Below, in pieces: positions 1-49,532 of a DNA stretch of 49,532 bases. The notes under the pieces were generated by a model, which saw only the letters and a program-made list of their open reading frames with translations, was not told where the DNA came from and did no database searches. Origin of the DNA: Gallionellaceae bacterium (GTDB lineage: Bacteria > Pseudomonadota > Gammaproteobacteria > Burkholderiales > Gallionellaceae); NCBI GenBank assembly GCA_006218055.1, contig VBWD01000016.1:1-49532 (forward strand), given 5' to 3'. The translations under genes were made by a program, and so were the position numbers. How positions within the stretch are numbered: the first letter of the stretch is position 1; each line of letters opens with the position of its first letter.

Positions 1-233
1 TCATCGCCCGCACCACCCACCCCGCCTACACCGCCACCCAGTTCGCCCTGTTCACCAGCTTAGCCGCCGTTCCGCGTACTTTCATGAACGCGACAGCGGG
101 ATGGTTGGTGGAGGCGATGGGATGGACGATGTTCTTTTTGCTGTGTGTGTTGTTGGCGATACCGGGGATGGTGTTGTTGTTGAAGGTTGCACCGTGGAAT
201 GAAACGCAGCAAACAGAATCGGTTAATCCATAG
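1..233 (+). CDS. AmpG-like MFS permease, C-terminal part (5' end outside window)
   Basis: An open frame enters from the left edge (frame starting at base 3) and ends at TAG 231-233, giving the last 76 residues. It contains the phrase ATQFALFTSLAAVPRTF, then two hydrophobic helices and a short charged tail. The 'ATQ(F/Y)AL..SL' loop followed by a GWLV.A.GW..FF helix is typical of AmpG-type major-facilitator permeases, which import muropeptides (GlcNAc-anhydroMurNAc peptides) across the inner membrane for cell-wall recycling. Only the final helices are visible, so substrate assignment rests on family resemblance. The next gene starts 13 bp downstream on the same strand. Confidence 0.65.
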   Translation, partial: IARTTHPAYTATQFALFTSLAAVPRTFMNATAGWLVEAMGWTMFFLLCVLLAIPGMVLLLKVAPWNETQQTESVNP

Positions 234-246
234 CCGTCAGAACACC

Positions 247-804
247 ATGTCAAAATCAACAATGACACAGCTTTCTTACGGCATTGCCAAGCCTGAAGAT
301 CTATTAAGTAAGCTTGCCCTTGATGGAAACAAACTGGATGAAAAGCCACATCCTCATGATGTTTTCAACTTTATAGTTACCGCTGCTGTTTTGAACGAAT
401 GGGTTCGGAAATATTATTCAAATCATCAAACCATTCGCAATCTAACTGATGCTCAGGAAAGCAAGAATTTTGAAAGGATTCCCCTAGAGTGTGCCGAATG
501 GATCGCCGATAGGGCTTGTATTCCGAACAAAGAATTTGATGTTCGAAGTGACATCTTAAACGCCTTATCCATTTGCTGGGATACCGCAAATGCAAGTAAG
601 CACTTTCATTGGTCAGGTTCAAGTCGAGTAACTAGAATTGAAGATGAACCCCAAGTTAAGAATTGGTATCAGTATTACTTTACCTCCGTCGAACCTGGTC
701 TCTATTTCGAATATGACGGTGTGTACTACACACTGTCTCAGTTGAAAGGCATTCTTACCCAGTTCTATACAGGTCTAATTGCCCACGTAGAAAAATCAAA
801 CTAG
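247..804 (+). CDS. Hypothetical protein, AT-rich orphan
   Basis: An open frame of 185 codons read from ATG 247 (MSKSTMTQ). An in-frame ATG at 262 and upstream in-frame starts inside the permease end are alternatives, and no strong Shine-Dalgarno decides between them. I do not recognise the family. The protein is soluble-looking, rich in aromatic residues (WVRKYY, KNWYQYYF, YFEYDGVYY), with no signal peptide or membrane helix. Its base composition is visibly richer in A+T than its neighbours, which suggests acquisition by transfer. Its stop codon overlaps the stop of the convergent DUF2238 gene by four bases. No function can be proposed from context. Confidence 0.6.
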   Translation: MSKSTMTQLSYGIAKPEDLLSKLALDGNKLDEKPHPHDVFNFIVTAAVLNEWVRKYYSNHQTIRNLTDAQESKNFERIPLECAEWIADRACIPNKEFDVRSDILNALSICWDTANASKHFHWSGSSRVTRIEDEPQVKNWYQYYFTSVEPGLYFEYDGVYYTLSQLKGILTQFYTGLIAHVEKSN

Positions 805-1406
805 CGACACACTAGCTGTTTATCCTGCACCTTCCCCAGCATCACCTGCGCAACGAGCGCCCCGATCAACGCCATCAACATATCCGACTGCGTATCCCAC
901 GCATAACCCTGTGTGCCGAGGAAGGCATCCGCGCCTTGGCCCATCATCTCTGCCGCCGCCCATTCGATGAGTTCGTAGCTGGCGCTCACCGCGAGGCAGC
1001 AGGCAACCACAAGTGTGTACAGCAGCTTGCTTTGCTTCAACGGTGAGCTGCGCAGCAGCAGTTCGCGGAACAGCATGGCGGGGATGAAGCCTTGCGCGAG
1101 GTGGCCGATCTTGTCGTAGTTGTTGCGCGCGAAGCCGAACCAGTCTTGCATCCAGTAGCCCAGCGGCACTTCGGCATAGGTGTAGTGGCCGCCGACCATG
1201 AGGACGACTGCGTGCAGGAACAGCAGTCGATACAGCAACGGGGTGAGGGTGTAGGTTTTGTAGGTGGCAACCAAGATGGGTAGCGCGATGAAGATGGGCG
1301 CGGTCTCCATCCACCAGGTGGGGTAGTCGTGCGGGTGGATGGCGGTGATGATTAGCAGGATGATGCCTGCCGCCATCAGGATCAAAGGTTCGTTGATTGT
1401 TTTCAT
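801..1406 (-). CDS. DUF2238 (YjdF-like) membrane protein, copy 1
   Basis: A 201-residue integral membrane protein starting MKTINEPLI with about five to six hydrophobic segments. The conserved DUF2238 features are present: GGHYTYAEVP, the NNYDKIGHLAQGF block, and the SYELIEWAAA and WDTQSDM motifs. These histidine- and acid-rich motifs in a small membrane protein are characteristic of the YjdF family, whose biochemical role is unknown to me. It is a close paralogue (about nine residues in ten by eye) of the copy at 1727-2329. The two differ mainly in the first helix and at the C-terminus (KQLVCR against RQLFRS). Upstream lies a palindromic repeat and then a truncated copy of the xthA 3' end, showing that it arose by tandem duplication. 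Confidence 0.85.
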   Translation of the reverse strand: MKTINEPLILMAAGIILLIITAIHPHDYPTWWMETAPIFIALPILVATYKTYTLTPLLYRLLFLHAVVLMVGGHYTYAEVPLGYWMQDWFGFARNNYDKIGHLAQGFIPAMLFRELLLRSSPLKQSKLLYTLVVACCLAVSASYELIEWAAAEMMGQGADAFLGTQGYAWDTQSDMLMALIGALVAQVMLGKVQDKQLVCR

Positions 1407-1422
1407 TTCTTAACCCCTTTTA

Positions 1423-1498
1423 GCCACAGAGAACACAGAGAAAGTCACTACACGCCGGTATTCTCTGTGAGCTCTGTGAGCTCTGTGTTCTCTGTGGC
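1423..1498. repeat. Palindromic 'CACAGAG' repeat element with tandem 9-mers
   Basis: An 18-bp perfect inverted repeat has its left arm at 1423-1440 (GCCACAGAGAACACAGAG) and its right arm at 1481-1498. The right side consists of four tandem 9-mers of form CTCTGTGNN at 1463, 1472, 1481 and 1490. The element occupies the gap between the truncated xthA copy and DUF2238 copy 1, where the intact locus has only 2 bp between the two genes. Similar CCACAGAG-rich repeats are scattered in many environmental bacterial genomes. This one could form a long hairpin and could act as a terminator or insertion-type repeat. Confidence 0.7.
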
Positions 1499-1518
1499 AA
1501 ATTGGTTATTTCTTTTTG

Positions 1519-1717
1519 TCATTCCCCGTAATCCACCATCATTGGCGCGTGGTCGCTGAAACGTTGCTCTTTGTAGATGCCGGTATGGATGGCTTTCGCT
1601 GCGATAGCGGGGGTGGCGACTTGGTAGTCCAAACGCCAGCCCACGTCCTTGGCCCAAGCCTGGCCGCGGTTCGACCACCAGGTGTAGGCTTCGAGTTCGG
1701 GGTGCAGTTTGCGAAAA
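1519..1717 (-). pseudogene. Truncated duplicate of xthA 3' end
   Basis: On the minus strand this encodes about 65 residues from FRKLHPELEAY to APMMVDYGE. They match the C-terminus of the complete exonuclease III at 2332-3099 almost residue for residue; only the last two residues differ (GE against KD). It retains the catalytic-region motif SDHAPMM but has no N-terminal three quarters, start codon or ribosome site of its own. Similarity stops at about 1717, close to the stop codon of DUF2238 copy 2 (1727-1729), so this is the junction of a tandem duplication. It is a gene remnant and not a functional nuclease. Confidence 0.85.
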
Positions 1718-1726
1718 CTAATAGGG

Positions 1727-2329
1727 TCAGCTTCGGAATAGCTGCCTGTCCTGCACCTTCCCCAGCACCACCTGCGCAACGATCGCCCCGATCAGCGCCA
1801 TCAACATATCTGACTGCGTATCCCACGCATAACCCTGTGTGCCGAGGAAGGCATCCGCACCTTGGCCCATCATCTCTGCCGCTGCCCATTCGATGAGTTC
1901 GTAGCTGGCGCTCACCGCAAGACAACTCGCCACCACCAGCGTGAACAGCAACTTGCCTTGCTTCAACGGTGAGCTGCGCAGCAGCAGTTCACGGAACAAC
2001 ATGGCGGGGATGAAACCCTGTGCAAGGTGGCCGATCTTGTCGTAGTTGTTGCGCGCGAAGCCGAACCAGTCTTCCATCCAGAATCCCAGCGGCACTTCGG
2101 CATAGGTGTAGTGCCCGCCGACCATGAGGATGACTGCGTGCAGGAAAAGCAGGCGATAGAGCAGCGGGGTGAGAGTGTAGGTCTTGCAGGTGACGACGAG
2201 GATGGGCAGCGCGATGAAGATGGGCGCGGTCTCCATCCACCAAGTGGCGTAGTCATGAGGACGGATGGCAGTGATGGCGAGGAGGAGGATGCCCACGACC
2301 AGCAACACCAACGATTCATTGATCTTCAT
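1727..2329 (-). CDS. DUF2238 (YjdF-like) membrane protein, copy 2
   Basis: A 200-residue membrane protein starting MKINESLVLL at ATG 2329, only 2 bp after the stop of xthA (2332-2334), so the two are probably co-translated. It carries the same GGHYTYAEVP, NNYDKIGHLAQGF, YELIEWAAA and WDTQSDM motifs as copy 1. Because it sits directly after a complete xthA, this is probably the ancestral arrangement and copy 1 the duplicate. The first hydrophobic segment is the most diverged between the copies, so both may still be under selection. Function is unknown; inner-membrane location is inferred from hydrophobicity. Confidence 0.85.
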   Translation of the reverse strand: MKINESLVLLVVGILLLAITAIRPHDYATWWMETAPIFIALPILVVTCKTYTLTPLLYRLLFLHAVILMVGGHYTYAEVPLGFWMEDWFGFARNNYDKIGHLAQGFIPAMLFRELLLRSSPLKQGKLLFTLVVASCLAVSASYELIEWAAAEMMGQGADAFLGTQGYAWDTQSDMLMALIGAIVAQVVLGKVQDRQLFRS

Positions 2330-2331
2330 GC

Positions 2332-3099
2332 TCAGTCCTTGTAGTCCACCATCATCGGTGCGTGGTCGCTGAAACGTTGTTCTTTGTAGATACCGGTATG
2401 GATGGCCTTGGCCGCGATGGCGGGGGTGGCGACTTGGTAGTCCAGACGCCAGCCCACGTCCTTCGCCCAGGCTTGCCCACGGTTCGACCACCATGTGTAG
2501 GCTTCGAGTTCGGGGTGCAGTTTGCGGAACACGTCGATGAAACCGACATCGTTGAACAGCTCGGTGAGCCATGCGCGTTCTTCGGGTAGGAAGCCGGAAT
2601 TCTTCTTGTTGCCTTTCCAGTTCTTCAGGTCTTTCTCGGTGTGGGCGATGTTCCAATCGCCACACACGATGATGTCGCGGCCACTGTTAAATAATTGGCG
2701 GAGGTGCGGCATGAAGGCTTCGAGGAATTTGAACTTCACGGCTTGGCGTTCTTCACCACTGGAACCCGACGGCAGGTACAGCGACACGACGCTGAGGTTG
2801 CCGAACTGGGCTTCGATGTATCGTCCTTCAAAGTCGAACTCGGGGATGCCTAGACCGACGATGACGTTGTCTGGTTTGCGCTTGGAATAGATGCCCACGC
2901 CGCTGTAACCCTTCTTTTCGGCGTAGTGGAAGTAGCCGTGGTAACCGAGCGGGGCGAGCATGTCCGGGGTCATGTCCGGTTCTTGCGCTTTGAGTTCCTG
3001 CACACACAGAATGTCGGCTTCCTGCTTGCCGAACCATTCGAGGAAGCCTTTGTTGTAGGCGGAGCGGATGCCGTTGAAATTGAGGGTAGTGATGCGCAT
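2332..3099 (-). CDS. xthA: Exodeoxyribonuclease III
   Basis: A 255-residue member of the endonuclease/exonuclease/phosphatase family (ExoIII/AP endonuclease), which cleaves 5' of abasic sites and degrades 3' ends during base-excision repair. Visible motifs are LNFNGIRSA (N-terminal metal-site Asn), the CVQELK block, YSGVGIYSK, CGDWNIAHTEKDL (catalytic Asp/Asn), SNRGQAWAKDVGWRLDY, and SDHAPMMVDY at the end. The ATG at 3099 is chosen because family members start with M.I.T.N.NGIR; the reading frame continues 16 codons upstream without a plausible ribosome site. It forms a pair with DUF2238 copy 2, 2 bp downstream. Its 3' end is duplicated at 1519-1717. Confidence 0.93.
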   Translation of the reverse strand: MRITTLNFNGIRSAYNKGFLEWFGKQEADILCVQELKAQEPDMTPDMLAPLGYHGYFHYAEKKGYSGVGIYSKRKPDNVIVGLGIPEFDFEGRYIEAQFGNLSVVSLYLPSGSSGEERQAVKFKFLEAFMPHLRQLFNSGRDIIVCGDWNIAHTEKDLKNWKGNKKNSGFLPEERAWLTELFNDVGFIDVFRKLHPELEAYTWWSNRGQAWAKDVGWRLDYQVATPAIAAKAIHTGIYKEQRFSDHAPMMVDYKD

Positions 3100-3165
3100 G
3101 AATTTTCTCTTGGGTTTGGTGTGCGCATTATAATGTGGGCATTCCACGGCACTCCTTACTTCGTC

Positions 3166-3185
3166 ATTCCCGCGAAGGCGGGAAT
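3166..3185. repeat. Short palindromic repeat (ATTCCCGC-GAAG-GCGGGAAT)
   Basis: A perfect 8-bp inverted repeat with a four-base loop lies in the divergent gap between xthA and pyrE. This 'CATTCCCGCGAAGGCGGGAAT' type of sequence is a common dispersed intergenic palindrome in proteobacterial genomes. It could fold as an RNA hairpin in either direction but has no T-tract, so I do not call it a terminator. Confidence 0.6.
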
Positions 3186-3292
3186 CTAGTGGGTTTTAAA
3201 ATACATACTTTGAATTGCGGGTGTTCCACCACCCCAACCCCTCCCCTGGTGGGAGATGGGCTAAAACAGATTCGCATCTAGTTGAGGATTCC

Positions 3293-3934
3293 ATGCACGC
3301 TTACCGTCAAGATTTCATCCGCTTCGCTGTCGCACAGAATGTGTTGCGCTTCGGCGAATTCCAGACCAAGGCGGGTCGTCTGTCGCCTTACTTCTTCAAC
3401 TCAGGTCTGTTCCAAGACGGCGCGGCGTTGCGTGAGTTGTGCCAGTTCTATGCGCAAGCCATCCTCGCTTCAGGTATCAAGTTCGATATGTTGTTCGGCC
3501 CAGCCTACAAGGGCATCCCCTTGGTAGCGGGTACTTCCATTGCACTGGCGGAGCAGGGGCACAACGTGCCGTATTGCTTCAATCGCAAGGAAGCGAAAGA
3601 CCACGGCGAAGGAGGCACGACAGTGGGCGCGAAGTTGCAAGGCAATGTGCTCATCATCGACGATGTGATCTCGGCAGGCACCTCGGTGCGTGAATCCATC
3701 GAGCTGATTCGTGCTGCGGGTGCTACACCGTGCGGTGTGGTCATCGCACTGGATCGTATGGAACACGGCCAAGGCGAGTTGTCTGCGGTGCAGGAAGTGC
3801 ACCAAAGTTACGGCATCCCCGTTGTATCCATCGCGTCGCTGCATGACCTACTGGGTTTCCTACAAGGCCAAGCGGATTTAGTGCAAAATCTGCACGCGGT
3901 GCAAACCTATCGTGACCGTTACGGAGTGAAATGA
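3293..3934 (+). CDS. pyrE: Orotate phosphoribosyltransferase
   Basis: A 213-residue enzyme, the same length as well-known bacterial PyrE proteins, that joins orotate to PRPP to make OMP in pyrimidine synthesis. Motifs are [11 protein letters not shown] near the N-terminus, GPAYKGIPL, the flexible-loop sequence [13 protein letters not shown], and the PRPP-binding signature [13 protein letters not shown]. The start at ATG 3293 (MHAYRQDF) has GAGG about six bases upstream and fits family length; the frame extends further upstream but into non-conserved sequence. The last four bases overlap the start of the DUF4124 gene (ATGA), suggesting translational coupling. Confidence 0.95.
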
Positions 3935-4542
3935 TGATCGATTCGAAATTGTTGATGAGCGCTGCGGCTTTGTGTGCGGTGCTTTCTTTGAATGCCGAAG
4001 CCAAGCTGTTCAAGTGGGTGGACAGCAATGGGACGACACACTATGGCGAAACCATTCCGCCTGAGTACGCCAATAAAGATGCAGTGAAGCTGGAAAAGGG
4101 CCGCATCGAGAAGCGCGAGGACAAAAACGCCGCGAACCAAAAAGCTACGCTGAAAGATCCCGCTACCGAGAAAGCTCGCATCGAGGCAGAGCGTCACGAC
4201 AACGCTTTGATCAATACCTACAGTTCGGAGAAAGAGATCGATCTGTCACGTGACCGCAACTTGCAACAGGTTGAGGCACGTACTGGTAGCTACACGACCT
4301 TGCTCAAATCAGCGCAAGAGAATCTGGTCTCGTTGCAAAAAGAAGCTGAGGGGCTGACCAAGCAAGGTCGCAAGATCCCTAAATCGCTTGAGGAAGATTT
4401 GGACGAAGCCAAGGTACGCATCGCCAAACTGCAAGGTGATCTAGATAACAGCCTTAAAGAAAATGAAGCTGTGAAGGCGCGCTATGAGGCAGACAAGGTG
4501 CGCTACCGTGAACTAAAGGGCATCGTCGCACCCAAGAAGTGA
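3931..4542 (+). CDS. DUF4124 domain-containing secreted protein with coiled coil
   Basis: A 203-residue protein with an N-terminal signal peptide (hydrophobic stretch ending at about LNAEA) and then the DUF4124 motif [21 protein letters not shown], in which a W.D..G..HYG core is diagnostic. The remainder (about residues 60-200) is charged and heptad-like, rich in Lys, Glu and Ala, and probably a coiled coil. The DUF4124 family is periplasmic and its function is not established. The ATG overlaps the pyrE stop, so the two genes form an operon. It ends immediately against the stop of the convergent carbonic anhydrase with no spacer. Confidence 0.8.
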
Positions 4543-5175
4543 TCAGACAGATTCAAAACTACGGGTAGTTGCATCGTAACTCAGCAACTGCCCGTGTTCG
4601 ATGTCGAAGTACCAGCCGTGTAACATCAAGCTGCCCGCCTCGACCCTCTCCCGTATCCACGGGAACGTCTTCAAATTTTCAAGTGAGACCAATATGGAAC
4701 GTTGCTCACAGGCGCGTTCTTGCTCTTCTATAGGCGCGTGCGGCATCTCTGCTATCACCTCTGCCCGCGCACTTTCAACCAGGCTCATCCAGTCGTCGAT
4801 ATATGAACCCGGTGTGCCGACCCCGCCTGTCTTGACGAGCGAATCGATACCTCCGCAGTGCGCGTGACCCAAGACAACGATGTGTTTGACGCCCAGCGTG
4901 CTGACTCCGTACTCGATGGCAGCGGTCGTACCGTGATGTCCGCTATGGCCCTCCAGCGGGGGTACCAAATTGGCGACATTGCGAATAACGAACAGATCAC
5001 CGGGGTCGCAATCGAACACCAGTGCCGGATCGACCCGCGAATCGCAACAGGCGACGACGAGCACCTGCGGAGTCTGGCCTTGCGCTACCAGTTGCTGATA
5101 GAGGGTGTCGTGATGCTCGAAATGCTGCTCACGAAAACGCTGAAAACCTTGGATGAGTTGCGTGATATCGATCAT
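4543..5175 (-). CDS. Beta-class carbonic anhydrase
   Basis: A 210-residue zinc enzyme that interconverts CO2 and bicarbonate in the cytoplasm. The beta-class zinc motifs are complete: CCDSR (Cys43, Asp45, Arg47) and GHAHCGG (His104, Cys107). The RNVANLVPP loop between them is also typical. The ATG at 5175 overlaps the purC stop by four bases (ATGA), so it is translated with the purine genes purE-purC. That pairing makes sense because bicarbonate is consumed at the AIR carboxylation step next to PurE. In this organism it may also supply CO2 to RuBisCO. I leave the symbol empty because can and cynT type naming cannot be decided from sequence alone. Confidence 0.92.
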
Positions 5176-6056
5176 GTGCCAGTCAACAGTCGCTGTGCTT
5201 CGCGATATTTGTCAGCCGTCTTCTGCAACACATCAGCGGGCACTTGAGGTGCAGGAGGTTGCTTGTTCCAGCCTGAAGTTTCCAGCCAGTCGCGCACGAA
5301 CTGCTTGTCGAAGCTGGGCGGGTTGCTGCCGACTTTGTATTGGTCGGCTGGCCAGAAGCGGGAGGAATCCGGCGTAAGTGCTTCGTCGATCAGATACAGC
5401 GTACCTGCCGCATCCGTACCGAATTCAAATTTGGTATCAGCGATGATGATGCCACGTGTCAAAGCATAATCTGCCGCTTGGGTGTACAGCGCCAAGGTGG
5501 CGTTCTTCACCTTCTCAGCCATCTCTGCACCCAACAACTTCTTGGCTTCATCGAACGAGATGTTCTCGTCGTGATCGCCAACCGCTGCTTTTGTGGAAGG
5601 CGTGAACAGGGGTTGTGGCAATTTCTGCGCTTCTTGCAGACCTGCCGGCAATTGGATGCCGCACACTGCTCCCGTCTTCTTGTAATCCTTCCAACCGGAA
5701 CCCACCAGATAGCCGCGCACGATGGCCTCGATAGGCAATGGTTTGAGTTTCTTAGTGACGAAAGAGCGGCCTCGCACTTGCGCGCGGTCTGCATCGGTCT
5801 TCACAACAGATTCTGGGTCGATGCCGGATAGATGATTCGGGATCACGCCGCCCAGTTTCTTGAACCAGAAATTCGACACCGCCGTAAGCACTTCGCCTTT
5901 ACCCGGGATCGGATTTGGCAAGATGACATCAAAAGCAGACAAGCGATCGGTCTGCACGATGAGCAGATGGTCGGCGTCTACTTCGTACAAATCGCGCACT
6001 TTTCCGCGATGCAAGAACTTCAGGCTGGTCAGATTCGATTCGTGTAGGGCGGACAT
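5172..6056 (-). CDS. purC: Phosphoribosylaminoimidazole-succinocarboxamide synthase (SAICAR synthetase)
   Basis: A 294-residue enzyme of de novo purine synthesis that ligates CAIR and aspartate using ATP. Motifs include the N-terminal nucleotide-binding strand [24 protein letters not shown], the [14 protein letters not shown] block, and [10 protein letters not shown] near residue 200. It is the longer PurC form common in betaproteobacteria, with an insertion between the GSGW block and the ISFDEA segment. It lies 11 bp downstream of purE on the same strand and overlaps the carbonic anhydrase gene by four bases. No obvious anomaly was seen. Confidence 0.95.
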
Positions 6057-6067
6057 GGTGACCTCGA

Positions 6068-6562
6068 TTACAAAGCAGGCAAAGTGGTTGCGGCGATCTG
6101 TTCCGCTTGCTTCTTGCGGTAGTCAGTGAGTTTCTGTGCAAGTTGCTTATCGTTCAACGCCAACATGGAGACGGCAAACAATCCTGCGTTCGCCGCACCC
6201 GCTTCGCCGATGGCGAACGTCGCAACGGGGATACCTTTGGGCATCTGCACGATAGAAAGCAGGGAGTCCATGCCCTTCAGATATTTTGAGGGGATAGGCA
6301 CACCCAATACTGGCAACGTCGTCTTGCCGGCGATGACACCCGCCAAGTGCGCTGCACCGCCGGCACCGGCGATGAAGCATTGCACGCCTTGGCTATGCAT
6401 GTCTTTAATGTAGTCGAACAACAGGTCGGGTGAACGATGTGCAGAGATGACGCGCGCATCGAAATCCACGCCGAAATCTTTCAGCTGCTGACCCGCTTGC
6501 TGCATGATCTCCCAATCATTGCTGCTGCCCATCACAATGGATACGAGTGGTTTTGACATCAT
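6068..6562 (-). CDS. purE: N5-carboxyaminoimidazole ribonucleotide mutase
   Basis: A 164-residue class I PurE that moves the carboxylate of N5-CAIR to C4 to give CAIR. It shows the phosphate-binding start [18 protein letters not shown] (catalytic His), [12 protein letters not shown], and the [21 protein letters not shown] segment. Two ATG codons in tandem (6562 and 6559) can start it. It is first in the minus-strand unit purE-purC-carbonic anhydrase. PurK, the usual ATP-dependent partner that makes N5-CAIR from bicarbonate, is not present in this window. An intrinsic terminator separates it from the upstream fbp gene. Confidence 0.95.
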
Positions 6563-6585
6563 TTCATCCTTCCAAAATCTAGACG

Positions 6586-6611
6586 TAAAAACGCCCCCGC
6601 GAACGGGGGCG
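6586..6611 (-). terminator. Intrinsic terminator after fbp
   Basis: A GC-rich stem GCCCCCG / CGGGGGC (6593-6599 with 6604-6610, extended by one C-G pair on each side) has a CGAA loop. On the minus strand it is followed by a run of T residues. It lies 12 bp after the fbp stop and would end the cbb-fbp transcript before purE. Confidence 0.85.
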
Positions 6612-6622
6612 CTGTTTCGGCA

Positions 6623-7624
6623 TTACGCGCCTTTGTGATACCCAACAACGCGATCCACTTCATTCTTGGAACCCAAGATGACTGGCACACGTTGATGTAG
6701 ACCGTTCGGTTGCACTTCCATGATGCGCTCACGGCCAGTGGAGCTGACGCCACCTGCCTGTTCGACGATGAACGACATCGGATTGGCTTCGTACAACAGA
6801 CGCAACTTGCCGGCTTTGCCCACTTCTTTCGTATCGAACGGATACATAAAGATGCCGCCGCGAGTCAGGATGCGGTGTACTTCTGCAACCATGGAAGCGA
6901 CCCAACGCATGTTGAAGTTCTTCTCGCGTCCGCCTTCCTTGCCCTTCATGCATTCGTCGATGTATTTTTGTACTGGCGCTTCCCAGTAACGTTGATTTGA
7001 CATGTTGATCGCGAACTCGGCTGTATCGACAGGGATCTGCATGTTCGGGTGTGTCAGGAAGAAATCGCCTACGTCGCGATCTAGTGTGAAGCCGTTAACG
7101 CCGTGGCCGGTAGTGATCACCATCATGGTGTTCGGGCCATACAGCGCATAACCTGCACACACTTGTTTTGTTCCAGACTGTAAAAAGTCTGCTGCCTTTG
7201 GATCCGTCACGCCTTCCGGGCAACGCAAGATCGAGAAGATGGTACCAACGGAGATGTTCACGTCGATGTTGGAAGAGCCATCCAATGGGTCGAAAGTGAT
7301 CAGGTATTTACCGCGCGGATATTGCTTGGGGATCTCATACACATCATCCATTTCTTCGGAAGCCATACCAGCCAAGTGACCGCTCCACTCGTTGGCCTTG
7401 ATGAAGACTTCATTGGTGATGATGTCCAACTTCTTCTGTGTCTCGCCTTGTACGTTCTCGCTACCTGCGGAACCCAGCACGCCAATGAGCGCACCCTTGT
7501 TCACGTCGTGCGCGATCTGCTTACAGGCAGAGATTACATCGCTCAGCAGGCCGGTAAAGTCGCCGCTTGCATTTGGAATATGGCGTTGTTCTTCGATGAT
7601 GAATTGGATAAGGCTCTTGCTCAT
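6623..7624 (-). CDS. fbp: Class I fructose-1,6-bisphosphatase
   Basis: A 333-residue enzyme, normal length for the family, that hydrolyses fructose-1,6-bisphosphate to fructose-6-phosphate in the Calvin cycle and gluconeogenesis. The metal/phosphate signature [11 protein letters not shown] is at residues 111-121, preceded by the acidic ASEEMD segment. [10 protein letters not shown] and [11 protein letters not shown] are the later substrate-binding blocks. It lies 110 bp downstream of cbbO on the same strand and is followed by a strong terminator, so it is probably the last gene of the cbbM-cbbQ-cbbO-fbp unit, with or without its own promoter. Confidence 0.95.
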
Positions 7625-7718
7625 GCTGGTTTCTCCTCGTTGGTATTTTAAATTTTGAACCGTGATTTTACTGCTTTTTCCGCTTACTCTCTATGGGGAT
7701 ATGCCTATTTGGTCAATG

Positions 7719-7773
7719 AAAAGCTACCCTTTCTTCACTTCGTCAAAGATATGAAAAGCTCGGGTAGCTTTTC
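7719..7773. repeat. Alternative-hairpin repeat across the cbbO stop codon
   Basis: The heptamer AAAAGCT occurs at 7719-7725 and 7754-7760, with its complement at 7766-7772. Two mutually exclusive stems are therefore possible: 7719-7729 with 7762-7772 (11 bp), or 7753-7760 with 7766-7773 (8 bp, loop of 5). The element spans the end of cbbO and the cbbO-fbp gap. No T-tract follows, so a role as terminator or attenuator is only inferred. Confidence 0.4.
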
Positions 7774-9999
7774 AGGCAATTGCGCCACGTTGTCCACGAT
7801 GGTGTATTGCTTGCCAAAGATATCTGAAACGTACTCGTCTGCCTTGGGGTCAAGGTTGATGCAATAACTATAGATGCCTTGCTGATCCAACTCTTTTACC
7901 GCCTGCCGCGCATCTTCAATCAAGATTCGACCATCTTTGCTGTCGATATCCGCTGGCTCACCATCGGTGAGGATGAGCATCAATTTTTTGTCGGCCTGTT
8001 GCTTTTCCAAGTAGTGCGCGGCATGGCGCATCGCTGCACCCATACGCGTGGAATAACTGGCTTCCATCGCCGCCAGTCGACCCTTCACTTCATCGTCCCA
8101 CTTTTCGCTGTAACCCTTGATATGCAGGTAACGTACATCGTGCCGCGTGTTGGAATGGAAGCCTGCGATGGCGAACGGGTCGCCTAATTTTTCCACCGCC
8201 CATCCCAAGATGGTCACCGCTTCCTGGCTCAGTTCGAGAATGGTCTGCTGGCTTCCTGCCGCCTTCTCATTCAACGATTCCGACAGGTCGAGCAGCAGCA
8301 TCACTGCGATGTTGCGCCCGTCATTGCGATGACCCATGTTGATGCGCGTATCAGGTTGTGCGCCGCTCTTGTAGTCGATGAGGGAACGGATGGCGACATC
8401 CAGATCCAATTCGCTACCCTCTTCCTGATAACGGATACGCACCTTGTCTTGCGGCTTGAGTAGGTCGAGCATCTTCTTCAAACGCTTGGCCAACCCCGCG
8501 TGCTTCTCCAGCAGCTTGTCGATGTCTGCCGGGTTACCTTGCGGGTGCAGTCCTTCGTACACGCTGACCCAGTCGGGGCGGTAGTTCTGGCTGTTGTAAT
8601 CCCACTCGTGGTAGTGGCGCGGTGGCAAACCCTTCAATTCTTCGCCCGGTTCGATCTTGCGCTGCTCATCGAACGCCTCTTCCTCATCGCCCTCTTCTAT
8701 GAACTTCCACATCTGGCGGTTATCGTCACGGTAGTCGATGACCGTGTCTTTGAAGTGCGTCTTGGGCAAGTTATCGCTCTGCAAGCGTGTGCGCGCGACA
8801 AAGGTGATGGCTAACTCAGAGATGTCCTGAGTGCTGGAATCACTTTGCTGCATCGATTCGTGGAAGCGGCGTGCGAAGTCGATGATGTTCGGGTTCTTGT
8901 AAGGATGGTGCGGGTCAAGGATGGCGCGCGACAACATCGTTAAACGATGACGCACGCTCGATTCTTTAGTCACATCACACGCGTCTTCCGCAGGAGCGGG
9001 GTGCAATGCAGCAAAGATGCGGCGCAAGCCAGGATATTCACGCATCGCCAGATGCTCGACGCGGCAATCTTCCAAGAACTCAGCGGCCATACGCTGAAAT
9101 GGACTCATGTTGTCCGCGATGATGGCCTTGGTCCAACGTCGATGGCCGATGATATGCGCGAGCGTGGCACGGTAGCGGTCGATGCCCAAAACGCCGTGGG
9201 CATCATCGTAAACGTCCGGCAGGCGGATGCCCAATTTGTCGTAGTACGGGATGGGTTTGCGCAGCTCATCGAAGGCGCTCGAATAGGGAATGAGCATGTC
9301 TTCGTCTTGCCACAGCCCGCGCATGTACATGCTCAACTTGCGGTCGTTATCCACCAGCAGCGTACCGTGGCGCTCGCGTTGCAACACAGCTTTGCTGTCT
9401 GCCGAATGCAAGCTGAAATATTCGACTTGTCGTTCAGGGTGATCATCGTAATAACGCACACCGTAGTCCGCCCAGATCTTCAATCCCGCTAAAGACAGCT
9501 GACTCAACAGCACTGGGATCTGCTTGAACATCTCGGGCAGACCGGGGCTGGGGAAAGTTTGATGGATGCCGTGCACAGAGCCGGTGGTGCGCTCCATCAG
9601 ATCCAAGGCGATGGAAAGGTAATCACTGATCTGGTCGCGCGTCGGCAAGCGACGTGCCGTGACTGGAAGTGATTGCAAGAACGGAACGATCGCTTTGCTG
9701 TTGGGTGATTTCCACATCTTGCGGATGAACAGCATGATGTCGATCAGCGTATCTTCACCAATCGACTTGGCGACTCCCGGCCACTCTTCCAGAAAGATCA
9801 AGATGGGTTCTGCACCGCGTCCCATCTTACCCAAGAAACGCGCGTGCTCAATGTAGGAATCTATCCCATCGTTGGACAGCTTTGCGAAGGCTTCTTGCAT
9901 ACACTCCGGAAACACTTCCGCCACGCGCGGGAAGCCGCAATCCAGATTCTTCCAATAGGATTGCAGTGGAGCCGGGATGTCGACCACTGGGGTTGCCAT
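7735..9999 (-). CDS. cbbO: RuBisCO-activase adaptor CbbO (von Willebrand factor A domain)
   Basis: A 754-residue protein. The first 550 residues are a long CbbO-type region ending in an acidic stretch (EEGDEEEAFDEQ). The C-terminal VWA domain has a complete metal-ion-dependent adhesion site: DLSES at 571-575, STRMG near 650, and LTDGEPAD near 680. In characterised systems CbbO binds RuBisCO through its VWA domain and, with the CbbQ ring, removes inhibitory sugar phosphates from the active site. It begins 3 bp after the cbbQ stop, so the two are co-translated. Length and motifs are normal, so the activase pair looks intact even though the RuBisCO it serves carries a deletion. Confidence 0.95.
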   Translation of the reverse strand: MATPVVDIPAPLQSYWKNLDCGFPRVAEVFPECMQEAFAKLSNDGIDSYIEHARFLGKMGRGAEPILIFLEEWPGVAKSIGEDTLIDIMLFIRKMWKSPNSKAIVPFLQSLPVTARRLPTRDQISDYLSIALDLMERTTGSVHGIHQTFPSPGLPEMFKQIPVLLSQLSLAGLKIWADYGVRYYDDHPERQVEYFSLHSADSKAVLQRERHGTLLVDNDRKLSMYMRGLWQDEDMLIPYSSAFDELRKPIPYYDKLGIRLPDVYDDAHGVLGIDRYRATLAHIIGHRRWTKAIIADNMSPFQRMAAEFLEDCRVEHLAMREYPGLRRIFAALHPAPAEDACDVTKESSVRHRLTMLSRAILDPHHPYKNPNIIDFARRFHESMQQSDSSTQDISELAITFVARTRLQSDNLPKTHFKDTVIDYRDDNRQMWKFIEEGDEEEAFDEQRKIEPGEELKGLPPRHYHEWDYNSQNYRPDWVSVYEGLHPQGNPADIDKLLEKHAGLAKRLKKMLDLLKPQDKVRIRYQEEGSELDLDVAIRSLIDYKSGAQPDTRINMGHRNDGRNIAVMLLLDLSESLNEKAAGSQQTILELSQEAVTILGWAVEKLGDPFAIAGFHSNTRHDVRYLHIKGYSEKWDDEVKGRLAAMEASYSTRMGAAMRHAAHYLEKQQADKKLMLILTDGEPADIDSKDGRILIEDARQAVKELDQQGIYSYCINLDPKADEYVSDIFGKQYTIVDNVAQLPEKLPELFISLTK

Positions 10000-10002
10000 A
10001 AT

Positions 10003-10806
10003 TTATGCGAAGGTCGCAGCGATGGCGTGATCCAATGTGTCGCGGATGTCCGCATCGTCAGTGATTGGACGCACCAAAGCCATACGGCAAGCCGCTTTGG
10101 ATTCGACACCGCCTTTGATCAGCGTGGCCGCGTACACCAACAGTCGAGTGGAGATGCCTTCGTCCAAGCCGTGACCTTTGAGGTTACGCGCTGCTTGACC
10201 GATCTTCACCAGCTTGGCTGCCAACTCCACTTCGATACCCGCTTCTTTGCTCAAGATTTGCGCTTCAACTTTCGCTTCTGGATAGTCAAACTCAAATGCA
10301 GTGAAACGTTGTTTGGTGGATTGCTTCAGATCCTTCATCAGGCTTTGATAGCCTGGGTTATACGAGATCACCAATTGGAAATCGGGATGTGCTGCTATCA
10401 GCTCGCCCTTCTTGTCCAATGGCAAAGTGCGACGGTGGTCGGTCAGCGGGTGAATCACCACGGTGGTGTCTTGACGTGCCTCGACGATCTCGTCGAGATA
10501 GCAAATAGCGCCGATGCGCGCTGCCGTGGTGAGCGGACCATCCAACCAACGTGTGCCATTGGCATCCAGCAGATAGCGCCCTACGAGGTCGCTTGCCGTC
10601 ATGTCTTCGTTACAAGCCACGGTGATGAGCGGTTTGTTCAGCTTCCACGCCATGTATTCGATGAAGCGCGATTTTCCGCAACCAGTCGGGCCTTTCACCA
10701 TCACAGGCAGACGCGCAGCGTAAGCTGCTTCATACAGCGTCACTTCGTCGCCTTGCGCTTGATAGAAAGGTTCTTTGCCGACTTTGTATTGATCTTTATT
10801 TGTCAT
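10003..10806 (-). CDS. cbbQ: RuBisCO activase AAA+ ATPase CbbQ
   Basis: A 267-residue MoxR-type AAA+ ATPase. Walker A is GPTGCGKS at 39-46, Walker B ICYLDE at 101-106, and a sensor-like SYNPGYQ lies near the centre. CbbQ forms hexamers that, with CbbO, reactivate inhibited RuBisCO. The ATG at 10806 (MTNKDQYK) is chosen over the much longer open frame because AGGAGT lies eight bases upstream and CbbQ proteins are about 265-270 residues. It lies downstream of cbbM, from which it is separated by a hairpin terminator, so its expression probably depends on read-through or an internal promoter. Confidence 0.95.
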   Translation of the reverse strand: MTNKDQYKVGKEPFYQAQGDEVTLYEAAYAARLPVMVKGPTGCGKSRFIEYMAWKLNKPLITVACNEDMTASDLVGRYLLDANGTRWLDGPLTTAARIGAICYLDEIVEARQDTTVVIHPLTDHRRTLPLDKKGELIAAHPDFQLVISYNPGYQSLMKDLKQSTKQRFTAFEFDYPEAKVEAQILSKEAGIEVELAAKLVKIGQAARNLKGHGLDEGISTRLLVYAATLIKGGVESKAACRMALVRPITDDADIRDTLDHAIAATFA

Positions 10807-10860
10807 TTTTGACTCCTGTTCCGCGTGTGACCCCACACGCCAAACGGTATTGAATCTTGG

Positions 10861-10897
10861 AAAAAAACGCCCCCATCGTGTGGGGGCGCGTTTTTTT
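10861..10897. terminator. Bidirectional intrinsic terminator between cbbM and cbbQ
   Basis: Stem CGCCCCCA / TGGGGGCG (10868-10875 with 10881-10888) with a five-base loop. It is flanked by seven A residues on the left and seven T residues on the right, so it is active on either strand. It lies 23 bp after the cbbM stop and inside an apparent cbbM-Q-O operon, so it probably sets a high RuBisCO-to-activase ratio by partial termination. Confidence 0.85.
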
Positions 10898-10919
10898 ACT
10901 TCTTTCGATACAACTGAAC

Positions 10920-12239
10920 TTACTTGTGTACGCCCAGTTTCTCGCGCCAGCCTGGGAATATCTTGTCCGCGTCTTTCGGGAAAGACTCGAAAGCACGTGC
11001 GAACTCTTTGTGCTCTTTCGCGTACTGGATTGGATCTGCACCTTCTTTCCAGCAATCGTAAGCTTGACGCAGAGAAATCGCGCCAGCAGCTGGGGAGTCG
11101 ATGTGACCGTAAGAACCGCCGCCTGCTGTGTTGATCACGTTGCCGTGGCCCAAGTTTTCGAAGAAGCCTGGCAAACGCAATGCGTTCATACCACCGGAGA
11201 TGATTGGTGTTGTTGGCTTCATGCCGTACCACTCTTGATGGAAGAACGGACCCATGCAGCTGTCGCGCTCGATCATGTAAGCGATGATACGGTCGTCAGC
11301 GCCACCTTCCATCTTGCCGAAGAACGCTGTGTAGCCGCGCTTGGAAGAAGGCGATGTAACCGCACCGTGACCTGCGCGATGGTAGTGCAGGTACTGGCCG
11401 GCGTATTGACGACGAGCCGTTGTAACCATACCAGGACCGCCAACATAACCGTCAACCAAGAATGCCAACTTGTCAGCATCTGGGCCAAATGTCTCAAGTG
11501 CGAAGTCCGCACGAGCACACATTTCGTAGTGGTCGTCAGCTGTGATGTTCATGGAGAACAACTTTGCATCGCCTGTTTCGTCTTGAGCACGCTTCATTGA
11601 GTCATAAACTAGTGGCAATACTTTCTTGATTGGACAGAAAGTTTGGTTACCTTGTGGCTCGTCGTTCTTGATGAAGTCGCCGCCCAACCAGAATTGGTAA
11701 GCTGCTTTAGCGAATGGCTCAGGACGCAGACCCAGCTTAGGCTTGATGATGGTGCCGGAGATGTAACCGCCATCTACAACTGGACGACCCAAGATGCGCC
11801 ACAGGTTGGAGATATCTACTGCTGGACCGTCGAACAATTGCAACATACGGGGTGGAACCCAGAAGTCTTGCATTTGCAGGTCAGCTACGTCGCCCATACC
11901 TTGGTTGTTACCAATAGCAAGAGTCAAGAACGATACGATCATCGCGCGACCGTCAGTCACATTGCGATCGAACAATTCATTAGGGTAAGCCACCTTCATG
12001 ATGCCCTTGGCTTCGTCGATGAAGTAAACCAGTGCGTCAACGCCCTTGGTGAAATCATCGGTAGTAGAAACTTCAACGTTAGTACCGGTTGAAGATTCAG
12101 CTGCAATGTGCGCAGCCACTTCCAAATAACCGTAACCAGCCATTGGGTGCATAGTGTAAGCAACCAGAATGTGCTTACCGTTCTTGATCAGCTCTGCTTC
12201 ATCCAAGCTTAGATCTGCATAACGATTTGATTGATCCAT
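10920..12239 (-). CDS. cbbM: Form II RuBisCO large subunit with internal 20-codon deletion
   Basis: A 439-residue form II ribulose-1,5-bisphosphate carboxylase. Up to residue 306 its numbering matches the well-known Rhodospirillum rubrum enzyme: Lys166 in GTIIKPK, the carbamylated Lys191 with Asp193 and Glu194 in KNDEP, and His287-Arg288 in HYHRAGHG. After YTAF (306) the sequence jumps directly to FGKMEG, whose Lys309 equals Lys329 of R. rubrum. Exactly 20 residues (R. rubrum 307-326) are absent, covering the end of helix 5, barrel strand 6 with His321, and half of loop 6. Without them a (beta/alpha)8 barrel should not close, so catalysis is doubtful. The start has AGGAGA upstream. Corrected length would be 459, the usual value for the family. 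Confidence 0.93.
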
Positions 12240-12298
12240 TGTGTTCTCCTCTTGTCGTTGAAATGTTCTTGCTACGGGTTGGACTTTACGGCCTTGAT

Positions 12299-12329
12299 AC
12301 TATAAATAACAGTCAAATATTTTTATCAA
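12299..12329 (-). promoter_or_regulatory. Putative cbbM promoter
   Basis: On the minus strand a TTGATA -35-like hexamer (plus bases 12324-12329) is followed 17-19 bp later by TTTATA/TATAGT -10-like sequences (12299-12306). The -35 element abuts the palindromic operator at 12328-12352, which is the expected geometry for LysR-type activation of cbb genes. This is a prediction by inspection. Confidence 0.45.
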
Positions 12330-12352
12330 AACCATAAGAGATGCTTATGGTT
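12328..12352. promoter_or_regulatory. Putative CbbR operator (perfect 10-bp palindrome)
   Basis: AAACCATAAG (12328-12337) and CTTATGGTTT (12343-12352) form a perfect inverted repeat around AGATG, in the 128-bp gap between divergent cbbM and cbbR. Its core TAAG-N5-CTTA fits the T-N11-A rule of LysR-type regulators. Its position just upstream of the cbbM -35 region and next to the cbbR start suggests both activation of cbbM and autoregulation of cbbR. Confidence 0.65.
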
Positions 12353-12367
12353 TAAAATCTCGCCATC

Positions 12368-13258
12368 ATGCTGCCATTGAGTTTGCGACAACTTCAGGTC
12401 TCCGTATCTATGCAGATCAAGCAGGCCGAACAGACTATCGGAATGCCCTTGTTCGAGCAAGTAGGAAAAAAGCTATTTCTGACCGAAGCAGGCCGCGAGA
12501 TGCTGCACTACGCTCGCTCGGTGGTGCTACTGATGCAGGAAATGGAATCGGTGTTTGACGAGATGAAGGGGTTGGAGCATGGTCACCTGAACATCTCGGT
12601 GGTCAGTACCGCCAACTATTTCATGCCGCAATTGTTAGCCAAGTTCATCCAAGCACATCCGAAAATTAAGGTGAGCCTATCGGTCGCCAACCGTGATGCC
12701 GTGCTCAAGCAACTTGCCGAGAACATGACAGACCTCGCCATCATGGGGCAGCCCCCTGAAGGCACCGACATGGTCGCAGACCCTTTCTTAGAGAACCCGT
12801 TGGTAGTGATCGCTGCACCTGCACACCCTCTCGCGCGTGCAAGCAATATCCAGCCGCGACAGTTGGCGAATGAGACGTTCCTGTTGCGCGAACAAGGCTC
12901 GGGAACACGCGGTGTGGTCGAACGTTTCTTTACAAGCCATCGGCTCCCCTTGCCCGCTCATATGTCGATGGATACGAACGAGGCCATCAAGCAATCGGTT
13001 CAGGCTGGAATGGGTATCGGCATCATCTCCAGCCACGGCATCGAAATGGAGCTAGAGACCAAGCGTTTAGTCGTGCTTGATGTTGACCAATTCCCTATCG
13101 TGCGCCATTGGTACATCGTGCATCGCAAAGATAAACGCGCGTCTGTCGCTGCACAAGAGTTCGCCCGTTTCCTGTCGAAAGAATCGCAAAACAGGGTAAG
13201 CAGCCTCACAGCAGACGCATCGAAAAACTCCCCTGTTGTCACAAAAGTGGCTAAATGA
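12368..13258 (+). CDS. cbbR: LysR-family regulator CbbR with deleted helix-turn-helix
   Basis: A 296-residue LysR-type protein divergent from cbbM, the classic position of CbbR, the activator of CO2-fixation operons. The effector domain is complete (HGHLNISVVSTANYFMPQLL, the GTDMVADPF region, LREQGSGTRG, the GMGIGIISSHGIE segment). The N-terminus reads SLRQLQV and then SVSMQIKQ. Family members carry about 22 residues between these (the end of helix 1, the 'SFTRAAE.L' helix and the turn to the recognition helix 'LTQPAVS'). The junction is at 12400/12401, in frame. The remaining linker helix (FEQVGKKLFLTEAGRE) is normal. As written the protein should dimerise and sense ligand but not bind DNA properly. 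Restored length would be about 318, normal for CbbR. Confidence 0.85.
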   Translation: MLPLSLRQLQVSVSMQIKQAEQTIGMPLFEQVGKKLFLTEAGREMLHYARSVVLLMQEMESVFDEMKGLEHGHLNISVVSTANYFMPQLLAKFIQAHPKIKVSLSVANRDAVLKQLAENMTDLAIMGQPPEGTDMVADPFLENPLVVIAAPAHPLARASNIQPRQLANETFLLREQGSGTRGVVERFFTSHRLPLPAHMSMDTNEAIKQSVQAGMGIGIISSHGIEMELETKRLVVLDVDQFPIVRHWYIVHRKDKRASVAAQEFARFLSKESQNRVSSLTADASKNSPVVTKVAK

Positions 13259-13319
13259 TTGTCCAAACGGGGTCATACCTGTACAGTTAAGCACTCAAGC
13301 GACTTGGGTTAGAAATAAA

Positions 13320-13580
13320 ATGAGCAAAGAAATCCTGGAATATCTAAAAAAGAATGGCGAAAGACTCGATTCTGAGATCGCAGAAGCAATGGGTATCTCA
13401 CTAGCTAGCGCACGCACGCAGCTGGCCGAACTCGCCACTAAGGGTGAGATTATGGCTTGCCATTCGACTCGGTTTGACAACAAAGGTAAGAAGATTGAAG
13501 GTATCAAATGCCGTCTGGCCGGCTTCATCCCGCCTGCTGCACCAGGTCGTAAATCCAAATCTCAGTTGAAGTTGTCGTAA
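13320..13580 (+). CDS. Small winged-helix DNA-binding protein
   Basis: An 86-residue protein starting at ATG 13320 (MSKEILEYLKKNGERLDSEIAEAMG). Residues 1-50 form a helix-turn-helix/winged-helix pattern: a helix, then SEIAEAMGISLASARTQLAEL as the recognition segment, then a wing 'GEIMACHSTRFDNKGKKIEGIKCR'-like strand pair. The tail is basic (GRKSKSQ). Such short proteins occur in betaproteobacteria as unassigned transcriptional regulators. It is followed 3 bp later by the metalloprotease gene, so the two are probably co-transcribed. Targets are unknown. Confidence 0.7.
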   Translation: MSKEILEYLKKNGERLDSEIAEAMGISLASARTQLAELATKGEIMACHSTRFDNKGKKIEGIKCRLAGFIPPAAPGRKSKSQLKLS

Positions 13581-13583
13581 CTG

Positions 13584-14132
13584 TTGCAGCCCAGATCGCG
13601 CACCAATTATTTGGCGGGATATCCGAGTGCACTGATGGCACAAGTGCATCAAGCCATCGTGCAAAAGAAGTTTGGCGACCTCATCAAAGCAAGATATCCA
13701 CTCCCACATGATGTACGCACCGACAAGTCCTTGTATGACTTCGTATCAACCCTGAAGAACCAGCATCTGCGCAACACCGAGCCCTTGAGCCGTGTCGAGT
13801 TCGATAGCAAGTTACACACCCTGAAAAACGCCTTAGGTACCCACACCACCATCTCTCGCGTACAGGGCAGTAAGTTGAAATCCAAGCGTGAGATTCGTGT
13901 CGCCACGCTCTTCAAAGAGATGCCTGAAGCATTCTTGCGCATGATCGTGGTGCACGAGCTGGCGCATTTGAAAGAGCGCGAACACAACAAAGCTTTCTAT
14001 CAGTTGTGTCGGCATATGGAACCGGAATACCCGCAACTCGAATTCGAACTGCGCGTTTATCTGACGTATCTTGATGCGGGCGGCATACCGCTATGGTCAG
14101 CTACCGAAGGAATCAATCCTCCAGCGACCTGA
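13584..14132 (+). CDS. YgjP-like (DUF45/M48-type) metallopeptidase
   Basis: A 182-residue protein with the zinc-protease motif HELAHLKEREHNKAFY near residue 132, where HELAH supplies two zinc ligands and the downstream His in EHN the third. This is the hallmark of the YgjP/WLM metal-dependent hydrolase family; the substrate is unknown. I keep the TTG start at 13584 because the segment YLAGYPSALMAQVHQ just after it is family-typical; ATG 13635 would remove it. The gene overlaps the 3' end of convergent dbpA by 20 bp. Confidence 0.8.
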   Translation: MQPRSRTNYLAGYPSALMAQVHQAIVQKKFGDLIKARYPLPHDVRTDKSLYDFVSTLKNQHLRNTEPLSRVEFDSKLHTLKNALGTHTTISRVQGSKLKSKREIRVATLFKEMPEAFLRMIVVHELAHLKEREHNKAFYQLCRHMEPEYPQLEFELRVYLTYLDAGGIPLWSATEGINPPAT

Positions 14133-15531
14133 CCTTCACTGTCTTACCTTTTACCTTACCTGCCGACAATCTCTTCACTGCTTCGCGTGCGATGCTGCGC
14201 ACCACCGCAACATAGGTGGACATATCGGTCACGGTGATCTTCCCAACCTGCTCACGCGTGAATCCCGCTTCGCCCGTAAGCGCACCCAATACATCACCGG
14301 GACGTATCTTCTCTTTGCGTCCGCCTAATATCTGCAAGGTCACCATGGGTGGAACTAAGCGTGCATCGTTAGTGGCCTTTAGTTCATCCACCAGATGCCA
14401 TTCCGGTTCGCTACCCATCATCTTGGCGATGCAATCGACGCGATACATGTCGGCTGGGGTACAGATGCTGAATGCCCAACCGTCTTCGTCTGCACGTCCT
14501 GTACGACCGATACGGTGGATATGGATCTCAGGATCAGGCGTGACATCCACGTTGATGACGGCTTCAAGTTGCGCGATGTCCAAGCCTCGCGCCGCCACAT
14601 CGGTCGCGACCAATACGGAACAACTGCGGTTAGCGAACTGGATGAGCACTTGGTCGCGCTCGCGTTGCTCTAGATCACCATTCAAGGTCAGCGCCTTGAT
14701 ACCGTGAGATTGCAGCACGTCCAGCAGATCGCGGCATTGTTGTTTCGTATTACAAAATGCTAGCGTACTGACAGGGCGGAAATGCTTGAGCAGGGTCGCC
14801 ACCGTTTGCAGGCGCTCACCCTCGCTCACTTCATAGAAGCGCTGACGTATCTTGCTGGCTTCATGCTTTTCCTCCAGCGTGATCTGTTGCGGCTCGCGCA
14901 TGAACTTCTTCGCCAACCCTGCGATACCTTCGGGATACGTCGCCGAGAACAACATGGTCTGACGTTGCGCCGGACAATGTTTGATGACGAAGGCGATGTC
15001 GTCGTAGAAGCCCATGTCCAACATGCGGTCGGCCTCATCCAGCACCAAGGTGTCGAGCGCTTCCAGATTCAAGCTGCCACGCTCCAGATGGTCCATGATG
15101 CGCCCCGGCGTACCGACGACAATGTGCGCGCCATGTTCCAGACTCTCTCGCTGCGGACGCATGGTGGCACCACCGCACAGTGACAATATCTTGATGTTGT
15201 CGGCGAAGCGCGCCAAACGACGCAATTCTTGTGTCACTTGGTCTGCCAATTCGCGAGTAGGGCACAACACCATCGCCTGCACTGCAAAGCGGCGCGGATT
15301 GAGCTTGGTCAGCAGCGGTAACGAGAACGCGGCTGTCTTGCCGCTCCCTGTTTTGGCTTGCGCGATAAGGTCTTTGCCCGCCAGCGTGATAGGCAAACTC
15401 GCCGCTTGGATGGGGGTCATCGTGTGATATTCGAGCTGATCCAATATCGCCAACATCGCTGGTGACAGCGGCAATTCCTTAAAAGAACGGCCAGTTTCGG
15501 ATGCAGGGGTAGGGGGGGTATTTTTTGTCAT
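14113..15531 (-). CDS. dbpA: DEAD-box RNA helicase DbpA
   Basis: A 472-residue DEAD-box helicase involved in large-subunit ribosome assembly. Helicase motifs in order are MTPIQAASLP (Q motif), AKTGSGKT (I), PTRELA (Ia), VLDEADRMLD (II), SATYP (III), and HRIGRTGRA (VI). After about residue 395 a small C-terminal RNA-binding domain follows, including GGRKEKIRPGDVLGALTGEAG. That domain is the DbpA signature; it recognises 23S rRNA hairpin 92 in the characterised enzyme. Start at ATG 15531. It is convergent with the metallopeptidase gene. Confidence 0.93.
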   Translation of the reverse strand: MTKNTPPTPASETGRSFKELPLSPAMLAILDQLEYHTMTPIQAASLPITLAGKDLIAQAKTGSGKTAAFSLPLLTKLNPRRFAVQAMVLCPTRELADQVTQELRRLARFADNIKILSLCGGATMRPQRESLEHGAHIVVGTPGRIMDHLERGSLNLEALDTLVLDEADRMLDMGFYDDIAFVIKHCPAQRQTMLFSATYPEGIAGLAKKFMREPQQITLEEKHEASKIRQRFYEVSEGERLQTVATLLKHFRPVSTLAFCNTKQQCRDLLDVLQSHGIKALTLNGDLEQRERDQVLIQFANRSCSVLVATDVAARGLDIAQLEAVINVDVTPDPEIHIHRIGRTGRADEDGWAFSICTPADMYRVDCIAKMMGSEPEWHLVDELKATNDARLVPPMVTLQILGGRKEKIRPGDVLGALTGEAGFTREQVGKITVTDMSTYVAVVRSIAREAVKRLSAGKVKGKTVKVRSLED

Positions 15532-15629
15532 ACGCGATTATCCCTGTCTAGGCGCTTACTTGCCTGAGATTTTTACCTGATGCACCACGCTGATATAGTG
15601 ATGTCACTTTGACTACTCGGCGTGATGCG

Positions 15630-16001
15630 ATGAAAAAGACCACTCCAGACAATGCTCGATTAGATCGCGTCGTTGCTGAAGCGCGACAACAACGTGAGAC
15701 GCGTGAAGCGGGTTATCGTGAGCGAGCGTTGAAGTTATATCCGCATATATGTGGACGTTGCGGACGCGAGTTCTCCGGCATTCGCTTGCGCGAATTGACC
15801 GTCCATCATAAGGATCACAACCACGACAACAATCCTCCGGACGGCAGCAATTGGGAGTTGTTGTGCCTGTATTGTCATGACAACGAACACGCGCGCGTAT
15901 TAGACGAATCCGCTCGCAACAGAGCAAATGGAAAGCAAGCTCACGCTACACACACTCCCTTTGCCGATTTGAAATCGCTACTCAAAAAGCAAGGTTATTA
16001 A
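15630..16001 (+). CDS. yajD: HNH nuclease family protein YajD
   Basis: A 123-residue small HNH protein. It contains CGRCG (Cys pair), ELTVHHKDHNHDNNPPDGSNW (the HH...N core) and CLYCHDNEH (second Cys pair and final His), the structural-zinc HNH layout of the YajD family. No substrate is established. ATG 15630 (MKKTTPDN) is preferred; an in-frame TTG at 15609 would add seven residues. It is transcribed alone, divergent from dbpA, and ends at a shared terminator opposite fba. Confidence 0.82.
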   Translation: MKKTTPDNARLDRVVAEARQQRETREAGYRERALKLYPHICGRCGREFSGIRLRELTVHHKDHNHDNNPPDGSNWELLCLYCHDNEHARVLDESARNRANGKQAHATHTPFADLKSLLKKQGY

Positions 16002-16024
16002 CAATTGTTCACGCTGACTCTATA

Positions 16025-16059
16025 AACAAAAAAGCGACCTTCGGGTCGCCTTTTTGTTT
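16025..16059. terminator. Bidirectional terminator between yajD and fba
   Basis: Stem GCGACC / GGTCGC with a TTCG loop, preceded by six A residues and followed by five T residues. It can stop yajD on the plus strand and fba on the minus strand. Confidence 0.85.
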
Positions 16060-16076
16060 GCTACGTGTTGCTTCGC

Positions 16077-17141
16077 TTACTTAACGATCGCGTTCAATTC
16101 GCCTTTAGCGTAGCGGTTAGCCATCGCTTCCAACGAGATCGGCTTGATCTTGCCAGCTTGACCGGCTGCGCCGAAAGCTTCGTAACGCAACACGCAGATC
16201 TGCTTCATTGCCTTGGTGGTTTCAGCTAAGAACTTACGCGGATCGAAGTCCTTTGGATTTTGCGCCAAGTAACGACGTGTCGCGCCGGTCGAAGCCATGC
16301 GCAAGTCAGTGTCGATGTTCACTTTACGCACACCGTGCTTGATGCCTTCAACGATCTCTTCGACTGGAACGCCGTAAGTCTGTGGCATCTGGCCGCCGAA
16401 TTCGTTGATGATCTTCAGCCACTCTTGAGGAACGGAAGACGAACCGTGCATCACGAGGTGAGTATTAGGGATACGTGCGTGGATCTCTTTGATACGGCTG
16501 ATCGCCAAGGTGTCGCCTGTAGGCGGCTTAGTGAACTTGTACGCACCATGAGAGGTGCCGATCGCGATCGCCAATGCATCGACTTGCGTCAGCTTGACGA
16601 ATTCAGCGGCTTCATCTGGATCGGTCAACAGTTGGTCGTGGCTCAACACGCCTTCTGCGCCATGGCCATCTTCCTTCTCACCGTGGCCGGACTCCAAAGA
16701 ACCCAGACAACCCAGTTCGCCTTCAACGGAAACACCGACTGCGTGGGACATGTTCACGACACTGCGGGATACGTTGACGTTGTATTCGAATGAAGAAGGT
16801 GTCTTGCCGTCAGTCATCAAAGAACCGTCCATCATCACGCTGGAGAATCCCGAGCGGATCGCGTTGATACATACGCCTTCAGATGCACCGTGGTCTTGGT
16901 GCATAACGACTGGGATATGTGGGTACATCTCAACCGCGGCTTCGATAAGGTGACGCAAGAATGGCTCACCAGCGTACTTACGTGCGCCAGCGGAGCCTTG
17001 CATGATCACCGGGCTGTTAGTTTGATCAGCCGCTTCCATGATCGCTTTAACTTGTTCCAAGTTGTTCACGTTAAACGCCGGCAAGCCATAGCTATTTTCA
17101 GCAGCGTGATCTAGAAGTTGACGTAGGGATACGAGTGCCAT
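16077..17141 (-). CDS. fba: Class II fructose-1,6-bisphosphate aldolase
   Basis: A 354-residue zinc-dependent aldolase (CbbA type) that condenses dihydroxyacetone phosphate with glyceraldehyde-3-phosphate, and in Calvin-cycle bacteria also with erythrose-4-phosphate. Zinc and catalytic motifs are VVMHQDHG (His ligands and Asp), [23 protein letters not shown] (His), [10 protein letters not shown] and NIDTDLRMA. It is last in the minus-strand run tkt-gap-pgk-pyk-fba. A gap of 77 bp separates it from pyk, and a bidirectional terminator follows. Confidence 0.95.
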
Positions 17142-17218
17142 ATTTCCTCCTGATTAAAATAAATTACGAATCGAAGCAGTAATGCAGTTTTGTTTCTATC
17201 TGTGTGTCGCTCAACCAC

Positions 17219-18658
17219 TTAGGTTTTACGGTGATCGCCCACACGCACGATCTTCATCGTGTTGGTGTGGCCCGCTTTACCGACAGCTTCACCCACAGTG
17301 ATCACGATCATGTCGCCATCCTGTACCCAGCCCTTATCAACCAATGTCTGTTCAGCATTGAGCATCTCTTGTGATTGATCTTTGGCGGCGGAATGGAACA
17401 CCACCGGATGTACGCCGCTGAACAAGGTGACCTTGGTCAAGGTCTCTTGTACGGGCGTCAAGGCGAAGATGGGTACCCCTGCACTCATACGAGACATCCA
17501 CAACGGCGTTGATCCCGATTGCGTCAAGGCTACGATGGCTTTCACTTTGAAGTGGGAAGCAGCGTACAGGGCCGACATCGCGATGGATTGATCGATGCGC
17601 GTGAACTTCTGCGTGATCGTGCGGCGATCAACCGCGTGATGTTCATCTTCTCGCTCTGCACTGAGGCAAATACGCGCCATGGCTTCGATGGTTTCGACTG
17701 GATAATCGCCCACCGCAGTTTCTGCTGACAGCATCACGGCGTCCGATCCATCCAACACGGCATTCGCCACGTCAGATACTTCGGCTCGGGTCGGGATGGG
17801 AGCGGTGATCATCGACTCCATCATTTGCGTGGCCGTAATAGCGAGCTTGTTGCGCTCACGTGCCATCTTGATCATCTTCTTTTGCAGACCGGGAACAGCC
17901 GCATCGCCGACTTCAACGCTCAAATCGCCACGCGCTACCATGATGGCATCGGAGGCATCGATGATCTCAGCCAGAACCGGAATCGCTTCCGCACGTTCGA
18001 TCTTGGCCAACAGCAACGCTTTGCCGCCCGCTGCATGCATCAACGTACGAGCCAACTTCATGTCATCCGCACAACGCGGGAAAGACACTGCCAGATAGTC
18101 CGCCTTAATCAGAGCAGCCGTCTTGATGTCTTCTTTGTCTTTGTCAGTCAACGCCGGCGCAGTCAATCCTCCACCCTTGCGATTGATGCCTTTGTTGTTG
18201 GACAACACACCCCCACGCACTACGACGCAATGTACTTCCGTGCCCTTGACACTGGTGACGTGGAATTCCAACAAGCCATCGTTCAACAATAGAACTGTGC
18301 CTTTTTCAACATCATTAGGCAGTTCTTTATAGTCCAAACCAACACGTTCTTGATTTCCAAGCCCATCCAGCGCTGCATCCAGAATAAAAGCGTCGCCCTT
18401 GTTCAATACAATCTTGTCATTTACGAATTTACGTACACGGATCTTCGGCCCTTGCAGGTCGGCCAAGATACCGACGGTACGGCCGACTGCTGCCGCTGCC
18501 GCACGTACGGTATCCGCACGCTTCATATGATCTTGAGCAGAACCGTGAGAGAAATTCATCCGCACCAGATCGACTCCGGCGCGAATCATTGCTTCAAGGA
18601 CTTTTTGATCGCTGGAAGCAGGGCCCAGCGTTGCAACTATTTTTGTTCTACGCAGCAT
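17219..18658 (-). CDS. pyk: Pyruvate kinase
   Basis: A 479-residue enzyme of normal length that converts phosphoenolpyruvate and ADP to pyruvate and ATP. Motifs are RRTKIVATLGPAS at the N-terminus, RMNFSHGS, LADLQGPKIR, the catalytic Lys region LAKIERAEA, and MVARGDLSVE followed by ATQMMESMI. The C-terminal allosteric domain ends with VITVGEAVGKAGHTNTMKI. It sits between pgk (15 bp away, so co-transcribed) and fba, which links the CO2-fixation arm to lower glycolysis. Confidence 0.95.
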   Translation of the reverse strand: MLRRTKIVATLGPASSDQKVLEAMIRAGVDLVRMNFSHGSAQDHMKRADTVRAAAAAVGRTVGILADLQGPKIRVRKFVNDKIVLNKGDAFILDAALDGLGNQERVGLDYKELPNDVEKGTVLLLNDGLLEFHVTSVKGTEVHCVVVRGGVLSNNKGINRKGGGLTAPALTDKDKEDIKTAALIKADYLAVSFPRCADDMKLARTLMHAAGGKALLLAKIERAEAIPVLAEIIDASDAIMVARGDLSVEVGDAAVPGLQKKMIKMARERNKLAITATQMMESMITAPIPTRAEVSDVANAVLDGSDAVMLSAETAVGDYPVETIEAMARICLSAEREDEHHAVDRRTITQKFTRIDQSIAMSALYAASHFKVKAIVALTQSGSTPLWMSRMSAGVPIFALTPVQETLTKVTLFSGVHPVVFHSAAKDQSQEMLNAEQTLVDKGWVQDGDMIVITVGEAVGKAGHTNTMKIVRVGDHRKT

Positions 18659-18673
18659 GTGATTCCTAGATAA

Positions 18674-19870
18674 TTAAGACTTTGCGCGTTCTTCCAGAAT
18701 CTCCACCGCTGGCAATGTCTTGCCTTCGAGGAATTCTAGGAATGCGCCGCCTGCGGTGGAGATGTAGGACACCTTGTCGTAGATGTCATATTTCTGGATC
18801 GCAGCAATGGTGTCACCGCCGCCCGCCAAAGTGAATGCCTTGGTATTGGCGATAGCCATCGCGATAGTTTTTGTACCCTCGCCGAATTGATCGAACTCAA
18901 ACACGCCGACTGGACCGTTCCAAACTACGGTTCCAGCGTTCATGATGATGTCAGCAATTGCTTGAGCAGAGTTAGGACCAATGTCGAAGATCATTTCATC
19001 TTCAGCAACATCCTTGGCATCCTTCAAGATCGCTGGGGTGTTCTCATTGCCAGGAACGAAAGGTGCTGCCTTACCCACCACCACGTCTGTCGCGATGGGG
19101 ATGGTCGCGCCACGCGCGGTCATCTTGGCGATCAAGGCTTGTGCGGTTGGCACCAGATCGTTCTCGCACAAAGATTTTCCCACTGGATGGCCGGTTGCTT
19201 TGAGGAAGGTATTAGCGATACCACCACCGACCACCAGCTGCTCGCACTTCTCGGACAAGGATTCCAACACGGTCAGCTTGGTCGATACCTTAGAACCGCC
19301 AACGATGGCAACCATCGGACGTGCCGGGCTCAACAAGGCTTTAGTCAACGCTTCCAATTCTTCGGTCAACAAGATACCTGCGGCGGCAACGGGAGCGAAT
19401 TTCGCTACGCCGTGCGTCGAGGCTTCAGCGCGGTGAGCCGTACCGAATGCGTCCATCACGAACACGTCACACAGTGTGGCGTATTTCTTTGCCAGTTCGT
19501 CGGTGCTCTTCTTCTCTCCCTTGTTGAAACGGCAGTTCTCCAGCAGCACCAATTCCCCTTCAGCGACTTGGAAGCCCCCATCTGTCCAATCTTTGATCAG
19601 ACGTACAGGCTTACCCAACTTGTTGGCGATGCAATCAGCCACCGGTTTGAGAGAGTTCTCTTCGGAATAGACGCCTTCTTCTGGACGGCCCAAGTGGGAG
19701 GTCACCATCACTTTTGCGCCAGCCTTCAGGGCGGCGTTGATGGTTGCCATAGAAGCGGTGATACGTGCGTCGGAAGTTACTTTGCCATCTTTGACAGGCA
19801 CATTCAAATCGGAGCGGATGAGGACGCGTTTGCCCTTGAGATCCAGATCGGTCATTTTGATCACAGACAT
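18674..19870 (-). CDS. pgk: Phosphoglycerate kinase
   Basis: A 398-residue monomeric kinase that phosphorylates 3-phosphoglycerate in the Calvin cycle or works in reverse in glycolysis. It shows [49 protein letters not shown], and the nucleotide loop [12 protein letters not shown] with GGGDTIAA near the C-terminus. It lies 59 bp after gap, separated by a weak terminator hairpin, and 15 bp before pyk. No deletion was found here, unlike tkt upstream. Confidence 0.95.
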
Positions 19871-19893
19871 GATTTTTTCCTTTGAACTAATTG

Positions 19894-19917
19894 AAAAGGG
19901 CTGGCATTGCCAGCCCT
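19894..19917 (-). terminator. Hairpin terminator between gap and pgk
   Basis: Stem AGGGCTGGC / GCCAGCCCT (19897-19905 with 19909-19917) and a three-base loop, followed on the minus strand by only four T residues. It is probably a partial terminator that lowers pgk-pyk-fba expression relative to gap. Confidence 0.7.
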
Positions 19918-19929
19918 GAACGAGGCGAA

Positions 19930-22891
<2,962 letters not shown>

Positions 22892-23017
22892 TTCCAATCT
22901 CCTCCGAAGAAACTTACTGAATTGAGCACAGGTTTATTGCATTTAAGATCGTTAATTATGCCTCAACGACGGGGGTTAGGGCAACCCGAGCATACCCCTA
23001 GACTTTAGTCTGGAACC

Positions 23018-23656
23018 TTACAATTTGTCTTCGCCTGCTCTCTTAGGGGGCTTTATACCCAGCTGTTTGAGCTTACGATACAAATGGGTACGCTCGATGC
23101 CGATCTTGTCGGCGACCTCGGCGATGTTGCCTGCTGAGTGATTGATGTGATGGTTCAGATACAGAAAATCGAATTGCTCTCTCGCCTCTCTAAACGGCAT
23201 CTCAGAGTCGACTTCAATCTTCAGCTTGCCATCTTCGGCGACCACGCTTTCTTGAGCGATCGGTTCCTTGATCGGTGCCAAGGTGCTCTTTTGCAAGACA
23301 TGGGCTACGGTCGCTAACAGCTTTTTCAATGCAATAGGCTTTTCTAAAAAATCTGCTGCGCCGATGCGGGTCGCTTCGAGAGCGGTTTCGATCGTGCCGT
23401 GTCCCGACATCATGATGACGGGCATGTTGAGCTTACCTTCTGCTACCCATTCTTTGAGTAGCGTCAAGCCGTCCGTATCTGGCATCCAGATATCCAGCAG
23501 CACGATGTCGGGTGAATGTTGTTCCAGCATGATTCGGGCTTGCGCCGCATCCTCTGCCAGATGAACGCCATATCCCTCGTCGAAAAGGATCTCGGACAGT
23601 AACTCCCGAATTCCGCCTTCGTCGTCTACTACCAACACGTTCTTAGTCATCGTCAC
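23018..23656 (-). CDS. NtrX-like response regulator, short form without AAA+ domain
   Basis: A 212-residue regulator. The receiver domain at 5-120 has acidic residues at 11-12, the phospho-acceptor Asp55 in LLDIWMP, a conserved Ser/Gly-rich MMSGHGT, and the Lys of LEKPI. A charged linker then leads to a Fis-type helix-turn-helix at 165-200 (AGNIAEVADKIGIERTHLYRKLKQLGI). The sigma-54 AAA+ module of classical NtrX is absent, as in many betaproteobacterial NtrX-like regulators, so it should act by direct DNA binding. Its start overlaps the end of the sensor kinase gene by four bases, making them one translational unit. Confidence 0.85.
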   Translation of the reverse strand: MTMTKNVLVVDDEGGIRELLSEILFDEGYGVHLAEDAAQARIMLEQHSPDIVLLDIWMPDTDGLTLLKEWVAEGKLNMPVIMMSGHGTIETALEATRIGAADFLEKPIALKKLLATVAHVLQKSTLAPIKEPIAQESVVAEDGKLKIEVDSEMPFREAREQFDFLYLNHHINHSAGNIAEVADKIGIERTHLYRKLKQLGIKPPKRAGEDKL

Positions 23657-25788
23657 ACCCCCTCGTTCTCTTCATCCAACAATGGGAGCAGGATGCTGAC
23701 GCGGGTGCCCCCCTGTGGCTGGTTATCTATAGAAATTTTGCCGCCGTGTTCTTCCACGATCTTTTTAACGATAGGCAGACCTAAACCGGTTCCCTTGGGC
23801 TTGGTCGTCATATAAGGTTCGAAGGCTCGCGCCAATAAATGTTCCGGAAAGCCACTGCCGTTATCGGCGATGGTCAGCTTGAGCATGCCTTCTGGCGTGG
23901 TCATCGTGGACAGGATGATCTGCCGTTGTGCCGTTTGTTGCAGGGCATCGTGTGCGTTCTGTAATAAATTATGTACGACTTGCCTCAACCGTGTCGCATC
24001 ACCATCCACCAAGGTGCGGTTCGCTTCCAGCCTCAACGTGATGGGACTGCTGTTCGCTTCATACAAACCCATCACCTCGTTGATGAGCTGATGGATATCC
24101 AACTTGACCAGCTTGGGTGCGGGTGCACGGGCGTAATCGGCAAAATCGGTCACCATGTTCTTCATGGCTGCGACTTGGCTGACGATGGTCTGCGTCGCAC
24201 GCTCTAACAGTTGCGCATCTTTTTCGTCCAGCTTGGTAGATAGCTTGTGTTGAAGACGTTCTGCTGAAAGCTGGATCGGAGTGAGCGGATTCTTGATCTC
24301 ATGTGCCAAACGGCGCGCGACCTCGCCCCATGCTGCTTGTCTTTCTGCTTGAAGCAAATGGGTGATGTCATCAAACACCACGACGTGACCTGTCTCAGAT
24401 TCCGTTGTGAGCCGGGTACCGCTCATCAGCAAGACCTGATCGCCATTCTTGCTGCTGCGTTCGATCTGTCGCTGCCATGCGGCATCTTGCGCTGTTGCTA
24501 GGCCTTGAGTGACGGCATCAAGGAAAGGGCGCAAGAGTGCATGGTCGCTCCACAATGCCTGGAGGTTCTTGCTATTCATCTCGTGCAACGAGATGCCCAA
24601 TATCTTGCTCGCGCTGGCATTGGTCGAACGCAGATTGAGCTGCTCGTCCAACACCAAAACGCCGGACGACAGGTGAGCCAATACACTTTCCAAGTGAGCC
24701 TTTGCATATTCGACTTGGCGCTGTTGTTGTTCGCCCAAGCGTTTTGCAGCTGAGAGCTGAGAGGTCATCTGATTGAACAATGCCGTCAAACCACCTAGCT
24801 CATCATTACTTTGCACGGGATAGCTGCTACTAAAGTCACCCTTGGCTACGGCGCGCGTACCCTCGGCAAGAGCAGCTAGTGGTGCGCTCAGTCGTGCACT
24901 GAAGAAGAACGCGGCAGACACTGCACTCAGCACCACGATTAACAAAGTCAGCGTCAGCGTGATCCCATAGAGTCGCTTCAACCCCAATCTGGACAAAGTC
25001 AGTTGCTGGTAATCCCCATACACCGATTGCACCGTTTCGGCATCCGCCGCCAATTGTTTGGGAACGGGTTGTGCGAATTGCAGCACTCGCCTTTCGTCAA
25101 TCCTTAACGAAGAGTGAATGGGAACTAATACGCGCAAGATCAGGCTATCATCGGGCAATGCATCAACCGTGCTGTAACTACCACGCGACCAAGCCTCTCT
25201 CATCATCGAAGTTGTAGGCGCGTCTATCTTCGAACTACGTTTCTTCCCTGCCACTGCGAGCAACTTGCCGTTGTTTGCGAATACGGCCGCTTCTTGCACA
25301 CCTCCCTCAGCGATGAAACGCGCTAATGTCTCGCTATTCCTGTTGGGGTCTTGGTCTGCCACGATCAATGCAACGAACTGCCCCTTTTTGGTCAATTCAT
25401 CCAACCCGTTCTGTAGCGTACTGCGCGCCAGATTCAAACCGCCTTCCAGCGCCTTTTCCACGCGCACATCGAACCATGATTCGATACTCTTGCCGAGGAA
25501 TTGCACTGATACTGCGTACATCAATACGCCCGGTAACACCGCAATCAGGACAAAGAAGGCCGCCAGACGCAATGTCAGTTTCGCACCGTAGATTTTTTGC
25601 TTGAGCTTCATTCTCAATTGCCAGAACTGGTAAGTAACCAGAACGAACAAACCGATTGCCAATGTGCCGGTGAGGGCTAGGACCGTGAAATAGTTGCGCG
25701 ACAGCAGGTTAGTGTCGGCATTTACGCTTGAGAGCAGGTATAACAACACCGCGCCCGCCACACCACAAAATAGGATCAGATATTTCAT
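23653..25788 (-). CDS. NtrY-like sensor histidine kinase
   Basis: A 711-residue membrane kinase read from ATG 25788 (MKYLILFCG). Two or three N-terminal membrane helices come first, then a periplasmic sensor segment and another helix near 290. A HAMP domain (SARLSAPLAALAEGT...) and a PAS domain (HLSSGVLVLDEQLNLRS) follow. The HisKA domain has the phospho-acceptor His in RRLAHEIKNPLTPIQ. The ATPase domain has N box VVHNLLQNAHDAL, G1 DNGSGFP and GTGLGLPIVKK. This is the NtrY family, which in characterised species links to nitrogen, redox or envelope signals. The ATG overlaps the stop of the DUF4390 gene (ATGA), and the partner regulator follows. Confidence 0.9.
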   Translation of the reverse strand: MKYLILFCGVAGAVLLYLLSSVNADTNLLSRNYFTVLALTGTLAIGLFVLVTYQFWQLRMKLKQKIYGAKLTLRLAAFFVLIAVLPGVLMYAVSVQFLGKSIESWFDVRVEKALEGGLNLARSTLQNGLDELTKKGQFVALIVADQDPNRNSETLARFIAEGGVQEAAVFANNGKLLAVAGKKRSSKIDAPTTSMMREAWSRGSYSTVDALPDDSLILRVLVPIHSSLRIDERRVLQFAQPVPKQLAADAETVQSVYGDYQQLTLSRLGLKRLYGITLTLTLLIVVLSAVSAAFFFSARLSAPLAALAEGTRAVAKGDFSSSYPVQSNDELGGLTALFNQMTSQLSAAKRLGEQQQRQVEYAKAHLESVLAHLSSGVLVLDEQLNLRSTNASASKILGISLHEMNSKNLQALWSDHALLRPFLDAVTQGLATAQDAAWQRQIERSSKNGDQVLLMSGTRLTTESETGHVVVFDDITHLLQAERQAAWGEVARRLAHEIKNPLTPIQLSAERLQHKLSTKLDEKDAQLLERATQTIVSQVAAMKNMVTDFADYARAPAPKLVKLDIHQLINEVMGLYEANSSPITLRLEANRTLVDGDATRLRQVVHNLLQNAHDALQQTAQRQIILSTMTTPEGMLKLTIADNGSGFPEHLLARAFEPYMTTKPKGTGLGLPIVKKIVEEHGGKISIDNQPQGGTRVSILLPLLDEENEGV

Positions 25789-26414
25789 TTCTGGTCCTCG
25801 CTTCTTGGCGTCTCTGGGCTGATGTCCCAATGGTATAGCTTGGACTCAACACTCCATTGGTCGCTCGTCAACGCATTGACCTGCAGTGGCTTTGGTAGCT
25901 GCGTCAGATCGAGACGCATCGCAGCAGTCGCCCCGATCTGGGTGTTCTTTTTAGTCAATCGAGAAAGATAGCCACCGCCTGAGTTATCCAACAAATCAAC
26001 AGGGATGGGGGGGGAGGTCTGATAGCCGACAGCGCGCAAAGCATCCTTGAGTTCAAAGAAACTTTGGAACAATCCGCCGCGGGAGAGGCGATATTGTCGT
26101 GTGAGCGTGTTGTAGCTGAGCTTGGTGGTCTGCTCGAAACTCTCGATATTGGTATCCAGCCAATACCAGCGTGAACGATGGACAGCCAATTCGCTTACGA
26201 AATATAAAGTGACTCCGCGTTTGAGCGCTTCTTCGACACTTGAAGGCAGCACGATCCTGAAGTCCGCGGTCAGGCGATAGCCTTCTTCCGTGAGGCGTGC
26301 CTCGACTTTATTGATCTCGATACCTTCGGCGCTTGCTGTGGATGCAAAGCAGATGCAACAGAGAAAGCAGACTACTCTGGAGATGTTCTTAATGATGTTT
26401 GTGCAGCAACGCAT
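25785..26414 (-). CDS. DUF4390 domain-containing exported protein
   Basis: About 209 residues when read from ATG 26414 (MRCCTNIIKN); ATG 26426 is an alternative. An N-terminal hydrophobic segment with several Cys residues ends in FASTASAEG, a typical signal-peptide cleavage region. The mature part matches the DUF4390 pattern: EGYRLTADFRIVLP, a YFVSELAVHRSRWYW segment, LSYNTLTRQYRLSRGG and an LDLTQLPKP strand near the C-terminus. The family is conserved in betaproteobacteria directly upstream of ntrYX, as here, suggesting an accessory to that sensor; the mechanism is unknown. The 5' end overlaps rsmB, and the 3' end overlaps the kinase gene by four bases. Confidence 0.82.
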   Translation of the reverse strand: MRCCTNIIKNISRVVCFLCCICFASTASAEGIEINKVEARLTEEGYRLTADFRIVLPSSVEEALKRGVTLYFVSELAVHRSRWYWLDTNIESFEQTTKLSYNTLTRQYRLSRGGLFQSFFELKDALRAVGYQTSPPIPVDLLDNSGGGYLSRLTKKNTQIGATAAMRLDLTQLPKPLQVNALTSDQWSVESKLYHWDISPETPRSEDQK

Positions 26415-27666
26415 AAAAGAATCCATCGTGCTGTTCGTCCGGCAACAATTGTCCTGTTGGCGCGACATCTGCAAGTAAGGCTGTTTTCTCCTGTGTCGCT
26501 TCAGGGTGCTTCGCCAAGAAACTATCGACCACGTATTGGTTCTCGCGCGCAAAGATAGAGCAGGTAGAGTAGAGCAATCTACCACCGTTATCCAACAACG
26601 CCCACAATGCTTCCAATATCTGCGCCTGCTGTCTGGCGAACGATTCGATGTCTGTAGGACGACGCAACCATTTGATATCTGGATGGCGCCGTACTACTCC
26701 CGAAGCGGAGCAGGGCACATCGGCAAGGATACATTGGAAGGGCTTACCATCCCACCAATCTTCGGGCGTCTCTGCATCGCCGCATACCACCTGTGCTTTC
26801 AATCCCAGTCGTTGCAGATTCTCTCGTACACGAACAAGGCGTTGTTCTTCTTTATCCAGCGCAAGTAATTCGATATCCACCATCTCCAACAGATGCGCGG
26901 CTTTGCCCCCCGGTGCTGCGCAAGCGTCCAATACGCGCATCCCAGGACTGACCGGCAGCAAATGAGCCGCATATTGCGCACCTGCGTCTTGCACCGACAC
27001 CCAGCCCTCCGCAAATTTGGGTAACCGTTCAACACCTATCGGATCTTGAACTATAAGCGCATCGGGCAGCACCCTGCGCGCAGCGATACCCTCTGCTTCT
27101 AGCAAAGCAAGGTATTCGCTTGAGGTCGTATGCCTTGTATTGATGCGCAAGGTCATCGGAGGATGTTGGTTGCCTGCCTCCAAAATGGCCTGCGCCTTTT
27201 CGCCATATTGCTTGTTCAAGGCATCTATCCACCATTGTGGATAGGAATACTTGGAAGCATCTTCGCTAGCCGCCGCAAGCAACAATGATTCGCGCTGGCG
27301 CAAATAATTACGTAGCACCGCGTTGATCAAACCACCTGATCTAGGGTTGAGGCGCTTCGCCGCACTCACAGCTTGATCCACGATCACGTACTGTCCTGCC
27401 TTGGTGAATTCGAGTTGATATAGCGCGATCAATAGCAAGTATTGGATCAACGGATCGCGTGCGGGATGGTCCATCAACTGATCACGCATGAACGCGAGTT
27501 TCCCGTAATGGCGCAAGGTGCCGTAACACAAATCTTGCAAAGCGCCACGCTCTTGCGCGGTATACGACGCATGCTGGCGCAAGCTCTCTGATAACACTTG
27601 GTTGAGGTTGCGCCCTTCAAAGACGCTGATGATGATCCTGGCTGCTTCGAGTTGGATATGTTGCAT
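26389..27666 (-). CDS. rsmB: 16S rRNA (cytosine-967-C5) methyltransferase
   Basis: A 425-residue protein read from ATG 27666 (MQHIQLEAAR). The N-terminal NusB-like RNA-binding domain runs over about residues 1-140. The SAM-dependent methyltransferase fold has DACAAPGGKAAHLLE (SAM motif), ADVPCSASGVVRRHPDIKW (motif IV Cys) and LLYSTCSIF (motif VI catalytic Cys). It methylates C967 of 16S rRNA. It begins 2 bp after fmt, in the common order def-fmt-rsmB-DUF4390-ntrYX. Confidence 0.93.
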   Translation of the reverse strand: MQHIQLEAARIIISVFEGRNLNQVLSESLRQHASYTAQERGALQDLCYGTLRHYGKLAFMRDQLMDHPARDPLIQYLLLIALYQLEFTKAGQYVIVDQAVSAAKRLNPRSGGLINAVLRNYLRQRESLLLAAASEDASKYSYPQWWIDALNKQYGEKAQAILEAGNQHPPMTLRINTRHTTSSEYLALLEAEGIAARRVLPDALIVQDPIGVERLPKFAEGWVSVQDAGAQYAAHLLPVSPGMRVLDACAAPGGKAAHLLEMVDIELLALDKEEQRLVRVRENLQRLGLKAQVVCGDAETPEDWWDGKPFQCILADVPCSASGVVRRHPDIKWLRRPTDIESFARQQAQILEALWALLDNGGRLLYSTCSIFARENQYVVDSFLAKHPEATQEKTALLADVAPTGQLLPDEQHDGFFYALLHKHH

Positions 27667-27668
27667 AG

Positions 27669-28604
27669 TCAAAACACGCCGAAGCGATCACCGATCTTGA
27701 TGGGGAAACTCTGAATGAATTGGGCAATCGGCAGCGCCTTGCCCCCTGGTTTCTGCATGATTTCGATTCCCAGTACATCCTTGCCGCAAGCGACCCAGAG
27801 GCATTCTTTGTCAATGGCTAGAACGGTGCCCGCAGCATTCGCCCCAAAATCCTCTTTGCGTACACGAGCGCGAATGACTTTGATCGGCGTATCACCCATC
27901 GTTGTGTGCGCGACGGGAAAAGGATAGTAGCCACGCACGGCACGATTCAATCGTTCTGCCTCTGTGTCCCAATTGAGTAAAGCTTCACTCTTACTCAACT
28001 TGGCCGCATAGGTCGCCAGTTGGTCATTTTGTTTTTCTGGACGCAGTTGTTGCTGCTCGACGAGCTGCAAGGTTTCGATGATGGCTTGCGCGCCCAACTC
28101 AGCAAGCTTGTCATGCAAGGTCTCCGCCGTATCACCCTCTTTTATCTCACAGATCTTCTTTAACAGCATGTCGCCGGTATCTAGGCCGACATCCATTTGC
28201 ATGATGGTGATTCCCGTTTCTTTATCGCCCGCCAGGATGGCGCGCTGTATCGGCGCAGCGCCCCGCCAACGCGGTAACAGGGAGGCATGTATGTTCAAAC
28301 AACCTCGTTTAGGTAACTGCAAAACCGCTTGGGGGAGGATCAGTCCATACGCCGCAACCACCATCACGTCGGCATTCAATACGGCGATCTCTTTCTGTGC
28401 TTCTTCAGTTTTCAGTGTCGCCGGCTGTAATACCGGGACACCTCGTTGGAGTGCTAATTGTTTTACGGGGCTGGCTGTCAATTGCATACCGCGTCCTGAC
28501 GGACGATCTGGCTGCGTTAACACCGCAACGACTTCGTGCTTGTCTAACAATGTCGCCAATGCTTGGGCTGCGAAGTGGGGAGTACCAGCAAAGATGATTC
28601 TCAC
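27669..28604 (-). CDS. fmt: Methionyl-tRNA formyltransferase
   Basis: A 311-residue enzyme that formylates initiator methionyl-tRNA with 10-formyl-THF. N-terminal MRIIFAGTPHFAAQAL is the standard opening, followed by the active-site regions LNIHASLLPRWRGAAPIQRAI (Asn, His and the SLLP motif) and MDVGLDTGDML (Asp). The C-terminal OB-like tRNA-binding domain starts near residue 205. It lies 12 bp after def, the usual partner that removes the formyl group later. Confidence 0.95.
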   Translation of the reverse strand: MRIIFAGTPHFAAQALATLLDKHEVVAVLTQPDRPSGRGMQLTASPVKQLALQRGVPVLQPATLKTEEAQKEIAVLNADVMVVAAYGLILPQAVLQLPKRGCLNIHASLLPRWRGAAPIQRAILAGDKETGITIMQMDVGLDTGDMLLKKICEIKEGDTAETLHDKLAELGAQAIIETLQLVEQQQLRPEKQNDQLATYAAKLSKSEALLNWDTEAERLNRAVRGYYPFPVAHTTMGDTPIKVIRARVRKEDFGANAAGTVLAIDKECLWVACGKDVLGIEIMQKPGGKALPIAQFIQSFPIKIGDRFGVF

Positions 28605-28616
28605 AAAGATGTGCCG

Positions 28617-29120
28617 TTAAAGCGTCTCGCGGCGTTGCTTCTTCAGCTTGGCGCGGATGCGGGTCTGTTTAAGGTGGGACAGATGTTCGACGAACACCCG
28701 ACCTTGTAGGTGGTCCATCTCATGTTGGATGCACACGGCCAGCAAGCCATCGGCTTCCAACCTGAATTCCTTGCCATTCTCATCCAAGGCTTTGATGGTG
28801 ACCCGCTCAGCACGAGTGACTTCCTCGTAGATTCCCGGGACGGAAAGACAGCCTTCTTCGCTTTTTTCTTCACCCTCAGCATTAAGTAATACAGGATTGA
28901 TTAACACCTTCAGATCGTTGTGCTCCTCGGACACGTCGATCACAACGATGCGCTCGTGTACATCTACTTGCGTCGCTGCCAAGCCAACGCCGGGTGCTGC
29001 ATACATTGTTTCTGCCATATCTTTGATCAGCTTGCGGGTCTGCTCTGTGACAGAAACGACAGATATGGCCACCTTGTGCAGGCGGGGGTCGGGGTATTGA
29101 AGAATTGGGAGTAGTGCCAT
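28617..29120 (-). CDS. def: Peptide deformylase
   Basis: A 167-residue metalloenzyme that removes the N-formyl group from nascent proteins. The three motifs are intact: GVGLAATQV (I), EEGCLSVPG (II, Cys metal ligand) and QHEMDHLQG (III, two His ligands and catalytic Glu). ATG 29120 ([14 protein letters not shown]) is chosen because deformylases start just before this segment; the longer frame begins inside the divergent LysM-gene leader. It is first in the def-fmt-rsmB unit. Confidence 0.95.
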
Positions 29121-29209
29121 AAATGCTTGCCAACTGAAGAGACTACATGCAGAATTTAAACAGGTGCGCAAACTTTGCACCGCATTTCTTTACTTTGCTG
29201 GGGTTTTCC

Positions 29210-30277
29210 ATGCGCAAGATTATATCGCTGATTTGTCTCCTGTTGCCCATCCTTGCTAACGCTGACGAGGTACAGATACGCGAAGACGCGCCTGATCGCC
29301 ACATCGTAGTCAAAGGTGACACCCTCTGGGACATCTCTGCTAAGTTCTTCAAAGACCCTTGGAAATGGCCTGAAATCTGGGCACTTAACAAACAAGACAT
29401 CAAAGACCCGCATTGGATATACCCAGGCAATGTGGTCTATCTAGATCGCCGTTCGGGTACGCTTTCGACAACGCCACCTTCTGGCGATACAGCTGCGGTC
29501 GCTCCTCAGGCTACCGATAACATCCCCGCTAACAACGTCGAGAAATTCTCCCCCAAAGTGCGCGTAGTTGGACAAAACAGCGAGGCGATCCCTGCCATCC
29601 CTCTGAGTATTGTTGGTTCTTTCTTGAGCAGGCCTCTGGTTGTTGAAGAAGAAGAGCTGGAATCCGCCCCGACTCTCGTCGGCACCTATGAACAGCGCAC
29701 ATTGCTTTCTACCAACGATGTCGCTTATGCAAAAGGATTGCCTACAGATAAAGGCATGCAGTGGCAGATCTACCGTCCTAGCGTGACCTTCGTAGATCCA
29801 GACACGGACGAGGAGTTAGGGCAAGAAGTCTTATATCTGGGCGATGCCACTGCTGAAAAATTCGGCGACCCAAGCACCATGCGCATCACCAAGGCTGTGC
29901 TAGAGATTAACAAGGGCGACCATTTCGCTCAGGCAGCTTCTGGATATTCTGCCAATTTCCTTCCACATGCACCCAGCACCAACATCCATGCTAAAGTCAT
30001 TTCGATCTACGGTGGCGTTCAACAAGCAGGGCAACGCGCCGTCATCACTTTGAATAAAGGACAGCGTGATGGCATAGAAATTGGACATGTTTTGGGCATC
30101 TACCAAAAAGGCGAAGTCATCAAAACCAAAGGTTGGTTCACGCCTAATGTCGTATTGCCGGATATGCGTTACGGCTTGGTCATGGTGTTCCGCGTATTCA
30201 ACAAGGTCTCGTATGCCTTGGTGATGGAGACGAAGTTACCCGTTCAACTGCTGGATCGCGCAAGTACCCCCGAGTAA
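29210..30277 (+). CDS. LysM domain-containing secreted protein
   Basis: A 355-residue protein starting MRKIISLICLLLPILANADEV, a clear signal peptide. It is followed by a LysM-type peptidoglycan-binding module at about 30-85 (HIVVKGDTLWDISAKFFKDPWKWPEIW...IYPGNVVYL). The remaining 250 residues have no motif I can name and probably form a periplasmic beta-rich domain. It is divergent from def and is followed with no gap by dprA (stop TAA, then ATG), an arrangement widely kept in betaproteobacteria. Its function is likely cell-wall associated. An earlier in-frame ATG at 29147 would put 21 residues before the signal peptide, so I reject it. Confidence 0.85.
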   Translation: MRKIISLICLLLPILANADEVQIREDAPDRHIVVKGDTLWDISAKFFKDPWKWPEIWALNKQDIKDPHWIYPGNVVYLDRRSGTLSTTPPSGDTAAVAPQATDNIPANNVEKFSPKVRVVGQNSEAIPAIPLSIVGSFLSRPLVVEEEELESAPTLVGTYEQRTLLSTNDVAYAKGLPTDKGMQWQIYRPSVTFVDPDTDEELGQEVLYLGDATAEKFGDPSTMRITKAVLEINKGDHFAQAASGYSANFLPHAPSTNIHAKVISIYGGVQQAGQRAVITLNKGQRDGIEIGHVLGIYQKGEVIKTKGWFTPNVVLPDMRYGLVMVFRVFNKVSYALVMETKLPVQLLDRASTPE

Positions 30278-31345
30278 ATGTCGTTAGACGCCTCACTCGC
30301 GTCCTGGCTCAAACTCAGTCAGATATCTGGGCTGGGTAACGAAGGTTTGCGGCGCTTGCTGCAGGTCTTCGGCTCACCCGGTGCTGTACTCGACGCCTCT
30401 GTCTCATCCCTATCCCAGCATGTAAAGCCTTCCGTTGCAAAAGCCATCAATGAAGAGTTCGATGCCTCTCTTCTTGATGCTACTGCCGCTTGGCTGAACG
30501 ACCACATCAATAGAGTCATTACACTCGCTGATGCGGAATATCCGCAAGCGCTGCTGAATATCTCCGATCCGCCTTTACTTTTATATGTGAAGGGACGTAT
30601 CGATCTATTGAACACTCGCTCACTTGCCGTGGTGGGTAGCCGCAATTCGACTGCGCAGGGTGTGCGTAACGCCGAAGCTTTTGCCAAGGCGGCCTCCGAA
30701 TCTGGGTTATGCGTCGTCAGCGGCATGGCACACGGCATCGACGCTGCTGCACATATGGGCGGTTTGCAGGGTAGGGGTTCCAGCATTGCTGTCGTCGGCA
30801 CTGGTTTGGACAAGGTCTATCCTGCGGCCAATCGTGAACTCGCTCATCAGCTGGCCCAACACGGAACGATCATTTCTGAGTTCCCACTAGGAACGCCGCC
30901 GCTTGCATCTAATTTCCCGCGCCGAAATCGCATCATCAGCGGCTTGAGTGAAGGCTGTTTGGTAGTAGAGGCATCGCTTCAGAGTGGGTCGCTCATCACC
31001 GCCCGCATGGCTTTGGAGCAGGGCAGGGAAGTGTTTGCCATTCCAGGTTCTATCCATTCACCCCAATCTAAGGGTTGCCACTCGCTCATCAAGCAGGGGG
31101 CGAAACTGGTGGAAAGTGCTCAGGATATTTTGGAGGAGCTAGGTTTTGCTTCTGGCTCCTCCAAAATCAATGCTGAAGATGAGCATCCACTATTCACTCA
31201 TCTTGGCTACGATTCCATCGATATCGAGACCTTGGCTCAGCGTAGCGGCTTGACGATACCGGAGCTATCCGCCATCCTGTTACAACTTGAGCTGGATGGC
31301 GTAGTCGCGACGCTCCCCGGTGGGCTTTATCAACGAATTGCTTAG
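30278..31345 (+). CDS. dprA: DNA-processing protein DprA
   Basis: A 355-residue DprA/Smf protein that loads RecA on incoming single-stranded DNA during natural transformation. Residues 1-70 form the helical N-terminal region (LASWLKLSQISGLGNEGLRRLL). The Rossmann-like core shows LAVVGSRNSTAQG, GMAHGIDAAAH, GTGLDKVYPAANREL, the SEFPLGTPPLASNFPRRNRIISGLS segment and SGSLITARMALEQGR. The C-terminal winged helix (DSIDIETLAQRSGLTIPELSAILLQLE) is present. It starts on the base after the LysM-gene stop. Confidence 0.95.
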   Translation: MSLDASLASWLKLSQISGLGNEGLRRLLQVFGSPGAVLDASVSSLSQHVKPSVAKAINEEFDASLLDATAAWLNDHINRVITLADAEYPQALLNISDPPLLLYVKGRIDLLNTRSLAVVGSRNSTAQGVRNAEAFAKAASESGLCVVSGMAHGIDAAAHMGGLQGRGSSIAVVGTGLDKVYPAANRELAHQLAQHGTIISEFPLGTPPLASNFPRRNRIISGLSEGCLVVEASLQSGSLITARMALEQGREVFAIPGSIHSPQSKGCHSLIKQGAKLVESAQDILEELGFASGSSKINAEDEHPLFTHLGYDSIDIETLAQRSGLTIPELSAILLQLELDGVVATLPGGLYQRIA

Positions 31346-31357
31346 AAAACCTCCTTT

Positions 31358-31813
31358 ATGTTCGATATCTTGTTGTTTTTATTTGAAAGTTATTTCGATG
31401 CAGGTAGCTATCCCGAACCCAATCGCCTCTCCGCAAAACTTACTGCGGCGGGTTTTGAGGAAGAGGACATCAATCAAGCGTTGACTTGGTTGTCTGGATT
31501 GCGCGAGCTTACCAACGCCACCTATCCGGAGAGCATCAACCACAGCGGTCTGCGTTGCTACACCGATTTCGAGGCCGAGCGCATCAGCGAGGAAGGGCTA
31601 CGTTTCGTAGCTTTTTGGGAACATAACAAGATCATCACTCCCATCGAACGCGAAATGATCATCGACCGCGTGGTCGCTTTGGGCCGTAACAAGCTGTCGG
31701 TGGACAAGGTCAAGCTCATTGCATTGATGGTGCTCTGGAATCAGCACGAAGACCTTGATCCGATGTTGATCGAAGACCTGCTCACCCCTACCGAGGCGGC
31801 ACAACTACACTGA
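31358..31813 (+). CDS. smg: Smg family protein (DUF494)
   Basis: A 151-residue acidic, mostly helical protein starting MFDILLFLFESYFDAG, with LTAAGFEEEDINQALTWLSGL near residue 40 and a C-terminal segment DPMLIEDLLTPTE. These identify DUF494/Smg, found between dprA and topA in many beta- and gammaproteobacteria. Its biochemical role is not established. It lies 12 bp after dprA and 7 bp before topA. Confidence 0.9.
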   Translation: MFDILLFLFESYFDAGSYPEPNRLSAKLTAAGFEEEDINQALTWLSGLRELTNATYPESINHSGLRCYTDFEAERISEEGLRFVAFWEHNKIITPIEREMIIDRVVALGRNKLSVDKVKLIALMVLWNQHEDLDPMLIEDLLTPTEAAQLH

Positions 31814-31820
31814 CCCCCAC

Positions 31821-34490
31821 ATGGCAAAGAACCTTCTGATCGTCGAGTCCCCCGCCAAGGCTAAGACACTAAAAAAATACCTAGGTAAAGACTATGAAGT
31901 CCTAGCTTCGTATGGTCACGTACGCGATCTCATACCGAAGAATGGTGCGGTCGATGTCGATAACGGTTACACGATGAATTACGAGACCATCGCACGTAAC
32001 AGCAAACACGTCGACGCCATCGCCAAAGCGGCGGCTGAAGCAGATACCATCCTGCTCGCACCCGACCCGGACAGAGAAGGAGAGGCTATCGCGTGGCATA
32101 TCTCTGAGTTGCTGAAAGGTAAGCGCGCACTCAAAGGCAAAACCATGAAGCGCGTGGTCTTCTACGAGATCACCCAATCTGCCGTACAAGAAGCAGTCGC
32201 TCATCCGCGCGAGATCTCCATGCCCTTGGTTAATGCCCAACAGGCGCGCCGTGCCTTGGATTATCTGGTGGGTTTCAACCTCTCACCGCTGTTGTGGCGC
32301 AAGATCCGTCCCGGCCTTTCTGCAGGACGTGTACAAAGCCCAGCATTGCGCCTTATTGTCGAGCGCGAGTTGGAGATTGAGAAATTCAAGAGTGAAGAAT
32401 ATTGGTCTGTTCATCTGGATAGCCAGAAGAACAGCATCCCGTTCAAAGCAAAACTGTTCCAATTTCAAGGTAAGAAGTTAGAACAATTAAGCATAGGCAG
32501 CCAAGCTGAATACGACACTATCCACGCCAAGCTGAACGATGCCAAGTTACCCCCCAAAGTCGTACGCGTCGACAAGAAGGGCAAACAGCGCAATGCCGCT
32601 GCCCCATTTACCACGTCCACCTTACAACAGGAAGCCGTGCGAAAACTTGGCATGACCTCTGACCGAACCATGCGTACCGCCCAGTCTTTATATGAAGGCG
32701 TTGATATCGGCGGTGAAACCATCGGTCTCATCTCCTATATGCGTACTGACTCCGTCAATTTGGCCAATGAAGCCATTGCCGAGATACGTGATTACATCAA
32801 AGACAATTTCTCTGCCGAATACTTACCCAGCAAGCAGCCTGTTTTTAAGAGCAAATCCAAGAACGCCCAAGAGGCACACGAAGCGATTCGCCCAACCTCC
32901 ATTTTGCGCACGCCAGACAGCCTGCGCGACCATCTCACCATCGACCAGATGCGACTTTACGAGATGGTATGGAAACGCACGCTCGCGTGCCAAATGTCTC
33001 CAGCACGCTTCGACACGGTGAGCGTTGATATTCGCTTGAGCAGCGACGACACCCTGTTTCGCGCCTCTGGCCAGACCTTGGTATTCCCTGGATTTATCGG
33101 CGTGTATATGGAAGACGTGGACGATGCTGAAGAAGAGGACAGCGCCAAATTGCCGCCGTTAGTTGAAGGCGACATCTTGCCGCTAGATAAAATCTACGGA
33201 GAGCAACACTTCACCCAACCGCCCCCGCGTTTTTCGGAGGCCAGCTTGGTCAAGTCGCTGGAAGAATACGGCATTGGTCGTCCGTCCACCTACGCCACCA
33301 TTATCTCTACGCTACAAGCACGTGAATACGCCACGCTCGACAAGAAACGCTTCATGCCGACCGATGTGGGTCGCGTCGTTATCAAGTTCCTCACTGATCA
33401 CTTCACTCGATATGTTGACTACGGATTCACTGCGAATCTGGAAGATGAGTTGGATGAAGTCTCCGAAGGTAAGCGCGATTGGATTCCAGTGCTGGATGAT
33501 TTCTGGACGAATTTCTCTAGTCTCATCAAAGAGAAAACCAGCATCGAACGCCCCGTTGAATTGATTGACGAAGCCTGTCCCGATTGCGGCAAGCCCCTCG
33601 CCAAAAAACTCAGCCGTTACGGCAGTTTCATCAGCTGCACCAACTATCCCGAGTGCAAATACAAACGTAGCTTGAGCGGCGAATCGCAAGACGATGCCGC
33701 CGCCCGTGTTGAGCTGGGCGCACATCCCGACACCCAACAAGCCGTGCTATTGCTGAAGGGCCCGTATGGCCATTACGTGCAACTGGGCGAAGTGATTGAG
33801 GGTGAAAAAGCCAAGCCGAAACGTGTCTCTTGGCCCAAGGAAATGCCCGTCGATCAGGCTGATTTAGCCAGTGCGCTGAAGCTGCTTTCTTTGCCGCGCG
33901 ACCTAGGCTTACACCCTGAATCCAACAAAAAAGTCATCGTAAACATCGGTCGCTTCGGCCCCTATGTTGGTCATGACGGCAAGTTTAAGTCGATTCCTCG
34001 CACAGATAGCATCTTCGACATCGAGCTGGCTCGCGCCGTTGAGCTTCTGGCACAAGCCCGCGACAACAACACCGTGCTGCGTACGCTGGGTGATCATCCT
34101 GACGACAAAGCCAGCGTAGAAATTTGCAGCGGACGCTACGGCCCGTACGCCCGCCACGGCAAAATCAACGCCACTCTACCCAAAGGCGTCTCACCCGAGG
34201 CTATCACTTTAGAAGAAGCACTAGAGTTGATTGCCGCGAAAGCCGCCAAGGGCGACACCGGCAAAACCAAAACCACCAGGAAACCAGCGGCCAAGAAAGC
34301 AGCCCCTAAAACTAAGGCTGCAACGAAACCCAAAGCCACGGTGAAAAAGACAACTGCTAAACCTGCGGTCAAAAAAACCAGCTCCGCAAAAACCAGCACG
34401 AAAACGACAACCAAAACGACCACCAAAAAAGTAGCCGCCAAACCCGCCGTCAAGAAAACCACGAAAGCGGTCAGTAAAAAAACAGCGTAG
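31821..34490 (+). CDS. topA: DNA topoisomerase I with long basic tail
   Basis: An 889-residue type IA topoisomerase that relaxes negative supercoils. Toprim domain near the N-terminus: LLIVESPAKAKT and LAPDPDREGEAIAWH. The active-site Tyr is in IGLISYMRTDSVN at about 300-310. One Cys4 zinc ribbon (CPDCGKPLAKKLSR...CTNYPECKYKR) lies near 590. Several topoisomerase C-terminal repeats with GPYGHYVQLG- and GRFGPYVGHDGK-like phrases follow. The last 80 residues are almost only Lys, Ala, Thr and Pro, a histone-H1-like tail that can bind DNA non-specifically. It ends at an intrinsic terminator. Confidence 0.95.
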   Translation: MAKNLLIVESPAKAKTLKKYLGKDYEVLASYGHVRDLIPKNGAVDVDNGYTMNYETIARNSKHVDAIAKAAAEADTILLAPDPDREGEAIAWHISELLKGKRALKGKTMKRVVFYEITQSAVQEAVAHPREISMPLVNAQQARRALDYLVGFNLSPLLWRKIRPGLSAGRVQSPALRLIVERELEIEKFKSEEYWSVHLDSQKNSIPFKAKLFQFQGKKLEQLSIGSQAEYDTIHAKLNDAKLPPKVVRVDKKGKQRNAAAPFTTSTLQQEAVRKLGMTSDRTMRTAQSLYEGVDIGGETIGLISYMRTDSVNLANEAIAEIRDYIKDNFSAEYLPSKQPVFKSKSKNAQEAHEAIRPTSILRTPDSLRDHLTIDQMRLYEMVWKRTLACQMSPARFDTVSVDIRLSSDDTLFRASGQTLVFPGFIGVYMEDVDDAEEEDSAKLPPLVEGDILPLDKIYGEQHFTQPPPRFSEASLVKSLEEYGIGRPSTYATIISTLQAREYATLDKKRFMPTDVGRVVIKFLTDHFTRYVDYGFTANLEDELDEVSEGKRDWIPVLDDFWTNFSSLIKEKTSIERPVELIDEACPDCGKPLAKKLSRYGSFISCTNYPECKYKRSLSGESQDDAAARVELGAHPDTQQAVLLLKGPYGHYVQLGEVIEGEKAKPKRVSWPKEMPVDQADLASALKLLSLPRDLGLHPESNKKVIVNIGRFGPYVGHDGKFKSIPRTDSIFDIELARAVELLAQARDNNTVLRTLGDHPDDKASVEICSGRYGPYARHGKINATLPKGVSPEAITLEEALELIAAKAAKGDTGKTKTTRKPAAKKAAPKTKAATKPKATVKKTTAKPAVKKTSSAKTSTKTTTKTTTKKVAAKPAVKKTTKAVSKKTA

Positions 34491-34513
34491 GTTTGTGAGC
34501 AAGTTTCAAAATC

Positions 34514-34552
34514 AAGGGGTGGTTTCATTTGAAATGAAGCCACCCCTTTTTT
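34514..34552 (+). terminator. Intrinsic terminator after topA
   Basis: A 13-bp stem (GGGGTGGTTTCAT with ATGAAGCCACCCC, one G-U pair) around a short loop, followed by six T residues on the plus strand. It lies 24 bp after the topA stop. Confidence 0.85.
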
Positions 34553-34864
34553 ACGCTTCGGCCAGAGCTTTTCTCTTTTCGCCAGCGCACTCGCTCCGAA
34601 ATACCCATTTTACAAACGCCTGATCTGCCTATTACCCGCTAGATGCGCTAGCTTTGATCATTAGGCCGGTTACACGTCTTTTTCTGGCTTTGCCACCAAA
34701 CCCCCTCAGGTGTTCCGTGAAATGCAGCCCATGCGCGTTTTAATGAGTTTGGCTTGTAAGCCTTGTATTTATTAGGGTTGTGGCTAAGCCCGGTCAGGCG
34801 CGCTCTGAATTTTGTTGTTTTTGCTTGGCGAAATTTGATCTAAATCCTATTCCTTCACCAAAAT
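34553..34864. other. Gene-free stretch between topA and gyrB terminators
   Basis: About 310 bp with no convincing gene. On the minus strand a frame stays open from 34839 to 34648 (63 codons) with no ATG, GTG or TTG. It encodes a Lys- and Trp-rich peptide (PNKYKAYKPNSLKRAW...GVWWQSQKKT). After two in-frame stops the same frame is open again for about 24 codons (MGISERVRWRKEKSSGR). This could be a decayed small gene, a dispersed repeat or chance. Transcription from either side should be stopped by the two flanking terminators. Confidence 0.45.
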
Positions 34865-34900
34865 AAAAAGGCGGCAATCAGTAATGATTGCCGCCTTTTT
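34865..34900 (-). terminator. Intrinsic terminator after gyrB
   Basis: A perfect 16-bp stem AAAAAGGCGGCAATCA / TGATTGCCGCCTTTTT around GTAA. It lies 34 bp after the gyrB stop on the minus strand, with T-tracts on both sides, so it is bidirectional. Confidence 0.9.
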
Positions 34901-34934
34901 ATTTCAACAATTAATTCAATCTAATTGAATTGAA

Positions 34935-38502
<3,568 letters not shown>

Positions 38503-38705
38503 ATGTTCTTTCCTTAAATACTTAATAACAATAATAAGGGCAACTAAATCTGTGATTAACTAAATAAACCATATTTAATCAATTTGTTATAACAATTTAT
38601 ACTTGTTACCAGAAGCTTTGTTTACTTGTGTATAACATGTGAACTTTTTTTACTGCTTTTCTTAAAACCATAGTTATCTACAAAACACCAACAGGTTTAA
38701 GTTAT
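38503..38705. other. AT-rich dnaA-dnaN gap with DnaA-box-like sites
   Basis: A 203-bp AT-rich spacer containing TGTGTATAA (38627-38635, the complement of TTATACACA, a perfect TTATNCACA box) and near 38672 the one-mismatch box TTATCTACA. Runs such as TTGTTATAACAATTTATA could serve as a DNA-unwinding element. It may be part of a bipartite origin or simply hold the dnaN promoter and DnaA autoregulatory sites. Confidence 0.55.
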
Positions 38706-39959
38706 TTATCCCCTCAGTGTTTGATGTAATAAATTAAAGTCGGCTTCAATCGAGGTATCTGAGTTTCTTAAAGATTCTATCGTCTTGCATGCATGTAGGA
38801 CGGTTGTATGGTCTCTACCCCCAAAAGCATTACCAATTTCAGGTAGACTGAGTTGGGTCAACTCACGTGCCAAACTCATTGCTATTTGTCTGGGTCTGGC
38901 AATCACACGGGTGCGCTTCTTAGATAAAAGATCAATGATTTTTAATCTATAGAAATCAGCGACGGTCTTTTGAATATTCTCAATCGTGACTTGTTTGTTC
39001 TGTGCGGCGAGTAAGTCGCGCAACGCCTCTTTGGCTAACTCGATGGATACAGGACGTTTATGGAAGCGCGCGTAAGCCTCGATGCGGTTCAAGGCACCTT
39101 CAAGTTCACGAATGTTGGAACGGACGTGTTTTGCAATAAAAAAAGCAACATCTTCACTGATGGGAGCGCCTCCGTTTGCAGATTTCTGCAAAAGAATAGC
39201 AACACGCATCTCTAGACCTGGGGGCTCAATAGCGACCGTTAAGCCGCAGGTAAAGCGAGAAGTCAGTCTCGGCTCAATACCAGATATCTCTTTTGGGAAG
39301 GTGTCACAGGTAATCACCACTTGTTTATTGGTATCGATCAGAGAATTTAATGTGTAGAAAAACTCTTGTTGAGTGCCGGGTTTATCAGCAATGAACTGGA
39401 TATCGTCGATTAATAACAGATCGAGAGAGTTGTAATACTGTTTGAACTCATCAAAACTCTTGGTTTGAAAAGCTTTTACAACGCCAGATACATAATTAGT
39501 CGCGTGAACGTAGCAAATCTTAGCCTGGGGATTCTCTTTTGCTACCAGGTTGCCAATAGATTGAAGTAAATGGGTTTTTCCTAGCCCAACACCACCGTAT
39601 ATAAATAAAGGGTTGTAGGTAGTTCCGGGTTTTTCGGCGACTTGTAATCCTGCAGCATGCGCAAGCTGGTTGGCTTTACCCGTTACAAACGTGTCGAAGG
39701 TCAACTGTGAGTTCAATTTGCTAGTTGTTTTTGGCGCTTTGACAATGATGGGTTTCTCAATCGCTTTAGCTATAGGCGCATCTGGTACTTGTTTTTGAGT
39801 GGTACGCTTTTCAATGCGAAGCTCTATCTCGGGCGTTACCTGAAAGAAAGAAGCCGCTCGTTTAGATATCTCAGGAAGGAAGCGATCTTGAATGATGCGC
39901 AAGGTAAAACTATTGGGCGCAGTGAGGATCAGACGATTGCCATCCACCTCGAAAATCAA
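38706..39959 (-). CDS. dnaA: Chromosomal replication initiator DnaA (5' end disturbed)
   Basis: DnaA domains II-IV are clear: AAA+ Walker A GGVGLGKTHL, Walker B LLLIDDIQF, arginine-finger region EPRLTSRF, and the DNA-binding signature GGRDHTTVLHACKTI. The first standard start in this frame is TTG 39959 (417 residues). However, the same frame upstream encodes FFKEQLPLQQYNSWIKPL, the conserved end of domain I, before an in-frame TAA at 40065-40067 with no start codon between. An ATG at 40077 with a good AGGAGC site lies in another frame. A 2-nt loss near 40010-40020 would explain this (see findings). As written, domain I (DnaB contact) is lost. Confidence 0.88.
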   Translation of the reverse strand: MIFEVDGNRLILTAPNSFTLRIIQDRFLPEISKRAASFFQVTPEIELRIEKRTTQKQVPDAPIAKAIEKPIIVKAPKTTSKLNSQLTFDTFVTGKANQLAHAAGLQVAEKPGTTYNPLFIYGGVGLGKTHLLQSIGNLVAKENPQAKICYVHATNYVSGVVKAFQTKSFDEFKQYYNSLDLLLIDDIQFIADKPGTQQEFFYTLNSLIDTNKQVVITCDTFPKEISGIEPRLTSRFTCGLTVAIEPPGLEMRVAILLQKSANGGAPISEDVAFFIAKHVRSNIRELEGALNRIEAYARFHKRPVSIELAKEALRDLLAAQNKQVTIENIQKTVADFYRLKIIDLLSKKRTRVIARPRQIAMSLARELTQLSLPEIGNAFGGRDHTTVLHACKTIESLRNSDTSIEADFNLLHQTLRG

Positions 39960-39984
39960 TGGCTTGATCCAAGAATTATATTGT

Positions 39985-40185
39985 TGTAAGGGCAGCTGCT
40001 CTTTGAAAAAGCGCTGGCAACTGCCAAACCCTGAGCAGACATAAAGGCACGTTGTGAAAATCGATTAACCTGGGCATTCTACAAGCTCCTAGAAAAGTTA
40101 TCCACAACATAAATTAGGCTTGACAGAAAGGCCGCAACCGATTGTAATCGCGCGCTTTTCAATTCAGCCAACAAAGGAATAAGTC
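39985..40185. other. Putative oriC in dnaA-rpmH gap
   Basis: The gap between divergent dnaA and rpmH holds a perfect DnaA box TTATCCACA at 40098-40106. The flanking gene order (dnaA-dnaN-gyrB to the left, rpmH-rnpA-yidD-yidC-mnmE-mnmG-rsmG-parAB to the right) is the classical bacterial origin arrangement, and two parS sites flank it. Only one consensus box is present, so the functional origin may extend to the dnaA-dnaN gap. The rpmH promoter must also lie here. Confidence 0.65.
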
Positions 40186-40320
40186 ATGAAACGTACCTTC
40201 CAACCATCAGTTGTAAAAAGAAAACGCACCCACGGCTTTTTGGTTCGTATGAAGACCAAAGGCGGTCGCGCTGTGATTGCTGCTCGTCGTGCGAAGGGCC
40301 GCGTACGCCTTGGCGTGTAA
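40186..40320 (+). CDS. rpmH: 50S ribosomal protein L34
   Basis: A 44-residue, very basic protein, [14 protein letters not shown] followed by [14 protein letters not shown] and [11 protein letters not shown], near identical to L34 throughout proteobacteria. AAAGGAAT lies at the right distance from ATG 40186. It begins the plus-strand run rpmH-rnpA-yidD-yidC-mnmE, and its last 11 bases overlap the likely TTG start of rnpA. Confidence 0.97.
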
Positions 40321-40672
40321 GCTAGTAAAGGCTTTTGACTTTCCTCGGCGTTGTAGATTGACGCGTCGAGAGGGCTTTTCGCAGATATTGCAACAGAGGG
40401 CACACACCAACAATTGGTTTGCCCTGCATGCTCAACCAAATTCTGAAAATTGTTCTAGGTTGGGTGTCTCTGTCAGCAAGCGAATCGTTCCTAGTGCAGT
40501 AGAGCGAAACAACATTAAACGCTTGATTCGTGAGAGTTTTCGCTTGCGAACCAAATCTGAAGTCGCCCGCGATATCGTGATTCGATTGCGCAAGCCGCTG
40601 GGTAAGCAAGATAAAGTTCTGGCACGCACCGTTTTGGTTGAGATGTTGAGCAAGGCATTGACGACGCAATGA
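40310..40672 (+). CDS. rnpA: Ribonuclease P protein component
   Basis: About 120 residues if TTG 40310 is used ([11 protein letters not shown]). The conserved part begins at [13 protein letters not shown], with the RNR-type motif [15 protein letters not shown] near the middle. It binds RNase P RNA and promotes 5' maturation of tRNA precursors. There is no ATG or GTG between the rpmH stop and the conserved start, so a TTG inside the end of rpmH is the simplest start and implies coupling to L34 translation; other in-frame starts lie further inside rpmH. The stop overlaps the yidD start (ATGA). Confidence 0.92.
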
Positions 40673-40878
40673 GACGAATCCTCTTATTGATGGTGCGTGG
40701 CTATCAGCGATTCATCAGCCCGATGTACCCGCCGTCATGTCGCTTTACCCCCTCTTGTTCGCAGTATTCTTACGAAGCCATCTCCAAGCACGGTGTCGTT
40801 AAAGGGGTTTGGCTAAGCATCAAGCGGGTAGGGCGTTGCAATCCGTGGAATCCGGGTGGATACGACCCCATCCCTTAG
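40669..40878 (+). CDS. yidD: Membrane protein insertion efficiency factor YidD
   Basis: A 69-residue protein with the family core [28 protein letters not shown], including the conserved Cys residues, then [17 protein letters not shown] at the C-terminus. YidD is thought to help YidC insert proteins at the inner membrane, probably from the cytoplasmic face through an amphipathic N-terminal helix. The ATG overlaps the rnpA stop by four bases; yidC follows. Confidence 0.95.
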
Positions 40879-40897
40879 TAAATAACAGGTGATACAA

Positions 40898-42529
40898 ATG
40901 GATATGCGACGGTTATTCTTGTTTTTGATCTTTTCGTTCTCCCTCGTTGTCCTGTGGGGCGAATGGACGCGCCAGAATCAACCGGCCACCCCAGTCGTTA
41001 TATCCAAAGACCCAACCGCCCCTCCTGTGGCGACTGTCGCCACACCAAAGGCTGTCGTCAGCACCGCGCCTGTAGAAGTCCCCCAAGCGCCTACTGGAAA
41101 GACCATCTCGGTCACCACCGACACATTAAAGGTTGAGATCAACTCCGCCGGCGGCAACATCGAGCTGTTGGATCTTTTGAAGCACCGCACAGCGAACGAT
41201 CAGACCAAATCTATTGTTTTGATGCAGAGACAAGGTGATCAGACCTATCTGGCACAGTCCGGTCTATTGGGAAAGGGGCTTCCCACCCACAATGCGGAAT
41301 ATCAATCGGATGCCAGTGAATACACTTTGGCTGAAGGAAGGGATGTCGTTGAAGTAAAGTTGACTGCGCTGAACACCGAAGGTGCGCGAGTAACAAAGAC
41401 TTATACCTTCCATCGTGCAAGCTACCTCATCGATGTGGCTTATGAGATCGAAAACAAAAGTGCTGGCGCAATAGCCCCATCGGCATATTTCCAATTGGTT
41501 CGTGATTCCACCTTGCCCGAAGGTGCTTCAGCTTTTGTACCTACATATACGGGTGCCGCGGTCTATACGGACCTAGAGAAGCTCTTGAAGATCGAATTCT
41601 CAGAGATCGAGAAGAACAAAGTTACCCTGCCTAAAGAACCGGACAATGGCTGGATCGGCATGGTGCAGCATTACTTCGTATCGGCCTGGTTGCCACAAGG
41701 CAAGACTGTTCGCGAGTTCTATACAAAACACCTAGACGGAAATCTCTTCTCTGTCGGTGTGATCTTGCCTATCGCAAGCATCGAACCCAACCAGACCGCC
41801 CGTATATCGACGCCGCTTTATGTTGGTCCGGCGGTAAGCCAACTGGATGATGTCGCTCCCGGATTGGGCTTGACGGTGGATTACGGCATATTCACAGTGT
41901 TTGCAGCTCCATTGTTCTGGTTGATGTCCTTCTTGAATGATTGGGTGGGTAACTGGGGCGTAGCGATCGTCTTGTTGACGGTACTGATCAAATTGGCGTT
42001 CTTCCCACTCTCTGCTGCCAGCTATCGCTCGATGGCGAAGATGCGCGTGGTAGCGCCTAAGTTGGAATTGATCAAGAAGCAATATGGTGATGACCGCGAA
42101 CGTCTGAACAAAGCCATGATGGATCTTTACAAGACCGAGAAGATCAACCCCTTGGGCGGCTGTCTGCCCGTGTTGATCCAGATACCAGTCTTCATCGGCC
42201 TGTATTGGGCAATCTTGGAAAGCGTGGAACTGCGACATGCGCCATTCTTTGGCTGGATCACTGACTTATCCGCGACCGACCCTTACTACATCTTGCCGCT
42301 TATCATGGGCGCCAGCATGATCATCCAGTCGAAACTTAACCCAGTGCCGACTGACCCAATCCAAGCCAAGGTGATGCAAATCATGCCGATCGCATTCAGT
42401 GTGGTCTTCTTCTTCTTTCCAGCTGGTTTGGTGTTGTACTCGTTGGTGAACAACATCCTTTCCATTGGCCAGCAGTGGTACATCAATCGTGACGCAGATA
42501 CCGCTCAAAAAGGTGTCACAAAAGCCTGA
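40898..42529 (+). CDS. yidC: Membrane protein insertase YidC
   Basis: About 543 residues from ATG 40898 (MDMRRLFLF). A GTG at 40889 and an ATG at 40904 are alternatives. An N-terminal membrane helix is followed by a low-complexity Pro/Val/Ala linker and a large periplasmic beta domain (residues 75-330). Five C-terminal helices make the conserved insertase core: FWLMSFLNDWVGNWGVAIVLLT, PLSAASYRSMAKMR, GGCLPVLIQIPVFIGLYW and FSVVFFFFPAGLVLYSLVNN. It inserts and folds inner-membrane proteins with or without SecYEG. The last 17 bp overlap mnmE. Confidence 0.95.
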   Translation: MDMRRLFLFLIFSFSLVVLWGEWTRQNQPATPVVISKDPTAPPVATVATPKAVVSTAPVEVPQAPTGKTISVTTDTLKVEINSAGGNIELLDLLKHRTANDQTKSIVLMQRQGDQTYLAQSGLLGKGLPTHNAEYQSDASEYTLAEGRDVVEVKLTALNTEGARVTKTYTFHRASYLIDVAYEIENKSAGAIAPSAYFQLVRDSTLPEGASAFVPTYTGAAVYTDLEKLLKIEFSEIEKNKVTLPKEPDNGWIGMVQHYFVSAWLPQGKTVREFYTKHLDGNLFSVGVILPIASIEPNQTARISTPLYVGPAVSQLDDVAPGLGLTVDYGIFTVFAAPLFWLMSFLNDWVGNWGVAIVLLTVLIKLAFFPLSAASYRSMAKMRVVAPKLELIKKQYGDDRERLNKAMMDLYKTEKINPLGGCLPVLIQIPVFIGLYWAILESVELRHAPFFGWITDLSATDPYYILPLIMGASMIIQSKLNPVPTDPIQAKVMQIMPIAFSVVFFFFPAGLVLYSLVNNILSIGQQWYINRDADTAQKGVTKA

Positions 42530-43850
42530 CAATATCGCCGCCATCGCGACCGGTTCCGGTCGTGGTGGTATCGGTGTCGTGCGTATCTCTGGGCAAGGCC
42601 TTGCAGATATGGGCATCTTGCTCACAGGCCGCCAGCTCCCACCTCGGTCGGCTGTTTACACCCCATTCCTCGCAGCAGACCACTCTGTCATTGACCAAGG
42701 CATCGCCTTGTTCTTTCCAGCCCCCCACTCCTACACCGGTGAAGAGGTGTTGGAGTTACAGGGGCATGGCGGTCCAGCCGTGTTGCAATTGTTATTACAG
42801 CGCTGTTTGGAACTGGGGGCTCGCCTTGCCCAGCCCGGCGAGTTCACACAACGCGCCTTTCTGAATGACAAGATGGATCTGGCCCAAGCTGAAAGTGTCT
42901 CTGACCTGATCGAAGCGACCACCCAACAGGCCGCCAGAAGTGCGGTCAGATCTATGCAGGGGGAGTTCTCCAACACGATACACGCCGTTGTGGCCAAACT
43001 CATCGATCTGCGCATGTTGGTGGAGGCGACCTTGGACTTTCCGGAAGAAGATGGCATCGCCACCGTAGAGCGGGCTCGACTTGAAGGAAAACTGACTCAG
43101 ATTCAAACCGAACTGGCTCACATCGAAGTCCTCGCAAAGCAAGGGTGCATCCTTAGGGAGGGTGCGCAGGTGGTCTTGGTGGGTGCGCCCAATGTAGGCA
43201 AGTCCAGCCTGCTTAACCGTTTGGCAGGGGAAGAGGTGGCTTTGGTGAGCGAGATCGCCGGAACGACGCGAGATGCCATCCGCCAATCGTTACAGCTCCG
43301 AGGCGTTCCCTTGCATATCGTCGACACGGCAGGTTTGAGAGAGACCGACGATGTCGTAGAGCGGATGGGAATCGCCAGGACCCAGCAGAACATCGACCGT
43401 GCGGATCTGATATTGGTGTTGTTGGACGAGTCCAATCCTGTGGAATCGGGCGAAATCGAAGCCATCCTTAAGCGCTTGCCGCAAGAGCTCCCACGTTTGT
43501 TTGTTCACAACAAAATGGATGTGGCGACACACAAGCCCCTCAAGGAACAAATCGGCCATCTGTATGTGTCGGCAAAAACCGGCATGGGCGTCGACGCGCT
43601 ACAAGACGCCATATTAAAAACGATTGGTTGGCACCAAGAGGTTGGCGTATTCATGGCGCGTGAGCGTCATTTGGTCGCTATCGCCAAGGCCAAGCAACAT
43701 TTTGCCTCGGCTAGCCAGCATCTTGAAATGCACGAGCTTCTGGCGGAAGAGCTACGTTACGGGCAAGCCGCACTGAATGAGATCACGGGTGAGTTTGTGG
43801 CAGACGACCTGTTGGGCGAGATATTCAGCCGCTTCTGTATTGGGAAATAA
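42513..43850 (+). CDS. mnmE: tRNA modification GTPase MnmE
   Basis: 445 residues from GTG 42513 (V-SQKPDNIAAIATGSGRGGIGVVRISG, the normal MnmE start). The N-terminal THF-binding domain and helical domain surround a Ras-like G domain: GAPNVGKSSLLNRL (G1), EIAGTTRDAI (G2), DTAGLRET (G3) and HNKMD (G4). The C-terminus is the conserved FCIGK with the functional Cys. With MnmG it installs the cmnm5 group on U34 of certain tRNAs. GTG is preferred over the longer frame because upstream codons lie inside yidC. parS site 2 follows the stop. Confidence 0.95.
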   Translation: MSQKPDNIAAIATGSGRGGIGVVRISGQGLADMGILLTGRQLPPRSAVYTPFLAADHSVIDQGIALFFPAPHSYTGEEVLELQGHGGPAVLQLLLQRCLELGARLAQPGEFTQRAFLNDKMDLAQAESVSDLIEATTQQAARSAVRSMQGEFSNTIHAVVAKLIDLRMLVEATLDFPEEDGIATVERARLEGKLTQIQTELAHIEVLAKQGCILREGAQVVLVGAPNVGKSSLLNRLAGEEVALVSEIAGTTRDAIRQSLQLRGVPLHIVDTAGLRETDDVVERMGIARTQQNIDRADLILVLLDESNPVESGEIEAILKRLPQELPRLFVHNKMDVATHKPLKEQIGHLYVSAKTGMGVDALQDAILKTIGWHQEVGVFMARERHLVAIAKAKQHFASASQHLEMHELLAEELRYGQAALNEITGEFVADDLLGEIFSRFCIGK

Positions 43851-43854
43851 ACCT

Positions 43855-43870
43855 TGTTTCACGTGAAACA
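43855..43870. promoter_or_regulatory. parS centromere site 2
   Basis: A second perfect TGTTTCACGTGAAACA palindrome lies in the mnmE-mnmG gap, about 3.8 kb right of the putative origin. Together with the site at 37377 it brackets the origin and would nucleate the ParB-DNA complex. Confidence 0.95.
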
Positions 43871-43931
43871 ATCGGTTTTGTAATCCAATCAGCCTGTTGT
43901 AAGATGCGCGTCCTTTTTCGCTGGCCGCATA

Positions 43932-45830
43932 ATGGATTTTCCCGGTAAATTCGATGTGATCGTGGTGGGTGGTGGGCATGCCGGCACTGAGGCGGCCCTC
44001 GCCAGCGCACGCGCGGGCAGCAAGACTTTACTGCTTAGTCACAACATCGAAACCCTTGGTCAGATGTCGTGCAACCCTTCTATTGGTGGTATCGGCAAAG
44101 GCCATCTCGTCAAAGAAGTCGATGCGCTTGGCGGCGCGATGGCAGCAGCGACTGACGAAGGCGGCATCCAATTCCGCATCCTGAATTCAAGCAAAGGCCC
44201 AGCAGTTCGTGCGACACGAGCGCAGGCTGATCGCATCCTTTACAAGCAAGCGATTCGCAGTCGCCTAGAGAACCAGCCCAATTTGTGGCTATTCCAGCAA
44301 GCCGTGGATGACTTGATGGTCGAAGAAGGTCGCGTGATTGGCGTGGTCACGCAGCTGGGATTGCGTTTTTCGGCACGTAGCGTGGTGCTGACTACAGGGA
44401 CATTTCTTGCTGGATTGATCCATGTCGGACAATCTAACTATCAAGCAGGCAGGGCGGGGGATCCCCCAGCCGTCAGCTTGGCGCACCGACTGCGTGAGCT
44501 GAATCTGCCGGTGGGTAGGCTCAAGACGGGCACGCCACCGAGGATAGATGGACGCACTATCGACTACTCGGTGATGCAAGAACAGCATGGGGACGACCCT
44601 GTGCCTGTGTTTTCCTTCATGGGAAACGCCAAGCAGCATCCTCGTCAATTGCCGTGTTGGGTCACAGAAACCAATCAGCGTACGCATGACATCATCCGTG
44701 GTGGCTTAGACCGCTCTCCTTTGTTCACCGGGGTGATCGAGGGGGTGGGACCGCGTTATTGCCCTTCCATTGAAGACAAGATTACGCGCTTCGCGGACAA
44801 GGCATCACACCAGATATTCTTAGAGCCTGAAGGCTTGACCACGCACGAGATATACCCCAACGGTATCTCCACTAGCCTACCCTTCGATGTGCAGTTGGAT
44901 CTGATCCACTCCATCAAAGGCTTAGAGAACGCACACGTATTGCGTCCTGGCTATGCCATCGAATATGACTATTTCGATCCGCGCGGATTAAAGAATTCAT
45001 TGGAGACCAAAGCTATCAGCGGCTTGTTCTTTGCAGGCCAGATCAACGGCACGACAGGCTATGAAGAAGCTGCTGCACAAGGTTTGTTGGCGGGCGTGAA
45101 CGCTGCCCTGTTCGCGCAAGAACGCGAAGCGTGGTGTCCGCGCCGCAATGAGGCGTATCTAGGTGTGATGGTCGATGATTTGATCACGCGCGGGGTATCC
45201 GAACCCTATCGTATGTTCACCAGCCGTGCCGAATATCGTTTGCAATTACGCGAAGATAACGCAGACCTTCGTTTGACCGAGATTGGTCGCAAGCTGGGAA
45301 TCGTGGGCGACGCGCGCTGGCAACATTTTGAAGCGAAGCGTGAGGCCATCGTTCGCGAAGAGCAAAGGCTGCGTAGCACGTGGGTCAATCCGCGCATGCT
45401 GGCGGAGGAGGATGCGATGCGCGTCCTCGGAAAGAACATCGAGCGTGAATATTCCTTACATGAATTGTTACGACGCCCAGATGTCACCTATGCATCGTTG
45501 ATGACCTTGCCGACGGCGGGTGAGCCGGCTGAAGAGAGTGTGGCGTTGCAGATCGAGGTTCAAGCCAAGTATCAGGGGTATATCGAGAAACAGCAGGGCG
45601 AGATCGAGCAACAGGAGTATTTCGAACATCTTGAGTTACCAGCAGATTTTGATTATCGCGGAGTGCGCGGTCTTTCCATAGAGGCACAGCAGAAGCTTAA
45701 CCAACACAAACCACAAACGGTAGGTCAAGCGGGTCGTATCTCAGGTATCACACCCGCCACTATCTCGTTGCTATTGGTGCATCTGAAGCGAGGATTCAAA
45801 AGCACTCAAGTTGAGCAAAAATGCGCATGA
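43932..45830 (+). CDS. mnmG: tRNA uridine-34 carboxymethylaminomethyl synthesis enzyme MnmG
   Basis: A 632-residue FAD enzyme and partner of MnmE. It starts [24 protein letters not shown] (FAD-binding GxGxxG-type loop). [56 protein letters not shown] and the [16 protein letters not shown]-terminal region are all conserved. Length is normal. A 10-bp overlap with rsmG indicates coupling. Confidence 0.96.
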
Positions 45831-46462
45831 ATGAGGCAGACATTCTGCGCAAAGGGGCGCTCGAAATGGGGCTGGAGCTGGATGACAAGACGCAAGCTCA
45901 GTTGCTGGCCTATGTCGAACTATTGTTTAAGTGGAACAAGGTCTACAACCTGACGGCGATACGCGATAAGAGTGAGATGGTATGTCACCACTTACTGGAT
46001 AGCCTTGTAGTCGTGCCGCATCTCTGGTCTGGGCACTGGTTGGATGTGGGTTGCGGCGGTGGGATGCCAGGGCTGGTGCTGGCAATCGTGAAACCAGAGT
46101 GGCGGTTCACTCTGCTGGATAGCAACACTAAGAAGACGGGTTTCGTACAACAGGCAGTGATTGAGCTGGGGCTAAAGAATGTGAGCGTCCACTCTGGCCG
46201 TGTAGAGGATTGGCAACCTAGCTACAAATTCGATGGGATCATCTCGCGGGCGTTCGCTGAGCTCGGGGATTTTTTGGCAGTGAGCAAACATTTGATCGCT
46301 CCTGATGGCCGTTGGGCGGCGATGAAAGGCCAGCCAGAATCCGAACTGGCGGGCGTAGCTAAAGGTTTTGAAGTTGAAAAAATCGTTGCATTGAAAGTGC
46401 CGGGAGTGGATGCGGCGCGTAGCTTGGTGATTGCAAAGGTATCTAGGGGGCAGACTGCATGA
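45821..46462 (+). CDS. rsmG: 16S rRNA (guanine-527-N7) methyltransferase
   Basis: A 213-residue SAM methyltransferase. [25 protein letters not shown] precedes the SAM loop [31 protein letters not shown], the IISRAFAEL segment and a late MKG complete the family pattern. It modifies G527 in the 530 loop of 16S rRNA. It overlaps mnmG by 10 bp and parA by 4 bp (ATGA), so gidB and the partition genes form one unit. Confidence 0.95.
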
Positions 46463-47232
46463 CGAAGATAATGGCTATAACCAACCAAAAAGGCGGTGTC
46501 GGGAAAACCACGACGACCGTTAATCTTGCTGCCAGCTTAGCTGCCGCCAAGAAACGCGTGTTGCTGGTAGACCTAGATCCACAGGGCAACGCCACCATGG
46601 GGAGTGGCATCAACAAGGGCGATCTAGAGTTATCCGTGTATGACGTGTTGATAGGAGAAGCAACTATCGCGCAAGCGCGCATCACTTCAGAAAAAGGCAA
46701 GTACGATGTGCTCCCCTCCAATCGCGACTTGGCGGGCGCTGAGATCGAGTTGGTGGAGATGGAAGGTCGTGAGATGCGTCTTAAGCTGGAATTGCAGGCA
46801 ATCGCCCACGAATATGACTACGTGCTCATAGATTGCCCGCCCGCCCTGAATTTGCTTACTCTGAATGGCCTGTGTGCTGCGCGCTCGGTAATGATCCCGA
46901 TGCAATGCGAGTACTACGCACTGGAAGGATTGAGTGATCTGGTCAACACTATCCGCAAAGTACGTGAGAGCTTGAATCCGGAGTTGGAAATCGAAGGCTT
47001 GTTGCGCACCATGTTCGACCCGCGCAATTCTTTGGCTCAACAAGTGTCAGACCAGCTACAGCAGCACTTTGGCGACAAGGTCTACCGTACAGTGATCCCG
47101 CGTAACGTGCGCTTGGCAGAGGCGCCCAGTTATGGCGTTCCTGCGCTGTATCACGATGCGCAATCCAAGGGAACGCAAGCCTATCTCGCTTTGGCAGGCG
47201 AACTTCTGAATAACGCCTCGGCAACGAATTGA
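46459..47232 (+). CDS. parA: Chromosome partitioning ATPase ParA
   Basis: A 257-residue Walker-type partition ATPase. The deviant Walker A is NQKGGVGKTTTTVNL at about 8-22, followed by LLVDLDPQGNATMG, the switch/Walker B region DYVLIDCPPALNLLT, and MIPMQCEYYALEGLSDL. It forms nucleoid-bound gradients that move ParB-parS complexes and so segregates the origin region. The start overlaps rsmG; parB follows 10 bp later. Confidence 0.96.
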   Translation: MTKIMAITNQKGGVGKTTTTVNLAASLAAAKKRVLLVDLDPQGNATMGSGINKGDLELSVYDVLIGEATIAQARITSEKGKYDVLPSNRDLAGAEIELVEMEGREMRLKLELQAIAHEYDYVLIDCPPALNLLTLNGLCAARSVMIPMQCEYYALEGLSDLVNTIRKVRESLNPELEIEGLLRTMFDPRNSLAQQVSDQLQQHFGDKVYRTVIPRNVRLAEAPSYGVPALYHDAQSKGTQAYLALAGELLNNASATN

Positions 47233-47242
47233 AAAAGGAAAG

Positions 47243-48112
47243 ATGAACATGGTCAAACCAAATAAGGGATTGGGACGCGGATTGGACGCACTGCTCGCGG
47301 GAAGTGGCTCGACAAAGTCGAACGACACCTTGCGCGAACTCAAGGTGGAGGAACTCAGGCCAGGAAAGTATCAGCCGCGTAGCCGGATGGATGAGGCTTC
47401 ACTGAATGAGCTAGCGTCATCCATCAAGGCACAAGGAATCATCCAGCCTATCTTGGCGCGTGAATTACCCAACGGCGGTTACGAAATCATTGCAGGTGAG
47501 CGCCGTTGGCGCGCCGCTCAACTCGCTGAGTTGAAGCAAGTTCCAGTTTTGGTTAGAAAAGTTCCGGATAACGCTGCTTTAGCGATGGCGCTGATCGAGA
47601 ACATCCAGCGCGAAGATCTAAATCCATTGGAAGAAGCTATTGGAATCCAGCGACTCATCGACGAATTCCAAATGACGCACCAAGCCGCCGCAGAAGCGGT
47701 TGGCCGTTCACGCAGTGCGGCAAGTAATCTGCTGCGCTTGCTGAAATTGCCAGCAGATGTGCAAGAGATGTTGATGGATAACCTGCTGGACATGGGGCAT
47801 GCGCGTGCATTGCTCTCCCTTGAACCGGCCCAACAGATATTGTTGGCTAACAAGATCGTGATGGAGAAGCTGTCAGTACGTGAGGCAGAGCGGTTGGTGC
47901 AACGTCAATCAGAGTCACCCGCAAACCAGTCTGTCACGAAAAAAGCTGGTACAGATCGTGATACGCAGCGCATCCAAGAGGAGGTCAGTGCCAAACTTGG
48001 AACCACGGTCGAAATCAAGGCTGGTAAAAAAGGAACGGGGAAATTAGTCATCGAATATTCGAGCAATGACCAACTGAGCGATCTGTTGAACAAGCTCACA
48101 AAGGGCCTGTAA
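47243..48112 (+). CDS. parB: Chromosome partitioning protein ParB
   Basis: A 289-residue CTP-switch DNA-binding clamp. KGLGRGLDALL is the ParA-interacting N-terminus. LRPGKYQPR and GERRWRAAQLAEL (CTP/arginine motif, box II) lie in the N-terminal domain. The central helix-turn-helix is MTHQAAAEAVGRSRSAASNLLRLL, and a C-terminal dimerisation helix ends the protein. ATG 47243 or 47249 (MVKPNKG) can start it behind AAAAGGAAAG. Its binding sites parS are at 37377 and 43855. Confidence 0.95.
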   Translation: MNMVKPNKGLGRGLDALLAGSGSTKSNDTLRELKVEELRPGKYQPRSRMDEASLNELASSIKAQGIIQPILARELPNGGYEIIAGERRWRAAQLAELKQVPVLVRKVPDNAALAMALIENIQREDLNPLEEAIGIQRLIDEFQMTHQAAAEAVGRSRSAASNLLRLLKLPADVQEMLMDNLLDMGHARALLSLEPAQQILLANKIVMEKLSVREAERLVQRQSESPANQSVTKKAGTDRDTQRIQEEVSAKLGTTVEIKAGKKGTGKLVIEYSSNDQLSDLLNKLTKGL

Positions 48113-49500
<1,388 letters not shown>

Positions 49501-49532
49501 TTCTTTTATCAACTTTATTATTTATCAACAGG

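Follow-up and report, generated by a model that had tools for sequence, protein, structure and literature searches.

Among the natural relatives of RuBisCO are the Rubisco-like proteins of form IV, which lack some of the catalytic residues; for RuBisCO itself we assume catalytic roles for K166, K191, H287 and K329 (R. rubrum numbering). The protein considered here is the product of cbbM (10920..12239, minus strand; 439 residues as assembled), encoded in a window of 49,532 nucleotides that is a whole contig of G000, a draft genome of a Gallionellaceae bacterium (1.66 Mb in 100 contigs, 71% complete) which, judging from its incompleteness and its relatives, is probably metagenome-derived. Profile matches and relatives place the protein in form II, those relatives that carry a name including Gallionella, Sideroxydans and Sideroxyarcus. 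In contrast to a form IV protein it scored far above its own equivalog cut-off, with 825.4 bits against the curated 489 bits of NF010002 (PRK13475), presumably the model for form II, whereas two models for 2,3-diketo-5-methylthiopentyl-1-phosphate enolase gave 41.9 and 27.3 bits against cut-offs of 409 and 513.6 bits. The best-scoring solved chain was that of PDB 5c2c ("Form II RubisCO"), to which the query aligns in two pieces, residues 1-307 and 304-439, with no other gaps; 5c2c has 20 residues that the window protein lacks.

The initial annotation had described a form II RuBisCO lacking exactly 20 residues in a frame that stays open, and this description was accurate. The cbbM frame reads through the junction (11321..11322, minus strand), and alignment with the genomes G027, G025 and G014 found exactly 60 nt missing after window base 11321, equivalent to residues 307-326 of the 459-residue relatives. 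On both sides of this point the amino-acid identity to G027 and G025 is 97-98%. K166, K191 and H287 carry identical numbers in the window protein and in the intact protein of G027, while the loop-6 lysine is K309 in the former and K329 in the latter, which is the unshifted and then 20-shifted numbering that had been claimed; all four catalytic residues are therefore present, the last at index 309. His321 had been placed in the missing block, and H321 of G027 does fall within 307-326. The block presumably comprises barrel strand 6 and half of loop 6, and with it absent the assembled letters hold neither His321 nor a complete strand 6 and loop 6. Pfam PF00016 reflects the same hole, matching the window protein over profile positions 2-159 and again over 179-299, but not in the interval. 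By eye, any direct repeat at the flanks of the 60-nt hole extends over a few bases at most, and a repeat-mediated deletion was set aside on that ground.

The annotation had also reasoned that related isolates in which the gene is whole at this locus would point to an assembly error, and counterparts of this kind were found: G027, G025, G014 and G028, which belong to the same genus but to other species, have cbbM without the loss and share the gene order. The neighbourhood of a LysR-type regulator, cbbQ and cbbO is that of the relatives, colinear with G027, G025 and G014, and the suggested alignment with 459-residue cbbM proteins showed the relatives to hold the block 307-326 that the window protein lacks. 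In a sample of 150 genomes of the family, where matches were listed down to weak ones of ~35% identity, all 106 form II matches spanning the site were without net loss, and the loss occurred in G000 alone among the matches listed. These 106, tallied by eye and judged from spans rather than individual alignments, comprise 103 one-piece matches of residues 1-459 (102 genomes, G524 having two) and three partial genes that span the site (G534, G458 and G016); outside the tally are G000, G464 (split), G510, and G020 and G003 (too short). Among 112 loci (not unique, some present twice), 104 had the normal 22-residue spacer, three were the window itself, and the five that escaped the text pattern likewise hold the block. 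The junction pattern, sought in 399 genomes of the order of which an uncounted number carry cbbM and many may lack it, was found in G000 only, so that no other carrier of the deletion emerged from this search. A second complete cbbM elsewhere in the genome, which the annotation had proposed to look for, was not found in the G000 assembly at its 71% completeness, and the pattern for the absent motif had 0 matches there.

The cbbM of G464 is divided between the start of contig C110 and the end of contig C214. One piece stops at residue 314, within the block, and the other begins directly behind the block, at 327; this stretch is thus a point at which a second assembly broke as well. As a separate observation, the form II RuBisCO of G016, a genome rated 100% complete, lies in pieces 1-192 and 189-459 on the contigs C40 and C65.

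Compared with G027, G025 and G014, the window has three clean losses (60, 66 and ~95 nt) within 22 kb. The 66 nt are absent from the LysR-type regulator gene cbbR (12368..13258, plus strand; 296 residues as assembled, its name inferred from position) at 12403/12404, within the DNA-binding domain; because of this the LysR helix-turn-helix profile of 60 positions is matched only from position 27, whereas the G027 protein matches 1-60. At the third junction (20931..20934, minus strand), 89-97 nt are absent relative to the three relatives, which takes away the end of the transketolase gene, stop codon included, together with the gap leader. As a result the tkt frame (20864..22897, minus strand; assigned by Pfam) continues past the lost stop into gap (19930..20931, minus strand; 333 residues), presumably glyceraldehyde-3-phosphate dehydrogenase, whose coding sequence is present but whose leader is lost. 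Over the 22-kb stretch there was no other gap of at least 9 nt that all three relatives fill with at least 9 nt; the gaps that come closest to this criterion are one of 12 nt filled by G014 only and one of 187 nt at 2318 filled by G027, partly by G014 and not by G025. The cbbQ (10003..10806, minus strand) and cbbO (7735..9999, minus strand; 754 residues) genes, whose names come from the initial annotation, had been called intact; they are colinear with the relatives and show no large indel against G027 and G025, to which we add that cbbR and tkt/gap carry the same kind of lesion as cbbM.

Some other features of the contig can be noted in their own right. Positions 813-1397 and 1739-2323, and likewise 1519-1716 and 2332-2529, are pairs of neighbouring copies ~89-90% identical, where G027 (C9) and G014 (C13) have one copy in the aligned stretch; the pairs are either a diverged tandem duplication or a misjoin. 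At 3156 the window has 124 nt extra that are absent at that place from G027, G025 and G014, and the 44-nt stretch 34861-34904 is a 95% match to the reverse complement of itself.

Losses of the same kind recur elsewhere in the assembly. Of 56 G000 contigs fetched in whole or in part (that of the window included), 30 (43,667 bp) were all N and were excluded, and the remaining 26 contigs or parts (520,585 bp) were compared with 61 contigs or parts of G027 (1.03 Mb), giving 124,809 bp aligned between the two. Under a strict rule, by which G000 matches abut within 4 nt where G027 has 59-101 nt between them, there were eight losses in G000 and none in the reverse direction for G027 (two-sided sign test p 0.008, the rule having been set post hoc). 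Their lengths are 60, 66, 95, 88, 68, 64, 75 and 101 nt, of which three of eight are multiples of three, as expected by chance; the losses thus fall irrespective of frame, and the open frame of cbbM is the expected one-in-three outcome. With a 10-nt boundary tolerance the counts were nine in G000 and three in G027. Within matches, gaps of 20-42 nt numbered five in G000 and four in G027, so ordinary indels occur in either direction.

For five of the eight losses G027 was the sole genome compared, with Pfam profiles added for those in rpsL and ppc. The 88-nt loss lies in rpsL; S12 is matched just once in the assembly, from profile position 23 (of 110) onwards, with positions 1-22 missing, and it is an essential ribosomal protein. 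In ppc a loss of 68 nt shifts the frame, so that the matches to profile positions 1-415 and 439-703 meet at the junction in different frames. The 101-nt loss is in a frame that we read as iscS and the 75-nt loss in what is presumably a putative transporter permease, the fifth further loss on other contigs being the one of 64 nt. The lesion seen in cbbM is therefore found elsewhere in this assembly regardless of frame, essential genes included.

Taken on the sequence comparisons, the 60-nt hole in cbbM is almost certainly a local assembly error of the draft genome. With like short losses in other genes, rpsL among them, the missing 20 residues do not describe a strange natural enzyme, and the organism's own cbbM probably has the His321/loop-6 block even though the assembled letters lack it. 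Of the two readings offered in the initial annotation, that of an assembly loss is borne out by the eight like losses in the assembly, one of them in rpsL, while the natural lesioned RuBisCO has nothing beyond the assembled letters in its favour. We suggest that the sequences flanking a short stretch that failed to assemble were abutted directly and the stretch dropped with no Ns inserted, most likely when contigs were scaffolded with a gap judged zero or negative; the breaks would be located where the assembly graph broke. Passages of PMC7111523 describe gaps and local assembly errors as a limit on metagenome-assembled genomes, state that through both of them protein-coding sequences that are incomplete or wrong spread in public databases, and recognise a local assembly error by a region lacking perfect read support. 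The cases in those passages are of unsupported sequence and of Ns inserted despite overlap, in contrast to the joins in G000, where 60-100 nt would have been dropped with no Ns.

The N runs of G000 bear on how well its gaps were sized. Six runs of 6-98 nt occur in the contigs compared, and some may be masking instead of traces of the scaffolder. Where one run has 46 N, G027 has 107 nt, which shows that the size of a gap can be underestimated by ~60 nt. However, the three of the six runs that were checked against relatives gave a mixed result: a run of 6 N stands against 8 nt in both G025 and G014, and one of 10 N against 4 nt in G027, 18 in G025 and 3 in G014. These two agree with the relatives within 2-8 nt net, and gap sizes were therefore not always underestimated.

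A true loss of residues 307-326 would mean either that a lineage on its way out of autotrophy has a very young pseudogene or that the cell keeps a non-catalytic protein, and we consider such a loss very improbable. For a lineage recently losing autotrophy, in which real deletions would have inactivated cbbM, cbbR and tkt/gap and left RuBisCO a fresh pseudogene, it counts that three lesions of one contig sit in Calvin-cycle genes. There is also some signal in the codons. Against G027, cbbM differs over 440 codons by 74 synonymous and eight non-synonymous changes (dN 0.015, dS 0.32), and the resulting dN/dS of ~0.05 indicates that the gene is under strong purifying selection, with which a long-dead gene does not fit. 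Private amino-acid changes, however, number six on the window branch and one in each of the two relatives G027 and G025; relative to private codon differences this is 6/46 for the window against 2/72 for the two relatives (Fisher p 0.055), a slight excess that gives a weak hint of relaxation and runs counter to the reading of an assembly loss. Against a departure from autotrophy stand the low dN/dS itself, a hole in cbbM that is accompanied by neither a stop codon nor a small frameshift, and the same kind of lesion beyond this contig, in rpsL, ppc and further genes; with the S12 gene broken as well, we regard this explanation as very unlikely.

A genuine variant of RuBisCO, expressed although strand 6 and half of loop 6 are gone and possibly serving a non-catalytic role, would account for the open frame and the retention of K166, K191, H287 and the loop-6 lysine, but random losses keep the frame one time in three, the assembly has seven further losses of the same kind, none of the 106 spanning matches in the 150-genome family sample shares the loss (among the matches listed), and a search of 399 genomes of the order, a good many of them perhaps without cbbM, turned up the junction pattern in G000 only; such a variant seems to us scarcely credible. 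Draft genomes from communities are composites of populations, and on this general ground an assembler could have chosen a minority strain with a true deletion while most cells have the gene intact. The same accident would then have had to repeat independently in rpsL, ppc, cbbR and others, which leaves a mixture of strains an extremely remote prospect. A local assembly error accordingly remains our reading of the hole.

A true loss would give a RuBisCO that lacks a strand of its core barrel. Taken as an artefact, the case serves as a warning: one random short loss in three keeps the frame and so mimics protein remodelling, and what helps most is to test whether essential genes of unrelated function show such a lesion elsewhere in that assembly. 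As for the organism, the cell most probably carries an ordinary form II RuBisCO of 459 residues.
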